From Tritonibacter mobilis (GTDB lineage Bacteria > Pseudomonadota > Alphaproteobacteria > Rhodobacterales > Rhodobacteraceae), in NCBI RefSeq assembly GCF_001681715.1, contig NZ_LNWY01000012.1, positions 310,001 to 374,000 on the forward strand: 64,000 bases of DNA. Reading direction: 5' to 3'. The notes below the pieces were generated by a model. The model was not told the DNA's origin and did not search any database. It worked only from the letters and a program-made list of their open reading frames with translations. Of the stretch, positions 1-64,000 are shown in pieces; the first letter of the stretch is position 1, and each line of letters begins with the position of its first letter. The position numbers and the translations under genes were made by a program.

Positions 1-1031
1 ACTATCACCTGCTGATCCAGCCGGGTGGTGGCAAGGACGATCCGGCGGCAGGGATCGGTACTGGCCCCTACATCCTGAAATCGGTCGAGCCCGGCGTGCG
101 CTTTGTTGCGGAAAAGAACCCCAACTACTGGGACGACTCGCTGGGTCATGCCGACACCATCGAGTTTATCGTCATCAACGACGATACCGCGCGTGTTGCT
201 GCCCTGCAGTCCGGTCAGGTGCATATGATCAACCGCGTTCCGCCGCGCACCGCACGCCTTGTGGACCGCGCCCCGACTATCGACGTGCGTGAAACCGCAG
301 GTCCGGGTCACTATGTGTTCATCGCCCATTGCGACAAAGATCCCTTTGCCAACAACGATGTGCGCATTGCGCTGAAATACGGCATCAACCGTCAGGAAAT
401 GGTCGACAAGATCCTGAACGGCTATGGCTCTATTGGTAACGACACGCCGATCAACTCGTCCTATCCGCTGTTCACTGAACTGGAGCAGCGCACCTACGAT
501 CCCGACAAGGCGAAGTTCCACATGCAGAAATCGGGCTATGACGGCTCCATTTTGCTGCGGACCTCCGATAACTCCTTCCCGGGTGCGCCGGATGCGGCTG
601 CGCTGTTCCAGCAATCGCTTTCGGCAGCGGGCATCAACCTCGAAATCAAGCGTGAGCCAAACGATGGCTACTGGTCCGAGGTCTGGAACAAACAGCCCTT
701 CTGTACCTCCTACTGGGGTGGCCGTCCGACGCAGGATTCGATGTTCTCAACCGCCTATCTGTCCACCGCAGACTGGAACGACACCCGTTTCAACAACGAG
801 CAATTCGACCAGTTGCTCTATGCGGCACGCGCAGAACTGGATGAGGCCAAGCGGACGCAGATGTATGCGGATATGTCCACCATGGTCCGCGACGAGGGTG
901 GCTTGGTCTGCCCGATGTTCAACAGCTTCATTGACGGTGTCAGCACCGAAGTGGACGGCTGGGTCGATGCCAAGACAGGCTTTGAGCTGAACAACTTCTA
1001 TGCGCCCATGAAAATGTGGGTCAAAGCCTGA
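1..1031 (+). CDS. ABC transporter substrate-binding protein, family 5 (C-terminal part)
   Basis: This is the C-terminal part of a periplasmic solute-binding protein of the peptide/opine/nickel class (SBP family 5), which captures a substrate for the permeases encoded directly downstream. The frame is open from base 3 of the window, so the start and signal peptide lie upstream. GTGPYIL near residues 20-26 of the visible part is the usual family motif. The C-terminus ends in a typical mixed region (ELNNFYAPMKMWVKA). The stop lies one base before the permease start, so the two are co-transcribed. The substrate cannot be read from sequence; oligopeptides, opines and glycosides are all possible for this family. 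Confidence 0.9.
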   Translation, partial: YHLLIQPGGGKDDPAAGIGTGPYILKSVEPGVRFVAEKNPNYWDDSLGHADTIEFIVINDDTARVAALQSGQVHMINRVPPRTARLVDRAPTIDVRETAGPGHYVFIAHCDKDPFANNDVRIALKYGINRQEMVDKILNGYGSIGNDTPINSSYPLFTELEQRTYDPDKAKFHMQKSGYDGSILLRTSDNSFPGAPDAAALFQQSLSAAGINLEIKREPNDGYWSEVWNKQPFCTSYWGGRPTQDSMFSTAYLSTADWNDTRFNNEQFDQLLYAARAELDEAKRTQMYADMSTMVRDEGGLVCPMFNSFIDGVSTEVDGWVDAKTGFELNNFYAPMKMWVKA

Positions 1032-1032
1032 T

Positions 1033-1989
1033 ATGAATCCGGTTTTAAAGCTACTGGCTCAGCGCATTGCGCTGAGCCTCTTCCTCCTGTTGATGATCTC
1101 GGCACTGATCTTTGCGGGCACCATGATCCTGCCCGGTGACGTCGCCCAGTCCATCCTCGGACAATCCGCAACCCCCGAAGCGCTCGCCAACCTGCGCGCA
1201 GATCTTGGCCTGAACGACCCTCCGCTTACTCGCTATTTTGAATGGCTTTTCGGTGCGTTACAGGGTGATCTTGGCACTGCCTTGACCTCTGGACAGGACA
1301 TCACTTCTGCGATTGGCTCGCGCCTCTCCAACACGCTGTTCCTCGCCTTCTGGGCCGCCATCATTGCGGTGCCTCTGGCCATTTTCCTCGGTCTGTTGGC
1401 GGTACGCTACAAAGATCGTTGGCCCGATAAGTTGATCTCAGGCGTCACTTTGGCGTCGATCTCCATTCCTGAATTCCTGATCGGCTACGTCCTGATGTAT
1501 CTGATCGCCGTGAAACTGCGCTGGTTTCCCTCTGTCGCCATGATCAACGACAGTATGAGCCTGTGGCAGAAGCTCAATTCCATCGCCCTGCCCGTTGCGG
1601 TGCTGACGCTTGTGGTGCTTGCCCACATGATGCGGATGACCCGTGCGGCGATCCTCAACGTGATGCAGTCCGCCTATATCGAGACCGCTGAACTGAAAGG
1701 GCTTTCGACCTTCAAGGTCATCTGGCGCCACGCCTTTCCCAACTCGGTTGCACCGATTGTGAATGTGGTGATGCTGAACCTTGCTTATCTGGTCGTCGGT
1801 GTCGTGGTGATCGAAGTGGTCTTCGTCTATCCCGGCATGGGGCAATATCTGGTGGATCATGTCTCCAAACGTGACGTGCCGGTGGTGCAGGCCTGTGGTC
1901 TGATCTTTGCCGCCGTCTATATCGGCCTCAACATGGTTGCCGATATCGTGTCGATCCTGTCGAACCCGCGTCTGAGGCATCCGAAATGA
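1033..1989 (+). CDS. ABC transporter permease, DppB/OppB type
   Basis: Inner-membrane permease of a binding-protein-dependent importer, 318 aa, the usual DppB length. It has an N-terminal transmembrane segment (about residues 10-32), a periplasmic stretch with DLGLNDPP, and a block of five further membrane helices. The cytoplasmic EAA loop that contacts the ATPase is visible as AELKGLSTFKVIWRHAFPNS around residue 220. It begins one base after the binding-protein stop and overlaps the next permease by four bases (ATGA), so it is part of one operon. Confidence 0.95.
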   Translation: MNPVLKLLAQRIALSLFLLLMISALIFAGTMILPGDVAQSILGQSATPEALANLRADLGLNDPPLTRYFEWLFGALQGDLGTALTSGQDITSAIGSRLSNTLFLAFWAAIIAVPLAIFLGLLAVRYKDRWPDKLISGVTLASISIPEFLIGYVLMYLIAVKLRWFPSVAMINDSMSLWQKLNSIALPVAVLTLVVLAHMMRMTRAAILNVMQSAYIETAELKGLSTFKVIWRHAFPNSVAPIVNVVMLNLAYLVVGVVVIEVVFVYPGMGQYLVDHVSKRDVPVVQACGLIFAAVYIGLNMVADIVSILSNPRLRHPK

Positions 1990-2801
1990 AGAATATCCCC
2001 GTATCCGCATTGATCGGGCTGTTTTTCACGGCCCTTTACTTCCTCGGCGCGATCTTTGCGCCGCTCTTGGCCCCCTATGGCATGGCCGAAGTGGTCGGTG
2101 ACGTCTGGGAACCTTCCAGCGCCGACTACTGGCTGGGCACCGACAATATCGGCCGCGATCTCCTGAGCCGCATGATCTACGGCGGGCGCACCACCATATT
2201 TATCGCCACAATGGCGACGGTGATCTCCTTCACCACCGGTGCGATCCTCGGCATATTTGCTGCGGTGTCCGGTGGTTGGGTTGACCAGCTGCTGTCGCGC
2301 TTTGTCGATCTGATCATGTCGATCCCGACGCTGATCTTTGCGCTGGTGGTGCTGTCGGTCACACCGGTGACCGTGCCCATGCTGATCCTCGTGATGGGTC
2401 TTTTGGACTCCACCCGCGTGTTCCGTCTGGCCCGCGCCGTTGCCGTCGATATCGAGGTGATGGACTATGTGGAGGCCGCCCGTCTGCGCGGCGAGAAAAC
2501 CGCATGGATCATCTTCCGCGAAATCCTGCCCAACGCGCTGTCGCCGCTGGTGGCAGAGATGGGTCTGCGCTTTATCTTCATGGTGCTCTTTGTCTCCACC
2601 CTCTCGTTCCTTGGCCTGGGCGTACAGCCCCCCGAGGCAGACTGGGGCGGCATCGTGAAGGAAAACAAGGACGGCATCGTCTATGGCATCCCCGCCGCCC
2701 TGATCCCCGCCTTCGCCATCGCAACCCTTGCGATCTCGGTGAACCTCGTGGCGGATTGGGTTCTGAACCGAACCACATCGCTGAAAGGAGGCCGGGGATG
2801 A
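1986..2801 (+). CDS. ABC transporter permease, DppC/OppC type
   Basis: Second inner-membrane permease of the importer, 271 aa. It shows the DppC-type pattern: an N-terminal helix, a short periplasmic segment with WLGTDNIGRDLLSRMIYGGR, then a five-helix core. The EAA loop reads AARLRGEKTAWIIFREILPN. The start overlaps the previous stop (ATGA), and the stop overlaps the ATPase start in the same way, so the four genes are translationally coupled. It would form the heterodimeric channel with the upstream permease. Confidence 0.95.
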   Translation: MKNIPVSALIGLFFTALYFLGAIFAPLLAPYGMAEVVGDVWEPSSADYWLGTDNIGRDLLSRMIYGGRTTIFIATMATVISFTTGAILGIFAAVSGGWVDQLLSRFVDLIMSIPTLIFALVVLSVTPVTVPMLILVMGLLDSTRVFRLARAVAVDIEVMDYVEAARLRGEKTAWIIFREILPNALSPLVAEMGLRFIFMVLFVSTLSFLGLGVQPPEADWGGIVKENKDGIVYGIPAALIPAFAIATLAISVNLVADWVLNRTTSLKGGRG

Positions 2802-4435
2802 GCGAACCACTCCTGAAGGTCCGCGACCTAAAAATTGGCGCCACGGTCTATCCGCCCGGCGAAAAACCCCATGATATCGAGATCGTGCACGGCGTCAGTT
2901 TTGATCTGATGCCCGGCAAGGTGCTCGGTCTGATCGGGGAGTCCGGCGCGGGCAAATCCACCATCGGTCTGTCGTCCATGGCTTACGGTCGGGGCGGCGT
3001 GAAGATCACCGGCGGCGAGGTTTGGGTCAACGGGCGCGATATCCTCAAATCCAAACTGAGCGACATCCGCAAACTGCGCGGTGGCGAGGTGACCTATGTG
3101 TCGCAATCCGCAGCCGCGTCGTTCAACCCGGCCAAGACCATCATGGAACAGGTGATTGAGGCCTCGGTCGAGCAGGGTAAATTTTCGCGCAAAGTGGCCG
3201 AAGATCGCGCTCGCAACCTCTTTGCCAAGCTCGGCCTGCCCGATCCCGACAACATCGGTGCTCGCTATCCGCATCAGGTCTCCGGCGGCCAGTTGCAGCG
3301 CTGCATGACAGCACTTGCGCTCTGTCCTGAACCAGATCTGGTGGTCTTTGACGAGCCCACGACGGCGCTTGATGTGACCACGCAGATCGATGTTTTGATG
3401 GCCATCAAGGAAGCGATCCGCGACACCGGCGTGGCCGCGCTTTATATCACCCACGATCTCGCGGTGGTGGCGCAGGTCTCTGATGACATCATGGTGCTGC
3501 GCCACGGCGAAACCGTGGAATACGGCACGGTCGATCAGATCATCAACAACCCACAAGAAGAGTACACGCAGGCGCTGGTTTCCGTGCGCTCCATCGAGCA
3601 TGAGGAAAAGGCCCCCACCGAGGAGCCGGTCCTGTCGGTGCGCAATATCACCGCGCGCTATCAGGGCACCAAATTCGATGTGCTGCACAATGTGAACGTG
3701 GATCTCTACCCCGGTCAGACACTGGCTGTGGTGGGCGAGTCTGGTTCGGGCAAATCGACGCTCGCGCGGGTCATCACCGGGCTGTTGCCGCCGCGCGAGG
3801 GGGAGATCTACTTCAACGGGCGCACTCTCACTCCGGACTTCAAACACCGCAGCCGCGAGGATCTGCGCGAATTGCAGATGATCTACCAGATGGCGGATGT
3901 GGCGATGAACCCACGCCAGACTGTGGGCACCATCATCGGCCGCCCGCTGGAGTTCTACTTCGGCCTCCGGGGCAGTGAAAAGCGCAAGCGGATCATCGAG
4001 TTGCTCGATGAGATTGAACTTGGCGAGAGCTTTATGGACCGCTACCCGGCAGAGCTGTCGGGCGGGCAGAAACAGCGTGTCTGTATCGCCCGCGCATTGG
4101 CGGCAAAGCCCAAGATGATCATCTGCGACGAGGTCACCTCGGCGCTTGATCCTCTGGTCGCCGATGGCATCCTGAAGCTGTTGCTCAACTTGCAAAAGAT
4201 CGAGGATGTGGCCTATCTCTTTATCACCCACGATCTGGCGACGGTGCGCGCGATTTCGGACAATATCGCGGTGATGTATAAGGGAAAGGTCCAGCGCTAC
4301 GGCGGCAAAACGCAGGTGCTGAGCCCGCCCTTTGATGATTACACCGACCTTCTGCTGAGTTCCGTACCAGAGATGAAACTGGGCTGGCTCGAAGAGGTCA
4401 TCGCCAATCGCAAGATGGAGAGCGCGGGCAACTGA
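2798..4435 (+). CDS. Fused double-domain ABC ATPase (DppD-DppF type)
   Basis: Cytoplasmic ATPase powering the importer, with both nucleotide-binding domains on one 545-aa chain instead of separate DppD and DppF proteins. Domain 1 has Walker A GESGAGKST, signature VSGGQLQRC and Walker B VVFDEPTTALD. Domain 2 has Walker A GESGSGKST, signature LSGGQKQRV and Walker B IICDEVTSALD. The chosen ATG at 2798 follows AAAGGAGG and overlaps the permease stop. The frame is open further upstream, but only antiparallel to permease coding sequence. Fused ATPases of this type are common in alphaproteobacterial peptide/opine importers. Confidence 0.93.
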   Translation: MSEPLLKVRDLKIGATVYPPGEKPHDIEIVHGVSFDLMPGKVLGLIGESGAGKSTIGLSSMAYGRGGVKITGGEVWVNGRDILKSKLSDIRKLRGGEVTYVSQSAAASFNPAKTIMEQVIEASVEQGKFSRKVAEDRARNLFAKLGLPDPDNIGARYPHQVSGGQLQRCMTALALCPEPDLVVFDEPTTALDVTTQIDVLMAIKEAIRDTGVAALYITHDLAVVAQVSDDIMVLRHGETVEYGTVDQIINNPQEEYTQALVSVRSIEHEEKAPTEEPVLSVRNITARYQGTKFDVLHNVNVDLYPGQTLAVVGESGSGKSTLARVITGLLPPREGEIYFNGRTLTPDFKHRSREDLRELQMIYQMADVAMNPRQTVGTIIGRPLEFYFGLRGSEKRKRIIELLDEIELGESFMDRYPAELSGGQKQRVCIARALAAKPKMIICDEVTSALDPLVADGILKLLLNLQKIEDVAYLFITHDLATVRAISDNIAVMYKGKVQRYGGKTQVLSPPFDDYTDLLLSSVPEMKLGWLEEVIANRKMESAGN

Positions 4436-4436
4436 T

Positions 4437-4560
4437 GCCCGCCTCCTGCCAACCGGCAGCGCCCGCTCGATGCGGGCGCAAGACAATAGAAGCCCTGTTC
4501 GGCCGCAAGGCCGGACAGCGCCCGACCCTCCCCCCAGGGAGGGCGCTGACCTGAGCACCC
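4437..4560. repeat. Serial hairpins between importer ATPase and phosphodiesterase genes
   Basis: Four inverted repeats follow the ATPase stop: CTGCC/GGCAG (4446-4459), GCGCCCGC/GCGGGCGC (4459-4479), CTGTTCGGCC/GGCCGGACAG with loop GCAA (4495-4518, one wobble), and CAGCGCCC/GGGCGCTG (4516-4548). No T tract follows, so this is not a classical intrinsic terminator. It sits between two same-direction genes and could attenuate or stabilise the upstream transcript. Confidence 0.6.
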
Positions 4561-4591
4561 ATAGATCAAACCCCAGCCCAGGACCTCTCAC

Positions 4592-5428
4592 ATGGACCGC
4601 AAACTTCTGCTCATCATCCTTGACGGCGTGCCCTACCGCAATTTCCGTCGCCTGTTTGGCAACCTCGAAGGCTGGGTTGCATCTGGCGACGCGCGCATCT
4701 GGAAACACCGCGCGGTGCTGCCCTCGATCTCCGCGAGCTGCTATGCCTCGATCCACACCGGGGTCAGCCCGCAGGAACATGGCTGCACCGGTAACGGCAA
4801 TGTCTTTCGCCTCAGCCACGACGATGTGTTCTCTCAGGTGCGCAAAGGGGGCGGCACCACGGGTGCTGTTGCGCATAGCTTCTGGTCGGAGTTCTTCAAT
4901 CGCTCCCCCTTCGATTACGTGCGCGACATTGAGTATGACGAACCTCAAAGCGCCACCATCAACCATGGCCGGTTTCACTCCATGACCGGCTATGGCCACG
5001 ACAACCAGATGACACCCTCGGATGTGGATCTGTTTGCCACGCTGACCAACCTCTGCGGTCGCTTTGATCTGAACTACGGCATGTTGCACACCTGCACGCT
5101 GGACAGCATGGGGCATCGGTTCTTTCACGAAAGCGCCGAGATGGACAAAGCCTGCTTTGTCATGGACGAGATGCTCGCGCCTTTTATTCCGCGCTGGCGC
5201 GCCATGGGCTATGAGGTGATCGTGACTGCAGACCACGGTCAGGACGACCGCGGCCACCACGGCGGACGCCATCCCCTGCAACAGGAAACTGCGCTTTATT
5301 ACTTTGGCGATGCCGAAGGTCCGGCTGAGGATGACGTGATCGACCAGCTACAGCTGGCCCCGACGATCCTCAATCGCCTGGGCGCGCCAGTTGCACAGAG
5401 CATGAAAGCTGGGGCATTCTTGCGCTGA
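4592..5428 (+). CDS. Alkaline phosphatase-superfamily phosphodiesterase / nucleotide pyrophosphatase-like protein
   Basis: Metal-dependent phosphoester hydrolase of the alkaline phosphatase superfamily, 278 aa. The N-terminal LLLIILDGVPYRNF carries the first metal-binding Asp, SCYASIHTGVSP supplies the likely nucleophile region, and TADHGQDDRGHHGG near residues 210-223 supplies the second Asp-His metal site. No signal peptide is evident, so it is probably cytoplasmic. It lies about 155 bp downstream of the importer in the same direction, which suggests it processes an imported phosphoester such as a phosphodiester or nucleotide. That link is inference. Confidence 0.8.
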   Translation: MDRKLLLIILDGVPYRNFRRLFGNLEGWVASGDARIWKHRAVLPSISASCYASIHTGVSPQEHGCTGNGNVFRLSHDDVFSQVRKGGGTTGAVAHSFWSEFFNRSPFDYVRDIEYDEPQSATINHGRFHSMTGYGHDNQMTPSDVDLFATLTNLCGRFDLNYGMLHTCTLDSMGHRFFHESAEMDKACFVMDEMLAPFIPRWRAMGYEVIVTADHGQDDRGHHGGRHPLQQETALYYFGDAEGPAEDDVIDQLQLAPTILNRLGAPVAQSMKAGAFLR

Positions 5429-5471
5429 GGTCACGCATTTCGGCCTCGCCCAGCCTTTCATGAGGTCCGAT

Positions 5472-6032
5472 ATGAAGCTCATTGTTCCCCTCCTCGCACT
5501 CGCCGCAGCCGCCCCGGCTGTGGCGGGGGATTACTGCGAGGATCTGTGGTTCACGCGAAACGCCATTATCGATCGTGCCGGATATTGCTTTGGCTCGACA
5601 TTGGGGCAGCGGCTGTTTGACAATGGTGACTGTATCGGAAAATCCGTGAGCCTCTCTGATGCGGATAAGGCCAAGGTGGCCCTTATTCAGCAACAGGAAG
5701 AAGATGCGGCCTGTCGCATCGACACCAGTCGCACAGCGCTGGATTTGCCGGATATCGCCACCCGCAGGCGGCTCATTGATCTCCCTTTGAGCCATGGGTT
5801 TGAGAGAGCCTGTATCGGCTGGCTGGGCGATCCGGTGCCCCTGCGCGCAGGACACAGCCAGAATACGAACGTCATCGGAGAAATCCTTCCCGGCGATACC
5901 ATCAGCTATGGCCACATTCCGGCAGGCGGCTGGACCTATGTCACGATCTCAAGCGGTGACTGGCAGATCAAAAGCGCGGGCTGGTATCACTTTGAGGCCT
6001 ATCAGGAAACCTGCGCGCAATACGCAGGCTAA
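5472..6032 (+). CDS. Secreted YARHG-domain protein with SH3-like C-terminus
   Basis: Small exported protein of 186 aa. The N-terminus MKLIVPLLALAAAAPAVAG is a clear signal peptide, and the ATG at 5472 is preferred over 5460 because GAGG precedes it at good spacing. Residues 22-40 (CEDLWFTRNAIIDRAGYCFG) match the YARHG pattern, with aromatic-x-R-N and R-x-G-Y-C-F. The C-terminal part, with PVPLRAGHSQNTNVIGEI then GGWTYVTI, resembles a bacterial SH3 domain. Paired cysteines suggest a periplasmic fold. The function is unknown; a wall- or envelope-associated binding role is only a guess. Confidence 0.75.
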   Translation: MKLIVPLLALAAAAPAVAGDYCEDLWFTRNAIIDRAGYCFGSTLGQRLFDNGDCIGKSVSLSDADKAKVALIQQQEEDAACRIDTSRTALDLPDIATRRRLIDLPLSHGFERACIGWLGDPVPLRAGHSQNTNVIGEILPGDTISYGHIPAGGWTYVTISSGDWQIKSAGWYHFEAYQETCAQYAG

Positions 6033-6037
6033 CGCGC

Positions 6038-6949
6038 TCATACCGCTACGGGCTTGGGCCTCCATGCGCCAAACAAGGCCGCCGCCGCGATTGCAATGAT
6101 CCCAAGCCATGACAGTGGCGTCGGCACATGGCTAAACAACAAGAGGTCAAACAGCATCGCCCAGATCAACCCCGTGTAGTCAAACACCGCCAGCGCAGAT
6201 ATCGGACTGCGCGCCACCGCCTCGGTCGAGGCAATATGCGCAAGACCGCCAAGCAGCCCCGCCCCGATCAGCAATGCCCAGACCGATGGCGTCAGCGCCA
6301 GCCAGCCAAACGGCAGCGTCGCCAGACCGATCACGCTACAGGTCAGGGCAAAGTAAAACGCAATCGCCGCCGGGGTCTCATTACGGGTCAGCGCTTTGAC
6401 ATGCACCCGCACCACCGCCATCGTCAGCGCATAGGCAAGCCCTGCCCCGATCCCCCAAAGAGCCCCCTGTCCCGGTGTCTCAAGCGCGTCCCACAAAAAA
6501 GCAACAGCACCCAGCAGCCCCAGAATCGCGCCCAAAATGACCGGAATGCTCAGACGTTCTCCGAGAAAATGCGCCGCCAGTGGCAACGTCAGAACCGGCG
6601 CGAGGTAACTCAGCGCCTGAGCATTCGCCACCGGCAACCAGATCAGGGAGGCGAATGAACATAGCATCGCAAAGGCCCCAAAAAGGCTGCGCAGGATATG
6701 CCCGCGCGGATTGCGAGTGCTGAGTTGTGCTCTAAGGCCCGCCTGCGCTCCGCGCCGAAGCGCCGCATAGATGGTAATCGGCACCAAGGCCACCGCCGAG
6801 CGCCAGAATATGATCTGTCCCAGTTCAGCCTGTTGCCCAACCGCATGGATCAGCGCTGACATTGCGGTGATCAAAAACACCGCCAATATCCTCAACCCGA
6901 ATCCATAATGTAATGAAGACGTTACCCCAGAGATCGCGGCATTGGTCAC
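6038..6949 (-). CDS. DMT-family (EamA) transporter
   Basis: Inner-membrane transporter of the drug/metabolite superfamily, 303 aa, with about ten hydrophobic helices arranged as two EamA halves. The first half starts at FGLRILAVFLITAMSALIHA and the second at LWGIGAGLAYALTMAVVRV. ANAQALSYLAPVLTLPLA is a typical inter-helix segment near the end of the first half. Such proteins export metabolites or amino acids; the substrate cannot be read. It converges on the YARHG gene with only five bases between stops. Confidence 0.88.
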   Translation of the reverse strand: MTNAAISGVTSSLHYGFGLRILAVFLITAMSALIHAVGQQAELGQIIFWRSAVALVPITIYAALRRGAQAGLRAQLSTRNPRGHILRSLFGAFAMLCSFASLIWLPVANAQALSYLAPVLTLPLAAHFLGERLSIPVILGAILGLLGAVAFLWDALETPGQGALWGIGAGLAYALTMAVVRVHVKALTRNETPAAIAFYFALTCSVIGLATLPFGWLALTPSVWALLIGAGLLGGLAHIASTEAVARSPISALAVFDYTGLIWAMLFDLLLFSHVPTPLSWLGIIAIAAAALFGAWRPKPVAV

Positions 6950-6988
6950 ATTGCAAATCCAGACCTAAAATGAATGACCCCGGAGGGC

Positions 6989-7915
6989 TTAATCCTCGTA
7001 GGGCCAGATTTCTTGGCCAAGCCCCTCAATCGCCAGCACGATCCGCTCAAAACTGTCGCGTGCGCGGCCCACGCTGTGACGGGCGCGCAGGTATCCGTGT
7101 ACCAGCCCCGCCTCATTGATCCACTCTGCCAAGCCCCCTGCGGCGTGGATTGCATCGCGATAAGCGCGGCAATCATCGCGCAGCGGGTCGCAATCGGCTG
7201 AAAACATCACCGTTGGCGGCAGCCCTGCAAAATCGCTGTCCTGCAACGGCGCATAGGTGGGGTCATTTTGCACCTCGGTGCCGCCGCTGCGAATGCCTGC
7301 ATAGAATTTGACATCCTCAAGCGTCAGCATCGGCGCCTGCGCATGTTCTCTATACGAGGGCAAAGCATGATCGCCGCCAAGCCCCGGATAGATCAGCACC
7401 TGCCCCAGAACGTCATCAATGCGGCCCCGCGCGTGCTGCGCGACACAGGCACTGAGCATGCCGCCCGCACTGTCGCCTGCCAGCACCACTCCGCCTTCAT
7501 AGGTCTTGGCAATCCATTCCAGAACCGCCCATGCGTCATCAAACTGCGCCGGGTGCTCATGTTCTGGGGCCAGCCGATAATCCACCGAGACCACGCGATA
7601 CCCGGTCTGCTCGCAAATTTCAGAACACACATCATCGTGGCTGTTGAGGTCGCCCACCACAAAACCGCCGCCATGACAGTACATCACGGTGCGGGTTGGA
7701 TCGCCTGCCTCATAGATACGCACGGAAACGGTGCCGACGATGTGCTCGCTCACCTCGACCACGGCAGAGCGCGGTTTGCGAAACGCTGCGGCCATTTTGT
7801 TATAGACCTCGCGCTGCTCATCGATGGTGAGGCCCACAGAGTCCTCCGGGTAATGCCGGCCTGTCTCCCGGATAAAGGCCCAGGTCTCTTCGTCGATCAG
7901 CTTTTCATAGTCCAT
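6989..7915 (-). CDS. Alpha/beta hydrolase, hormone-sensitive-lipase-like esterase
   Basis: Probable carboxylesterase, 308 aa. It has the HSL-family oxyanion motif HGGGFVVGD, the nucleophile elbow GDSAGG, the acid region FSADCDPLRDD and the C-terminal catalytic His in GLVHGYL. I chose the ATG at 7915 because GGTGAG precedes it; the longer frame would need a GTG further upstream. There is no signal peptide, so it is cytoplasmic. It lies downstream of the acyl-CoA synthetase in the same direction, but a strong hairpin terminator separates them, so they are probably independent units. Confidence 0.88.
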   Translation of the reverse strand: MDYEKLIDEETWAFIRETGRHYPEDSVGLTIDEQREVYNKMAAAFRKPRSAVVEVSEHIVGTVSVRIYEAGDPTRTVMYCHGGGFVVGDLNSHDDVCSEICEQTGYRVVSVDYRLAPEHEHPAQFDDAWAVLEWIAKTYEGGVVLAGDSAGGMLSACVAQHARGRIDDVLGQVLIYPGLGGDHALPSYREHAQAPMLTLEDVKFYAGIRSGGTEVQNDPTYAPLQDSDFAGLPPTVMFSADCDPLRDDCRAYRDAIHAAGGLAEWINEAGLVHGYLRARHSVGRARDSFERIVLAIEGLGQEIWPYED

Positions 7916-7988
7916 CACACTCACCGTCGCTGGTGTCACTCAGATGGAGCCTAGGACCGCAAAACCCTGTTGAAAACGGCAAAATGCA

Positions 7989-8016
7989 AAAAGCACGCCA
8001 AACGTGGCGTGCTTTT
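7989..8016 (-). terminator. Intrinsic terminator of the acyl-CoA synthetase gene
   Basis: Perfect 12-bp stem AAAAGCACGCCA / TGGCGTGCTTTT with a four-base loop. The A/T ends give a U tract on either strand. It lies 29 bp after the minus-strand stop at 8045. Confidence 0.88.
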
Positions 8017-8044
8017 CAATCTCATTAGGCTGGCTCGGTTGGGT

Positions 8045-9931
8045 TCAGGCTTTGGCCTCTTCCCACGGGCGGGTGTAGACCGACAGAACATTGCCCACAT
8101 CCTCGGCGCTGCTGCCGTTCAGGACAACCTGCGCCACCAGACCGCGTTTCTTGTCATCAATCACAGACCCCACGCGCGCATTGAGGCCCGCGCTCTCCAG
8201 CGCCCCATCATAGATACGGGTGATCGCATGGCGGCGCAGGTCGGGTTTGAAAATCTTGCCCACTGCGGTCTTGGGCAGTTCAGGCATGATTGTCATGTGT
8301 TTCGGGATTGCAGCGCGTTCCCGGACGTGGCGCTTGCAGTATTCCAGCAGCTCCTCTTCGGTGGCTGTTGCGCCATCCACCAGTTCGACAAAGGCACAAG
8401 GCAGCTCTCCCGAATGCGCGTCGGGCTGGCCAATAGCCCCCGCAAAGGCCACCGCATCATGACCCAGCAGCGCTTCTTCGATATCGGCGGGATCAATATT
8501 GTGACCGCCGCGAATGATCAGATCCTTGGCCCGCCCGGTGATCCAGAGGTAGCCATCGGGATCGACCCGCCCCAGATCGCCGGTGCGCAGGTATTTCTCC
8601 TGATAGTAGAGGTCGATGTTCTTGTCGACCTCGGTATAGGTGTGGCCCGTAAACACGCCGGGGGTGGAGACGCAAATCTCACCGATTTCATCCGCGCCGC
8701 ATTCCTGCATGCCATCGGGGGTGCCCTTGACGATCTTCACATCGCAATAGGGGAAGGGAATCCCGATGGAGCCCACCTTCTTTTCCCCCTCGACCGGGTT
8801 GCAGGACACCAGACAGGTCGCCTCGGTCAGGCCGTAGCCTTCGACAATCGTGATGCCCGTAGCTTTTTCAAAACGGCGGAACAGTTCCAGCGGCAAGGGC
8901 GCAGAGCCCGAAAACGCGGTTTTTACGGTTGAGACATCCGCATTCACAGGCCGCTGCATCTTGGCCGAAATCGCCGTCGGTACGGTGATGATAAAGGTGA
9001 TCTTCCAACGCTCGCAGAGCTTCCAGAAGTTGTCAAAAACGCCGTCGCCGCGATAGCCCTGCGGCGTCGGGAACACCACATGCGCGCCAGAGGCCACCGC
9101 CGCCATCACGATCACATGGCAGGCAAAGACGTGAAACAGCGGCAGCGGGCACATGATGTTGTCTTCTTCGGTGAACAACAGCGTATGCCCCAGCCAGCCA
9201 TTGTAAATCAGCCCCTCATAGGTGTGCTGCGCAACCTTGGGCATGCCGGTGGTGCCGCCGGTGTGGAAATAACACGCCACCCGGTCGCCATCGCTGTCGG
9301 CAAATGTCAGCTCGGTGGGCTGCTTGGCCAACTCACGGTTGAAGTTCTTATAATCCGCATGGGCATGGGCCTTGTTCACCTTGGGGCGAATGAGCGGCAC
9401 AATCCATGATTTCGGCGGCGTCAGATAGCGGTTGAGATCCACCTCCAACACGGTTTTGACGTTGGGCGCATGCGCCACCGCCTCGGCCACTTTTTGTGGC
9501 ACGTCGGTCTTGGGAAAGCCCTTGAGCGTCACCACCACCTTAGCCCCGGTTTCGCGCAGGATGGATGCGATCTGTTCCGGCTCCAGCAGCGGGTTGATCG
9601 GGTTCACAATCCCCGCCACCGCACCGCCCAAGAGGGTGATCAGCGTCTCATTGGCGTTAGGCAGCACATAGGCCACAACGTCCTTTTCGCCGATCCCGAG
9701 CGAGCGAAACAGATTGGCGGCCTGGCAAGTCTTTGCCTTAAGCTCCCGCCACGTCAGGGTTTCCGCCTTGTCGGTGGGGCCGGAAAAGATCTGATAGCTG
9801 ACCGCGTCGTTGTTCGGAAAACGCTCAGCCGTGCGTGACAGCAGACCATAGAGCGTACGTGGAACGTCGCGCTCCGCCCAGGTGCATTCCTGTTCGATCG
9901 CCGCGACATCCGCCACCGTTGCAAAAGTCAT
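8045..9931 (-). CDS. Acyl-CoA synthetase (AMP-forming, class I adenylating)
   Basis: ATP-dependent acid:CoA ligase of the ANL superfamily, 628 aa. The phosphate-binding loop is HTGGTTGMPK, the A5 motif is GYGLTEAT, the A7/A8 region is YLRTGDLGRVDPDGYLWITG then RAKDLIIRGGHNI, and the catalytic Lys is in PKTAVGKIFKPDLR near the C-terminus. The start has an excellent GGAGGAACTTG Shine-Dalgarno region. It has no signal peptide. The acid chain length cannot be read; medium/long-chain or branched substrates are all possible. It is monocistronic, with its own terminator. Confidence 0.92.
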   Translation of the reverse strand: MTFATVADVAAIEQECTWAERDVPRTLYGLLSRTAERFPNNDAVSYQIFSGPTDKAETLTWRELKAKTCQAANLFRSLGIGEKDVVAYVLPNANETLITLLGGAVAGIVNPINPLLEPEQIASILRETGAKVVVTLKGFPKTDVPQKVAEAVAHAPNVKTVLEVDLNRYLTPPKSWIVPLIRPKVNKAHAHADYKNFNRELAKQPTELTFADSDGDRVACYFHTGGTTGMPKVAQHTYEGLIYNGWLGHTLLFTEEDNIMCPLPLFHVFACHVIVMAAVASGAHVVFPTPQGYRGDGVFDNFWKLCERWKITFIITVPTAISAKMQRPVNADVSTVKTAFSGSAPLPLELFRRFEKATGITIVEGYGLTEATCLVSCNPVEGEKKVGSIGIPFPYCDVKIVKGTPDGMQECGADEIGEICVSTPGVFTGHTYTEVDKNIDLYYQEKYLRTGDLGRVDPDGYLWITGRAKDLIIRGGHNIDPADIEEALLGHDAVAFAGAIGQPDAHSGELPCAFVELVDGATATEEELLEYCKRHVRERAAIPKHMTIMPELPKTAVGKIFKPDLRRHAITRIYDGALESAGLNARVGSVIDDKKRGLVAQVVLNGSSAEDVGNVLSVYTRPWEEAKA

Positions 9932-10316
9932 TCAAGTTCCTCCCCTGGGGCGGATCGGCATAGGCCAAGCGCCCCCAATCGTCAATTTCGCAAGTCACAG
10001 GCACACCGGGCGACCCTGCCGTTTTCAACGCAATCGCAGCCCGTGCATCTGAGCCTAATTTGTTCCTCTGAGCCAAGATGATTGGAATTTGAAGACCACG
10101 CAAGCGAGACCGTAAATTCACGTAAGGGAACGCTCAAAGTGACGCTGCGCTATTTTGATGTAGCAGCCACAATGGTGTTGTCGAAGACAGAGGCAATGCA
10201 AATTGCAGCCACAAATTTCTGGATCCGACAGCAAGTAGTCGAGCACATGCCTGTCTATCTCAAAGAAACAGATGCAGCGCGCTCATATGCTCATCGCCGC
10301 CATTGCGCGACCAGCG
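9932..10316. other. Intergenic region without a recognisable gene
   Basis: This 385-bp gap lies between the acyl-CoA synthetase start and the ABC exporter stop. A short open frame at 10082-10342 overlaps the exporter gene, has no good ribosome site and matches no family I know. I see no hairpin terminator for the exporter here. Confidence 0.5.
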
Positions 10317-12119
10317 TCAAGCCTGCGCCTGCCCGTCGGTAAACTGCAGACGCGCCAGACGCGCATAAAGCCCGCCCTCTGCCACAAGGCTCTCATGGCT
10401 GCCCACGGCAACAATGCGCCCCTGATCCATCACCACGATGCGATCCGCCTTTTTGACCGTCGCCAAACGGTGCGCCACCACAATGGTCGTGCGGTCCCGG
10501 CTCAGGTCATCGAATGCCGCCTGCACCAGACGCTCGCTCTCGGCATCCAGCGCCGAGGTCGCCTCATCCAGCAAAAGCACAGGCGCGTCGCGCAGGATCG
10601 CACGCGCAATAGCGATGCGCTGCTTTTGCCCCCCCGACAGCATTACGCCCCGCTCGCCCACATAGGCGTCATAGCCTTCTGGCAGGTTCATGATGAATTC
10701 ATGCGCGGCAGCGGCTTTGGCGGCAGCTTCAACCTCTGCATCCGTCGCATCGGGGCGACCAAAGCGGATGTTGTCACGCGCGGTGGCGGCAAAGATGATC
10801 GGGTCCTGCGGCACCAGCGCGATATGGCGACGGAAGGCATCCCGCATCAGCGCTGTCAGCGGCACACCGTCCAGACGCACTTCGCCCGATTGCGGATCGT
10901 AAAACCGCTGGATCATCTGGATGATCGTTGTCTTGCCCGCCCCCGACGGGCCGACAAAAGCAACCGTTTCACCCGGCTGAATGGTCAGGTTCACCTGATC
11001 CAGCGCCGATGTATCCGGCCGCGACGGATAGGTGAAAGAGACATTATCAAACGTCAACTCACCGCGCACAGGTTCCGCCAAGGTCTGCGCCTGCACCGGG
11101 TCGCGCACGCTATCGTCGGCCTGCAACAGCTCCACCAAACGCTCGGTTGCGCCTGCGGCACGTTGCAGCTCGCTCCAGATTTCCGAGAGCGCCGCGACAG
11201 AGCCTGCCACCATCACCGCGTAGATCACAAATTGCACCAAGGCGCCCTCGCTCATGGAGCCAAAGCGCACATCATTGGCCCCGATCCACAACACGCCGAC
11301 AACGCCGGAAAACACCAGAAAGATCACAATCACAGTGAGCCACGCCCGCGTCTGGATGCGCCGTTTGGACACCTCATAAGAGGTCTCGGTCATCTCAGAG
11401 AAATGCTGGCGGCTCAGATCCTCATGGGTAAAGGCCTGCACCGTCTGCACCGCGCCAAGGGCCTCGCCCGCATTGCCCGAAGAGGCGGCGATCCAGTCCT
11501 GATTTTCCTTTGAAATTGCCCGAAGACGACGGCCCAGAAACAGGATCGGCACGATCACCGCAGGCACGATCAACAGCACCAGCGCCGTGAGCTTGGCCGA
11601 GGTCAGCAGCATCAAAACCAGACCACCGAGGAAAATCAACAGGTTGCGCAACGCAACAGAGGCAGAAGAGCCCAGCACCGATTGAATAAGCGTGGTGTCG
11701 GTGGTGATGCGGCTGAGCACCTCGCCGGTCATGATGCGCTCAAAAAACGCCGGACTCATGCCGATGATCCGGTCAAACACCGCCTTGCGGATGTCCGCGA
11801 CCACCCGCTCGCCCAGTTTCGTCACCAGCGCGTAGCGCAGGCCCGTGCCAAAGGCCAACAGCGCGGCCATAATCATCGCCGCCGTGAAATACTGGTTCAA
11901 CAATGCGGCATCGGTGATGCGAAAGTTATCAACCACCCGCCGCACGGCCAGCGGCAGCGACAGCGACACGCCCGCGGTCAGCGTCAGCGCGCCAAGTGCG
12001 GCAAAAATCATGCCGCGATACGGGCGCATAAACGGCCAGAGCGCCTTTAGAACTCCAATTCGGCGCGAGGTTTCGCGTTCCTCGTTGCTGCCCGCATTTT
12101 GCACTGCACGTCGTGCCAT
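10317..12119 (-). CDS. ABC exporter, fused permease-ATPase (MsbA-like)
   Basis: Half-transporter of 600 aa that would act as a homodimer in the inner membrane. Six helices lie in roughly residues 25-310, with the exporter-type EVLSRITTDTTLIQ coupling segment. The nucleotide-binding domain has Walker A VGPSGAGKTT, signature MLSGGQKQRIAIARA, Walker B LLLDEATSALD and a switch His in VVAHRL. The start at 12119 is set by AGGAG seven bases upstream; the open frame continues 13 codons further without a site. Lipid A, lipid or drug export are typical of the family, and no neighbour narrows this. Confidence 0.92.
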   Translation of the reverse strand: MARRAVQNAGSNEERETSRRIGVLKALWPFMRPYRGMIFAALGALTLTAGVSLSLPLAVRRVVDNFRITDAALLNQYFTAAMIMAALLAFGTGLRYALVTKLGERVVADIRKAVFDRIIGMSPAFFERIMTGEVLSRITTDTTLIQSVLGSSASVALRNLLIFLGGLVLMLLTSAKLTALVLLIVPAVIVPILFLGRRLRAISKENQDWIAASSGNAGEALGAVQTVQAFTHEDLSRQHFSEMTETSYEVSKRRIQTRAWLTVIVIFLVFSGVVGVLWIGANDVRFGSMSEGALVQFVIYAVMVAGSVAALSEIWSELQRAAGATERLVELLQADDSVRDPVQAQTLAEPVRGELTFDNVSFTYPSRPDTSALDQVNLTIQPGETVAFVGPSGAGKTTIIQMIQRFYDPQSGEVRLDGVPLTALMRDAFRRHIALVPQDPIIFAATARDNIRFGRPDATDAEVEAAAKAAAAHEFIMNLPEGYDAYVGERGVMLSGGQKQRIAIARAILRDAPVLLLDEATSALDAESERLVQAAFDDLSRDRTTIVVAHRLATVKKADRIVVMDQGRIVAVGSHESLVAEGGLYARLARLQFTDGQAQA

Positions 12120-12541
12120 GAGCGCTCCTTTGTTCGCCGCCTGAAGTCTGGCACGCAAGGCGCACCCGTTTCGTGCGTGTCATGGCCCCGCACCACTGGC
12201 AGGTCAAGGCTGCATTCTCCGCAAGGCTGGGAACAATCGACGCAGCCGCAGGATAACAACCAGGACTCACCCAAGGGAAAAGTGCCCGATTGGCAACGGC
12301 TTATCCCCTGTTTTACAGCTAACTCTCAATCACAGATCTTGCGCGACTGCGCCTTTGGGAATGCACCACGCGCTATATTTCCAGCCCAGCCGGGACAGAG
12401 CCAGCGGGGGACGTCCCCACCCGAGACCTAAAGGGATGCGCTCAGGCTCAGTTTCGTGTAAAAGCCCCCAAATCGTTCAAAATATATATATTATTCAATT
12501 CCCTAACAGCCATCGCTGGCCTGCAAAAGGATTACACAAAG
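12120..12541. other. Intergenic region with promoter-like AT-rich end
   Basis: There is no supported gene in these 422 bases. A palindrome GGGGACGTCCCC is at about 12407-12418. An AT-rich run (ATATATATATTATT, about 12481-12494) precedes the 12542 gene and probably contains its -10 region. Confidence 0.45.
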
Positions 12542-13564
12542 ATGAAGGTATTTCTCGGCATCCTTGCAGGGGTTTTGGTCGTTGCCATACTGGTGGTGCA
12601 GTGGGGCTTGTGGGTCCTAAGCGGCTCCCCGGCACCCAATATTCCACCTGCCCGAACACCCGCTCCAGCGGGATTTGATGCCGCTGCATATCAGGACATG
12701 GACGCTGTGGTATCGACCGAGGATGCAGATGTCCGGGTCCTCTCCAGCGATATGGGCTTTCGTGAGTATTACACCATCCCAGATCTGGGAGTCACTTACC
12801 TGATCCTCTCGACCGCCGAGGGCAAAAAACGCTATATATTCCTCAACGCACAGGGACAGGAGATCGGTGAAATCATCGATCAGCCTCAGGCATTTTCGCT
12901 GGGTCGATACATCGTGACGCTGGATGGGTATTATGTCGTTTCATCCCAGAGCGTGACTGAGCGTCTTCCATATGTTGATGTCGAAGCGCCCTCTGCCGCA
13001 GACCTCAAGGCAATGGTCGAGCAAAGCACCCACTACCGCTCCTTCTCACATTCAGATTTGCCGGGAAATGACCTTGCAAAGGGGATCAATCGCGAGATGC
13101 ATGTCATGCTCCATGATGGCGTCTGGAAGCGGTTCACCACCCCGGAGCCGCAGCTCGCAAATTGGAAAGGGACAGATTTTCCGGGCCTTATTCAAACATA
13201 TGGCGTTTATCGGTCTGGCTACGAACCCCGTATCGAGGATATCGAACGCCTGCGGTTTCGTGTGGAACTCACGCATTTCGACCAGAATGAATTCCTGCCG
13301 CGTCGAGGTGCAGCTTTTGGTAGTCCGACGGGTCAAGGGCGCCGGGCGCAATGGATTGGCACAGGGTATTACACAGTATTCATCGACGACAAACCTGTGC
13401 TGCGCTTTAAGCTCAACAATGATCGCGAATACATCGGCAGAAAGGGCACGGATCTGTTCCCGGCGCTCAGTCCTGAGGGGACGTTCATCTTAATCGAGAA
13501 GTCACATCGCAATGGCAAGAGCCAGGCGCTGATCGTGCGGGATGCGCGATTAAACGAGCGCTAA
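12542..13564 (+). CDS. Membrane-anchored protein of unknown function
   Basis: A 340-aa protein with one N-terminal helix (FLGILAGVLVVAILVVQWGLWVL), a proline-rich linker (PAPNIPPARTPAPAGF) and a soluble remainder that should face the periplasm. AAAGGA precedes the ATG. The C-terminal half contains WIGTGYYTVFIDDKPVLRFK. I do not recognise a family. It stands alone between an ABC exporter on the other strand and the hybrid kinase. AT-rich sequence upstream and a lower GC content than its neighbours hint at a recently acquired or weakly conserved gene. Confidence 0.75.
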   Translation: MKVFLGILAGVLVVAILVVQWGLWVLSGSPAPNIPPARTPAPAGFDAAAYQDMDAVVSTEDADVRVLSSDMGFREYYTIPDLGVTYLILSTAEGKKRYIFLNAQGQEIGEIIDQPQAFSLGRYIVTLDGYYVVSSQSVTERLPYVDVEAPSAADLKAMVEQSTHYRSFSHSDLPGNDLAKGINREMHVMLHDGVWKRFTTPEPQLANWKGTDFPGLIQTYGVYRSGYEPRIEDIERLRFRVELTHFDQNEFLPRRGAAFGSPTGQGRRAQWIGTGYYTVFIDDKPVLRFKLNNDREYIGRKGTDLFPALSPEGTFILIEKSHRNGKSQALIVRDARLNER

Positions 13565-13818
13565 GCCAGTGCGGCGTTCCCTGCCCGTTTCATCCCATAC
13601 GCCATCCCGGAGACCGGAAAGCTCAACACCAGACGCTGCCTAAAAAATTGACACGTTTAAAATGTTAAGTGAAGTTCGCTTTGCGTGGGCGGTCTAAACG
13701 CCGTTATTAATCCCAAAATCATGATTTAGCCATATTTTCACGCAAGGAGAGATTCGAAATTTGCTGTATGTAGGCCTGCGTGAGGAGTGTCAGGACGTTC
13801 AGCGTAAGGAGAGAGCGA

Positions 13819-15585
13819 ATGCTGAAGATCTCGCCTGAACTTGCGATATCCGTGGCCGCTCAGAATGATCTGGTGCGCGCGGATCTCCCTACTCGCTTTG
13901 CCTCGATCACCATCGTCTCTCTGTTATCGCTGTTTTTTCTGCCCGCGACAGTGCTTGGGGCGGTCTATCTCGCCTATGCGGTGACTGAGATTGTCGGTGT
14001 GTTGGTATATCGCATGCTGGCAAGGGAAGTGACCTGGCGCGGGATTGTGCTGTTTAGCACCTCTGCCTTCCTTGGGGTCTGGATCTTCAATCTGATCCCG
14101 TTGCTGTTGTTCCTTGAGCAAGACCCCTTCCTCAAAATGATCGGTGCAATGTTGCTGATCATCGCGCTCAATCATTGCGTGGTGGCCCGCGCGACGTGGA
14201 TATTCTTCGGTTTTTTGACCACAATCCCGATCATTTGCGTGGTCGGGTTCATCATCGTCAGTTTCCTCAGAGAGTTCGCGACTCCGGCTGAGATGGTGAC
14301 CACGGCGATCATCACTGTGATCGGTGCCGCCTACATGCTCCATGCCCTGTGGACCCAGCATCGGTTGACCGCACGCCTGCGTGGGGCGCTGGAGGAAGCA
14401 GAAGCCGGTAGCCGCGCCAAGAGCCGGTTCCTTGCCGCCATGAGCCATGAGATCCGAACGCCCCTCAACGCGATCTGCGGCATGTCGGAACTCATCGACG
14501 AGGAAAACAAGGATCGCCCGCTGCTGCAGGAGCGCAGCAAGCTGTTGCGCACATCGGCGCTGGCATTGGCGGGCATTCTCGATGACGTGCTGGACCATGC
14601 GAAGATCGAGGCCGGGTTGATGGAGTTGAGCCTGGCGGCGGCGGCACCAGCGGTAGAGATCCGAAGCGCCATAGAGATGTTCCGTGCCTCGGCCGAAGAA
14701 AAAGGGTTGCGGCTCGAGTTCACCATAGACGAGAGCCTGCCGGCCTACGCCGAATGCGATGCCCTCCGGCTGCGCCAGGTCATCGGCAACCTGTTGTCAA
14801 ACGCCGTCAAATATACCGACAAGGGTCAGGTAACCGTGCACGCCAGCGCCGCGACAGAGGGCGATCACGCGATCATTGAGGTCAAGGTCGCAGACACCGG
14901 GCGCGGGATGACGCCGGAACAGACCGAGCGGCTGTTTCAGGACTTTTACCGGGCGGTCGACAAGAATGCGCCCACGGTACCCGGCACAGGGCTGGGCCTG
15001 TCGATTGCCCGACAGTTCGCCCGGATGATGAACGGTGACATTACCTTGACCACCAGCCCGGCTAAGGGCAGCTGTTTCACCTTTACGTGCCGCGTGCAGG
15101 TTCTGGAGGTGACGGCACTCTCTGGCACCAATCCGCCCACCCAAGATACGATCTTCACTGACCTCGGGGTGCGGTCCATCCTGCTGGTGGATGACACCGC
15201 CTCCAACCGACTGGTGGTACGCTCCTTCCTGAAGGACTTTGATCTTGACCTCATAGAGGCCTGCAACGGTGCCGATGCGCTCGCCATTCTCGATCATTCC
15301 TCCGTGGATCTGGTTCTGCTGGACATGAAGATGCCTGTGATGGATGGGCAGGACACCCTGTTGGCCATGACCGCGCGCGGCGGGCGGATTGCCGCGACTC
15401 CGGTGGTGATGTTGACCGCAAATGCTGCGCCCGAGGATCGCGAACTGTTTCTGAGCTTGGGCGCGGTCGGCTATATCGCCAAACCGGTCCGCAAGGCGCA
15501 GCTGCTCACGGAAATCCAACGCGTCGCCGCCGCCCATGGTCATAAACCAATCGAGACCAGACAGAGCCCGCGCACAGGCACCTAG
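13819..15585 (+). CDS. Membrane hybrid histidine kinase with receiver domain
   Basis: A 588-aa two-component sensor. Residues about 25-190 hold five or six membrane helices with little periplasmic sequence, so the signal is probably sensed within the membrane. A short linker leads to the HisKA domain with the phospho-acceptor His in AAMSHEIRTPLNAICG. The HATPase domain has the N box NLLSNAVKYTDKG and G boxes DTGRGM and GTGLGLSIARQ. A C-terminal receiver follows, with DD in LLVDDTAS, phospho-acceptor Asp in LVLLDMKMPVMDG and Lys in IAKPVRK. AAGGAG precedes the ATG at 13819. The AHL-synthase-like gene begins 183 bp downstream. Confidence 0.93.
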   Translation: MLKISPELAISVAAQNDLVRADLPTRFASITIVSLLSLFFLPATVLGAVYLAYAVTEIVGVLVYRMLAREVTWRGIVLFSTSAFLGVWIFNLIPLLLFLEQDPFLKMIGAMLLIIALNHCVVARATWIFFGFLTTIPIICVVGFIIVSFLREFATPAEMVTTAIITVIGAAYMLHALWTQHRLTARLRGALEEAEAGSRAKSRFLAAMSHEIRTPLNAICGMSELIDEENKDRPLLQERSKLLRTSALALAGILDDVLDHAKIEAGLMELSLAAAAPAVEIRSAIEMFRASAEEKGLRLEFTIDESLPAYAECDALRLRQVIGNLLSNAVKYTDKGQVTVHASAATEGDHAIIEVKVADTGRGMTPEQTERLFQDFYRAVDKNAPTVPGTGLGLSIARQFARMMNGDITLTTSPAKGSCFTFTCRVQVLEVTALSGTNPPTQDTIFTDLGVRSILLVDDTASNRLVVRSFLKDFDLDLIEACNGADALAILDHSSVDLVLLDMKMPVMDGQDTLLAMTARGGRIAATPVVMLTANAAPEDRELFLSLGAVGYIAKPVRKAQLLTEIQRVAAAHGHKPIETRQSPRTGT

Positions 15586-15768
15586 ACGCCGCGCTCACGC
15601 CAGCCACTCAGGCGGATCATACCCGCCCAAAAAGGTGCCAAGGCCTGCCTCTTGGCCGCCAACTCTTCGTCATTAACGGTTAATTTACCGACTCACCTAA
15701 AAGTTGATTAAAATTATTGAAACTGCCGCAGCTGACCTTGGGCGCTGCGGGAAAAGGCGTGGCGATCC

Positions 15769-16401
15769 ATGCAGTCAACTGAAATCACTTTTGATAACTT
15801 GGGCGAAACTGGCGACTTGTTCACCGCCCTTCTGCGCGCGCGCTATCACCATTTCATTATGGTGCGCGGCTGGCCGATGCCGAATGTGCGAGGTCTGGAG
15901 TTCGACCAATACGACACACCGGAAAGCGTCTATTGCGCCATCCATGATGAGGCCTCGGTGCAAGGTGGCTTTCGCATAACACCAACCACTGCGCGATGCA
16001 TGAACTCCACCTACATGCTGCGCGACGCACAGCGTGGCCTACTGCCAGATCTACCGCGGGATGTGCTCGACACAGAGGCACCGCAAGATCCCCATATCTG
16101 GGAGGTCAGCCGAGTCTTTGTCTCCGACCGCCTAAAGAGCCGTGAGCGCATGCTTGTACGCCACGCCATGGGCCGCAGCTTTGCGCAGCTTTCACAGAAA
16201 TGGCGCATCAACGCTTTTCTCTGCCTGACCTCCGTGACATCCGCGCTGTTGACCCGGCGCTCTGGCCTCGAACTGACGCCAGCCGGTCCTCGCTTTGACG
16301 CGGCAGGAGAGATCTGCCAAGCCTACCACCTGAAGGTACGCAGCCGCACTCCCGAAGGATTGCCTCAGATGCGGGATGAGGGCATTCGCAACGCGGGCTG
16401 A
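15769..16401 (+). CDS. LuxI-family acyl-homoserine-lactone synthase
   Basis: Predicted autoinducer synthase of 210 aa, the usual LuxI length, using S-adenosylmethionine and an acyl donor. The family's invariant positions are all present: R25, F29 and W35 in ARYHHF...RGW; E44, D46 and D49 in LEFDQYD; R69 followed by PT in GGFRITPTT; and E112 with R115 in WEVSRVFVS. The C-terminal acyl-pocket half is divergent, so the acyl chain cannot be predicted. No LuxR-type regulator with a GerE helix-turn-helix lies in this window. The only adjacent regulator is the upstream hybrid kinase. Confidence 0.88.
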   Translation: MQSTEITFDNLGETGDLFTALLRARYHHFIMVRGWPMPNVRGLEFDQYDTPESVYCAIHDEASVQGGFRITPTTARCMNSTYMLRDAQRGLLPDLPRDVLDTEAPQDPHIWEVSRVFVSDRLKSRERMLVRHAMGRSFAQLSQKWRINAFLCLTSVTSALLTRRSGLELTPAGPRFDAAGEICQAYHLKVRSRTPEGLPQMRDEGIRNAG

Positions 16402-16660
16402 GCAATGAACCGATCGGGGGCTATTCAGTCGTGTTTCTCTCGCAAGCCCCTCGCCTCTGCCGTCTCGGTGACGGATGCTCCGCCGCCCGACCATGAAAAG
16501 AATCCTTGCATTGTCGCGACAAAACGACCATCTGCGACGGGCTAACGTTTCTTCTCTTCGAATTTCTGCTCCCGTGAAAACGGTATCGGTTGGTCGACTT
16601 GGATCGACTTTTGCCGACCTGTCGCAATTCCGCGGACAGATTTTTTAGGAGATTACGGAT
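16402..16660. promoter_or_regulatory. Cold-shock gene leader with small hairpin before the RBS
   Basis: This 259-bp region should contain the cold-shock promoter and a long 5' leader. Just before the ribosome site, CTGTC (16619-16623) can pair with GACAG (16635-16639), followed by TTTTTT (16641-16646) and then AGGAG. This could be a weak attenuator or a temperature-sensitive structure; that reading is inference. Confidence 0.4.
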
Positions 16661-16867
16661 ATGGCCAATGGCACCGTGAAATGGTTCAACTCTACCAAAG
16701 GCTTCGGATTCATTCAGCCTGAAGATGGCACTCAGGACGTGTTCCTGCACGTGTCCGCAGTTGAGCGCGCTGGGATTAACCGCATCGATGACGGTCAGAA
16801 AGTGACTTACGACCTCGAAACTGGTCGTGACGGTCGCACGTCAGCCAGCAATCTGGCACTCGCTTGA
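16661..16867 (+). CDS. Cold-shock domain protein, CspA family
   Basis: Single OB-fold nucleic-acid-binding protein, 68 aa. RNP1 is KGFGFIQP and RNP2 is VFLHVSA, preceded by the usual TVKWFNSTKGF. It acts as an RNA chaperone in the cytoplasm. TTTTTTAGGAG lies upstream of the ATG. A second small gene follows after 25 bp and is probably co-transcribed. Confidence 0.96.
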   Translation: MANGTVKWFNSTKGFGFIQPEDGTQDVFLHVSAVERAGINRIDDGQKVTYDLETGRDGRTSASNLALA

Positions 16868-16892
16868 TAGCCATCGCTGGGGAGAAGGACAG

Positions 16893-17108
16893 ATGACCGA
16901 CGCCCCAGCAAACAAAGACAGCGCGGATATCTTCGGGTATCTATCTGTATCTGCAGCGAAATCAAAAACTGCGGGTGCACTGTCTTCGGCTGATCGAACA
17001 ACTCAAATCGTCAAGCGACTGCAGGACGAGGAAGCCAAAGCAAACGCAGAAAAGACCGCACGTCTCAGAGCGTTTCGGAAAAAGAGTGTTCAAAAATCGG
17101 GGGAGTGA
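16893..17108 (+). CDS. Small basic protein downstream of the cold-shock gene
   Basis: A 71-aa protein with no recognised family. GGAGAAGGACAG precedes the ATG, which supports translation. Residues about 35-70 are highly charged and predicted helical (IVKRLQDEEAKANAEKTARLR), ending in a Lys/Arg-rich tail. Its tight spacing after the cold-shock gene suggests a shared transcript. RNA binding or a ribosome-associated role would fit the charge but is not shown. Confidence 0.6.
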   Translation: MTDAPANKDSADIFGYLSVSAAKSKTAGALSSADRTTQIVKRLQDEEAKANAEKTARLRAFRKKSVQKSGE

Positions 17109-17625
17109 TCCGCTCCCTCTATTGCTTCCTTGCACTGTGAGAGCATGTGCAACGTGCAAATCCCTCCAAGCAAATGCGTTGAGTGGCCCCACCTTGAACA
17201 AGGTGATCGCTCCGCACCTCGCTTGGAGAACCTGTGGCGAGGCCCGCCTCGCCACAGGTGCTTGCAAGACTTGCAGTTCCCCACCCTGACGCTCGGCAGC
17301 GCGTTCATCGCGTGGCGCGAGCCTGCGACCTCCCACCGATGAGATTGCTTGGCGTGTTCCTTGGCCGCAAATGAGCGTCATCTCAATCTACCCGCCATCA
17401 CGTCAAACACATCCGCTCGCTGCATAGCAGACCATCCACGGCCACGCAGGCCAAGGCGGAGGTCCACACAAAAGGCATGGAGAAAGTCGCGGAGCGGTGG
17501 CTCGGGCTCAGGATGCCATAGCCAAACGCGAGGAACTGGATTGAAAGATCTGTCCCACGGGGCTTTTGAGTGTGGGACAAGCACCCCCTTAAGAGGCTGA
17601 TATGTCTAGCACTTGAGAGAGGATT
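17109..17625. other. Gene-poor region with a perfect 14-bp inverted repeat
   Basis: I find no supported gene in these 517 bases. At 17230-17259 ACCTGTGGCGAGGC and GCCTCGCCACAGGT form a perfect 14-bp stem around two bases. No T tract follows. Several short open frames occur on both strands, but none has a ribosome site and a recognisable product. Confidence 0.5.
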
Positions 17626-17699
17626 TGGAGCGGGTAGCGGGAATCGAACCCGCACCTTAAGCTTGGAAGGCTCTTATGATACCATTTCACCATACCCGC
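17626..17699 (-). tRNA. tRNA-Gly (anticodon TCC)
   Basis: A 74-nt tRNA on the minus strand. The acceptor stem is GCGGGTA/TACCCGC with discriminator T and an encoded CCA (genomic TGG at 17626-17628). The T arm is GCGGG TTCGATT CCCGC. The anticodon loop CTTCCAA gives TCC. The D stem GTGA/TCAT pairs with one wobble. Confidence 0.95.
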
Positions 17700-17905
17700 T
17701 TCGTAGACCGTGATGTATGTGAAGGATTTTTGGCCGTCAACCACATATCCGGGATTTTTGCACCTTGCGGCCATCAGAGCGCCAGCCACACGGGCTTGCG
17801 CCAGCTGCGCGACACAGATCAAACCGCACTATTTCCGCCGCTGGCCCTTTCCCAAGCGCAGGCTGCGATCTAAGTTCTGGGTCTCAAAGCAGTTTTAGGA
17901 CCCAC

Positions 17906-18631
17906 ATGAGCGCGCGCCCCCGCATTGCCATTCTCACGTCGCACGGCCAGCCGTCTGCGCCGCCGCCGCCGGAAATCCATCTCGCTGCGGTGGCCGCAGC
18001 GGTGCAGGATCATCTGCCGGGGTGGGATGTGCGGTCCGCAACCCTCTCGTCCAAAGGCTTTCTTGAGGCCGCCATGCGCGAGGATGGCGCGGTGATCTAC
18101 CCGTTTTTTATGGCGCGCGGCTGGTTCACCGGCAAGGTGCTGCCCGGCAGGCTCTCCGGCTGGCGCTACCGTATGGCGACGCCCTTTGGACTGGACCCTG
18201 CGCTCCCTGATCTCACAGTGGCGGCAATCCGCGCAGAACTGGCACGCCGGGGCTGGCAGCCCGAGGCCTCCGAGATTTTGCTGGCCGCCCATGGTTCTGC
18301 GCGCGGTCCAAAAGCCGCCGAGGCCGCCGAGGCTTTTGCCGCCAAGCTCCGCCCAGCCCTGCCCGGCCTGCGCCTAGTCACCGGGTTTGTCGAGCAACCG
18401 CCCTTTATCGCAGAGGCTGCGCGGGACTGTGGCCCCCAAACCCTCTGCCTGCCTTTCTTTGCGCAATCAGGTGCCCATGTGCGCCACGACATTCCCGAGG
18501 CCCTCGCTGAGGCCGGTTTTCAAGGCGACCTGCTGCCGGTCCTCGGTGCCCTGCCCGATGTGCCACGCCTGATCGCCAACGCCATCGAACGGGCGCAAGG
18601 GGACGAGATGTCACCGGTCGATATCGACTAG
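17906..18631 (+). CDS. CbiX / sirohydrochlorin chelatase family protein
   Basis: A 241-aa protein of the class II chelatase fold, which inserts cobalt, iron or nickel into tetrapyrroles. It is a two-lobed form: the first half has TSHGQPSAP (His13) and the second has LAAHGSARGP and PFFAQSGAHVRHDIPEAL. The ATG at 17906 follows TTTTAGGA. There are no other cobalamin or siroheme genes here, so the metal and substrate are uncertain. The conserved His positions make catalysis plausible. It is probably monocistronic, just upstream of tRNA-Gly in the divergent sense. Confidence 0.82.
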   Translation: MSARPRIAILTSHGQPSAPPPPEIHLAAVAAAVQDHLPGWDVRSATLSSKGFLEAAMREDGAVIYPFFMARGWFTGKVLPGRLSGWRYRMATPFGLDPALPDLTVAAIRAELARRGWQPEASEILLAAHGSARGPKAAEAAEAFAAKLRPALPGLRLVTGFVEQPPFIAEAARDCGPQTLCLPFFAQSGAHVRHDIPEALAEAGFQGDLLPVLGALPDVPRLIANAIERAQGDEMSPVDID

Positions 18632-18844
18632 AGATTGCGCATCTTCCAAGTGCTGCGCCCCTATCGGCCGTCACAACCTGTGTCTCAATCGGTGGCAATA
18701 TCATGCAGTTATGTTACTGCAGAACCTTGCAATTCTGCCTCGAACGGCCGCTACCAGAGATGTCAGAACTGCGTATAACTTGTGTCGACTTAGACAGCGC
18801 TGTAATGGCTGTCATAGTTGGTGCCGATCAGAGGCTATAGAAAC

Positions 18845-19264
18845 GTGCGCATTATTAAATCCCTTATTGCAAGCCTCTTTTTGCTACAGCCCGCGTACGC
18901 CGATGTTGTTGAGGTGCCCCTGCTATCCGATGGAACGGTGAACCTCGATGCGGTGATGTCGACCCTGAATTTCGCGTTCCCCATCCATTCAGATGGATCG
19001 CTTCCCACTGATTTCACTGGAGAAATGCTCGGAGAGAAGTTTTCAGGGCGAGTGATTGACGTTGACTCAAAGCAAGGCTTTACCCTCGCGATTGATGCTC
19101 CGACACATTCCGAGCATGGGAATTTTTTGATTGCAGTATTGGCGACCGACATCATCTGTCTTCGCAGCGGATCTTCACCTGGTCCCGTGCTTTGGAAGGA
19201 CACAAGAAAACGTGCTGGCACGATTTGGGAGGTCTCTACTTCCTGTGCTAGCGCAACTGATTGA
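18845..19264 (+). CDS. Small exported protein of unknown function
   Basis: A 139-aa product starting at a GTG at 18845 behind GAGG. The N-terminus (VRIIKSLIASLFLLQPAYA) is a convincing signal peptide, so the mature protein begins near DVVEVPLL and is periplasmic. It contains two cysteines (ICLRSG and STSCAS) that could form a disulfide. I recognise no family. Its GC content is lower than that of the flanking genes. Confidence 0.6.
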   Translation: MRIIKSLIASLFLLQPAYADVVEVPLLSDGTVNLDAVMSTLNFAFPIHSDGSLPTDFTGEMLGEKFSGRVIDVDSKQGFTLAIDAPTHSEHGNFLIAVLATDIICLRSGSSPGPVLWKDTRKRAGTIWEVSTSCASATD

Positions 19265-19625
19265 GCACACTTAACGTGAGTTCCATTTCCAAGATCATGC
19301 CTTTGAGGGCCAACCTCTAAAATCAGCTCCGCCCCGCGACCTGTGAATTCAGTTTTCAAAATTGAATGACCACAACACGGAGGTGGGTGTCGGCCCTGCC
19401 GCTTCTGCTGTGTGAAATCGGGTTATGTCCATCACTCCCGCTGCGCCACCTTTCAATTGGCATGGCTTTGCCGCCTCTCGCGTACGCGACAGTCAGTTCC
19501 ATCTGACATTCAACAGCCTCTCGCCCGCAGCCTTTGCCCGCACTGTCGATAATTTTTGATCAAATTCTCTTGCCAGAGCCATCTGGCCGCGCCAATGTGT
19601 CTTTAGCAAGACAAGGAGCACGCGC
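19265..19625. other. Intergenic region upstream of the amine-catabolic cluster
   Basis: These 361 bp contain no supported gene. The stretch before 19626 should hold the promoter of the glutamine-synthetase-like gene. AAGGAG lies seven bases before its ATG. I see no clear operator. Confidence 0.4.
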
Positions 19626-20945
19626 ATGGACCTCTCTGCGCTCAGAACAATCCGCATCGCCGCCTGTGACCTCAATGGACAGATGCGCGGCAAACGACTT
19701 CCCGCTGGTATGGCGGCAAAACTGGGCGAAGGCTCGGCCCGGATGCCGTTCTCGGTCCTGAACGTCGACATCTGGGGCCGCGACATCGAAGACAGCCCAC
19801 TGGTGTTTGAAACCGGCGATGCCGATGGCATCCTGTTGCCCACCAAACGCGGCGCGGTGCCGATGCCCTGGCTTGCGACCCCTTCGGCGCTGGTGCCGAT
19901 GAAAATGGTGCATGAAGACGGTCGCCCCTTCCTTGGCGATCCGCGTCAGGTGCTGGCGCATGTGCTGGACCGCTACACCGAAAAAGGCTGGCAGGTGGCC
20001 GCCGCAACGGAACTCGAATTCATCCTGATCGACGACGCGGGCACCGAACCGCTGCCGCCGATTGACCCTCTCACGGGGCGGGCGCTCGATCAGCAATCGG
20101 TGCTTTCGATTGCGGAACTGGACGCCTATGACGACTTCTTTACCGATCTCTATGACGGCGCTGAGGCGATGGGCATCCCGGCACAGGATGCGATTTCCGA
20201 GGCCGGTCTGGGCCAGTTTGAAATCAACCTGACCCATCAGGACGCCATGCGCGCCGCCGATGACACATGGCTCTTTAAGGCGCTGGTCAAAGGGGTCGCG
20301 CGCAAACATGGCTTTGCCGCAACCTTTATGGCCAAGCCCTACGCCGAGGAATCCGGCAACGGCATGCATGTGCATTTCTCGGTTGTGGATCGCGACGGCA
20401 ACAACATCTTTGACAATGGCGGCCCCGAGGGCACGCCTGCGCTGCACGCCGCCGTGGCGGGCTGCATCAACGCCATGCGCGACAGCACACTGGTTTTTGC
20501 TCCGCATGGCAATTCCTACGACCGTCTGGTGCCGGGCGCCCATGCCCCGACCTCTGCCGCCTGGGCCTATGAGAACCGCACTGCCGCCATTCGTATTCCC
20601 GGTGGCAGCCCCAAGGCGCGGCGCATCGAACACCGGGTCTCGGGCGGCGACATCAACCCCTATCTGATGCTGGCAACCGTCCTTGGCGCGGCCCTCATCG
20701 GCATGGAAGATGGCGCGACACCCCCGCCCCCCTCCGAGGGCAATATCTACGACATCGAAGGTCTGCCGCAGTTGGCCGGCAGCTGGGCCGAGGCGATTGA
20801 TCTGTTTGAAAACAGCCCCCTCATCGCGCGCATCCTGCCGCCAATGGCGATCCGCAATCTGGTGATGACCAAACGCCAGGAACTCCTTGGCTTTGCCGAG
20901 CGCCCGGCAGAGAGTCATTGGCTCTCGTGGCTGGAGGCCGTATGA
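19626..20945 (+). CDS. Glutamine synthetase-family ligase, PuuA-like (first copy)
   Basis: ATP-dependent gamma-glutamyl ligase, 439 aa, closer to PuuA-type enzymes than to GlnA because of its length and context. N-terminal beta-grasp residues are CDLNGQMRGKRLP. Metal and glutamate ligands lie in ATELEFIL, SEAGLGQFEINLTH and NGMHVHFSV, and the ATP site is near ENRTAAIRIPGG. It would join glutamate to an amine as the first step of gamma-glutamylated amine catabolism. An amidotransferase and a second ligase follow in the same direction. Confidence 0.9.
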   Translation: MDLSALRTIRIAACDLNGQMRGKRLPAGMAAKLGEGSARMPFSVLNVDIWGRDIEDSPLVFETGDADGILLPTKRGAVPMPWLATPSALVPMKMVHEDGRPFLGDPRQVLAHVLDRYTEKGWQVAAATELEFILIDDAGTEPLPPIDPLTGRALDQQSVLSIAELDAYDDFFTDLYDGAEAMGIPAQDAISEAGLGQFEINLTHQDAMRAADDTWLFKALVKGVARKHGFAATFMAKPYAEESGNGMHVHFSVVDRDGNNIFDNGGPEGTPALHAAVAGCINAMRDSTLVFAPHGNSYDRLVPGAHAPTSAAWAYENRTAAIRIPGGSPKARRIEHRVSGGDINPYLMLATVLGAALIGMEDGATPPPPSEGNIYDIEGLPQLAGSWAEAIDLFENSPLIARILPPMAIRNLVMTKRQELLGFAERPAESHWLSWLEAV

Positions 20946-21000
20946 GGCAGGGAGAGACCTCTGTGTCCTGCCCTTGTATTTTGATCATATTTGGTGACCT

Positions 21001-21681
21001 ATGAAGATCGGCATCCTGCAAACCGGCCACGCCCCAGACGAACTGAAATCCGCCTCCGGGAACTACGATGAAATGTTCCGCACGCTCCTTGATGGGCATG
21101 GGTTCAGCTTTGACACCTATCCGGTGCTGGATGGTGTGTTCCCCGATGGCGCGGAGGCGGCGGATGGCTGGCTTATCACCGGATCAAAACACGGCGCTTA
21201 CGAGGATCACGACTGGATTCCCCCGCTCGAAGACCTGATCCGCGAGATTCACGCGCGCAAGATGCCCTTGGTGGGGGTCTGCTTTGGCCATCAAATCATC
21301 GCGCAGGCCCTTGGCGGCAAGGTCGTGAAATATGACGGCGGCTGGAGCGTCGGCCATACCGAATACCGCCTGCATGGCGCGCCGGTGCAACTGAATGCCT
21401 GGCATCAGGATCAGGTGGTGGATCTCCCCGCCGAGGCCCGCGTGATCGGCAAGAGCGATTTCTGCGCCAATGCCTTTCTGGCTTATGGCGACCACATCTG
21501 GACCTCGCAGCCGCACCCGGAGTTCGAGAACAGCTTTGTCGACGGGCTGTTGCGCACCCGTGGCAAGGGCGTGGTGCCTGATGAACAACTCAACGCGGCC
21601 GGGGCCTCCCTCGACCGCCCGACCGATTCCAACCTGATAGCCAACGAGATTGCCGACTTCTTCAAGAAAGTGAGGACCTGA
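21001..21681 (+). CDS. Class I glutamine amidotransferase-like hydrolase
   Basis: A 226-aa class I amidotransferase domain. The nucleophile Cys94 lies in VGVCFGHQI, and the catalytic His and Glu lie in QPHPEFE. In this cluster it probably hydrolyses a gamma-glutamyl bond, the role of PuuD in E. coli, rather than feeding ammonia to a synthase. No synthase domain is attached. Its stop overlaps the next start (TGATG), so translation is coupled to the second ligase. Confidence 0.88.
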   Translation: MKIGILQTGHAPDELKSASGNYDEMFRTLLDGHGFSFDTYPVLDGVFPDGAEAADGWLITGSKHGAYEDHDWIPPLEDLIREIHARKMPLVGVCFGHQIIAQALGGKVVKYDGGWSVGHTEYRLHGAPVQLNAWHQDQVVDLPAEARVIGKSDFCANAFLAYGDHIWTSQPHPEFENSFVDGLLRTRGKGVVPDEQLNAAGASLDRPTDSNLIANEIADFFKKVRT

Positions 21682-23048
21682 TGCCCACCCCGACGCGCTG
21701 GCAAGAGCAACTGCCCGAAGCAGCCAAGACCTATCTGGAGGGCCGTCGTCTCGACGAGGTTGAATGCGTTATCTCAGACCTGCCGGGCATCGCCCGAGGC
21801 AAGGCGGTGCCAGCGTCAAAATTCGAAAAGCAGGACTATTTTCACCTGCCCGACAGCATCTTTTACCAAACCATCACCGGCGACTGGGCGGATGCCGCAG
21901 ACGAGGATGGCTGGATCGAAAAGGATATGATCCTGCGCCCGGACATGAGCACCGCCACGGCGGCTCCATGGACCGGCGACTGGACGCTTCAGGTGATCCA
22001 CGACGCCTATGACCGTGACGGTGACCCGATCCCGTTCAGCCCGCGCAACGTGCTGAAACATGTGGTTGGCCTCTATGAGGCGCAGGGCTGGAAACCCGTG
22101 GTGGCGCCTGAGATGGAATTCTATCTGGTGGCCCGCAACGTCGATCCTGCCCGTGACATCCAGCCGATGATGGGCCGCTCTGGCCGTCCGGCGGCGGCGC
22201 GTCAGGCCTATTCCATGACCGCCGTGGATGAATTTGGCCCGGTGATCGACGACATCTATGATTTTGCCGAGGCGCAAGGCTTTGAAATCGACGGCATCAC
22301 CCAAGAGGGCGGCGCGGGCCAGTTGGAAATCAACCTGCGCCACGGGTCTCCGGTGAAGCTCGCGGATGAGGTGTTTTACTTCAAACGTCTGATCCGTGAG
22401 GCGGCGCTGCGCCATGATTGCTTTGCAACTTTCATGGCGAAACCGATCGCGGATGAACCGGGCTCTGCCATGCATATCCACCATTCGGTGATCGATATTG
22501 AGAGCGGTGAAAACATCTTTTCCGGACCGCAAGGTGGCGAAACGGATGCGTTTTATCACTTTATCGCGGGGCTTCAGAACCACCTGCCCGCCGGACTGGC
22601 GGTGATGGCGCCTTATGTGAACTCTTATCGGCGCTATGTGAAGAACCACGCAGCCCCGATAAATCTGGAATGGGCGCGGGATAACCGCACCACCGGCATC
22701 CGGGTGCCCCTGTCCAGTGCCGCCTCGCGCCGGGTTGAAAACCGCATCGCAGGGATGGACTGCAACCCCTACCTCGGCATCGCGGTATCATTGGCCTGTG
22801 GCTATCTCGGCCTGATGGAAGAACGCCGCCCCACCCGCCAATTCAAGGGCGATGCCTATGAAGGCGAAGGCGATTTCCCACAAGTGATGGGTCAGGCGCT
22901 TGATCTCTTTGAGGAGTCAAATGCTCTGCATGAGGTGCTCGGCCCCGAATTCGCCCGCGTCTACAGCACGGTGAAACGCGCCGAATACGAGGAGTTCCTG
23001 CAAGTGATCTCGCCGTGGGAGCGCGAGCACCTGCTGCTGAACGTCTGA
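21681..23048 (+). CDS. Glutamine synthetase-family ligase, PuuA-like (second copy)
   Basis: Second gamma-glutamyl ligase of the cluster, 455 aa. Key segments are VISDLPGIARGKAVP at the N-terminus, APEMEFYLV, TQEGGAGQLEINLRHG, and SAMHIHHSVID for metal and substrate binding, then DNRTTGIRVPLSS for ATP. It differs clearly from the first copy, so the two are not a recent duplication and may act on different amines or form a mixed oligomer. It overlaps the amidotransferase gene by one base. Confidence 0.9.
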   Translation: MPTPTRWQEQLPEAAKTYLEGRRLDEVECVISDLPGIARGKAVPASKFEKQDYFHLPDSIFYQTITGDWADAADEDGWIEKDMILRPDMSTATAAPWTGDWTLQVIHDAYDRDGDPIPFSPRNVLKHVVGLYEAQGWKPVVAPEMEFYLVARNVDPARDIQPMMGRSGRPAAARQAYSMTAVDEFGPVIDDIYDFAEAQGFEIDGITQEGGAGQLEINLRHGSPVKLADEVFYFKRLIREAALRHDCFATFMAKPIADEPGSAMHIHHSVIDIESGENIFSGPQGGETDAFYHFIAGLQNHLPAGLAVMAPYVNSYRRYVKNHAAPINLEWARDNRTTGIRVPLSSAASRRVENRIAGMDCNPYLGIAVSLACGYLGLMEERRPTRQFKGDAYEGEGDFPQVMGQALDLFEESNALHEVLGPEFARVYSTVKRAEYEEFLQVISPWEREHLLLNV

Positions 23049-23162
23049 TCCATTGGTGCTGCGTCCAGTCTCGGGCGCGGCGCATTGGATATTTATGAGA
23101 AGCTGAAAGACCAGCCCCCTGCGATCAAACTCCAGGGGTGGCAGACCCATGAGGCCGACCCG

Positions 23163-24473
23163 ATGGCGCTGAACCTTCTGCACGCAAACGACCGCCCCGG
23201 CAAATACCCCCAAAGCTGGTATGCCGCCACCGCGACGCCGGGGGTACATTACCCCTCGCTTTCGGGCGGGGTGCGGGCGGATGTCTGCATTGTGGGCGCG
23301 GGCTATACGGGGCTTTCCGCAGCGCTGCATCTGGCCGAAGCAGGACGCTCGGTGGTGCTGTTGGATGCGCAGCGGGTGGGCTTTGGGGCGTCGGGGCGCA
23401 ACGGTGGCCAGCTTGGCTCCGGCCAGCGTCAGGACCAGGAAGCGCTGGAAAAAATGGTGGGGCAACAGGATGCCACCCATCTCTGGGCCTTGGGCGAAGA
23501 AGCCAAGGATCTGGTGAAATCCCTGATCGCCAAGCACCAGATCGACTGCAACCTGAAACCGGGCGTCGCTTGGACTGCGGAGAGCGCGCGGGACGTGCGA
23601 CATCTGCATGACTATGGCCACCACCTGCAAGACCGTTATGGCTATGATCAGATTGAGATTTTAGATCAAGACGCCTGTCATGCCATGTGCCCCTCACCCG
23701 CCTATAAAGGCGGCATTCTGGACCATGGTGCCGGGCATCTGCATCCGTTAAATTTTGCTCTCGGTCTCGCCCGTGCAGCAACTGCCGCAGGCGCGCAGAT
23801 TTATGAACGCAGCGAAGTCTTTGCCATCGAGGACGGCCCGCAGGTCGAGGTGCGCACCGGCGAGGGCACCGTGCGCGCCGATCATCTGATCCTCGCCTGT
23901 AATGGCTATCTTGGCGGCCTGAACGAACAGGTCGCCGCACGGGTGATGCCGATCAACAATTTTGTCGCCGCAACCGAGCCTCTGGGCGATGCCGCCGCGC
24001 AGGTTCTGGCCCGTGACGTGGCGGTGGCGGACAGCAAATTTGTGGTGAATTACTTCCGCCTCAGCCATGACAAGCGGCTATTGTTTGGCGGCGGCGAAAG
24101 CTATGGCTACCGCTTTCCCAGCGATATTGCCGCCAAGGTGCGCGGCCCAATGAGCGAGATCTTCCCGCATCTTCGCGATGTTAAGATCGACTACGCATGG
24201 GGCGGCACTCTTGGGATCACTATGAAACGGCTGCCCTATCTGGCACGGGTCTCGCCGCGCATCCTTTCGGCCTCTGGCTATTCCGGGCATGGGGTGGGCA
24301 CGGCCACCCATGCGGGCCGTCTGATGGCCGAGGCCGTTGCAGGCCAAAGCGACGGATTCAACACCATGGCCCGCATTCCCACCACGCCCTTTCCTGGCGG
24401 TGCGCGTATGCGCTCGCCGCTGCTGGTGCTGGCAATGACGTGGTTCTCATTGCGCGACCGGCTTGGGATCTGA
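23163..24473 (+). CDS. FAD-dependent amine oxidase, PuuB-like
   Basis: Flavin oxidoreductase of the DAO fold, 436 aa from the chosen ATG. The dinucleotide-binding motif is VCIVGAGYTGLSAALHLAEA, and the second FAD contact is GFGASGRNGGQLG, as in gamma-glutamylputrescine oxidase. A C-terminal SGYSGHGVGTATHAGRL closes the FAD site. The ATG at 23163 has GAGG upstream and gives the usual N-terminus ending in SWYAATA; the longer frame to 23085 would need a TTG. It would oxidise gamma-glutamylated amines made by the preceding ligases. Confidence 0.9.
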   Translation: MALNLLHANDRPGKYPQSWYAATATPGVHYPSLSGGVRADVCIVGAGYTGLSAALHLAEAGRSVVLLDAQRVGFGASGRNGGQLGSGQRQDQEALEKMVGQQDATHLWALGEEAKDLVKSLIAKHQIDCNLKPGVAWTAESARDVRHLHDYGHHLQDRYGYDQIEILDQDACHAMCPSPAYKGGILDHGAGHLHPLNFALGLARAATAAGAQIYERSEVFAIEDGPQVEVRTGEGTVRADHLILACNGYLGGLNEQVAARVMPINNFVAATEPLGDAAAQVLARDVAVADSKFVVNYFRLSHDKRLLFGGGESYGYRFPSDIAAKVRGPMSEIFPHLRDVKIDYAWGGTLGITMKRLPYLARVSPRILSASGYSGHGVGTATHAGRLMAEAVAGQSDGFNTMARIPTTPFPGGARMRSPLLVLAMTWFSLRDRLGI

Positions 24474-24500
24474 TCCGGCCTGTCGCGGGAGCCTTACCCG

Positions 24501-24589
24501 CAGTTTTAGATATCCAGGGGCTCAGCCCACAGTTTTGTATGCTCGGGGGCTCTGCCCACAGTTTTATATGTTCGGGGGCTCCGCCCCCG
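24501..24589. repeat. Three 29-bp tandem repeats ending in a GC-rich hairpin
   Basis: Three degenerate 29-bp units each begin CAGTTTT and continue into CGGGGGCTC.GCCC: 24501-24529, 24530-24558, 24559-24587. The last unit runs into CGGGGGC/GCCCCCG (24573-24589), which can fold as a 7-bp hairpin. They follow the oxidase stop directly. Confidence 0.8.
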
Positions 24590-24812
24590 GGACCCCCGAG
24601 GTATTTCTGAAAAGATGAAGCAGACCTAAATCCAGCGAATCTGGTTTATTACTCAACGGGCCGCTTGCCGCACTTTGAGGGCAAAAACCCCCGCCTGAAG
24701 GCAACAGTTTCGTGAAATTCCTGCCAACTAAACCCCTGAGTACAGGGGAATCCTTGGCTTCCTTGCGTCGTTGTTTTATAATTTTGAAAAGGTAAATTCA
24801 GGATTTTGAAAT
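24590..24812. other. Intergenic region upstream of the DegT aminotransferase gene
   Basis: No gene is seen. The sequence becomes AT-rich toward 24780-24810 (TTTTATAATTTTGAAAAGG), which should contain the promoter of the downstream gene, with TATAAT at 24777-24782. Confidence 0.45.
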
Positions 24813-26054
24813 ATGAAGCAGGCATCCTCCCCCCAAGTCCCGAACACCGAGGTTCCAAATGTGCATCAGGGCGAGCCAATCCCTGAGGCTGCGCGCGAAG
24901 CGATCGAGGCTTTGATGCAATCGGGCGATCTGTTTCGCTATACCGCGCCGCAGGATGCGCCGGTGTCGCTGCTTGAGACAGAGTTTGCCGAGCTTTTGGG
25001 CTCCAAATACGCGTTGGCGGTGTCGTCCTGCTCGGCGGCGCTGTTTTTGTCGCTGAAGGCGCTGGACCTGCCCCGGGATGCGCGGGTCTTGATCCCCGGC
25101 TTTACCTTTGCGGCGGTACCATCCTCGGTGGTGCATGCAGACTGCGTGCCGGTGCTCTGTGAGGTGGGCGAAAACTACCGCATCAATATGGCGGATTTCG
25201 AAGCCAAGCTCGATCAGGATATCGCGGCGGTGATCATCTCGCACATGCGCGGACATACCTCGGATATGGATGCGATCATGGCGCTCTGCGAGGCGCGTGA
25301 CATCCCCGTGGTCGAGGACGCGGCCCATTCGCTCGGCACCACATGGCATGGGCGCAATATTGGCACGCTTGGCAAGGTCGGGTGTTTTTCGTTCCAATCC
25401 TACAAGATGCTGAACGCCGGCGAAGGCGGTATTCTGGTCACCAATGACGCCGATGTGGTGGCGCGCGCGGTGATCATGTCCGGCGCCTATGAACACAACT
25501 GGCAGAAACACAAACCCGCCCGCGGCGACAACGGCACCGCGCTGGCAGAGGCTTTTGGCCGCTGGCAGAACCTGCTGCCGCTTTATAACCTGCGGATGAG
25601 CAACCTCTCGGCCGCTGTCATTCGCCCCCAGATCCCGGAGCTGGCGCGCCGGGTCGCGGATGGGCTGAAGAACCACGACTACGTGGCGGCAAAACTGAAT
25701 GCGCATGCCAATTTCCACGTCCCCGCGCCTTTGGTGCCGGAGCGGCGCGCCCCGGATTCGATCCAGTTCAATCTGGTCGGCATGGATGATGCGCAGATCG
25801 AAGCCTTTGCGCAGGCCACCGCAGACAAAGGTGTGAAGGTCCAGATCTTTGGCCGCTCCACCGACAATGCTCGTGCGTTCTGGAACTGGCAGTTTCTGAA
25901 GGATCTGCCGGAGCTGCCCGAAACCCGCGCCATGCTGATGCGCGCCTGCGACGTGCGCCTGCCGGTGCGGCTGACGCATGAGGAGCTGGATGTGATCGCG
26001 CAGATCATTTTGTCCTCGGTCGAGGAAACCATGGCCCGCGCTGCAGCGGCCTGA
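24813..26054 (+). CDS. DegT/DnrJ/EryC1/StrS-family PLP aminotransferase
   Basis: PLP-dependent sugar or amino-sugar aminotransferase, 413 aa, cytoplasmic. The PLP-binding Lys is K198 in FSFQSYKMLNAGEGG, the ring-stacking region is VEDAAHSLG, and the cofactor phosphate region is SCSAALFLSLKAL near residue 72. No nucleotide-sugar or polysaccharide genes accompany it, so its substrate is open. It stands alone with its own promoter-like upstream region and terminator. Confidence 0.88.
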   Translation: MKQASSPQVPNTEVPNVHQGEPIPEAAREAIEALMQSGDLFRYTAPQDAPVSLLETEFAELLGSKYALAVSSCSAALFLSLKALDLPRDARVLIPGFTFAAVPSSVVHADCVPVLCEVGENYRINMADFEAKLDQDIAAVIISHMRGHTSDMDAIMALCEARDIPVVEDAAHSLGTTWHGRNIGTLGKVGCFSFQSYKMLNAGEGGILVTNDADVVARAVIMSGAYEHNWQKHKPARGDNGTALAEAFGRWQNLLPLYNLRMSNLSAAVIRPQIPELARRVADGLKNHDYVAAKLNAHANFHVPAPLVPERRAPDSIQFNLVGMDDAQIEAFAQATADKGVKVQIFGRSTDNARAFWNWQFLKDLPELPETRAMLMRACDVRLPVRLTHEELDVIAQIILSSVEETMARAAAA

Positions 26055-26082
26055 CCGATCGGTCAGCCTTTCAAATTCCTCA

Positions 26083-26114
26083 GGGTCGCGTGAAGACGCG
26101 GCCCTTTCTTTTTT
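26083..26114 (+). terminator. Intrinsic terminator of the DegT gene
   Basis: Stem GGGTCGCG / CGCGGCCC (one wobble) with a six-base loop, followed by TTTCTTTTTT, 29 bp after the stop. Confidence 0.88.
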
Positions 26115-26137
26115 GATCTGCCTGTGCCACCTGCCCC

Positions 26138-26286
26138 CGCCGCGCGTCAGCGCGGCGCCCGGCCCAACTGGCGGCGCCACATCTTGATGTGGCGCCGCTG
26201 GACGGGAGCGCTCCCGCGCAGCTGCAGGACATCAAAGATGTCCTGCAGCCCCTTGGGCCGGGCAGCGCGCCTGCGGCGCGCTGCCC
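26138..26286. repeat. Serial-hairpin array between convergent genes
   Basis: Five consecutive perfect inverted repeats lie in 149 bp: CGCCGCGC/GCGCGGCG (26138-26157); GCGGCGCCACATC/GATGTGGCGCCGC with two-base loop (26171-26198); palindrome CGGGAGCGCTCCCG (26203-26216); GCTGCAGGACATC/GATGTCCTGCAGC with loop AAA (26221-26249); and GGGCAGCGCGCC/GGCGCGCTGCCC (26260-26286). None is followed by a T tract. The octamer GCTCCCGC at 26210-26217 recurs in the arrays at 43.3 and 59.5 kb. Confidence 0.85.
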
Positions 26287-26310
26287 TCCTCTCGGATTTC
26301 ACCGAACCAC

Positions 26311-26335
26311 AAAAAAGCCCCGGATGATCCGGGGC
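26311..26335 (-). terminator. Intrinsic terminator of phaR
   Basis: Stem GCCCCGG / CCGGGGC with a five-base loop. The AAAAAA at 26311-26316 becomes the U tract on the minus-strand transcript. It is 28 bp after the phaR stop. Confidence 0.88.
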
Positions 26336-26363
26336 CTTCTGATCGCTGGTGGCACTCTGCCGC

Positions 26364-26915
26364 TTAGCTCAGTTTGGAGAGCTTTTCCTGCAACTCCGCC
26401 AACTGGCGTTTGATGGCGCTGAGATCTTCTTCGCCTTCGGTGCCTGCGCCTTCTTCGCCGCCACCGGTCCAGCCGCCGCCAAAGCCGCCTGTCATCGCCT
26501 TGAGGAACGCCTCTTGCTGAGCTTTCATCGCCTCGAACCCCGGGATCTGCGCCATCGGGTTCATGGCGTTCATATTCTCCATCATCTTCGATTGGCTGTC
26601 GCGCAGCATATCGAATGAGGCCTGCAGGAACTGCGGCATCACCCCGCCACCGGGCACCATATAGCTGCGCACCAGATCATTGAGCACATTGACCGGCAGC
26701 ACGTTTTCGCCCCGGCTCTCATGTTCCGCAATAATCTGCAGCAGGTATTGGCGGGTCAGGTCATCGCCGGTCTTCAGGTCGAGGATCTGCACCTCGCGCC
26801 CGTCGCGGATAAAGCCCGCGATATCTTCCAGCGTCACATAATCGCTGGTCTCGGTGTTGTAGAGCCTGCGGCTGGCATAGCGTTTGATGAGCAGAGGCTT
26901 ATCCTGTTCCGCCAT
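26364..26915 (-). CDS. phaR: Polyhydroxyalkanoate synthesis repressor PhaR
   Basis: DNA- and PHB-binding repressor of granule-protein genes, 183 aa. The N-terminal PHB_acc DNA-binding domain is plain: IKRYASRRLYNTETSDYVTL, then LDLKTGDDLTRQYLLQII. The C-terminal part is Gly- and Met-rich (AMNPMAQIPGFEAMKAQQEAF), typical of this family. A 14-bp sequence 24 bp upstream of its start is repeated upstream of the phasin gene, which fits autoregulation. It is monocistronic with its own terminator. Confidence 0.95.
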   Translation of the reverse strand: MAEQDKPLLIKRYASRRLYNTETSDYVTLEDIAGFIRDGREVQILDLKTGDDLTRQYLLQIIAEHESRGENVLPVNVLNDLVRSYMVPGGGVMPQFLQASFDMLRDSQSKMMENMNAMNPMAQIPGFEAMKAQQEAFLKAMTGGFGGGWTGGGEEGAGTEGEEDLSAIKRQLAELQEKLSKLS

Positions 26916-26938
26916 TCTCTTTTCCCCCGGAATTCTGC

Positions 26939-26952
26939 GCGTTGCAGAAAAT
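26939..26952. promoter_or_regulatory. Candidate PhaR operator upstream of phaR
   Basis: GCGTTGCAGAAAAT, identical to the sequence at 30368-30381 upstream of the phasin gene and in the same orientation. PhaR proteins are known to bind TGC-rich elements of the CTGC-N3-GCAG type; here the arms are CTGC and GCAG five bases apart. Confidence 0.65.
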
Positions 26953-27449
26953 CCTAGGCGAGCCGCTCACAAAAAGAAAGTGCTGAAAGCAAAAGGAGAT
27001 GCCACCATTGCCACCACATTGGCTGCTCAGACGGTGCTGCGTCTGCGATATCGCTTTGGTCAGCAGCTCTTCCTCGACAAAAAACTCGCGAATCGAGGCC
27101 ACGGGGATCGAGCGATTGGCGAGGCCCCGGTCGATTTTCGCTGCGACAGCGGTGCAGACCATTTCACCTATATGGACAGCCCGCCGCCAGGCGCGGTGGA
27201 TGCCCACCCGGATCGTGCCGCCTTTTTGCGTGAACTGGCCTCGGACCTGCGTGCGTTTGCCAGAGGCTAGCCCCCAGTGCCCCTGTCCTTACAGTCAATC
27301 GGGCACCACCACACTCTGCGTTGGTGTCCCAAATGACCGTGTTGCCGCCGAAATTATTGAACCGCCCACTAGCGAAAGTCCGGTGAGCGGGATAAAACCG
27401 ACCTTCGCCACGCCCTTGCGAGCATGCCGATGCCGTCGGTAACATTGCC
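26953..27449. other. Intergenic region without a supported gene
   Basis: About 500 bp between phaR and the ampC stop. The plus-strand frame ending at 27270 has a protein-like tail (DAHPDRAAFLRELASDL) but overlaps phaR at its 5' end, has no usable ribosome site and matches no family I know. It could be a gene remnant. Confidence 0.45.
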
Positions 27450-28592
27450 TCATTCAGCAAGAATGCGTGTGATCAGGTCAAGGGTCGCGCGGACCCGCGC
27501 TTCGTTGGGATAGTTGCGGTTGGCAAGGACCACGACCCCCAGATCTTTGCGAGGGACCAGAGCAATATATGCACCGAACCCGTTCGTGGCGCCCGTCTTG
27601 TTCAGGATGATATCCTCATCGGACCGATCCGCCCCCTCATGCATCGGTTGGGGATTGAGGATGAAATCATAGCCATTCCCCTCCACCATACGTTCCGGTG
27701 CGACAGGCCAGGGATAAGCCTCCCAGATCATGGCCTGCGTATAAAGTCGCGTCTGGAACTGCCCCTTCTGAGTGCGAGACACCGCATTTCGGATTTCGGG
27801 AGAGACATCCCCCTTTGCAAGCTCCACGTCCAGAAGTGTCAGCATGTCACGCGCAGAGGACTTTACACCATAGGCTTCATCGTCAAGAACGCCGGGCGTG
27901 ACACGGATTGGCGCATTCGTTTTCCGGTCGTAACCATATGCGTAAGAGGCCGCCGCGTCCTCGGGAACATCGATCCACGTATTCGTCAGCCCGAGCGCAG
28001 GGAGGAGATCCGTCTGCAGGGCATCAGTATAGCTTATGCCCATCGCGTCGGAGGTGATGCGCCCCAGAAGGCCAATACTGATATTGGAGTAGCTGCGCGC
28101 CCCCGGTTCAGATGGCTGCCAGTCCGCCAGCCAGTCCACCAGTTGATCGACATCTGCCACCTCACTTGGAACCTGCAAGGGCAAGCCACCGGAATGATGC
28201 GTTGCAAGATCCATCAGCGTCAGCTCCCCTGCCGGTGCCCCTTGCAGGGCCGGAAGATAGGTCGAGACCGGCGCATCAAGCGACAACTGTCCCCGCTCCT
28301 CGGCCAAGGTCGCCAACGTGACATTGAAAATCTTACTGATGGAGCCAAGCTCGAACAGCGTATCAGGCGTCACAGGCCGCTGATCCTCGCGCGAGGCCAG
28401 CCCGGTTTGATAGAACTGGTGCTGCCCATTATGGGTTACGCCGACGATCAGGCCGGGGATATCGTAGTCCGCGATTACATTCTCAAAGCTTGCGGCGGCG
28501 TCAGTTTCAAACCTCTGCTGGCTGTCTTGCGCAAACACTGGGCTAAACGAAGCTGTCACGATCAGGGTGGAGAGGAGGGAGTTGCGTTTCAT
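27450..28592 (-). CDS. ampC: Class C beta-lactamase (AmpC-like)
   Basis: Periplasmic serine beta-lactamase, 380 aa, as for class C enzymes. The N-terminus has a signal peptide ending near SPVFA-QD. All three class C active-site elements are present at the expected spacing: S84-I-S-K87, Y168-S-N170, and K332-T-G334 followed by ATNGFGAYIALVP. A divergent AmpR-type regulator starts 92 bp away, the arrangement of inducible chromosomal ampC genes. A DD-peptidase or esterase of the same superfamily is the alternative, but the KTG context favours a true lactamase. Confidence 0.9.
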   Translation of the reverse strand: MKRNSLLSTLIVTASFSPVFAQDSQQRFETDAAASFENVIADYDIPGLIVGVTHNGQHQFYQTGLASREDQRPVTPDTLFELGSISKIFNVTLATLAEERGQLSLDAPVSTYLPALQGAPAGELTLMDLATHHSGGLPLQVPSEVADVDQLVDWLADWQPSEPGARSYSNISIGLLGRITSDAMGISYTDALQTDLLPALGLTNTWIDVPEDAAASYAYGYDRKTNAPIRVTPGVLDDEAYGVKSSARDMLTLLDVELAKGDVSPEIRNAVSRTQKGQFQTRLYTQAMIWEAYPWPVAPERMVEGNGYDFILNPQPMHEGADRSDEDIILNKTGATNGFGAYIALVPRKDLGVVVLANRNYPNEARVRATLDLITRILAE

Positions 28593-28684
28593 GTCTGGTC
28601 CATTTCAGTTTTCGAGGCTGAAATATCCGCAGCGGCGCGCAATAAGAAGACGACAACATATTGACCTGCATATAAGCTCAGCTC
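28593..28684. promoter_or_regulatory. ampC-ampR divergent promoter region
   Basis: A 92-bp shared region. TTTCAG (28603-28608) and CTGAAA (28618-28623) form an inverted repeat with nine bases between arms. An AmpR/LysR site should lie here, but this repeat is close to the ampC start, so its role is uncertain. Confidence 0.5.
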
Positions 28685-29566
28685 ATGCCAGATCGTCCCG
28701 ACATTCCCCTGAATGCCTTGCGCACCTTTGAGGTGGCCGCACGTCAGGGCAGCTTTACCCGCGCCGCCATAGAACTTCGCGTGACGCAAGCGGCGGTCAG
28801 TCACCAGATCGCGCGGCTCGAGGATGTGCTGCGCGTGACCCTGTTCCACCGCACCCCGGCGGGACTGGTCATGACCGACGCCGGACAGGCGCTGTTCCCG
28901 GTGATGGAGCGGGGGTTGGACGACATTGCCCGCGTGCTCGACCGCGTTGCCGGTGGCCCGCCGACCGAAATTCTCAACATCGGCGCCGTGACAACCTTCG
29001 CCGTGGGGTGGCTCATTCCCCGGCTTCAGGCCTTTGATCGGGCGCATCCCGGAATCACGCTGCGTCTGTCCACCCACAACAATCGCGTGGAAATCGCCCG
29101 CGAGGGATTGGATGCCGCCATTCGCTTTGGCGACGGCCAATGGCCGGGGGTCGAAGCCTATCACATCATGGATGCGCCCATGACGCCGCTCTGTTCCCCC
29201 AATCTGGACATCCAGACCCCGGCGGATATGCGCAAGCACACGCTGTTGCGCAGCTACCGAGCCGATGAATGGTCCGCTTGGTTCGCGCAGGCCGGAGAGG
29301 CCTGTCCTTCCCTCACAGGGCCGGTTCTGGACAGCTCGCTTGGGCTGGCGGATGTTGCCGCCGAGGGCTTCGGCATCGCGCTGTTGCCCGTGTCGATGTT
29401 CCAACACCATCTTTTTTCAGGTCGATTGGTACGCCCGTTTGCAACGACCGTGACACTCGGGAGTTACTGGTTAACCGTGCCCAAGGATCGCCGGATAACG
29501 AGTGCTGCAAAGATGCTGCTGGATTGGATGCAAAATGAAGCGGGCGATCGCCAAAGTAGTGAATGA
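28685..29566 (+). CDS. ampR: LysR-type regulator AmpR
   Basis: Transcriptional regulator of 293 aa. The N-terminal winged helix-turn-helix spans about residues 8-65 (LNALRTFEVAARQGSFTRAA, then VTQAAVSHQIARLE). The effector domain carries hallmark AmpR segments: LSTHNNRV, GLDAAIRFG, LLRSYRADEWSAWF and TLGSYWLT. AmpR proteins activate ampC when they bind 1,6-anhydro-muropeptides and repress it with UDP-MurNAc-pentapeptide. Divergent placement from ampC supports that role here. Confidence 0.93.
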   Translation: MPDRPDIPLNALRTFEVAARQGSFTRAAIELRVTQAAVSHQIARLEDVLRVTLFHRTPAGLVMTDAGQALFPVMERGLDDIARVLDRVAGGPPTEILNIGAVTTFAVGWLIPRLQAFDRAHPGITLRLSTHNNRVEIAREGLDAAIRFGDGQWPGVEAYHIMDAPMTPLCSPNLDIQTPADMRKHTLLRSYRADEWSAWFAQAGEACPSLTGPVLDSSLGLADVAAEGFGIALLPVSMFQHHLFSGRLVRPFATTVTLGSYWLTVPKDRRITSAAKMLLDWMQNEAGDRQSSE

Positions 29567-29671
29567 TTAGATCCGGCTTGGCCTCAATCCCCTCGTCGCG
29601 AGACACATGAACATGGGCCGACAATATCGCTCCGGCATAGGTCAGACGGCTAGCCAATCACCCAATACGCA

Positions 29672-29710
29672 CAGGCCGCACATACAGGCCGCAAACACAG
29701 GCCGCACATA
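29672..29710. repeat. Three 13-bp direct repeats
   Basis: CAGGCCGCACATA, CAGGCCGCAAACA, CAGGCCGCACATA in perfect tandem register, immediately before the terminator shared by ampR and the phasin gene. Confidence 0.85.
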
Positions 29711-29711
29711 C

Positions 29712-29740
29712 AAAAGGGCAGGCGCGCGGCCTGCCCTTTT
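29712..29740. terminator. Bidirectional terminator between ampR and the phasin gene
   Basis: Perfect 12-bp stem AAAAGGGCAGGC / GCCTGCCCTTTT with loop GCGCG, between two convergent genes. Confidence 0.9.
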
Positions 29741-29801
29741 CTTCGGGGTCTCATCTCTTGGGAGGAGAGCTAAGTGAGCCCCCGGACTTTCCTTGCGGCG
29801 A

Positions 29802-30248
29802 TTATTTCGCAGCAGCAGCTTTTTTCGCAGCGGTGGAGACCTCTTCGGTGGCCTTCTTCACAGCAGCGGTTGCTTCCTCGGACATGTCCTTGCCAGCCGC
29901 CATCAGCAGCTCAACGGTGTCCATCTGAACTTTTTTGGCAACTTCAGCAAAGGCCGCCATGTTCTCAGCCGCAACTTCAGCAGAAGCGGATGCGAAGTCG
30001 GTTGCCGCTTTGGCGTAATCCGCAGGCTCTGCCTTCGCTTTGGAGATTTCACCCATTTTGGTCAGGGTGTCTTTGGTCCATTTGGAGGAGATTTCTGCGT
30101 TCTTCTCAGCGGCTTGCAGCGCAACGGAAGACAGTTTTTCGTTCAAAGCTGCGGTGTTCTTGAAGAAATCTTCCATCGCGGATGTGTCAACCGGGAAGGA
30201 TGCCATCATGTCTTTCATCATAGCGGAAAAATCTTGGGTCTTGGCCAT
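29802..30248 (-). CDS. phaP: Phasin, PHB granule-associated protein
   Basis: A 148-aa amphipathic helical protein that coats polyhydroxybutyrate granules. Ala, Lys, Glu and Met dominate. Helical segments include FFKNTAALNEKLSSVALQAA and a lysine/alanine tail (AAVKKATEEVSTAAKKAAAA), as in alphaproteobacterial phasins. I use the second ATG (30248) because AAGGA lies nine bases before it; the first ATG directly abuts that site. A candidate PhaR site lies 120 bp upstream. The usual phaC synthase is not in this window. Confidence 0.93.
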   Translation of the reverse strand: MAKTQDFSAMMKDMMASFPVDTSAMEDFFKNTAALNEKLSSVALQAAEKNAEISSKWTKDTLTKMGEISKAKAEPADYAKAATDFASASAEVAAENMAAFAEVAKKVQMDTVELLMAAGKDMSEEATAAVKKATEEVSTAAKKAAAAK

Positions 30249-30365
30249 GGTACTCATTCCTTAATTTACGTGTCCCCGGCCACGAGCCGGTGGGGTCCCG
30301 AGCGGGCCACTCCCGCCGTTGCCCACAATATGCATGCCGCAGCGCAGCATTTCAAGAGATTTTTG

Positions 30366-30381
30366 CTGCGTTGCAGAAAAT
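30366..30381. promoter_or_regulatory. Candidate PhaR operator upstream of phaP
   Basis: CTGC-GTT-GCAG (30366-30376), an exact CTGC-N3-GCAG element, overlaps the 14-mer GCGTTGCAGAAAAT (30368-30381) that also occurs upstream of phaR. A further CGCAGCGCAGCA cluster lies about 25 bp away. Confidence 0.7.
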
Positions 30382-30557
30382 TCATCCTGTTTTTACGAAA
30401 CTGCCATCTGAAGTGCCCGCCTTCTGTCCCCACCTGTCCCCATAGGGGACAGCCTGCACCCATCTGCAGTCTTGGCCCCAATCAGAGCGGCTTATCCCGA
30501 ACACACGTGATGCCGCATGTGCGCAATTGCGCCCCTGCCCGCGTCCTCAGATTGCCC

Positions 30558-31724
30558 TCAGACCGCACTCTGGTCCGAGAGCGATTTATGCGCCAAGGCG
30601 GCGATCAGATCGGTGCCGGTCACAATGCCCACCAGACGCTCTTCGTCCAGCACCGGCACCGCATCGACCTCCCCGTCCGCCATCATCGGCAACAGCTGCG
30701 CAACCGGTGCATCCGGGCTTACATAGGGGCTGGAAGCATCCATGATATCCGCCGCCCGCAAACGCCCCGTTCGCCCCGTGCGTCCCCCTGCCAGCAGATG
30801 CCGCAGCGCCGCGATATATCCGCCCTCCAGCGCCAGCGCCTCGCCCCGCGCTCGGGTGATCAGATGCAACTGAAAGATCACTCCCAGATACCGCTCCCCC
30901 TCGCCAACCACCGGGATCGAGGTGATCCGGTGCTGTGCAAACAGATCCGCCACCTCAGAAAGCCGCGCGCCGGGGGAGACTGTGATCAGGTCACACGACA
31001 TCAGATCCCGCGCCGCAATCGCGCCGCTGCCATGGGTTGCGGCCTGCAATTCCGCCGCACTGATCAGCCGCGCCAGATCCTCCACCCCGAGGTTAAAGCT
31101 CTGCCGATAACGGTCCAGAAGCGCGCTCAGCTCGTCTTGCGAGAGGCCAAGCCGCTCTTGTGCGGGACGATCCCGGGTGCCCTGCGGGCTTGGGTCATCG
31201 AACTGGCGAAACGGGTAGCGCCGCCCGGTCAGCCGCGCATAGGCCGCAGCCAGGATCACCAATGCGACCGTCCCCACGGCCACCGGCGCCAACGCGAACC
31301 CAAAGCCCAGCCGCTCCACCGCCTCGGGGCTCATGGCGGCGGTCATCGCAACCGCGCCCGCAGGGGGATGCACCGCGCGGCACAGCATGGTTGCCGCAAT
31401 CGCCAGGCCCACCGCCAAGGCCACCCGCAAGGCCGGGTCCGCCACGCTCAGACAGACCGCAACCCCCACCAGTGCGGCAACCGTATTGCCCACAATGGCC
31501 GACCACGGCTGTGCCAGCGGGCTGTTGGGCACCGCAAACAGCAATACCGAACTGGCCCCAAACGGGGCCACCAGATACAGCCCCAGTTGCAGATCCACCG
31601 CAGGTGACAGCAGCAACAGACCAATCAGCGCCAGCGCCACCACCGCGCCCGCCCCCGCCCGCAGCGCCTCTGTCGCAGGCACCCGCGCCACCGCCGGACC
31701 AAGGGATCGAAGAAACTGCTGCAT
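30558..31724 (-). CDS. HPP-family membrane protein with C-terminal CBS pair
   Basis: A 388-aa inner-membrane protein. The N-terminal HPP domain has about four helices and the family's HPP motif in CRAVHPPAGAVAMTAA. A cytoplasmic linker leads to two CBS modules, the first around MSCDLITVSPGARLSEVADL and the second around DIMDASSPYVSPDAPVAQLL. Some HPP proteins transport nitrite; the CBS pair would sense adenine nucleotides. The ATG at 31724 is set by AGGAG eight bases upstream. It lies downstream of the ScfR-type gene on the same strand. Confidence 0.87.
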   Translation of the reverse strand: MQQFLRSLGPAVARVPATEALRAGAGAVVALALIGLLLLSPAVDLQLGLYLVAPFGASSVLLFAVPNSPLAQPWSAIVGNTVAALVGVAVCLSVADPALRVALAVGLAIAATMLCRAVHPPAGAVAMTAAMSPEAVERLGFGFALAPVAVGTVALVILAAAYARLTGRRYPFRQFDDPSPQGTRDRPAQERLGLSQDELSALLDRYRQSFNLGVEDLARLISAAELQAATHGSGAIAARDLMSCDLITVSPGARLSEVADLFAQHRITSIPVVGEGERYLGVIFQLHLITRARGEALALEGGYIAALRHLLAGGRTGRTGRLRAADIMDASSPYVSPDAPVAQLLPMMADGEVDAVPVLDEERLVGIVTGTDLIAALAHKSLSDQSAV

Positions 31725-31760
31725 AGGCTTGGCTCCTGCGGCGCGCGGCCTGCCATCCGC

Positions 31761-31841
31761 CAGAGGGGCACAGGCCCTCTGACCCACCGCAGGCCTGCGG
31801 GGTCAATACTTTGGCGCAAAGTTTCACCCTCGGAGGTGAAA
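31761..31841. repeat. Short hairpin series upstream of the HPP-CBS gene
   Basis: Three inverted repeats: CAGAGGG/CCCTCTG (31761-31781), palindrome CCGCAGGCCTGCGG (31787-31800), and TTTCACC/GGTGAAA (31822-31841). They lie between the regulator stop and the HPP-CBS start. They may end the regulator transcript or bind a protein. Confidence 0.55.
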
Positions 31842-31856
31842 TGCAATCACCCGCCG

Positions 31857-33242
31857 CTATTGACCCGAATAGGGCGCAAAGCTGGTGCGATCCGCATCCG
31901 TGCGCGCCGGACGCCCCGACATGGGAAAGGCCCGCTGTGGGCAGGCCGGGCGGTCACAGACCTTGCACCCCGCTCCGATGGGGGTCGCCAGATCCGGATT
32001 GCGCAGATCGACACCGCGCGCATAGACCAGCCGCTCCGCATGGGCCAGATCGCAGCCCAGCGCCACCGCGAACCGTTTGACCGGCGCACCAAAGCCACCG
32101 GTGCCATGGCTCACCGTGCGCGCGATCCAAAGATAGCTGCGCCCATCCGGCATCTGCGCCACCTGCGTCAGCACCTCGCCGGGGCGGGAAAACGCCTCAT
32201 AGACGTTCCACAGCGGACAGGAGCCGCCAATGCGCGAGAAATGAAAATCGGTGGCCGATTGCCGCTTGGAGATATTGCCCGCCCGGTCCACCCGGATAAA
32301 GAAGAACGGCACCCCCCGCGCCTCGGGCCGCTGCAGGGTCGACAGGCGGTGGCAGGTGGTTTCAAACCCCACGCCAAAGCGATGCGCCAGCCGCTCGATG
32401 TCATATCCTTCGCTCTCTGCCGCCTCCAGAAAGCTGCGATAGGGCAGGATCACCGCACCAGCGAAATAATTGGCAAGGCCGATGCGCAGCAGCGTGCGGG
32501 CATCCTCTCCGGCAAGGCCCGCGCCATCCGCAAGCTGCGCGATCACATCCCCCTGCTCCAGAAATGCCAGTTGCGTGGCCATCTGAAACGCCCGCTGCCC
32601 CGGTGTCAGCCGCGACGACAGATGCAGCACCCCGGCACTATCGTCAAAGCGACGCAGGGCGCTGGTGTCGTCATCCATCGACACCCGAATCCCATGCCGC
32701 CCCGCCAGCCGCTCGCTCAGCCCCTCTGCCATTCGCCCGGCGCGAATGCCCTGCCCCAGCGCCTCGCCCGCCTCATCAAGGGCGGCGATATAGTTGCGGT
32801 TGTGATAAAAATAGTCGCGCACCGCCTCAAAAGGCGCAGGCTCCGCACCCGTCTCGCCACTCAGACGCCCGGCCATCAGATCGACCTGTTCAGATGTGTC
32901 CCGCAGCCGGTTTTGCATGCTGATGATCGCCTGCGCGATGCCCGGCATATTGGCCGCAATCTCCCGCACCTCCGCCAGCGAGGCCGCAGCGCCCTGATCC
33001 GCCAGTGCGGCCCGCAAATCCGGGATCAGCCGGGCTTCTTCCGCCTCGGAGAACAGCTGCACATCCAGACCAAAAACCGCGTTGAGCCGCAACAACACCG
33101 GCACCGTCAATGGCCGCTGATTGCGTTCCATCTGGTTCAGATAGCTCGGGCTCAACTCCAGCGTCCGGGCCAGCGCGGCTTGGGTCATGCCCCGCTCCTC
33201 GCGCAGCCGTCTGAGGCGTACTCCCATATAGGCTTTCTTCAC
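31857..33242 (-). CDS. ScfR/RamB-type XRE regulator of short-chain acyl metabolism
   Basis: A 461-aa regulator. The N-terminal XRE helix-turn-helix is at about residues 6-60 (GVRLRRLREERGMTQ, then LELSPSYLNQMERNQRPL). A long central ImmA/IrrE-like region and a C-terminal zinc-binding-type domain with a cysteine cluster (GAGCKVCDRPACPQRAF) match ScfR (short-chain fatty acyl) regulators. I choose a GTG at 33242 because an AAGG site precedes it, and because the longer frame would translate repeats that look like operators. It is divergent from the methylcitrate operon, so it probably controls propionate use. Confidence 0.88.
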   Translation of the reverse strand: MKKAYMGVRLRRLREERGMTQAALARTLELSPSYLNQMERNQRPLTVPVLLRLNAVFGLDVQLFSEAEEARLIPDLRAALADQGAAASLAEVREIAANMPGIAQAIISMQNRLRDTSEQVDLMAGRLSGETGAEPAPFEAVRDYFYHNRNYIAALDEAGEALGQGIRAGRMAEGLSERLAGRHGIRVSMDDDTSALRRFDDSAGVLHLSSRLTPGQRAFQMATQLAFLEQGDVIAQLADGAGLAGEDARTLLRIGLANYFAGAVILPYRSFLEAAESEGYDIERLAHRFGVGFETTCHRLSTLQRPEARGVPFFFIRVDRAGNISKRQSATDFHFSRIGGSCPLWNVYEAFSRPGEVLTQVAQMPDGRSYLWIARTVSHGTGGFGAPVKRFAVALGCDLAHAERLVYARGVDLRNPDLATPIGAGCKVCDRPACPQRAFPMSGRPARTDADRTSFAPYSGQ

Positions 33243-33370
33243 ACCACCACCTTCGCAAACTTCGCAAAACTCAATGCAACCCTTCGCAAGATTACGCATT
33301 TTCAGTAGTTTAGCCTATGTGTGCGGTTGTGAAAAGGTGGTGTTGCGAAACTTGCGAAGGCCCGGACGGC
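33243..33370. promoter_or_regulatory. Shared scfR/prp promoter region with five TTCGCAA repeats
   Basis: TTCGCAA occurs at 33252-33258, 33261-33267 and 33283-33289, and its reverse complement TTGCGAA at 33343-33349 and 33352-33358. The outer repeats form two direct pairs with 9-bp period facing each other, one pair next to each gene. This looks like the operator set of the adjacent regulator. Confidence 0.75.
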
Positions 33371-33748
33371 ATGACCCAGCCCCCCTCAATCACCACCTCG
33401 GAATTGATCCTGCCGGATCAGGCCAATCACTACGGAACCCTGTTTGGCGGCCACGCGCTGCGGCTTTTGGCCAGTGCCGCCTTTGCCGCGGCCTACGCCA
33501 CAGCCGGGGGCGCGGTGGTCATGGCGGCGGTGGAGCGGGTGGATTTTGCCAGCCCGGTGCCCGTGGGCAGCCTGCTCGGTCTCGCCGCCCACGTGCTTGA
33601 GATCAGGCACAGCTCCATGACCATCACCGTCACCGGCACGCTCGGCGCGGAACACGTGCTGACAGCACGGTTTGTGATGGTCGCCGTCGATGCCGAGGGC
33701 CGCCCCCGCCACATCCCTTCACCCTCCAAAAAGGAAGCGCAGTCATGA
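33371..33748 (+). CDS. Acyl-CoA thioesterase, hotdog fold
   Basis: A 125-aa single hotdog domain of the acyl-CoA thioesterase type (YciA/BACH-like). [20 protein letters not shown] carries the catalytic Asn/Asp-Gly segment, and [18 protein letters not shown] is the second family motif. The start at 33371 gives the normal N-terminus. Its last bases overlap prpD (ATGA), so it is the first gene of the methylcitrate operon. It may release CoA from propionyl-CoA or from other acyl-CoAs that accumulate during propionate use. Confidence 0.87.
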
Positions 33749-35256
33749 AGACGCATGAAGTTCGGACCTATAAATCCGCCGAGGATTTGCCCCGCGAAAA
33801 CCAACTGGCCTGGAAAATCGCCGAAGTGGCCGCCGATCCGGTCGCGGTGGATGCTGATGTGACCGACATGATTATCAACCGGGTGATCGACAATGCCGCG
33901 GTCGCCGCAGCCTCTGTCGCGCGCCGCCCCGTCGCATCCGCCCGTGCCCAGGCCCTGAGCCATCCGATGTCCCCCGGCGCAACCGTTTTTGGCGTCGACA
34001 GCGCGCAGCGTGTCAGCCCCGAATGGGCCGCCTACGCCAATGGCACCGCCGTGCGCGAATTAGACTTTCACGACACGTTTCTGGCCGCAGACTACTCCCA
34101 CCCCGGCGACAACATCCCGCCGATCCTCGCCGTGGCCCAGCATTGCGGTCTGTCTGGCGCGGATCTGATCCGGGGGCTTGCCACCGGCTATGAGATCCAG
34201 GTGAACCTCGTCAAAGGCATCTGCCTGCATGAGCATAAGATCGACCATATCGCCCATCTTGGCCCCTCGGCGGCGGCGGGCATCGGCACCTTGCTGAACC
34301 TGCCCACAGAAACGATCTATCAGGCGGTGCAGCAGGCCCTGCATGTGACCACCACCACCCGCCAGAGCCGCAAGGGAGAGATCTCCTCGTGGAAAGCCTT
34401 CGCCCCGGCCTTTGCGGGCAAAATGGCGATCGAAGCGGTGGACCGCGTGATGCGAGGCGAAGGCGCGCCAAGCCCGGCTTGGGAAGGCGAAGATGGTTTT
34501 ATCGCGTGGCTCCTCTCCGGCCCCGAAGCGGTCTACCATGTACCCCTGCCCACCTCTGGCGAGGCCAAACGCGCCATACTGGACACCTACACCAAAGAGC
34601 ATTCCGCCGAGTATCAGTCGCAAGCGCTGATTGATTTGGCCCGCCGCATGGGGCCAAAGGTCGGTGATCTATCTCAGGTCAAATCCATCCTGATCGAGAC
34701 CTCGCATCACACCCACTATGTGATCGGCACCGGCGCCAATGACCCGCAAAAGATGGACCCCAACGCAAGCCGCGAGACGCTTGATCACTCCATCATGTAT
34801 ATCTTCGCGGTCGCGCTCGAAGATGGCGGTTGGCACCATGAGGCCAGCTACGCCCCCGCCCGCGCCCAGCGCTCGGAAACCAAGACGCTCTGGCACAAGA
34901 TCACCACCAAGGAAGACCCCGAATGGACCCGCCGCTACCACGCGCGCGATCCCAAGGAAAAAGCCTTTGGTGGCAAGGTCACGATCACGATGCAGGATGG
35001 CTCCACCGTGGTGGACGAACTGGCGCTCGCGGATGCCCATCCCGATGGTGCGCGCCCCTTCAAGCGCGAGCACTACGTCAAGAAATTCCTGACCCTCTCA
35101 GAAGGCGTGCTGAGCGTGGACGCGCAAAAACGCTTCCTGAACGCAGCGGAAAGGCTGGCGGATCTCAAGGCAGGCGCGCTGGACGCACTCAATTTCACGG
35201 TCGACGCCGCGCGCCTGGGCGCACCGCGCCCGACTGGCATTTTCGACCGGAGCTGA
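33745..35256 (+). CDS. prpD: 2-methylcitrate dehydratase, MmgE/PrpD family
   Basis: Enzyme of the methylcitrate cycle that dehydrates 2-methylcitrate, 503 aa. Family features include [20 protein letters not shown] near residue 115, [12 protein letters not shown], and [20 protein letters not shown] with the conserved Lys. The long C-terminal [17 protein letters not shown] region is typical of PrpD. It is translationally coupled to the thioesterase gene and lies 12 bp before prpC. It is cytoplasmic. Confidence 0.94.
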
Positions 35257-35268
35257 GGAGGACAGACC

Positions 35269-36438
35269 ATGACACCCCCCACCAGAAAACCAAAGAAATC
35301 CGTGGCGCTTTCGGGCGTCACCGCAGGCAATACCGCGCTCTGCTCTGTCGGACAAAGTGGCAATGACCTGCATTATCGCGGCTATGACATTCTCGATCTG
35401 GCCGAGGCCTGCAGCTTTGAGGAAGTGGCGCATCTGCTGATCCACGGGCATTTGCCTTCGGACGCCGAACTGACCAGCTATCGCCACAAGCTGCGCGGCT
35501 TGCGTGGCCTGCCGCGCGCGGTGCGCGACACGCTGGAGGCCATCCCGGCAGCGGCGCATCCGATGGACGTGCTGCGCTCCGGCGTCTCGGCGCTGGGCTG
35601 CGCGCTGCCAGAGGCCAGCGATCACAACCTTGCCGGGGCGCGCGACATCACCGACCGGCTGATCGCAGCGCAGGGCTCCATGCTGCTCTATTGGTATCAC
35701 TTCGCCCAGAACGGTCGCCGCATCGAGGTAGAGACCGACGACGACAGTATTGCCGCCCACTTCCTGCATCTGTTGCATGGGGCGCAGGCGACCGAGGCGC
35801 AGATCCGCGCCATGGACACCACGCTCAATCTCTATGCCGAGCATGAATTCAACGCCTCCACCTTTACGGCGCGCTCCATCGCCGGAACCGGCTCGGACGT
35901 CTATTCGGCTGTGACTGGCGCGATTGGAGCCTTGCGCGGTCCCAAACACGGCGGCGCCAATGAGGTGGCGTTTGAAACCCAGCGCCGATACAGCGACCCC
36001 GACGCGGCCGAGGCCGACATTCGCGCCCGCGTCGCCGCGCGCGAGGTCATCATCGGCTTTGGCCATCCGGTCTATACCATCTCCGATCCGCGCAACGTGG
36101 TCATCAAACGGGTGGCGCAGCAGCTCGCGCGCGAGGCCGGGTCGCTCAAGATGTTCGCCATTGCCGAGCGGATCGAACGCGTGATGATGGAGGTTAAACA
36201 GATGTTTCCAAACCTCGATTGGTATTCTGCGGTCTCTTATCACCTGCTTGGCGTGCCCACCGCGATGTTCACCCCGATCTTTGTGATTTCACGCACCGCA
36301 GGCTGGGGCGCGCATGTGATCGAACAACGCGAGGACAATAAGATCATCCGCCCCTCTGCCCATTACACCGGGCCTGACAATCGGGCGTTTGTGCCGCTTG
36401 CCCAGCGCGGCCAGATCCTCGCGGCAGCGGCGGAGTAG
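35269..36438 (+). CDS. prpC: 2-methylcitrate synthase / citrate synthase family
   Basis: Condenses propionyl-CoA (and often acetyl-CoA) with oxaloacetate, 389 aa, matching the short PrpC form rather than GltA. Catalytic motifs are [12 protein letters not shown] and [23 protein letters not shown] ribosome site precedes the ATG. Position between prpD and prpB makes methylcitrate synthase the likely main activity. I cannot exclude side citrate-synthase activity. Confidence 0.93.
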
Positions 36439-36442
36439 ACCC

Positions 36443-37357
36443 ATGACCTATCTCAATGCCGACACCCTGCCCCAACAGAGCGCAGGCCGCCGTTTTCGCG
36501 CCTTGATGGATCAACCGGGCATCCTGCGCCTGCCCGGTGCCCACAATGGGCAGGCCGCCCTACAGGCCCGCGCCGCCGGGTTTGACGGGCTGTATCTGTC
36601 CGGAGCGGCAATGACCGCCTCTATGGGGGTGCCCGATCTTGGCATTATCACGGTGGATGAGGTCAGTTTCTTCATTCGCCAAATCGCGCGCGCCTCGGGT
36701 CTGCCGCTCTTGGTGGATGGCGACACCGGCTATGGAGAGGCCCTGAACGCCATGCATATGGTGCGCTGCTTTGAGGAAGCTGGCGCAGGCGCGGTCCACC
36801 TAGAAGATCAGATCCTGCCCAAAAAATGCGGCCATCTCAATGACAAGCGCCTGCTGCCCGCCGCCGATATGGCCGCCAAGGTCGCCGCCGCCACCCGTGC
36901 CGCGCGTGATCTGGTGGTGATCGCCCGCACCGATGCCGCCGCCTCCGAAGGGGTTGAGGGCACGGTGGCGCGCGCCAAACTCTATATCGAGGCGGGGGCC
37001 GATGCGATCTTTACCGAAGCCCTCACCTCGATCGAGATGTTTCGCGAGATTCGCGCCGCCCTGCCGGGTGTGCGGCTGCTGGCCAATATGACAGAGTTCG
37101 GCCGTACCCCCACCCTCACCGCGCAGGAGTTTGAGGATTTGGGATATGACATGGTGATCTGGCCGGTCTCTTCGCTGCGCGTGGCGAACCGCGCCCAGCA
37201 ACGGCTCTATGAGGCTTTGCAGCGCGACGGGGCCACCACCGCGCTGCTGCCCGAAATGCAAACCCGCTCAGAGCTTTACCAGACCATTGGGCTGGGAGAA
37301 TTTGAGGCGCTGGATAAAAGCATTATCGCCTCTGCAGCTCCCAACTGGGCGGGCTGA
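36443..37357 (+). CDS. prpB: Methylisocitrate lyase
   Basis: Cleaves 2-methylisocitrate to pyruvate and succinate, the last step of the cycle, 304 aa. It belongs to the isocitrate lyase/PEP mutase superfamily. The metal site is DGDTGYGEAL, and the active-site loop KKCGHL with the catalytic Cys follows HLEDQILP. The ATG at 36443 lies four bases after the prpC stop. The operon appears to end here; the convergent ankyrin gene stop is 11 bp beyond. Confidence 0.95.
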   Translation: MTYLNADTLPQQSAGRRFRALMDQPGILRLPGAHNGQAALQARAAGFDGLYLSGAAMTASMGVPDLGIITVDEVSFFIRQIARASGLPLLVDGDTGYGEALNAMHMVRCFEEAGAGAVHLEDQILPKKCGHLNDKRLLPAADMAAKVAAATRAARDLVVIARTDAAASEGVEGTVARAKLYIEAGADAIFTEALTSIEMFREIRAALPGVRLLANMTEFGRTPTLTAQEFEDLGYDMVIWPVSSLRVANRAQQRLYEALQRDGATTALLPEMQTRSELYQTIGLGEFEALDKSIIASAAPNWAG

Positions 37358-37367
37358 CGGCACCTGA

Positions 37368-38993
37368 CTAGCCCACAGGTCCATCCAGCAAACACTCAGT
37401 AACCGCATCAGAGAACTGACGCGGTCGTCCCGCCATCAGAACTGCGCCGGGGTGGTTGGGGTCACGCCGTACGCCGGGCAGCCCGTGCTCCAGCAATGCC
37501 TCGGCGCAGGCGACCCAATCGCCCTCGGGGACGGGGCGGTTTTGCGAGGCCCAGCACAGGGTGCCAGAGACATCGTCGCCAAACCCGTGCTGCGCCTGCC
37601 ACGACGCGCCCCGCTCCAACAGGAACCGCGCCATCTGCGCATCGCCGCGAAACACCGCCTGATTGAGCGCACTTGCGCCCCAATCACCACCCTTCACCTC
37701 TATCGGCCAGCCCAGTTCCACCATCAGCCGCACCGCCTTTGATGCGCCCGCCGCCGCGAGTTCCGGCAGCAATGTCAGCTCCGCTTCCTTTAGCGCCGCA
37801 ATCAGCCCCGGCTCTTGGCTAAGGAGATCACGGGCAACGGCAGCCTCGCCCGCAGCACAGGCAGCAAGAAACCGGTCCTGACCGGACATTGCTGTAGGAC
37901 TGCCCGGTGCGCGCAGCATCTCCGCCACCTCCCGCAGACCATAGCGCAGCGCCAGCTCCCACAGGCTCTGCCCTTGCGCCGTGCGCGCAGCGGGGTCGCA
38001 TCCCCCCTCCAGCAATACGGCAAAGATCTCCGGTGCGCGCCGCCGCCGGATCGCCCATGCCAGCAAGCCTGCGCCCTGCAACTCCGGCGCGCCCGGCGCA
38101 GCCTTCAACAACAGCGCCAGCGCAATGGGTGCATGAAAATCCAACACGCGATAGAGCGCATTGGTGCCAGTAACCCGCGCTCCGGCCTCCAGCAACAGGC
38201 GCAGGCAGTCCACATTCTCCACCGCGTGATAAAGCGATTCGCCATCATTGGGATCAGCGCCCGCCGCCAACAGCAGCCGCACCGCCTCCGGGTCGCGGAT
38301 CACCCCGGCAGCCCCATAAAGCGGTGACAGCGGTGTGGTCTCATCCTGCGCGTGCAACGACGCCGGGGGCCAGCGGCTTGCCACGCTTGCGCTGACGTCC
38401 GCTCCGGCCTCCAGCAGCAGCCGGATCACCTCCAGCACAGCGGCGCGGTGTTCGTGTTGGCCAAGCAGACCGGAATGACAGGCCGCCACCAAAGGCGTCA
38501 GCATCAGGGGCCCACCCGGCTGGTTGATCCAATCGGTGCCCCTCTGCAGGGCGGCCCGCACCGGCTCCACCGCCCCCGCACCGGCTGCTGTCACCACGCA
38601 GCCTTGGGTGATCTCGGGGTGACGCTCAAGAACCTGCGCCGCTGCGCGCGGCTGCGCGCCATCCATATGGCCGCTCAGATCCCCACCATAGGCGCGCTGC
38701 GCAAACAGCAACCGCAACGCAGGCACATCGCTCGCCCGCAACCGCAACAGCTCCACCATGGCGCGCAGATCCGCCCATGAGGCATAGCCATACGCCCGCG
38801 CAATGCAGGACTGCGCATCCGCCAGCCGCAAACCTGCGGCCTTCAGATCCGCATCACTTGCGCCACGCACCACAGGCAGATGCCGCCGGAACTGGTCCAT
38901 CGCCTCAGGCTGGTGCCTGCGATAGGCCGCAAGCAGATCCTTGGCCTGACGTTTCAGATGATCAAGATTGGGAGTCTCGGGAAGAGAGTTCAT
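37368..38993 (-). CDS. Ankyrin-repeat protein
   Basis: A 541-aa protein built largely of ankyrin repeats from about residue 100 onward. Visible units include PLVAACHSGLLGQHEHRAAV, LLLAAGADPNDGESLYHAVE and LNQAVFRGDAQMARFLLERG. The N-terminus (LDHLKRQAKDLLAAYRRHQP) is a helical head seen in bacterial ankyrin proteins. There is no signal peptide, so it is cytoplasmic. GGAGG precedes the ATG at 38993. Its role is probably protein-protein binding; the partner is unknown. Confidence 0.88.
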   Translation of the reverse strand: MNSLPETPNLDHLKRQAKDLLAAYRRHQPEAMDQFRRHLPVVRGASDADLKAAGLRLADAQSCIARAYGYASWADLRAMVELLRLRASDVPALRLLFAQRAYGGDLSGHMDGAQPRAAAQVLERHPEITQGCVVTAAGAGAVEPVRAALQRGTDWINQPGGPLMLTPLVAACHSGLLGQHEHRAAVLEVIRLLLEAGADVSASVASRWPPASLHAQDETTPLSPLYGAAGVIRDPEAVRLLLAAGADPNDGESLYHAVENVDCLRLLLEAGARVTGTNALYRVLDFHAPIALALLLKAAPGAPELQGAGLLAWAIRRRRAPEIFAVLLEGGCDPAARTAQGQSLWELALRYGLREVAEMLRAPGSPTAMSGQDRFLAACAAGEAAVARDLLSQEPGLIAALKEAELTLLPELAAAGASKAVRLMVELGWPIEVKGGDWGASALNQAVFRGDAQMARFLLERGASWQAQHGFGDDVSGTLCWASQNRPVPEGDWVACAEALLEHGLPGVRRDPNHPGAVLMAGRPRQFSDAVTECLLDGPVG

Positions 38994-39643
38994 AATAAAC
39001 CTCCGTGCGCATATCACGCCGATGACCCGCAAATTCGGCTGCACAAAGGTTGAAAACCTTAGGTTAGATCTCTCAAGAGGGCTCAGCCCTTCCCGCGGGT
39101 CCGGAAGCGGCTTGACCCGCTGCCTGTTCCTTCGCGCAATCGGTGCGAGCTGTCAAGGTGCGGTGCGGCACGGAGAGGCACAGGGAAGAACGGGGTCGCT
39201 GTTGCGCAGGCCGCGCACGCCCCTCTCACCAGAGGTTAAACCCAGCCTGTCATACTGAAGGCGTCGCGACATCGGGCGGCGGGCTGACACCCCGCTGCCA
39301 CAGGAGAACAGGCCCCAGAGACCACCCCTTCATTGGGTGCAGGGGATCAGGCTTGATGCGGTGAGTGCCGCACCACCTCTCCGCCTCCCCGGGGATCATA
39401 TCTCTGGTGGCGGCGCCGCCATTCGCTCTTTTGTGCCATGCAGAGGCTGGCCAGACCGCAGCATTATATAGACCCCTACAGGACATGACGCCCCCGCGCT
39501 CTCGCAGGTCGGGCGCTTTGGGCGTGCCATAGGCGCGCTCACGATTGTTTCAGAAATCCGACGTAGTGCTGCGGTCTTCGGCCCGCTAAGATGCCGAGAA
39601 TGGCCGCCCCATATGTATTTCGCTGTATTTCGCCGGAGCACCA
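38994..39643. other. Long gene-poor region
   Basis: These 650 bp hold no gene I can support. GCGGGTC and GACCCGC (near 39095-39120) can pair, and GAGGGCTCAGCCCTT lies just before. On the minus strand a good -10 hexamer TATAAT is at 39463-39468. Short frames on the minus strand (for example 39250-39486) have no ribosome site and no family. An unannotated RNA is possible but I recognise none of the common ones. Confidence 0.45.
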
Positions 39644-40390
39644 ATGCCTGCCCAACAGACCTCGCTGCCCAGCCCTCCCCTTCGGCGACGCATGATCCAG
39701 ACTGGCGCGCTGGCCTCTGTTCTGCTGGCGCTCATGTTTCTAACGGCCTGCGGACGCAGCCCGACCGAGCGCGAACAGATGTTTCTGGGCACCATCCATG
39801 GCGACAGTCTGGACTACAGCCGCATGCGACTGGTGGAGGGCGCCCCCTTGCGCGCGGTCACATTTCGCCGCCCCCAGCGCCCGCGTGTCACCTGCCGCGA
39901 ACGCATTGTCCCGCCGCGCCCTGCAGGCGAAATGGTCACGGCCTCTCCGGCAGCGCTGGCCCTGTTCAATCGCATCTTTTTCACGCGGGAGTGGTTCCTG
40001 CCCGACTACACCCCGGAATACCCCGACGCTCTGCATCTGGTAGAGGCCATGCTGCTGGCGCATGAAGCCACCCATGTCTGGCAATGGCAAAACCGCAAAT
40101 TGACTGGCTACACGCCGCTCAAGGCGCTGCGCGAACACAGCACCTCACCAGATCCCTATCTCTTTGATGTGAATGGTCCTGCGGATTTCCTCGCCTACGG
40201 CTACGAGCAACAAGGCACCATCGTCGAGGAATACGTCTGCTGCCGCGCCCTCGCCCCCAAAGCCGCCCGCACCCGCCGCCTGCACGATATGCTCGCAAAA
40301 GTAATGCCGGTCTCCGATCTACCCCAAAGCCGCGAACAGGATGTGTACCTGCCGTGGAAGGACGCAACAGTCAACGGCATTTGTGATTAA
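39644..40390 (+). CDS. Lipoprotein with HEATH motif, metalloprotease-like
   Basis: A 248-aa predicted lipoprotein. The N-terminal segment GALASVLLALMFLTAC ends in a lipobox whose Cys would be lipidated. HEATH near residue 140 fits the HExxH zinc motif, and VEEYVCC about 50 residues later could supply a third Glu ligand, as in gluzincins. GGAG precedes the ATG. The motif is also found in non-catalytic DUF families, so peptidase activity is unproven. Confidence 0.72.
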   Translation: MPAQQTSLPSPPLRRRMIQTGALASVLLALMFLTACGRSPTEREQMFLGTIHGDSLDYSRMRLVEGAPLRAVTFRRPQRPRVTCRERIVPPRPAGEMVTASPAALALFNRIFFTREWFLPDYTPEYPDALHLVEAMLLAHEATHVWQWQNRKLTGYTPLKALREHSTSPDPYLFDVNGPADFLAYGYEQQGTIVEEYVCCRALAPKAARTRRLHDMLAKVMPVSDLPQSREQDVYLPWKDATVNGICD

Positions 40391-40547
40391 GGCCTGAGAC
40401 TAGGGGGCGCTGCCCCCGGCCCCTTGGGCCTCCCCCGGGATATTTTCAGTTAGAAGAAAAATAGAGGAAGCACTTTCCCCTCTTCTAACCACCAATATCC
40501 CGGAGCGCGAGGCAGAGCCTCGCTCCCACGGGGCCAGGTTCGGCCAC
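40391..40547. repeat. Intergenic palindromic repeats between convergent genes
   Basis: GGGGGC/GCCCCC (about 40404-40418), GGCCC/GGGCC just after it, and GCGAGGC/GCCTCGC (about 40506-40524) lie between the lipoprotein and lolD stops. CCCCGGGATATTTTCAG is of a type often seen at gene ends in this group, by memory. Confidence 0.5.
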
Positions 40548-41231
40548 TTAGCGTTGGCGCAAAACGCCCTCTTCCAGATGCAGCACCCGGTCCATGCGGG
40601 ACGCAAGCTCCAGATTATGGGTCGCGATCAACGCCGACAGGCCGGTTTCTGAGACCAGCCGCATCAGCACCTCAAACACCTGATCCGAGGTCGCCGGATC
40701 GAGGTTTCCTGTCGGCTCATCCGCCAACAGGATACGCGGGTTGTTGGCCAGCGCCCGGCAAAACGCCACCCGTTGCTGCTCGCCGCCAGAAAGCGCTGCC
40801 GGTCGATGCGCGGCGCGGTCTTTCAGCCCCACAAGCGCCAAGAGTTCGGCGCCGCGCGCCTCTGCTGCGCGTTGGGACACCCCATTGGCGAGCTGCGGCA
40901 GAACGATATTTTCCAGCGCCGTGAACTCCGGCAGCAGGTGGTGGAACTGATAGACAAAGCCCACATCCTGCCGCCGCACTCGCGTGCGCTTGCGCTCTCC
41001 CGCTCCGGTCATGTCTTGCCCGCCGATCTGCACCGTGCCCGCATCGGCCACATCCAACAGCCCCGCGATCTGCAACAGCGTCGATTTGCCCGCACCGGAA
41101 GGGGCAACCAATGCCACAACTTCGCCCGCGCGCAGGGTCAGGTCTGCTCCGCGCAGGACCGAGACCTCCCCGGGCGTGCCCGCCAGATAGGTCTTGCTCA
41201 ACCCTTCGATCTGCAAGGTGATCTCACTCAT
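40548..41231 (-). CDS. lolD: Lipoprotein-releasing system ATPase LolD
   Basis: ATPase subunit of the Lol complex, which extracts outer-membrane lipoproteins from the inner membrane, 227 aa. Walker A is APSGAGKST, signature LSGGEQQRV, Walker B ILLADEPTGNLD and switch His IATHNLEL. Its start overlaps the stop of the permease gene by eight bases, so they are co-translated. A MacB-type ATPase is an alternative, but the partner permease points to Lol. Confidence 0.93.
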   Translation of the reverse strand: MSEITLQIEGLSKTYLAGTPGEVSVLRGADLTLRAGEVVALVAPSGAGKSTLLQIAGLLDVADAGTVQIGGQDMTGAGERKRTRVRRQDVGFVYQFHHLLPEFTALENIVLPQLANGVSQRAAEARGAELLALVGLKDRAAHRPAALSGGEQQRVAFCRALANNPRILLADEPTGNLDPATSDQVFEVLMRLVSETGLSALIATHNLELASRMDRVLHLEEGVLRQR

Positions 41232-42507
41232 AGCGCAGCGCCTCCACAGGGTTCAGCCGCGCCGCGCGGCGGGCCGGGAAAATGGTGACAACAAACGACA
41301 GACCCAGCGACAGGCCCACGGCCTTGATCACATCGCCCACCCGCAGTTCAGCCGGTAGCGCGTAAATGCCCCGGATCGACGGATCCCAGACCCCGCCCCC
41401 CATGACGTAATTCACAAACGAGAAGATCGGATCGATATAGATCGCAAAGAGACAGCCAAGGATCACCCCAAGCAGGGTGCCGATCACCCCGGTGATCGAT
41501 CCACAAATGAAAAACACCCGCATCACCGACCCTTCGCTCAGGCCAATGGTGCGCAGGATGCCGATGTCGCGGCCCTTGTTCTTCACCAGCATGATAAGAC
41601 CGGAGACGATATTCATCGTCGCGATCAGCACCAGGATCGACAGAATCACAAACATCACATTGTCCTCGACCTCCAGCGCCCGCAAGAAGCCGCCAGAGCT
41701 GTCACGCCAACTCCAGACGCCATAGCTTTGCCCCGCTGCCTGCAGCAACGGCAGGATGTATTGATCCACCCGCTCGGGATCATCAACCATCACCTCGATT
41801 TCATCTGCCGCACCTTCGCGGTTGAAATAGCTCTGCGCCTCGGCAAAGGGCAGATAGGCGCGGGTGTTGTCGATATCATAGCGCCCGGCGGTAAAGACAT
41901 AGACCACCTCATAGGCGTTCACGCGTGGGCTGGTGCCAAAGGCGGACTTGACGCCGTTGGGCGAGATCAGCTTGACCTTGTCTCCGATGCTGAGGCCCAA
42001 GGCACGCGCGACACCCGATCCAATCGCAATGCCTTCGTCAAAACGGCCGAGATCGCCATAGGCCGCGTCGCTTTGGGCAACACCCGGGATCTCGGCCAGA
42101 TCCGCGGCGTGGATACCATAGACCTGCACACCGGCATTGCGGTCGCCCCGGCTGGCCATCACCTGACCTTTGATCAGCGGGGCCGCCTGCAACACGCCGG
42201 GCACCTGCCCTACCGCATCCGCCAATGCGGCATAATCGCTGATGCGTCGATCAAGCGTGCCGGCGTCGGTGACTTTACCATGGGCGTAGACCGTGGCATG
42301 GGCGTTGGCGCCCAAAATGGTACCCACGAATTCCGACCGAAAGCCTGAGCGCACCGCCAGTGTCGCGATCAGCGCAAAGACCGCCAGCGTGATGCCGATG
42401 AGGGAAATCCAGGTCATTACCGAAACGCCGCCTTCGCTGCGGCGGGCGCGCAAATAGCGCCAGGCAATCATCCATTCGAAACGGGAAAAAGGCGCAGGTG
42501 CGGCCAT
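41224..42507 (-). CDS. lolE: Lipoprotein-releasing system permease, LolC/E type
   Basis: Inner-membrane FtsX-family permease, 427 aa. It has one N-terminal helix, a large periplasmic domain (about residues 55-270) and three C-terminal helices. FEWMIAWRYLRARRSEGGVS at the N-terminus and RDIGILRTIGLSEGSVMRVF before the core helices are typical Lol segments. Only one such permease is present, so the complex is probably a homodimer with LolD, as in other alphaproteobacteria. Confidence 0.92.
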   Translation of the reverse strand: MAAPAPFSRFEWMIAWRYLRARRSEGGVSVMTWISLIGITLAVFALIATLAVRSGFRSEFVGTILGANAHATVYAHGKVTDAGTLDRRISDYAALADAVGQVPGVLQAAPLIKGQVMASRGDRNAGVQVYGIHAADLAEIPGVAQSDAAYGDLGRFDEGIAIGSGVARALGLSIGDKVKLISPNGVKSAFGTSPRVNAYEVVYVFTAGRYDIDNTRAYLPFAEAQSYFNREGAADEIEVMVDDPERVDQYILPLLQAAGQSYGVWSWRDSSGGFLRALEVEDNVMFVILSILVLIATMNIVSGLIMLVKNKGRDIGILRTIGLSEGSVMRVFFICGSITGVIGTLLGVILGCLFAIYIDPIFSFVNYVMGGGVWDPSIRGIYALPAELRVGDVIKAVGLSLGLSFVVTIFPARRAARLNPVEALRYE

Positions 42508-42595
42508 TTAGGCGGTCTTCCTCTTGCGATGAAAATGCGGCTCCGCCAAGGCAGAGCACGTGTCGCGCAGACCCTAGGGGCGCGAGGATGTGCGG

Positions 42596-43108
42596 TCAAG
42601 CAAGCCTGTCGCGGCGGCGCGCACTGCGGGCAAAGAGACGCCGCACCCCCGCCATCAGCCCCCAGGTAAGACCACTGCCCAAAAGCACCCCAACCGCCGC
42701 CAGCATCATCGCATCAAGCGAGACCGGCATCGCAGGCTCAAACGCCTGAAGCGTCGCTGAGGCGATCTCACTTTCGGCAAAGCGCCCCAGATGCAGCGCG
42801 CGCTCCACCGGGGCCATGGCGCTCAACTCACGCAAGTCAGACGACAGGCGACCATAGCGGTCGATGGTGGCCGCCATGGTTTCGGCGCGCGCGGCCCCCA
42901 TGTCGCCCCCCTGGGCCAGTTGTACCAAAGCGGCATTGCGCTCCAGCCCAAGCGCCGCCGCATCGGCATCAAACTCTGCCACCGTGCGGCGCAGCGCGTC
43001 CACGTGACCACCCAGCCGTTGCAGATAGGCCTGCGCGTAGGCGGGAAACTGTGACAGGCCCACACCTGCGCCCGCCCCACCCAGCAGTGACGCCATCCGC
43101 GCAATCAT
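42596..43108 (-). CDS. DUF2937-family membrane protein
   Basis: A 170-aa protein with an N-terminal segment (MASLLGGAGAGVGLSQFPAY), a helical middle (QRLGGHVDALRRTVAEFDAD) and a C-terminal membrane helix (MMLAAVGVLLGSGLTWGLMA) followed by a basic tail. The SQFP...Y.QRLGG.VDAL pattern fits DUF2937. I use the ATG at 43108 because GGA lies eight bases upstream. Function unknown. It sits just upstream of lolE on the same strand. Confidence 0.8.
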   Translation of the reverse strand: MIARMASLLGGAGAGVGLSQFPAYAQAYLQRLGGHVDALRRTVAEFDADAAALGLERNAALVQLAQGGDMGAARAETMAATIDRYGRLSSDLRELSAMAPVERALHLGRFAESEIASATLQAFEPAMPVSLDAMMLAAVGVLLGSGLTWGLMAGVRRLFARSARRRDRLA

Positions 43109-43222
43109 AGTCATCGTCCTTCTCTCACCCCTCAACGCCTATAGGCAGGCACTGGCCCAAAGGTTTCAACCCTCGACCTGAACACGCTATCAAATCGGCC
43201 AAAACCCCGCCTGTTAAGGGGG

Positions 43223-43378
43223 AAAGGGGGGTGCTCCCGCCCCCTTTTGGTGTTTTGCATGCGCAAAACGCCGAAAAGGCGTTGGGGGTAGCGCCGGGCC
43301 AAAGGCCCGGCGCTACCCCCAACCCGCAGGGCCCAACCGGATCAGGGCATGTTTCATGCCCGCAAGACGGGCGGGAGC
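43223..43378. repeat. Serial-hairpin array with a 20-bp perfect stem
   Basis: Hairpins in order: AAAGGGGG/CCCCCTTT (43223-43247), GTTTTGC/GCAAAAC (43252-43269), AACGCC/GGCGTT (43267-43283), a perfect 20-bp stem around AAA (43281-43323), and GGGCATG/CATGCCC with loop TTT (43345-43361). GCTCCCGCCC at 43233-43242 and its inverse GGGCGGGAGC at 43369-43378 bracket the core. GACGGGCGGGAGC (43366-43378) is the exact reverse complement of 59508-59520. Confidence 0.88.
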
Positions 43379-43553
43379 TTGCCCCGGCCTGCAGAGGTTC
43401 AAATGAGTTTTCGCAAAATGCTCCACAAAAACCATAGGCCATGGGCCGATATGCCGGGGTGCGCAACCTTTTGGTAAGCGATCAGGGAGCACACTCTCAT
43501 AGGTAGATTGGCCCCTTCACCATATCGATCAGCGCCATGAGGAGACTGATATC

Positions 43554-44825
43554 ATGACCGCAATTTTGCCGGGACAAGATCCTCGGGTCGCACAGATTTT
43601 TCAGGATATGGCCAGCAACCAACGCGCCCTCAAGGATGCTGATGAGGTCGAACAGGCGGGCAAACGCGGCCGGGCGGCCATGCACACCGAATATCAGATG
43701 CGGGCAGACGACGGTCTCACCGTCAAGGAAGGCATGGGCGTCGGTGACATCAACCTCACCGCCCAGCGCTACCGCCAGCAGGCCGCAGATATGCGCGTTG
43801 CCATTGCAAAACTGCGCAATGAAGATCCCGACCACGCAGATTATGCCACCACAATCGCTATGCAGGTCCTCGGGCAGGTCAGCACCGGCGACACGATGGC
43901 GGACACGATCCTGATGTCGATCGTGGGCGGTGACGCGACGGATGACACGTTCCTCAGCGCCAAATTCGCCATGCCGGATGCGGTGGGCACCGCAGGCGCG
44001 GATGAGGTTTCGGTCGACACCGAGGGTATGATCTTTGGCGTCAAGACTGGCGACGGGGCTGATGTGGTCTCGCTCAGCGGCGCGCAGGTCTTTGACGTCA
44101 GCACCGATGCCACACCCACCATTGCCGTCACGATTGCGGACAAAAATGGCTCCAAAACCTGGAACAGCGCGCAAACCTTTGCCAATAATGACAGTCTGAC
44201 CATTCAGGCCGGAACTGCGGGGTCCATCAGCACCGGCGGCGGTGACGACAGGCTCACTATTGATGCGGACAACCTCTACAGTGTTTCCGCTGGCGATGGG
44301 AACGACAGGCTGCGGATCTCAGCCGATTATGCGCAGGGCATCAACGCCGGTGCAGGCAATGATATTATTAGCTTACAGGCCACAATTGCCGAACGCATCA
44401 GCGGCGGCGATGGGGCCGATGCGATTGACGTGACGGCGGCGCGGGGCTCGGTGGATGGCGGTGAGGGCGACGATCTGATCCGCATTTCCGCAGCCGAAGC
44501 GGTGACCGTAAGCGGGGGACGCGGCAATGACCTGATCGAGCTGCGCAACGGCGGTGGCACCGTCACCCTGTCGCGCAAGACCGGGGACGGCGATGATATT
44601 GCCATGCTGGCACCGGGGGCGAAGCTGACAATTGCCTCTGCCGCGCCCACCAGCATCACCCGCGAGGGCGACAAACTGCTCCTGAGCTATGCCGATGGCG
44701 GTAGCCTCACCCTGAGCGGGATTGATCAGGCGGGAGAGATTTCCCTCGCCAATGCCCGCGGCGGTGATCCGGTACCGCTGCAAATCCCGCCGGCAGCCGC
44801 CGATGGTGTCGATCTGAGGGTCTGA
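43554..44825 (+). CDS. RTX-like repeat protein, predicted Ca2+-binding
   Basis: A 423-aa protein. Residues 1-110 are helical and charged. From about residue 150 there are degenerate RTX-like nonapeptides: GGGDDRLTI, AGDGNDRLRI, AGAGNDIISL, GGDGADAIDV, GGEGDDLIRI, GGRGNDLIEL and GDGDDIAML, which would form a calcium beta-roll. No signal peptide is visible, as expected for type I secretion, but no export genes lie nearby. An adhesin or matrix protein is likely; an enzymatic domain is not seen. Confidence 0.82.
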   Translation: MTAILPGQDPRVAQIFQDMASNQRALKDADEVEQAGKRGRAAMHTEYQMRADDGLTVKEGMGVGDINLTAQRYRQQAADMRVAIAKLRNEDPDHADYATTIAMQVLGQVSTGDTMADTILMSIVGGDATDDTFLSAKFAMPDAVGTAGADEVSVDTEGMIFGVKTGDGADVVSLSGAQVFDVSTDATPTIAVTIADKNGSKTWNSAQTFANNDSLTIQAGTAGSISTGGGDDRLTIDADNLYSVSAGDGNDRLRISADYAQGINAGAGNDIISLQATIAERISGGDGADAIDVTAARGSVDGGEGDDLIRISAAEAVTVSGGRGNDLIELRNGGGTVTLSRKTGDGDDIAMLAPGAKLTIASAAPTSITREGDKLLLSYADGGSLTLSGIDQAGEISLANARGGDPVPLQIPPAAADGVDLRV

Positions 44826-45111
44826 CGTTCGGGTCTGTCAGAGGCCACGACTGCCGCGCCTTTAGATGCCCGCGAAGACATGAGTATTGGCAGGCACGCA
44901 GTGGGCACACTCGCGCCTCGAGGTGCGCGCCCTTTACTTGCGTTGCACGCATCACTTGAGCAAAGACATCTGATCTGGATGCGGCTGCGCGGGTGTCGCG
45001 GGGCTGTCCGCACGAACTGCATCAACCAACGCGCGCAGCCGTAGCAACTTGTGGAACGGCGCGGATCTTAACTGAGTCTGCGCGAATGTCTGTTTCAAGA
45101 TTCTGCCATGG
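44826..45111. other. Intergenic region, nothing recognised
   Basis: These 286 bp separate the RTX gene from the convergent Abi-type gene. I see no clear terminator, repeat or gene. Confidence 0.4.
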
Positions 45112-45981
45112 CTATTGATCGCTGATCCGTTGCTCCTCAACTCTCGCTTGCCATGTTTCAATCAAAAAAAGGGCCATGGCCCCTGCGAGGTTAACCGTTA
45201 AAGCGGCATGACGCGGCTTGAATGGAACTCGTGAGCGCCCCCCAGCATGTGCATCACCACCTTTGTTGCGCAAAGAACCAATACTTTGAACGACGCTCTG
45301 GCAGTTTCCCAGAATCGTTTTGAACACTTCTTCTTGGTGCTGCGACGGTGCGAGCTTTAGAACTTTCGCGGCTTCAGAATATAGTTTCGGCACATTCCAC
45401 TTCGCCTCCCAATCCGCACCGCTGTCTTCGATGATGTGTTTGCAGACCTCTTCAAGGAGCGTGCTCGCGGCGGTCACAGCGCCGTCAGGGTCGGCTGTTC
45501 GCCTCTCCAAAGCCTTCGCCCAAAAGGCTTGGACAGCAGGAGCATCATAGACGTCAAGACCGTCTGTGATCGTGGCGTCTGCCGCGCTGCCACCAGACTC
45601 GAGGAAGCTCAGCAACGGTATGAAGGCCTCATTGACGTGACCTCGGCGAATGGCCCAAGAACCAGAACCACTTGCAACGCTCGACAATGCCGACCGCACA
45701 GAATCTGCATCGTTTGAGTATCGTACAAAGCTCGGTAGAAGCCGCTTGCTCGCCGGGTCTTCCATTAGCCTTTGTCTGGCTAGTTTGTACGCGGCCTCCG
45801 CCCCCCCTTGGGTCGTTAGCCCAATGATGTTGTTTCTAAGAAATAGTGCGCATTCAAAAAGGTCGTCAGGAATCTCACGCTCAGCGTAATTGCCATATGT
45901 CATTAGCTTTCCTCGAAAAATGGCTTCCCGAATGTGGTCCAAGTGGCGATCCAATTGCAAGGTCTCAAACGTTTGAACCAT
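45112..45981 (-). CDS. Abi_C-domain protein, candidate phage-defence gene
   Basis: A protein of about 289 aa from the chosen ATG. The C-terminal 130 residues match the abortive-infection C-terminal (Abi_C) pattern: TAASTLLEEVCKHIIED, a Trp-Lys-Leu segment (KWNVPKLYSEAAKVLKL), then LGNCQSVVQSIGSLRNKGGD and PRHAALTVNLAGAMALFLIE. The N-terminal half is unfamiliar. Start choice is weak: no strong ribosome site precedes this or the upstream ATGs. Base use is visibly less GC-rich than in lolE and proS, which hints at transfer. Defence is inferred from the domain only. Confidence 0.72.
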   Translation of the reverse strand: MVQTFETLQLDRHLDHIREAIFRGKLMTYGNYAEREIPDDLFECALFLRNNIIGLTTQGGAEAAYKLARQRLMEDPASKRLLPSFVRYSNDADSVRSALSSVASGSGSWAIRRGHVNEAFIPLLSFLESGGSAADATITDGLDVYDAPAVQAFWAKALERRTADPDGAVTAASTLLEEVCKHIIEDSGADWEAKWNVPKLYSEAAKVLKLAPSQHQEEVFKTILGNCQSVVQSIGSLRNKGGDAHAGGRSRVPFKPRHAALTVNLAGAMALFLIETWQARVEEQRISDQ

Positions 45982-46096
45982 CGAGACACCGGGCATTCGA
46001 GGAAACCGCAGCATCCCTAACGCTGAGCTCGAAGCCGACCTTTGCGGATATGCTTTGCGTTCACAGCATTGCTGGCCAAACACAACATTCGACATA

Positions 46097-46132
46097 GAAA
46101 AACCCTGCCCGACGGACCTGTCGGGCGGGGTT
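46097..46132 (-). terminator. Intrinsic terminator of proS
   Basis: Stem AACCCTGCCCGAC / GTCGGGCGGGGTT (13 bp, one wobble) with loop GGACCT. The A tract at 46097-46102 becomes the U tract on the minus-strand transcript. It lies 26 bp after the proS stop. Confidence 0.88.
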
Positions 46133-46157
46133 CTCAATTCTGTATGTACCGGTGGCT

Positions 46158-47513
46158 TTAGAAGCCGCGGGGCGTGGGGTGGTTGGCGTAGATCGCGGCG
46201 ATTTTCTTTACCGCATCTTCCGGGCTCATCTCTTCGCTTTCGCCGGTGCGGCGCGAGGTCACCTCAACGACGCCGTTTTTCAGCCCGCGCGGGCCGACGG
46301 TGATGCGCCATGGCAGGCCGATGAGGTCCATGCTGGCGAATTTGCCGCCCGCACGCTCCTTGCGATCATCATAAAGCGGCTCCAGACCAATGGCGGTGAG
46401 CGCAGCATAGAGCTGCTCGCAGGCCGCATCCGCTTCATCGTCGCCCTGCTTGAGGTTCACGATCCCACAGTGGAAGGGGGTGACACCCTCGGGCCAGATG
46501 ATGCCCTTGTCGTCGTGGCTGGCCTCGATGATGGCGCCGAGAAGACGCGACACACCGATCCCGTGCGAGCCCATGTGAACCGGCACGCTGTCGCCCTCGG
46601 CGGTCTGCACGGTGGCGCCCAGCGCCTCGGAGTATTTGGTGCCGAAGTAGAAGATCTGGCCAACCTCGATACCGCGGGCGACACGGCGGCGCTCTTCTGG
46701 CACCGCGTTGAACAGCGCCTCGTCGTGGGTCTCGTCGGTGCGGGCATAACGCGAGGTGAACTCTTCGAGCACGGCCTGACATTGTTCGACACTGTCATAG
46801 TCGATCTCGCGCGCGCCGAAGCTCAGATCGGTGATCTCGCTGTCATAAAAGACCTCCGACTCGCCGGTTTCGGCCAGCACGAGGAATTCGTGGGTGTAGT
46901 CACCACCAATCGGGCCGCCATCGGCGCGCATCGGGATCGCCTGCAGCCCCATGCGTTCATAGGTGCGCAGGTAGGTGACCAGATGGCGGTTGTAAGCGTG
47001 CAGCGCGTCCTCTTTGGTGAGGTCGAAGTTATAGCCGTCCTTCATGTAAAATTCACGCCCCCGCATCACGCCAAAGCGCGGGCGGATCTCGTCGCGGAAT
47101 TTCCACTGGATCTGATACATCGTCAGCGGCAGATCTTTGTAGCTGGAGACATTAGAGCGGAAGATGTCGGTGATCAGCTCTTCGGCGGTGGGGGTGAACA
47201 GCATGTCGCGGTCATGGCGGTCGCGGATGCGCAGCATCTCCTCGCCGTAAGCATCATAGCGCCCGGACTCGCGCCACAGATCAGCCGACTGGATAGTGGG
47301 CATCAGCATCGGGATGTGGCCCGCGCGCATCTGCTCTTCGTGCACGATGCCTTCGATCTTTTTCAGCACGCGATAGCCCAGCGGCAGCCAAGAGTAGATC
47401 CCGGCGGCGGACTGTTTGATCATGCCGGCGCGCAGCATGTAACGGTGGCTGACGACCTGCGCCTCGGAGGGGGTCTCCTTGAGGACAGGCAGGAAATAGC
47501 GAGACAGGCGCAT
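46158..47513 (-). CDS. proS: Prolyl-tRNA synthetase, short alphaproteobacterial type
   Basis: Charges tRNA-Pro, 451 aa. Class II motif 2 is [20 protein letters not shown] and motif 3 is [12 protein letters not shown]; the C-terminal anticodon domain follows (FHCGIVNLK onward). It is about 120 residues shorter than the E. coli enzyme because the editing insertion between motifs 2 and 3 is absent, as usual in alphaproteobacteria. The ATG at 47513 gives the normal N-terminus MRLSRYFLP. Confidence 0.96.
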
Positions 47514-48211
47514 AATGGCTCCATGCGGTGAAAGATGTTTCGCCCGGTTTAGTGGCTGCGGCGGGTGTGGACAAGAGTTGAGATCAGACCGCCCTGCCCG
47601 CCACCTGTGGGCTGTGGCAGTTCTCAACCCTGACAGGCGCGATCACACGCTAGAGTAATTAACATCAAAATATCTCACATTTGATATTTGAAAATTATAC
47701 ATCCAATTATCAGGCGTCATTTCCCGGAACATCTGTCAGTTCTGCCATCGTCAATCTGACGTAGACCCTTACGCAATTTTGCGCTCATTTCACGAAATGC
47801 CAAATTACGCTCGGCCGGAATGAGTAGAGCATCCCTGTGCCGGGCGTGTTGCGCAACAGGATCTGGCAGCGACGCTTTTCCTCGGTTCTGGTCGGATAGC
47901 CCCGAATGCGGCATGTCGCACGCTCCTTTGAGAACTGAACGAGTCGGTCTATTCTGCACCTTTTGAGAGAATTTTCCCCGTGCCTGAGCGCCAAGTCGGG
48001 CTAGACATAACATTTTACGGCGACTCATATTTCACGCCCCTCGCTGTCATTAAAGCGTTTAACCAATTGGCCCCTCGCCATTTTTGGCGAGGCAATACTT
48101 CAAGGCTGCAGCAAAGAAAAATTCCCGCCCGAAAAAATAAATTCAATTCAATATAGTTTTTTGACACATTCGCACCGATTGTGCGTATTCAAGGAATGGA
48201 ATTTAGTCACA
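47514..48211. promoter_or_regulatory. AT-rich region upstream of proS and the GAF hybrid kinase
   Basis: About 700 bp without a supported gene. AAATATC (47668-47674) and GATATTT (47683-47689) form a perfect inverted repeat with an 8-bp gap in AT-rich sequence, 155 bp upstream of proS. Toward the kinase, TTGACA at 48161-48166 is a good -35 element. A minus-strand frame at 47717-48028 has no recognisable product. Confidence 0.5.
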
Positions 48212-49969
48212 ATGTTCGGGCTACCCCATTTTTTTGATGCCCGATCCGCAGATGTTATAGATGTGTTGTTCATGACCCAAGCTGCAAAATTGACGCCTGA
48301 TCCCTATGATGTGCAGCTGCGCGAGCTGGGGCTTGTGAAACATGAACGTGAAGCCGACATTGACAATCTGACCACGCTTGCGGCGCGGCTCCTGAATGTG
48401 CCGACCGCATTGGTGTCGGTGGTGCAGCGCAGTCTGGACCGACAGTTTTTCAAAAGCTGCATCGGTCTGCCGGAACTGTCGAGCGAACTGCGCCAGACGC
48501 CGCTGTCGCATTCCTTCTGTCAGTTTGTGCAGGATACCAATCAGCCCTTGGTGGTCACGGACAGTCGCAAGGATGCGCAACTGCGCGACAATGCGGCGGT
48601 GATTGATCTGGGCATGGTGGCCTATCTGGGCGTGCCGATCCACCTGCCGGATGGCAAACCCATCGGTGCGCTTTGCGTGATCGACCGGGTGCCCCGGCAG
48701 TGGAGCCATGATGACCTGAAAACCATGCAACAGCTGGGCTGTGCGCTGGATGATCTGATTGCGCTAAAACGGGCGCGTGATGTTGCAGCGGATGCGGAGG
48801 CGCGTGCGCAGCAGGATGCTGAGGCGCGCAAGACCCATCTTGCCCATATGAGCCATGAAATCCGCACGCCGCTCAATGGGATTATCGGCTCGGTCGATCT
48901 GCTGATGCGCGGGGCCTCCAGCCTCAATGCGGATCTTAGGGAACAAAACGATCTGCTGCGCACCATCAACCGCTCTGCCCAGAGCCTTCAGCGCCTGCTG
49001 AACGATGCGCTCGATATTGCCAAGATCGACGCAGGCAAGCTGGAACTGGCCCCGGCCGCCTTTGATCTGCGCGAGGTGGTGAATGATGCGGTCAAACTGT
49101 TTTCGGCGCAGGCCAGCCAGAAAGGGGTCGATCTGACCCATAGTTTCCGCGAGATCGATGCCAAGGAATGGCGCTATGGCGATCAGTTCCGCCTGTCGCA
49201 GATCCTTGGAAACTTGTTGAGCAATGCGATCAAATTTACCGATCAGGGTACGGTCAGCCTGCATCTGCATGGCACCCCTGACGCGCTGCATCTGACCCTG
49301 AGGGACAGTGGCTGCGGGATCGCGTCAGATCGGCTGGATAAGCTGTTCCTCCCCTTCACGCAGGCCAGCGCGCATGTGGCCCATGAAAAGGGTGGCACCG
49401 GGTTGGGGCTGACGATCGTGCATCAGATGGTGGAGCTGATGCAAGGGCGCATCCGGGCCGAGAGCACCCCCGGCGAGGGCACCATCTTCCACCTCTACCT
49501 GCCGTTGCCGGTGACCGACGCCGAGATTGAGCCTGTGATCGAAGAGTTCAATTTCGACGTCCCCACCCGCAGGGCTGAGGACTTGCCGCTGCTGGGCAAA
49601 CGGGTCTTGGTGGCCGATGACAGCCCGGCCAACCGCTTGGTCCTGCAGAAGATGCTGGAAAACCTCGGGGCGAGTGTCGACAAGGCCTATGACGGCAGCG
49701 ATGCCTTTGGTCGCGCGGTCACCACCCGCTATGACGTGCTGTTGCTGGACATACAGATGCCGGGCCACAAGGGCACCGAAGTGGTGCGCAAACTGCGCGC
49801 GCATCCCCGCCATCTTGCCCATTCCGCGCTATGTATCGCCGTCACTGGCAATACCTATGGCGATCAGGTCGAGGAATATCTGGACGCCGGTTTTGACGCT
49901 TGGCTCGGCAAGCCGCTGCGCCAGCCGGACTTGTTGCGGGTGCTCTCCCCGCTGATCCCGGATCTCTAG
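48212..49969 (+). CDS. GAF-domain hybrid histidine kinase with receiver domain
   Basis: A cytoplasmic two-component sensor of about 585 aa. A GAF domain spans about residues 35-180 (LTTLAARLLNVPTALVSVV to GVPIHLPDGKPIGALCVIDR). HisKA has the phospho-acceptor His in LAHMSHEIRTPLNGI; HATPase has NLLSNAIKFTDQG, DSGCGI and GTGLGLTIVHQM. The C-terminal receiver has VLVADDSPAN, phospho-acceptor Asp in VLLLDIQMPGHKG and Lys in WLGKPLRQ. The start is uncertain: 48212 and 48272 are both possible, and a -35 TTGACA at 48161 rules out starts further upstream. No dedicated response regulator lies nearby. Confidence 0.9.
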   Translation: MFGLPHFFDARSADVIDVLFMTQAAKLTPDPYDVQLRELGLVKHEREADIDNLTTLAARLLNVPTALVSVVQRSLDRQFFKSCIGLPELSSELRQTPLSHSFCQFVQDTNQPLVVTDSRKDAQLRDNAAVIDLGMVAYLGVPIHLPDGKPIGALCVIDRVPRQWSHDDLKTMQQLGCALDDLIALKRARDVAADAEARAQQDAEARKTHLAHMSHEIRTPLNGIIGSVDLLMRGASSLNADLREQNDLLRTINRSAQSLQRLLNDALDIAKIDAGKLELAPAAFDLREVVNDAVKLFSAQASQKGVDLTHSFREIDAKEWRYGDQFRLSQILGNLLSNAIKFTDQGTVSLHLHGTPDALHLTLRDSGCGIASDRLDKLFLPFTQASAHVAHEKGGTGLGLTIVHQMVELMQGRIRAESTPGEGTIFHLYLPLPVTDAEIEPVIEEFNFDVPTRRAEDLPLLGKRVLVADDSPANRLVLQKMLENLGASVDKAYDGSDAFGRAVTTRYDVLLLDIQMPGHKGTEVVRKLRAHPRHLAHSALCIAVTGNTYGDQVEEYLDAGFDAWLGKPLRQPDLLRVLSPLIPDL

Positions 49970-50090
49970 ACGCCTAGCCCTCTAGAGATAGAAACCGAGG
50001 CGCTGCAAACGCCAACTCTCTCTTGCAACTGAAGAGAGCATGGGCGATCACAGACGCATCCGCGAACAGCCATAGCGAGGATGCCGGATC

Positions 50091-51233
50091 ATGGCTCTGC
50101 CCGCCCGCAAACAATTGAAATACTGGGGCCTTGCCGCAGTCATATTCGCAGTGATCATGTGGGCGCTTGGCAATGTGCTGATGCCCTTTATCCTTGGTGG
50201 GGCGATTGCCTATATCATCGACCCGCTCGCCGACCGGCTGGAGCGGGCGGGACTGAGCCGCGAAGGCGCCACTGCGGTGATCACAGTGGGGGCGGTGCTG
50301 ATTTTCCTCATCATGCTGCTGCTGATCGTGCCAGCCCTGATCAACCAGATGATCGATCTGGTGCAGACCCTGCCGCAGGCGATGTCCAATCTGCGTTCCT
50401 TTGCACAGGAGCATTTCCCGTCGTTGTTTGAAGACAACAGCCAGGTCCGCGAGGCGCTGGCGGGACTTTGGAAAATCGTTCAGGACAAGAGCGTCACCTT
50501 GCTGCAGACCTTTGTCGGCTCGGCGATGTCGCTTTTGAATATCGTGGTGCTTTTGGTGATCGTGCCGGTGGTGGCTGTCTATCTCTTGGTGGATTGGGAC
50601 CGGATGGTGGCGCGCATTGATGATCTGCTGCCGCGCGACCATGCGCCGGTGGTGCGCCATCTGGCGCGCGAGATTGACCGGGTGCTGTCGTCTTTCATTC
50701 GCGGCATGGGCATGGTCTGCGTGATCCTTGGCAGCTATTACGCGGTGGCCCTGATGCTGGTGGGGCTGAACTTTGGTCTGGCGGTGGGCTTTGTCGCGGG
50801 GCTGGTTACGTTTATCCCCTACCTCGGGGCCATTATCGGCGGCGTGCTGGCCATTGGGCTGGCGCTGTTCCAGTTCTGGGGCGCCGTGGAAGGCGCGGAT
50901 GGCGAGATGATCCGGCAGGGCACTGACTGGCTGCGGATTGCGCTGGTGGCGGGCATCTTTGTGATCGGCCAGATGGTCGAAGGCAATTTCCTGACACCCA
51001 AGCTGGTGGGGAATTCAGTCGGGCTGCACCCGGTCTGGCTGCTGCTGGCGCTGTCGGTGTTTGGCGCATTGTTCGGATTTGTCGGCATGTTGATCGCGGT
51101 GCCGGTGGCGGCGGTCATCGGGGTGGTTGCACGTTTCGCCGTGGATCAGTATTTGCACAGTCGCCTCTATCAGGGGCTCTCTCACCGGGATGCCGCCACC
51201 CTCGCGCCTGAGGACCAGCGCTCCGACATCTGA
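50091..51233 (+). CDS. AI-2E-family (PerM/TqsA-like) membrane protein
   Basis: A 380-aa inner-membrane protein with about eight helices in the typical order: paired N-terminal helices (LKYWGLAAVIFAVIMWALGN), a soluble loop (QEHFPSLFEDNSQVREALAG), then a helix block containing FVAGLVTFIPYLGAIIGGVL, the family signature region. The family includes the E. coli exporter TqsA and sodium/proton transporters, so the cargo is open. HdaA follows in the same direction, a common pairing in this group by memory. Confidence 0.9.
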   Translation: MALPARKQLKYWGLAAVIFAVIMWALGNVLMPFILGGAIAYIIDPLADRLERAGLSREGATAVITVGAVLIFLIMLLLIVPALINQMIDLVQTLPQAMSNLRSFAQEHFPSLFEDNSQVREALAGLWKIVQDKSVTLLQTFVGSAMSLLNIVVLLVIVPVVAVYLLVDWDRMVARIDDLLPRDHAPVVRHLAREIDRVLSSFIRGMGMVCVILGSYYAVALMLVGLNFGLAVGFVAGLVTFIPYLGAIIGGVLAIGLALFQFWGAVEGADGEMIRQGTDWLRIALVAGIFVIGQMVEGNFLTPKLVGNSVGLHPVWLLLALSVFGALFGFVGMLIAVPVAAVIGVVARFAVDQYLHSRLYQGLSHRDAATLAPEDQRSDI

Positions 51234-51285
51234 AACATAGGGTTCGACCCGCCCGAGCCATACGCATAAAACAAGCAGACTGCCG

Positions 51286-51963
51286 ATGTCCGAACAGCTG
51301 AGCTTTGATCTCCCGGCGAAACCCGCGCTGGGGCGGGATGATTTCTTTGTGGCACCGTCAAACGCCATGGCGGTCGCACTGATCGACCCGGCCTTTGCGT
51401 GGCCTTCGGGCAAGCTGGTCCTGACCGGGCCAAAGGGGTCCGGCAAAACCCACCTCGCCCATGTCTGGGCCAAGGAGAGCGGCGCCCGTGTGGTGCCAGC
51501 CCGTGCCCTGACCGAGGCCGATGTGCCCGATCTGGCAAGCGGTCCGGTCGCCATCGAGGATGTCCCGGCAATCGCCGAGGATGCGCGGGCGCAAAAGGCG
51601 CTGTTTCACCTGCATAATATGGTGCTGACCCATGGGCACCGGCTGATGCTGACGGGCCGCCCTGCCCCGAACCTTTGGGGTCTGGGGCTGGCGGATCTGC
51701 AAAGCCGGGTGCAGGCGGCGACCCATGCCGCCCTTGAAGCCCCGGATGACGCGCTGCTGGCGGTGGTGCTGGCGAAACTCTTTAATGACCGACAGATCAC
51801 CCCCAAGCCCGACGTGATCCCCTATCTGGTCGGGCGGATGGATCGCAGCTTTGCCGCTGCGGCTGCGGTGGTGGATCAGTTGGACCGTCTCGCGCTCGCA
51901 GAACAGCGCACCCTCAGCCGCGCGCTGGCGATCCGCATGATGTCGAGCGATCAGGAGGGCTGA
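51286..51963 (+). CDS. hdaA: Regulatory inactivation protein HdaA (DnaA-related ATPase)
   Basis: A 225-aa DnaA-like AAA+ protein that, with the DNA polymerase clamp, promotes ATP hydrolysis on DnaA after initiation. The N-terminal QLSFDL is a clamp-binding motif. The P-loop is TGPKGSGKTHLAH, and a sensor region follows (LMLTGRPAPNLWGL). There is no DNA-binding domain IV, which separates it from DnaA itself. It sits between the AI-2E family gene and ppx. Confidence 0.9.
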   Translation: MSEQLSFDLPAKPALGRDDFFVAPSNAMAVALIDPAFAWPSGKLVLTGPKGSGKTHLAHVWAKESGARVVPARALTEADVPDLASGPVAIEDVPAIAEDARAQKALFHLHNMVLTHGHRLMLTGRPAPNLWGLGLADLQSRVQAATHAALEAPDDALLAVVLAKLFNDRQITPKPDVIPYLVGRMDRSFAAAAAVVDQLDRLALAEQRTLSRALAIRMMSSDQEG

Positions 51964-52185
51964 GGCTATGGGCACGCCGCAGGAGAGCGACACAGGAGAG
52001 TTTTGCGCCCTGCCTGCCCCTGTCTCTGTCTTACCTGCGCCTGTGCCCCAGCCCGCTCAGCGACAGTCCAGCCAGCGACAGCTCATATCGAGACGCAAGG
52101 AAATTGCCGCAATGCTGCATGTGCGAATTGACCTGATCGCCTTGATACCCCATTCTTTCCAAAGTCAAAACGCCCCGGAGCCTGC
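51964..52185 (+). CDS. Possible small coupled gene filling the hdaA-ppx gap
   Basis: A 73-codon frame (ATG at 51968, stop 52187-52189) starts five bases after hdaA behind GGAGGGCTGAGG and ends overlapping the ppx start (ATGA). The product is Pro- and Ala-rich at the N-terminus (ALPAPVSVLPAPVPQPAQ), then basic. I recognise no family. It may be a real small gene, or the scar of a lost gene; see the ppk finding. Confidence 0.35.
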
Positions 52186-53832
52186 ATGACCATTCAGCCC
52201 GCTGCCCCGCACCGTGACCTCGATACAGCGACCTCCGGGTCGGACCCGTCAGAGGCCGCGCGATCTGATGCACCGGCAGAGGATTGGGGCCCCTATGGCC
52301 GTCCTCTGTTTAATGACCCGGATGCCCGCGCGCTGAGCCGGGTGGGCGTGGTCGATGTGGGGTCGAACTCTGTGCGGCTGGTGGTGTTTGATGGCGCAGC
52401 GCGCAGCCCTGCCTATTTCTACAACGAGAAAATCATGTGTGGCCTTGGCGCGGGTCTGTCCGACACCGGCAAGCTCAACCCCAAGGGCCGCGCCCGCGCG
52501 CTGGAAGCGCTCAAGCGGTTTCAGATGCTGGCAAAGGGCCTGCTCAAGGACCCGCTTACTGTGGTGGCGACGGCGGCGGTGCGCGACGCCAGCGATGGGC
52601 CGGAGTTCTGCGCCGAGGTTGAGGCCGCGACGGGTCTGCGCATCCGCGTCATCACCGGCGAAGAAGAGGCGCGGCTGTCGGCACAGGGCGTGCTCTTGGG
52701 CTGGCCCGGTGCCTATGGGCTGATCTGCGATATTGGCGGCTCCTCCATGGAGTTGGCGGAAATCCACGACGGTGAGGTCGGCAAATGCGTGACCTCGAAC
52801 CTCGGGCCGCTGAAGCTCAAGGACATCAAAGGCGGTCGCCGGGGCCGCAAGGCGCATATCGACGAGGTGATGGCCTCGCTGCGTGACCAGCTTGGCGATC
52901 AGCGGGATCGTCTGTTCCTTGTGGGCGGCAGCTGGCGGGCGATTGCGCGGCTGGATATGCTGCGGCGCAACTACCCGCTGACGGTGCAGCACGAATATCG
53001 CATGACCGCAAAGGACGTGCGCGAGACGATCAAATTCATTGAGAAGGGCGATCTGGAAAAGCTGCGCTCCGAGTGCGGCGTGTCCTCGGCGCGGATGGCA
53101 TTGGTGCCTTATGCGATTGATGTGCTCTCGCGCCTTATCAAGACCTTTCGGCCCAAGGATATCGCGATTTCCAGCTATGGGATTCGCGAGGGGCTCTTGT
53201 ATGAACAAATGCCCGACCGTCTGCGCCAGCGCGACCCGCTGATTGAGGCGGCGCGCTTTGCCGAGGCCAAGGACGCGCGGGTTCCGGGCTTTGGCAAGAC
53301 GCTATACACCTTTGTAAAACCGCTGTTTTCCGGCGCGCCCTACGCCAAGATGCGCCTTGTTAAGGCGGCCTGTGTGCTGCATGACGTCAGCTGGCGCGCG
53401 CACCCGGATTATCGCGCCGAGGTCTGTTTTGACAACGCCACCCGCGCCAATCTCGGCGGGCTGAAACACTCCGAACGGATCTTTCTTGGGCTGGCGCTGC
53501 TGCATCGCTATCGCAACAAACGGCAGGGCACTCATTTCGAACATCTCTACGATCTGCTGCCGCCGGAAAAACAGAAAGAGGCCGAAATCCTCGGCAAGGC
53601 GATGCGCTTTGGCGCGATGCTGATGGTGGGCGAGGATCAGGACATCGGGAGCCTGCGCTGGCAGCCCCGCAAACGCCTCCTGCATGTGGAATTGCCCGCC
53701 GCCAGCACCGCGCTGTTTGGCGAGGTGGCAGAGTCGCGGCTGATGTCGCTGGTCAACACGCTAAAGGCCGAGGTGCGGGTGACCGTTGCCGGCACGCGCG
53801 GCGCGCTGTTGGAAAAGGACGCGCGGGACTAG
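52186..53832 (+). CDS. ppx: Exopolyphosphatase, Ppx/GppA family
   Basis: Hydrolyses polyphosphate or (p)ppGpp, 548 aa. Actin-like fold motifs are VVDVGSNSVRLVVFDG (phosphate 1), CDIGGSSMELAEI (phosphate 2) and SYGIREGLL. The catalytic Glu lies in TGEEEARLSAQG. A C-terminal HD-like region (ACVLHDVSWRAHPDYRAE) is present, as in long Ppx proteins. CGGAG precedes the ATG. Confidence 0.92.
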   Translation: MTIQPAAPHRDLDTATSGSDPSEAARSDAPAEDWGPYGRPLFNDPDARALSRVGVVDVGSNSVRLVVFDGAARSPAYFYNEKIMCGLGAGLSDTGKLNPKGRARALEALKRFQMLAKGLLKDPLTVVATAAVRDASDGPEFCAEVEAATGLRIRVITGEEEARLSAQGVLLGWPGAYGLICDIGGSSMELAEIHDGEVGKCVTSNLGPLKLKDIKGGRRGRKAHIDEVMASLRDQLGDQRDRLFLVGGSWRAIARLDMLRRNYPLTVQHEYRMTAKDVRETIKFIEKGDLEKLRSECGVSSARMALVPYAIDVLSRLIKTFRPKDIAISSYGIREGLLYEQMPDRLRQRDPLIEAARFAEAKDARVPGFGKTLYTFVKPLFSGAPYAKMRLVKAACVLHDVSWRAHPDYRAEVCFDNATRANLGGLKHSERIFLGLALLHRYRNKRQGTHFEHLYDLLPPEKQKEAEILGKAMRFGAMLMVGEDQDIGSLRWQPRKRLLHVELPAASTALFGEVAESRLMSLVNTLKAEVRVTVAGTRGALLEKDARD

Positions 53833-53835
53833 CGC

Positions 53836-54252
53836 CTATCCGTCGCGTCCCGGCTCGTTTGGATTGCTGGCATAAAGGGCGATCTTGTTGCCCTGCGGGT
53901 CGCGCAAATAGCCTACGTAAAACCGCGGACCATAGGCCGCGCGAAAGCCCGGCTGCCCCTCGTCACTGCCGCCCGCGCGCAGCGCTGCGGCGTGGAGGTC
54001 GCGGACCTGCGCTTGGTTTTGCGCCTCAAACGCCACCATCGCGCCATTGCCCGCCGAGGCAGGCCGCCCGTCAAAGGTGGGTTTCACGTAATAATCAGGC
54101 GCGACCGGTGACTGCCCCGTTGCTGTCGGCAAAGCGTAGCTCAGCCCCTCTGGCCCCTCGGTTAGCGTATAGCCAAGAGCGGGCATAAAGGCGGAATAGA
54201 ACCTTTTGGCGCGCGGGATGTCATCCGCGCCGACCGTGACATATGAGATCAT
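53836..54252 (-). CDS. VOC-family protein (glyoxalase/bleomycin-resistance fold)
   Basis: A 138-aa single VOC domain. ISYVTVGADDIPRAKRFYSA is the first beta-alpha unit, and GYLRDPQGNKIALY carries the terminal metal Glu region (here the residue before the last strand is Lys, so metal binding is uncertain). Possible roles are isomerase, dioxygenase or antibiotic binding. It is convergent with ppx, three bases apart. Confidence 0.85.
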   Translation of the reverse strand: MISYVTVGADDIPRAKRFYSAFMPALGYTLTEGPEGLSYALPTATGQSPVAPDYYVKPTFDGRPASAGNGAMVAFEAQNQAQVRDLHAAALRAGGSDEGQPGFRAAYGPRFYVGYLRDPQGNKIALYASNPNEPGRDG

Positions 54253-54274
54253 GACCTTCTTTCCCTGCGGCAGG

Positions 54275-54673
54275 TCATAGCTCGATGCTGCCGTCCTCAG
54301 TCGCTTTTGGCGTGGTCTCGGGCTGTGGGTCCTTGCGGCGGATGATGATGTCGCCGTTGGGCAGGATTTCCGGCATCTCGTAGACGCTCCAGTCCTCTAC
54401 CTGATCGGCGATATCCGCCAGCGCAGGCCCCATCTCGGTGAGGAAGCTGCGCATGGAGGGGCCGATTTCCGCAAAGAGGCGCGCGGCCTCTTCGAGCGTC
54501 GGCTCCATTTCGCGGCGCAGCCCCTCAAAGAACAGCTCCATTCCGCGGTCCATCAGTGTGGGGCCTTCGTCCGTCGGGGCGTCTTCTGCGGCGAGCGGCA
54601 GGGCCAACAGGGCCGCAACCCCGGCCCCAAGGGCAAGGCGGCGAAACATGCGGGGGCGAATATCCTGTGTCAT
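54275..54673 (-). CDS. Small exported protein of unknown function
   Basis: A 132-aa product with a signal peptide (MFRRLALGAGVAALLALPLAAE) and an acidic mature part with a helical middle (LMDRGMELFFEGLRREMEP). No family recognised. Two starts are possible: 54673 and 54649. A TATAAT at 54681-54686 lies so close to the first that its transcript would begin at about the ATG. Confidence 0.75.
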   Translation of the reverse strand: MTQDIRPRMFRRLALGAGVAALLALPLAAEDAPTDEGPTLMDRGMELFFEGLRREMEPTLEEAARLFAEIGPSMRSFLTEMGPALADIADQVEDWSVYEMPEILPNGDIIIRRKDPQPETTPKATEDGSIEL

Positions 54674-54728
54674 GCCTCAGATTATAGCGCGCTTCTGTAA
54701 CAGGCATAGGGGGACAAATCTGCGCCGC

Positions 54729-54947
54729 TTACCCCCGCCACATCGGCTTGGCGATCTCTTGCCGAAGGGCGGCGCGGGTCCAGCCTGCATCCTGCAAGGC
54801 GCTGTCGGGCGCGCCGAGCAACTCTCGTGCCAGCATCAGGCGCAGGCGACGCCGGGCAAGCCAGAGCGCCAGCCCCCGCTGATCCGGGGCGCAACAGTTC
54901 GGGCGCAAGGGGCGCACGTGCGGCAGGGTCAGAATATCGGCGGACAT
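54729..54947 (-). CDS. DUF1127-like small protein
   Basis: A 72-aa basic protein whose C-terminal half resembles DUF1127 (ALQDAGWTRAALRQEIAKP, the usual arginine/glycine helix region). Some DUF1127 proteins affect small-RNA and phosphate physiology in alphaproteobacteria. It is divergent from the LysR gene at 55043. Confidence 0.7.
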   Translation of the reverse strand: MSADILTLPHVRPLRPNCCAPDQRGLALWLARRRLRLMLARELLGAPDSALQDAGWTRAALRQEIAKPMWRG

Positions 54948-55042
54948 GAGAGGTTCCTTTGTTCCAATACCGCCAGATTAGCCCTATATCTATCCCAGAA
55001 AAATTGAGTTCTTTTCCCGCCCTTTGGTCTTTTTAGGAACAT

Positions 55043-55942
55043 ATGCGACATCTGCCACCCCTCTCCGCCCTGCCCGCATTCGAGGCCACCGCCCGGCTTG
55101 GGTCCGTCACCGCTGCGGCCGCCGAACTGGGCCGGACCCATAGCGCCATCAGCAAACAACTGCGTCATCTGGGCGAGGATCTGGGCGGCGCGCTGTTTGA
55201 AAAAGACGGCACCGGATTGCGGCTGACCCAGCGTGGTGCACAGTTGCAGGCGGAGCTGCGGCCCATGCTGGACCGGCTGGATCATGTGGCGCAGCTTTTG
55301 CGACAGCAGCAGGATCAGCGCCGGGTGCGACTGGCGGTGAGCGCCACCTTTGCCACCCGCTGGCTGACCCCGCGCCTGCCCCGGTTTTATGCGCAGCACC
55401 CGGATGTGGAGGTGGATTTGCTGATGTCCGGCCCCCACCGGGACATGCGCGACACCTATGATCTGATCCTGAGCTATGATCGTCTGCGCGGCCCTCTGCG
55501 GGACACGCGCAGGCCCGAAATCCTTGGCGATACCTCTTATGGTCCGGTCTGCGCGCCGGGTTATCCACTGGTGCAATCGCCCGAGGGTTGGCGCGCGGAG
55601 CTACGGTTGGTGCACGCTGGCGCGCCGCAATCCTGGGACGCGTGGTGCCGTCTGAGCGGCGTGGCCCTGCGCGCCACGCGTGAGAGCGCCTATCCGCACC
55701 ACATCCTCGCGCTGGAGGCGGCGGCAGCGGGGCTTGGCGTGGCGGTGGCAGAGCGGCGGCTGGTGGCGGATGATCTGGCCTCGGGGCGGCTGATTGCGCC
55801 GCTGGGGTTTGTGCACGTGTCCAATGGCTTGCAGGCGATCGTCACCCCGGCGGGTGAGACCAGCGGCCAGCACAAACATGCGGTGCGCGCGGTGCTGGAC
55901 TGGCTGCGCGCCAGCGTCGCCGAAGAAAACGCGCAGGATTAG
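55043..55942 (+). CDS. LysR-family regulator, GcvA-like
   Basis: A 299-aa regulator with the N-terminal helix-turn-helix at about residues 5-60 (LSALPAFEATARLGSVTAAA, then RTHSAISKQLRHLGEDLG) and a PBP2-type effector domain. The effector cannot be read. Its likely target is the divergent DUF1127 gene 95 bp away or its own promoter. Confidence 0.88.
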   Translation: MRHLPPLSALPAFEATARLGSVTAAAAELGRTHSAISKQLRHLGEDLGGALFEKDGTGLRLTQRGAQLQAELRPMLDRLDHVAQLLRQQQDQRRVRLAVSATFATRWLTPRLPRFYAQHPDVEVDLLMSGPHRDMRDTYDLILSYDRLRGPLRDTRRPEILGDTSYGPVCAPGYPLVQSPEGWRAELRLVHAGAPQSWDAWCRLSGVALRATRESAYPHHILALEAAAAGLGVAVAERRLVADDLASGRLIAPLGFVHVSNGLQAIVTPAGETSGQHKHAVRAVLDWLRASVAEENAQD

Positions 55943-56940
55943 GCGGAGGCAAACTCCAGATCCAGCGTGACCGGGAAATGGTCCGACGCCATCAGGAGCG
56001 CCTGACAGAGCGTGGGCGTGCCATAGCAGGCGGCATCCTCAAACGGGTGCCAGATGCGCCATTTCGGCTGATGCGCCTGCAAGGGCGGCGAGATCATGAT
56101 ATAGTCCAGCAACGCCTGAAAATACCGCCCTTCCAGGTGGTTATAGAACCGCGCCGAGGTCGGCAGCCCCTGTTGATTGGGCCGAAGCAAATGGCGCGCG
56201 TGGGGGTCAAACAGCTCTGCCCCCATGATGATTTCCACCGAAGAGCGGCCAAAAAGCGCCTCGTAGACATCAAGGCCGGGGCCGTCATTCAAATCCCCCA
56301 TCACCACCAGCGGATCGCCCGCCTCCAGATGGTCCTCCACCCGCCCCCTGAGCCAGACCGCCTGCGCCAGCTGCTTGCGGCGGTTGGCAATGGAGATCGC
56401 GCGGGCTTCTTCCGGGGTGCGCGCGCCATGGGGGGCCTTGGATTTCAGATGCGCGCCGATCAGGCGAAAGGACATGCCATCCCCCGGGGTCACCATAAGC
56501 TCCATCGGGGGTTTGGAAAACCGCACCATATCGGCCTTGGCATCCACGTCGAGGTCAATTTCAAACATCGCATCAAACCGGGGCGCACGGGGCGATGAGA
56601 TGGGCGCATGTTCCGCCTGCATCACATTGGAATCAAACAGGAATGCGATCTCCTGACGGGTGTCATTGGCAAAGCCCATCACCACGTCCCTTGTGCGCAG
56701 ATCGGCCCATTCGGCAAACCGCGTGAGCGCGCGCACGGTGCTTTGACGTTTGCCGGTGTTGGGGCCCTCAATGATGGTGATGCCATCGGCGTCGATGGCG
56801 CGCAGCACATCGGCAATGGCCTCGGCCTGCGCGCGGCGGCTGACCTCGTGACGGGCGGAGGGGGCCTCATCCAGACGCAAGTGATCGCTCTCGTCAAAGA
56901 GCGCCTCGAACCATTCGATATTATACGTGCTCAGGCGCAT
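55939..56940 (-). CDS. Endonuclease/exonuclease/phosphatase-family protein
   Basis: A 333-aa EEP-fold enzyme. Characteristic elements are STYNIEWF at the N-terminus, the catalytic MGDLNDGPG and the terminal ASDHFPVTLDLE. Substrate could be nucleic acid or an inositol/sphingolipid phosphate. The ATG at 56940 gives the standard start. Its 5' end overlaps the TerB/DnaJ gene by 20 bases, so they are co-transcribed. Confidence 0.87.
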   Translation of the reverse strand: MRLSTYNIEWFEALFDESDHLRLDEAPSARHEVSRRAQAEAIADVLRAIDADGITIIEGPNTGKRQSTVRALTRFAEWADLRTRDVVMGFANDTRQEIAFLFDSNVMQAEHAPISSPRAPRFDAMFEIDLDVDAKADMVRFSKPPMELMVTPGDGMSFRLIGAHLKSKAPHGARTPEEARAISIANRRKQLAQAVWLRGRVEDHLEAGDPLVVMGDLNDGPGLDVYEALFGRSSVEIIMGAELFDPHARHLLRPNQQGLPTSARFYNHLEGRYFQALLDYIMISPPLQAHQPKWRIWHPFEDAACYGTPTLCQALLMASDHFPVTLDLEFASA

Positions 56941-57628
56941 GATCGCGGGCTTGCGCCTTGCCACCGAGGTCTTCCCACGCGCGGTTGATGTCGATCATGC
57001 GCTTTTCGGCCAGCCGGATCGCCTCTTGCGGGACGCCGCGCGCGATCATCGCGTCGGGGTGGTTGTCGCGCACCAGCCGACGCCAGATGCGGCGAATGTC
57101 TTCCATCGGGGTGCCGGGGGCCACGCCCAGCACCTCATGCGGGTCTTTGGGGGCATCTTCGACAAAGCGCGCCCGAAGCGAGCGGAACTGTGCTTCGGAC
57201 TGGCCAAAGATGCGGCTCACCTCCTCAAGGAACACGTCCTCATTGGGGTGGTAGAACCCGTCGGCAATGGCGATGTGAAACAGCCCCTCCATCAGGTCGC
57301 AAAGCGTTTCGGGATCATCCGAGAACATCGCCCGGATGCGGCGGGCATAATCGTCGTAGCCTGCGATATCCTGCCGGGCGAGGTTGAAGACCCGCGCGGC
57401 CTGCGCCTCATCTTCGGCAGCGATCTGGAACACCTCGCGAAAGGCGGCGACCTCATCGCGGGTCACCTGCCCGTCGGCCTTGGCCATCTTGGCCCCCAGC
57501 GCGATCACCGCGATGGTGAAGCCCACGGAGCGTTCCGGCGGCGTGCGCAGGCGGTCGAACACCTCGGCCAGGCTTTCGCCCTGCGTCAGCGCCGCAAGCG
57601 CCTCGGTTATGCGGGTCCAGAGTGACAT
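56921..57628 (-). CDS. TerB/DnaJ co-chaperone, DjlA-like
   Basis: A 235-aa protein with a TerB domain (about residues 35-160: IALGAKMAKADGQVTRDEVA and AIADGFYHPNEDVFLEEVSR) followed by a C-terminal J domain (DPHEVLGVAPGTPMEDIRR) whose HPD motif is in RDNHPDAMIA. It should stimulate DnaK. There is no N-terminal membrane helix, unlike E. coli DjlA. It is the first gene of a two-gene unit with the EEP enzyme. Confidence 0.88.
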   Translation of the reverse strand: MSLWTRITEALAALTQGESLAEVFDRLRTPPERSVGFTIAVIALGAKMAKADGQVTRDEVAAFREVFQIAAEDEAQAARVFNLARQDIAGYDDYARRIRAMFSDDPETLCDLMEGLFHIAIADGFYHPNEDVFLEEVSRIFGQSEAQFRSLRARFVEDAPKDPHEVLGVAPGTPMEDIRRIWRRLVRDNHPDAMIARGVPQEAIRLAEKRMIDINRAWEDLGGKAQARDHAPEHV

Positions 57629-57637
57629 AAGGCCAGT

Positions 57638-58183
57638 TTAGCCGGGATTGACCGCGCTGTCAGGCGGGGCAGTGCCGTCCTCACGCAGAATTTTCTGCAT
57701 CAGCACAAGATCGAGCCACTGATCCCATTTGCGCCCCACCTGCGGCAGGCGTCCCACCTCTGTGTAGCCACAGGCGGCGTGGAACTGTTGGGCTGCAGGA
57801 TTGGCGCTGCTGATGGCGGCGACCATGACGTGGATGCCGCCTTCAATAGCTCGGTTTTCCAGTTCAGTCAGGAGCTTACGGCCTGCCCCTCGTCCACGGG
57901 CGGCCTCTGAGAGGTAGATCGACAGCTCTGCCGTATGGCGATAGCCCTCGCTGCTGCGAAAGCCCGTGTAGGTGGCGTAGCCAAGGAAGTCCCCATCCCT
58001 ATCTTCGGCCACCAGAATGGGCGGATCACCATAGAGGATATCATCCTGCCAGTCGCTGAGCGCGCGCGCCTCGGTTGCGAAGGTCATAAGCGTGGTGTCA
58101 ACGATGTGGCGCTGCAGATGCGTGATCGCCTCGGTATCGCGGTCGCGGGCGGGTCTGATCCGCGTCGTCTGTGCGGCGGTCAT
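57638..58183 (-). CDS. GNAT-family N-acetyltransferase, phosphinothricin-type
   Basis: A 181-aa single GNAT domain. The N-terminal helix and VAEDRDGDFLGYATYTGFR are followed by the acetyl-CoA-binding EAARGRGAGRKLLTELENRA. HAACGYTEVGRLPQVGRKWD near the C-terminus is characteristic of the PAT/Bar subgroup, which acetylates small amines such as phosphinothricin or methionine sulfoximine. It overlaps the upstream VOC gene by four bases (ATGA). Confidence 0.88.
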   Translation of the reverse strand: MTAAQTTRIRPARDRDTEAITHLQRHIVDTTLMTFATEARALSDWQDDILYGDPPILVAEDRDGDFLGYATYTGFRSSEGYRHTAELSIYLSEAARGRGAGRKLLTELENRAIEGGIHVMVAAISSANPAAQQFHAACGYTEVGRLPQVGRKWDQWLDLVLMQKILREDGTAPPDSAVNPG

Positions 58184-58782
58184 GACAGATGGCGCAGCCC
58201 GTGCGGCGTGTAGATTTCCGCCCGCAGCGCGGCGGGACCGGGTTCAAACACCACCCTTGCATCATCAAGCGGCAGCAGCTCTGCCAGAGCCTGCGCCTCC
58301 GGGTGGGAGACCACCAGACGACGCAGGCTACAGCCCTGTTGCGTCAGGCGCGGTGCAGGGTGCGGCCCCTGCCACTGGATCAGCGCGGGAAAAATGTTGT
58401 CATAGGGCAGGATGCCGCTTTTGGGCACCGCCATCTGCCAGCTGAGATCCCCACGGGTGAGCGAGACCGGCGCGCCCGCATCCACCGGCAGCGCGGCCAG
58501 CGTGCCGTCCAGATCGGAGCTGCGGCAGATCCAGTTGGCGATCCGGGCCGCACCGTCGAACCGGTCCAGATCAAACCAGCGCGGTTGACGCTCCGGGGTG
58601 GCCTCCGGGTCGATGGCGATGGCCTCCAGATAAAGCCCGTCTGCCAGCCCCAGGAGACGGTTGTGGGTGCCAAAGACCGCATGTTCCCCGCCCGGCTGCA
58701 GGGGCACGCCAAGCGCCTCCTCGACATGGGCGGTGGCCTCGGCCAACGTGTTGGCGGCAATGGCGAAATGGTCGAGTTCCAT
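58180..58782 (-). CDS. VOC-like protein (glyoxalase-type, DUF-class)
   Basis: A 200-aa protein of the VOC superfamily: LDHFAIAANTLAEATAHVEE, then GTHNRLLGLADGLYLEAIAI, the arrangement of the so-called glyoxalase-like domain 3. GGGGCC lies just before the chosen ATG at 58782; the frame is open for 60 further codons without a site. It is translationally coupled to the acetyltransferase, so they may act together. Confidence 0.8.
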   Translation of the reverse strand: MELDHFAIAANTLAEATAHVEEALGVPLQPGGEHAVFGTHNRLLGLADGLYLEAIAIDPEATPERQPRWFDLDRFDGAARIANWICRSSDLDGTLAALPVDAGAPVSLTRGDLSWQMAVPKSGILPYDNIFPALIQWQGPHPAPRLTQQGCSLRRLVVSHPEAQALAELLPLDDARVVFEPGPAALRAEIYTPHGLRHLS

Positions 58783-58998
58783 GGTGAGGCCCCTTGGCTG
58801 GATCGGAGTGGTCCTGGGCGGCAGCCTAGCAAATCCGGTGGGGAAGGAAACCCGCATTGCGCGGGTCGCAAAGGCATGGCGGTCTTGTTGTTTTGTGCTT
58901 GATCTAAAGTGAGCTTGAGGAATTACCGTCTGAGTCGCCGCCCCGGTTGTGCTGCTCTGCACCCCATGGGGCGCACCGACGATGACTGGAGTTCACAT

Positions 58999-59487
58999 AT
59001 GCACGACCCTATGACGCCCGAAGACTGGGCCGCAAACAACATCCTTGGCATCTATGAGACGCATCTGCCGGTGCGGGATCTGGACCGTTCGCTGGCGTTT
59101 TATACCGGCCAGCTGGGATTGAAGCTGGCGCATCGTTTGCCCGCGCGCAATGTCGCCTTTGTCTGGGCCGGACCCAAGGAGGTGGGCATGCTGGGCCTCT
59201 GGGGGGCGGGCAGCGCGCCGCTGAGCATGACGATGCATTTTGCGTTTCGCGCGACAAAATCCGCCGTGTTGAGCGCCTGCGAGGTATTGCCGAGCCGGGG
59301 CATCACGCCGCTTGGCTTTGGTGGGACACCGGTCACAGAGCCGGTGGTGTTTGGCTGGATGCCTGCAATGTCGATCTATTTCAAGGACCCTGACGGCCAT
59401 TCCATCGAGATGCTGCATATGCTGGAAGATGAGCCAGATGCCGGTTTTGGCGTACGCAGCTACTCCGACTGGCTCAACCGAGCGTAA
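58999..59487 (+). CDS. VOC-family protein, lactoylglutathione lyase-like
   Basis: A 162-aa VOC protein. ETHLPVRDLDRSLAFYTGQL and FKDPDGHSIEMLHML carry the paired beta-alpha units; His in ETHLPV and Glu in HSIEML are the likely metal ligands. GGAG eight bases before ATG 58999 fixes the start. Substrate unknown. Confidence 0.86.
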   Translation: MHDPMTPEDWAANNILGIYETHLPVRDLDRSLAFYTGQLGLKLAHRLPARNVAFVWAGPKEVGMLGLWGAGSAPLSMTMHFAFRATKSAVLSACEVLPSRGITPLGFGGTPVTEPVVFGWMPAMSIYFKDPDGHSIEMLHMLEDEPDAGFGVRSYSDWLNRA

Positions 59488-59502
59488 CCGAGGAGATAAC
59501 CG

Positions 59503-59623
59503 GGGCGGCTCCCGCCCGTCCCGGTGGCATGTGCCATGCCACCACGCCCGTTGGGCGTGGCGCGTCGCACCCATTGGGTGCGACGCGCGCAGCCGACCCT
59601 CTCGTCGAGGGTCGGCTGCCACC
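59503..59623. repeat. Serial-hairpin array between convergent genes
   Basis: Five inverted repeats in 121 bp: GGGCGG/CCGCCC (59503-59517), GGTGGCATG/CATGCCACC (59523-59543), CCACGCCC/GGGCGTGG (59542-59560), a perfect 13-bp stem starting GCGCGTCG (59560-59588), and a perfect 13-bp stem starting GCAGCCGA (59589-59619). TGCCACC at 59617-59623 can also pair with GGTGGCA at 59523-59529 and close the set into a multiloop. GCTCCCGCCCGTC at 59508-59520 is shared with the 43.3-kb array. Confidence 0.88.
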
Positions 59624-59643
59624 GCCAGGATGAGACCCAGCGC

Positions 59644-59940
59644 CTAATCTTCGGTGATTTCATACGCGCGACGTATGCCCTGCGTTTTTTGACCCCAGAG
59701 GGAGGCCCCTGCCCGCAGTTGATGCGCGTCAAACGCCGCGCGATCCGTAAAACACTCCTCCACCCGCCAGACGGATGGATCATCGGTTTGCGTCACCTCA
59801 AAGGACAGGCACCCCGGCTCCGCCCGCGTGAGGCGGATGTGCTCCGGCAGATATTGCTCCACCAGGGCCTGCTCCTGCGCCGAGGCGCAGAAGAGATGGC
59901 CCGAGAGGTGCAAGCGGCCCTTGGGGGTTGCATCGCTCAT
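59644..59940 (-). CDS. Antibiotic biosynthesis monooxygenase-family protein
   Basis: A 98-aa ABM-fold protein: HLSGHLFCASAQEQALVEQY, then FEVTQTDDPSVWRVEECFTD and AFDAHQLRAG with the conserved His. Such proteins are cofactorless monooxygenases or quinol-modifying enzymes. It lies 15 bp downstream of the mutase gene in the same direction, so it is probably co-transcribed, though a metabolic link is not evident. Confidence 0.85.
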   Translation of the reverse strand: MSDATPKGRLHLSGHLFCASAQEQALVEQYLPEHIRLTRAEPGCLSFEVTQTDDPSVWRVEECFTDRAAFDAHQLRAGASLWGQKTQGIRRAYEITED

Positions 59941-59955
59941 ATCGCGGCCCTCGCG

Positions 59956-62085
<2,130 letters not shown>

Positions 62086-63158
62086 GCAATCGTCCTCTTG
62101 TCAGATCTTCCTGCGCGATTTGGTCAGGCGCAGGTGTGTTGGTGGTCGTGTCCGATTTATTCGGATCTTCGGCCAGTTCAGCGAGGCCATCGGCCCCGCC
62201 GACCAGCCACATCATATCGTCATAGTAACTCTCGCGCAGGCGCGCGGCCTCAGCCTCGGAAAAGGGCATCCAGCGGCCCTCCCCTTCGGGCAGGAGGTTG
62301 GTGATGCGCTTTGGCAGCTCTGCACGCAGTCCCGGCAAGCGCAGGCTGGCGTTCAGACGGAAGCTGCCGCGCACCCGCGGGCAGTCAACGCCGGTCACCG
62401 CCGAAAGCTGTGCTTCGGGCTGCGCTGCAAAAACCTCATGTGCGAAGACCCGGATGCGGGCACCGGGCATGGCGCAATAAATGTCCTGAATAACATCACG
62501 CCAGCTGCGCGTGGCCTCTGCGATGCGCGACAGTGTCCGCGCGTTGGGCAGACGCAGGGACTGTTCAAGCCGCACCGCCATGGCGGAGGCCCAGAAGCTC
62601 TCCGGGCTGCGGATATTGAGCATCACATCCGTGACAACGCCGGAAAAAGCATGATCCAGCCGCGACAGACGTTCGCCCGCGCCGGGATAGAGCGCGCCCA
62701 ATGCAAAGCACTGTTCCAGCGGTTGCAGCATGGCCGCATCAGAGATTACCACAGCGGCAGTGCCTGCGTTATGCAACCCCGCCAGCTGCAAGGAGATCCG
62801 CCCGCGCGCGCGTTCAACCGGGTTGCGTCCGGTGACAGAAATCGCCCCCGGCTGCACCCCGTGCAACAGCCCCTTGCGCGTGCGCTCCGGTCCCATGAAC
62901 GCAATCCCGTATTGCGACAGGGTTTCGCTTTTGCGGGTCATATAGTTCTGAAAGCTGCGGGTGGCGCAGCGGTGGGCACCGATATGCAAAATGACTTTCA
63001 TCGCAGGTTCTCCTTGCGCAGGCTGAGGGCTCTGCAGAAAACCATGCGCGAAAGGGGTTCCTTCACGCTTAACAGAAGATGATTTTTTTGTGTCCTTGGG
63101 GGTTTCAGCGGTCGCTTTTACGCTGGGAACACATATATTTGCGCTTAGAGGAGAGCCT

Positions 63159-63683
63159 ATGAACAGATTGCAAAGCCTCGCGCTGCTTGCCGCCCTGACC
63201 ACCCTGCCCTTCACGCTGGCCCTTGCGGCGCAGGAGGCTGACGCCCCGCCGCGTGCACCGGATGCCGGATTGAGCGAAGACGCCGCCCCCGAAGAGCTGA
63301 GCGTTGAAGAGGCCGCGCCCGCATTTGAGATCCGCGATGGGTATGACGTGGATATCGAGGAATTCCAGTGGACCCATCGTCCGGTGGTGGTCTTTGCCGA
63401 CAGCCCGGCGGACCCGCGATACCAAGAGCAGATCGACGAGCTGTTACAAGACATCCCGGCGTTGATGACGCGCGATGTGGTGGTGTTTGTGGACACTGAC
63501 CCAAAGGCGCGCTCTGCCCTGCGCAAAAAGCTGCGCCCGCGCGGGTTCATGCTGGTTCTGATTGGCAAGGATGGCGGTGTGAAACTGCGCAAACCGCTGC
63601 CGTGGAGCGTGCGTGAATTGAGCCGCAGCATCGACAAGATGCCCACCCGGCAACGCGAAATCGAGGCCCGGCGCGGCGGGTAA
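63159..63683 (+). CDS. DUF4174-domain exported protein
   Basis: A 174-aa protein with a signal peptide (LALLAALTTLPFTLALAAQ), an acidic linker, and a thioredoxin-like DUF4174 domain from about residue 60 (FQWTHRPVVVFADSPADPRY, then MLVLIGKDGGVKLR). No CxxC is present, so it is not a classical thiol oxidoreductase. GAGGAG precedes the ATG at 63159. It is divergent from the sulfotransferase-like gene. Confidence 0.8.
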   Translation: MNRLQSLALLAALTTLPFTLALAAQEADAPPRAPDAGLSEDAAPEELSVEEAAPAFEIRDGYDVDIEEFQWTHRPVVVFADSPADPRYQEQIDELLQDIPALMTRDVVVFVDTDPKARSALRKKLRPRGFMLVLIGKDGGVKLRKPLPWSVRELSRSIDKMPTRQREIEARRGG

Positions 63684-63708
63684 TCTCTGTTTCGTGCAAA
63701 GCGCGCGC

Positions 63709-64000
63709 CTAGTGGGTGCGGCCGCGTGAATAAAACAGACGCATGTTGCGCCGGTCGAAGACTGCGGTGAACTTGGCCTCCGGGTCGAAGATCAGCACCG
63801 ATGTGGGGTCGAGAAGCGCGTTGAAATAGGCATCTTCCATCTCGACCGCCATACAATCCTTGCCACCGGTGCCCGAGGACAGCACCCCAAGACCTAGTGG
63901 CAGATCGCGGGTCATGATCTGTTCGGTCACGACAGTGGGCGACATGCCGGAGATTTCGAAGGCCACCGGCTTGCCCTCGGTGATGGCGCGCATGCCTGTG
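63709..64000 (-). CDS. Truncated protein of unknown function
   Basis: The C-terminal part of a protein, open to the window edge; the start is not seen. The visible 94+ residues (EGKPVAFEISGMSPTVVTEQ onward) match no family I know. The ATG at 63993 may be internal. Confidence 0.6.
   Translation of the reverse strand, partial: TGMRAITEGKPVAFEISGMSPTVVTEQIMTRDLPLGLGVLSSGTGGKDCMAVEMEDAYFNALLDPTSVLIFDPEAKFTAVFDRRNMRLFYSRGRTH

Follow-up and report, generated by a model that had tools for sequence, protein, structure and literature searches.

The three hairpin arrays of the window (the whole stretch of 64,000 nucleotides of the Tritonibacter mobilis genome analysed here) raise the question of what kind of element is repeated in them, whether its structure is under selection and, in that case, in which molecule. 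The original prediction described three intergenic arrays with boxes and long stems, and all of this was found as claimed. The arrays at 43.3 and 59.5 kb do have a 13-mer in common in opposite orientation, and none of the arrays has a T tract; actually, in the whole family there is no A- or T-rich stretch beside the first hairpin. Regarding the stems, the window has 9 perfect ones of at least 12 bp (loop 3-5), 6 of them inside the three arrays, and 20 Markov-resampled windows had none in 19 cases and one in the other.

The repeated unit has the order GC-rich hairpin (hp1), CCCAAC, a helix (P2) and GGCGGGAGC, and a search of the window with a covariance model (R1) gave five such units in the three arrays (Table 1). 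Nevertheless, the arrays do not follow the same module order, as had been thought. The 59.5-kb array is a single minus-strand unit with an extra hp1-type hairpin, the 26.2-kb array consists of two overlapping units placed tail-to-tail, and the 43.3-kb array is a head-to-head pair around a common 20-bp hairpin, whose weaker member scores low but has the constant letters exactly. The octamer that had been taken as the box lies within conserved sequence, but it is only a part of it, CCCAAC and GGCGGGAGC being more constant.

Table 1. Parts of the three arrays, with positions in the window
Feature	Position	Strand	Evidence and remarks
59.5-kb unit core, CCCAAC - P2 - GGCGGGAGC	59508..59555	-	R1 66.5 bits; exact pattern; model match 59499-59563
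59.5-kb unit hp1, perfect 14-bp arms, 1 nt between	59560..59588	-	compensated in G007
59.5-kb second hp1-type hairpin, 13-bp perfect stem	59589..59619	-	loop varies among relatives
59.5-kb unit, inner P2 (hp2)	59523..59543	-	stem search, fold
26.2-kb unit a, tail-to-tail with unit b	26155..26218	+	R1 55.1 bits
26.2-kb unit b, GACGGGAGCGCTCCCGC common with unit a	26201..26265	-	R1 48.5 bits
hp1 of 26.2-kb unit a	26138..26157	+	fold
P2 of 26.2-kb unit a, inner stem 13 bp perfect	26171..26198	+	stem search
P2 of 26.2-kb unit b, inner stem 13 bp perfect	26221..26249	-	stem search
hp1 of 26.2-kb unit b, stem 12 bp perfect	26260..26286	-	stem search
43.3-kb unit a core (model match 43324-43387)	43332..43378	+	R1 44.3 bits; exact pattern
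43.2-kb unit b core, head-to-head with unit a (model match 43224-43294)	43233..43286	-	R1 20.1 bits, weak; exact CCCAAC...GGCGGGAGC
20-bp hp1 common to 43-kb pair	43281..43323	.	stem search
Inner P2 of 43.3-kb unit a	43345..43361	+	read from sequence; fold

According to Pfam, the 26-kb array is flanked by genes for a DegT aminotransferase and a PHB accumulation regulator, the 43-kb array by a DUF2937 gene and an ORF with no Pfam match, and the gene at the 59.5-kb array encodes a glyoxalase-type protein. The ORFs around the 43.3-kb array are divergent, which is an exception to the usual placement of the units. By eye, hairpins with T runs lie at 26083-26114 and 26311-26335, between the 26-kb array and each gene end; since they precede the array from both gene ends, it is flanked by two likely terminators. 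Outside the arrays there are perfect hairpins of 12-14 bp at 7989-8016, 17230-17259 and 29712-29740, two of which have A/T ends and look like bidirectional terminators.

The same layout is found throughout the genome. The 13-mer GACGGGCGGGAGC occurs 20 times in T. mobilis (2 times for a reversed control), and nearly all of these loci show a GC-rich hairpin, CCCAAC, a hairpin and the 13-mer, the exception being L007, where a long insert replaces the second hairpin. R1, for which 15 of these 20 copies were used and only the second hairpin was modelled as structure, found at least 78 places at E ≤ 1 and at least 64 at E ≤ 0.01; these counts are lower bounds because only a small share of the first-look candidates was scored (150 of 3178 and 129 of 3034 in the respective runs). 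Furthermore, the simple pattern CCCAACN{20,50}GGCGGGAGC gave 51 matches in the T. mobilis genome (two of them overlapping at one site), and its reversed control 2. More copies had been expected in this genome and its relatives, and the two genomes with complete match lists contain 64 and 86 at E ≤ 0.01.

When 47 T. mobilis units were compared with their orthologues in G005, another genome of the genus, CCCAAC and GGCGGGAGC were the most constant parts. The inner box letters covary, with pairs such as GGGA/GACG, GCTT/AAGG, GCCG/CGGG, AAAA/TTTT and CAGA/GATG, among others. We anchored the covariation test only on letters outside the tested pairs and applied it to 196 units from loci of many species (270 distinct units collapsed at 80% identity). 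The mean Watson-Crick fraction over 12 positions was 0.504, against 0.292 after shuffling (at most 0.316 in 500 shuffles). At position 1, 160 units have G.G and the remainder mostly a standard pair, position 2 is Watson-Crick in 0.93, positions 3 and 4 are G.A/A.G in 135 and 122 units and mostly Watson-Crick in the rest, and position 5 is Watson-Crick in 0.87 (0.37 shuffled). Positions 6, 7 and 9 stay below half, for which a register shift by bulges is a candidate cause.

In 79 units of 10 other genera, chosen by hand from the pattern-match list, the mean was 0.592, with 0.281 after shuffling (at most 0.329 in 1000 shuffles). The remaining 55 listed rows from outside T. mobilis pair more weakly (0.359 against 0.257 shuffled, maximum 0.318). 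Among them, the 30 rows of genomes G100 and G255 gave 0.321, equal to the best shuffle (0.321), and the G255 type has no pairing in the register of the other units; the other 25 rows, which include several single-match genomes and may thus contain chance matches, gave 0.405 (best shuffle 0.380), with 14 pyrimidine-pyrimidine and 37 purine-purine mismatches. The P2 sequence is free while its pairing is largely kept. Selection on structure, and compensated stems as the test set beforehand for it, are therefore supported by the covariation in the 196 and the 79 units, the exceptions being the 55 weaker rows and, among the G005 orthologues, 20 broken P2 pairs against 26 changed and kept.

Regarding the rest of the unit, an hp1 ending no more than 10 nt from CCCAAC was present in 155 of 193 units, whereas a hairpin of this kind, at any place, was obtained in only 41 of 193 shuffled 60-mers. 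The unit-strand RNA fold pairs both boxes in most of 185 units, by CCC:GGG and C:G, an AA/GC internal loop, and G.G and G.A/A.G mismatches; this box-box pairing is supported by folding and not by covariation, because CCC, AAC and GGCGGG hardly vary. The tail behind the 3' box is C-rich. A third helix, formed by the 3' box and the tail behind it, was dropped, since the real tails fold hardly better than shuffled ones (-10.8 and -10.4, the real tail having the lower energy in 98 of 184).

The P2 helix is polar with respect to the strand. Flanked by Watson-Crick pairs it has 62 G.U against 4 A.C (168 hairpins scored symmetrically; 17 of the 185 gave none), and this bias is absent in hp1 (13:13). 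Positions 1-5 have 439 G.G/G.A against 6 C.T/C.C mismatches, and in the 196 units positions 3-4 have 257 G.A and no C.T. The 79-unit set agrees (18 G.U against 4 A.C; 106 purine-purine against 4 pyrimidine-pyrimidine mismatches at positions 1-5), and in the 55 left-out rows the mismatches at these positions number 127 and 14. With RNA parameters the core has an energy of -21.6 on the unit strand and -14.4 on the reverse strand, the unit strand being lower in 182 of 185 units, 68 of the 79-unit set and 49 of the 55 left-out rows; with DNA parameters the values are -8.8 and -7.9, and the unit strand is lower in 161 of 185.

The loops are also one-sided. On the unit and reverse strands, cGNNAg loops number 32:1 in hp1 and 35:0 in hp2, and the cGNAg triloops of hp1 are biased (21:4), those of hp2 are not (5:7). 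Elsewhere in the fetched sequences cGNNAg is rare, with none among 23 terminator tetraloops and 3 among 50 other tetraloops. In hp1 and hp2 together, GNYA tetraloops (46) exceed GNRA ones (21), and no UNCG was counted. By its title, Nakano 2002, cited in PMC2984261, presents cGNNAg as a stable DNA tetraloop, and a passage of PMC5311481 describes GNYA loops as rare in RNA X-ray structures though able to adopt a GNRA-like fold. Thus, the loop evidence leans to DNA, whereas the number of G.U pairs and the larger strand difference in RNA energy point to RNA.

In order to describe the placement we used gene gaps defined by a home-made gene caller, that is, a non-standard annotation. Units at the edge of a locus (13) or in a long gap (2) were set aside, and a further 36 share a gap with another unit. 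The 145 single units lie in 85 convergent, 55 tandem and 5 divergent gaps, and among 737 control gaps without box-like letters 111 were convergent. The box ends at a median of 38 nt from the stop of gene B in convergent gaps and 24 nt in antisense tandem ones. A copy on the megaplasmid of Ruegeria sp. TM1040, which has an independent annotation, also has convergent neighbours, with one of the stop codons 35 nt away. In tandem gaps 33 single units are antisense to both genes and 22 sense, a bias that is not significant (p 0.18), and by eye the unit direction is mixed within contigs regarding the replication strand. Paired units have 34 head-to-head and 4 tail-to-tail partner matches, with some pairs counted repeatedly. 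The nearest genes form many small clusters, for which reason a gene-specific regulatory RNA was discarded, and by eye no transposase was seen among the largest 14 of these clusters.

An RNA insulator or terminator, in which the transcribed unit strand would fold and stop transcription or set the 3' end before the neighbouring gene, and in convergent pairs would shield gene B from antisense read-through of gene A, is possible but somewhat doubtful to us. It draws on the strand-polar G.U tolerance of P2, the stabler RNA fold of the unit strand, the excess of convergent gaps, the scarcity of divergent ones and the short distance to the stop of gene B, as well as on boxes that change less than their flanks and a P2 that is rewritten across species with its pairing kept (see below). 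However, it leaves unexplained the 33 units antisense to both genes, and the excess of GNYA over GNRA, the lack of UNCG and the patchy distribution also count against it. Furthermore, an intrinsic terminator is a GC-rich hairpin followed by a U tract, and the units, although they too are GC-rich hairpins behind genes, have no U tract and possess a strand-polar core with constant letters. On the 5' side of hp1 no A-rich run, which would be T-rich on the reverse strand, was seen in 167 of 185 units with a scored hp1. Canonical terminators, sought with a simple detector, are neither replaced nor enriched beside the units, with 17 and 11 in 112 convergent gaps with units and 15 and 10 in 111 control gaps. 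With the U tract absent and no link to canonical terminators, we rejected the intrinsic terminator as the identity of the unit.

The convergent placement and the head-to-head pairs would also suit a BIME-like site in duplex DNA, where a protein or topoisomerase binds the palindromes as convergent transcription builds supercoils, and hp1, nearly perfectly paired and lacking G.U bias, is as such a site would be. We consider it unlikely, as it leaves the one-strand purine-purine mismatches and the free P2 sequence unexplained. No link was detected between the polarity and the direction of transcription; the polarity goes with the element itself, and this speaks for recognition of a folded single DNA strand by an enzyme.

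Comparison between species tells more about the history of the units. G005 has all three arrays of the window, and the pairs keep their geometry. Both P2 arms of 26-kb unit b changed together there. The 43-kb array is near-identical, with flanks that align poorly, and in its 20-bp hairpin one stem pair is compensated and the loop AAA has become TTT. The change in this loop (window 43281-43323 against about 364.5 kb of contig C31 of G005) is of the kind expected when template switching inverts a loop. At the 59.5-kb array, gene B is present in 4 of 18 genomes of the genus (T. mobilis, G005, G009 and G007), and all 4 keep the unit.

We aligned 64 T. mobilis units with the unit regions of G005, and 47 agreed at both flanks, 8 at one and 9 at none; the G005 stretches were fetched mostly around model matches, which misses decayed copies, so that the 17 units without a full match are a bound. 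In the 47 orthologous pairs the two boxes had identities of 0.962 and 0.949, hp1 of 0.950 and P2 of 0.872, against 0.898 for coding and 0.835 for noncoding flanks. The boxes exceeded the noncoding flanks in 41 of 44 cases, and part of this excess is artefactual because the pairs required a model match in both genomes. Stem changes in P2 comprised 11 double and 15 single ones with pairing kept, 20 broken and 15 gapped; in hp1, pairing survived 5 double changes and 1 single one and was broken in 9, with 3 gaps. Among box letters off consensus, 118 of 137 are the same in the G005 orthologue, and homogenisation by gene conversion is disfavoured because deviant letters are mostly common to orthologues.

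A reading with no function at all, in which template-switch correction during replication would keep the palindromes perfect and produce compensated changes without selection, finds some support in the AAA to TTT loop and in the several arm bases that changed together at 26 kb. Nevertheless, we regard it as very improbable, since the constant box letters, the deviant letters common to orthologues, the kept purine-purine mismatches and the preference of G.U over A.C in P2 but not in hp1 are all left without explanation.

Two further loci, L038 and L034, were selected from the T. mobilis genome only and read by eye. In L038 the constant letters are recognisable and P2 is rewritten in five species (T. 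mobilis, G007, G004, G009 and G010), and G005 and G001 have another, longer sequence between the flanks. In L034 the unit is present in T. mobilis, diverged in G005 and G007 and found as an inverted pair in G010, and among the six genomes it is absent in G009 and G001; the flanks are too diverged to reveal an insertion site.

Regarding known systems, the units had been described as belonging to no named repeat class. Rfam 15 gave no match above the gathering score at 20 unit loci, its only match in the window being a tRNA outside the arrays, and at E ≤ 1 ten loci gave one match, to MIR7486, with 27.7 bits against a cut-off of 67. We found no account of the family in the literature searched, a coverage that leaves out supplements and most subscription journals. 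Of six box strings only one occurs in it, in two articles titled on other subjects. The element, common to many roseobacters, is apparently undescribed.

Integron attC sites have R boxes RYYYAAC and GTTRRRY at their two ends. The GCCCAAC of the unit fits the former, and the folded strand is antisense to the gene with the adjacent stop, as in attC. However, the partner box is GGCGGGAGC and not GTTRRRY, and ordinary genes adjoin; we rejected an identity with attC because the second box does not fit.

GTAG REPs and REPINs with RAYT transposases (Di Nocera 2013, PMC3733652; for REPINs see also PMC3116915) are short palindromes at gene 3' ends, with letters conserved outside the stem, inverted dimers, heterogeneous stems and a species-dependent copy number. 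In all this the units are alike, and inverted dimers and 3'-end placement were found here, but a GTAG-type tag at one end of the stem was not: the tags are CCCAAC and GGCGGGAGC, there is an extra hairpin (hp1), the P2 sequence is nearly free and most carriers tested have no RAYT. A Y1_Tnp domain (RAYT, PF01797), which in that class is flanked by the repeats, was absent from the T. mobilis genome and from 16 of 18 unit-bearing genomes. It was matched in the other 2 and in 1 of 6 genomes picked as unit-poor, and there were no units within about 1.5 kb of the three matches. RAYT as the driver was ruled out by its absence from most unit-bearing genomes tested.

CGTC REPs resemble the units in their hosts. 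In the part of PMC3733652 devoted to them they belong mostly to Alphaproteobacteria and have stems of 8-9 bp starting with A,T, a loop of 4-5 and, in most cases, CCA as the tail, and its section 6 also admits TGTC or CCTC as the tag. By that account, dominant head-to-head dimers, convergent or unidirectional sites and the lack of a dedicated transposase are common to them and the units. In the commonest unit type CGTC adjoins P2 on the reverse strand, as in a CGTC REP, but here these letters sit in the covarying helix and vary, and are no fixed tag. Other Rhodobacterales motifs are named in passages of PMC8632094 and PMC2864571.

Taking these comparisons together with the polarity, our preferred reading, held tentatively and at a little less than an even chance, is that the arrays are a REP/REPIN-like family of short palindromes recognised as a folded single strand. 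Guide and cleavage sequences are what REP transposases and IS200/IS605 TnpA recognise. By likeness to them, a putative enzyme would read the flanks of the hairpin foot on the unit strand, and copies would have travelled as single-stranded DNA to the 3' ends of genes, sites that leave promoters intact. After the spread, copies would mostly have been inherited vertically and the boxes beside the helix would have been kept by selection, which makes an extra local role likely. The REP-like reading agrees with the head-to-head pairs, the patchy numbers and the more alike copies of Tropicibacter (see below), and locus L034, with units in four species and none in two, also counts for it. Against it stand the lack of a consistent Y1_Tnp/RAYT in unit-bearing genomes, the higher identity of orthologous boxes than of flanks, which is unexpected for idle mobile DNA, an RNA strand energy difference that far exceeds the DNA one, and the even ratios of G.U to A.C in hp1 and of cGNAg triloops in hp2. 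A broader description, of a shape-coded 3'-end element with 15 constant letters and a helix that needs only one-strand pairing, serving either as an RNA insulator or as a substrate of non-Y1 single-strand DNA mobility, is a reasonable possibility, though we would not call it probable.

The analysis names an element that is frequent in a much-studied marine group and for which neither Rfam nor the literature searched gave an entry, and a simple search rule is available, namely CCCAAC N20-50 GGCGGGAGC behind a hairpin. RNA against single-stranded DNA as the selected molecule becomes cleanly testable. If the enzyme is found, this would be a new spreading route for REP-like repeats; if RNA acts, a gene-independent 3'-end device would serve dozens of unrelated genes.

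The spread across genomes is uneven. R1 matched 21 of 41 genomes, T. mobilis included, namely all 18 of the genus and 3 of 7 others of the family, and 0 of 16 sampled genomes of other families. In 246 genomes, one per genus of the family, the pattern had at least one match in 70, with up to 8 per genome in the reversed control, and 19 had counts above 8, that is, over every control; the numbers are patchy, ranging from 0 to 97 per genome. In G255, with 20 pattern matches, most of the 16 listed are of one uniform type, CCCAACGGAGCGAG...CGAGCGGAGGCGGGAGC, which suggests a separate expansion. Among commonest-type units, the inner spacers of equal-length pairs reached a similarity of 80% or more in 5 of 21 pairs in one Tropicibacter genome and 7 of 21 in another, against 0 of 14 in T. 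mobilis, which suggests a more recent spread in Tropicibacter. A wider scan gave at least 116 stretches and, among the matches listed, nearly all bear titles of Rhodobacterales-type genera or MAGs. One record, named Nocardioides marinus in its title (L126; JAHVJD010000003.1, 88001-96000), has a good unit of 62.4 bits; its genes look alphaproteobacterial by eye, and it is probably a mislabelled or mixed assembly.
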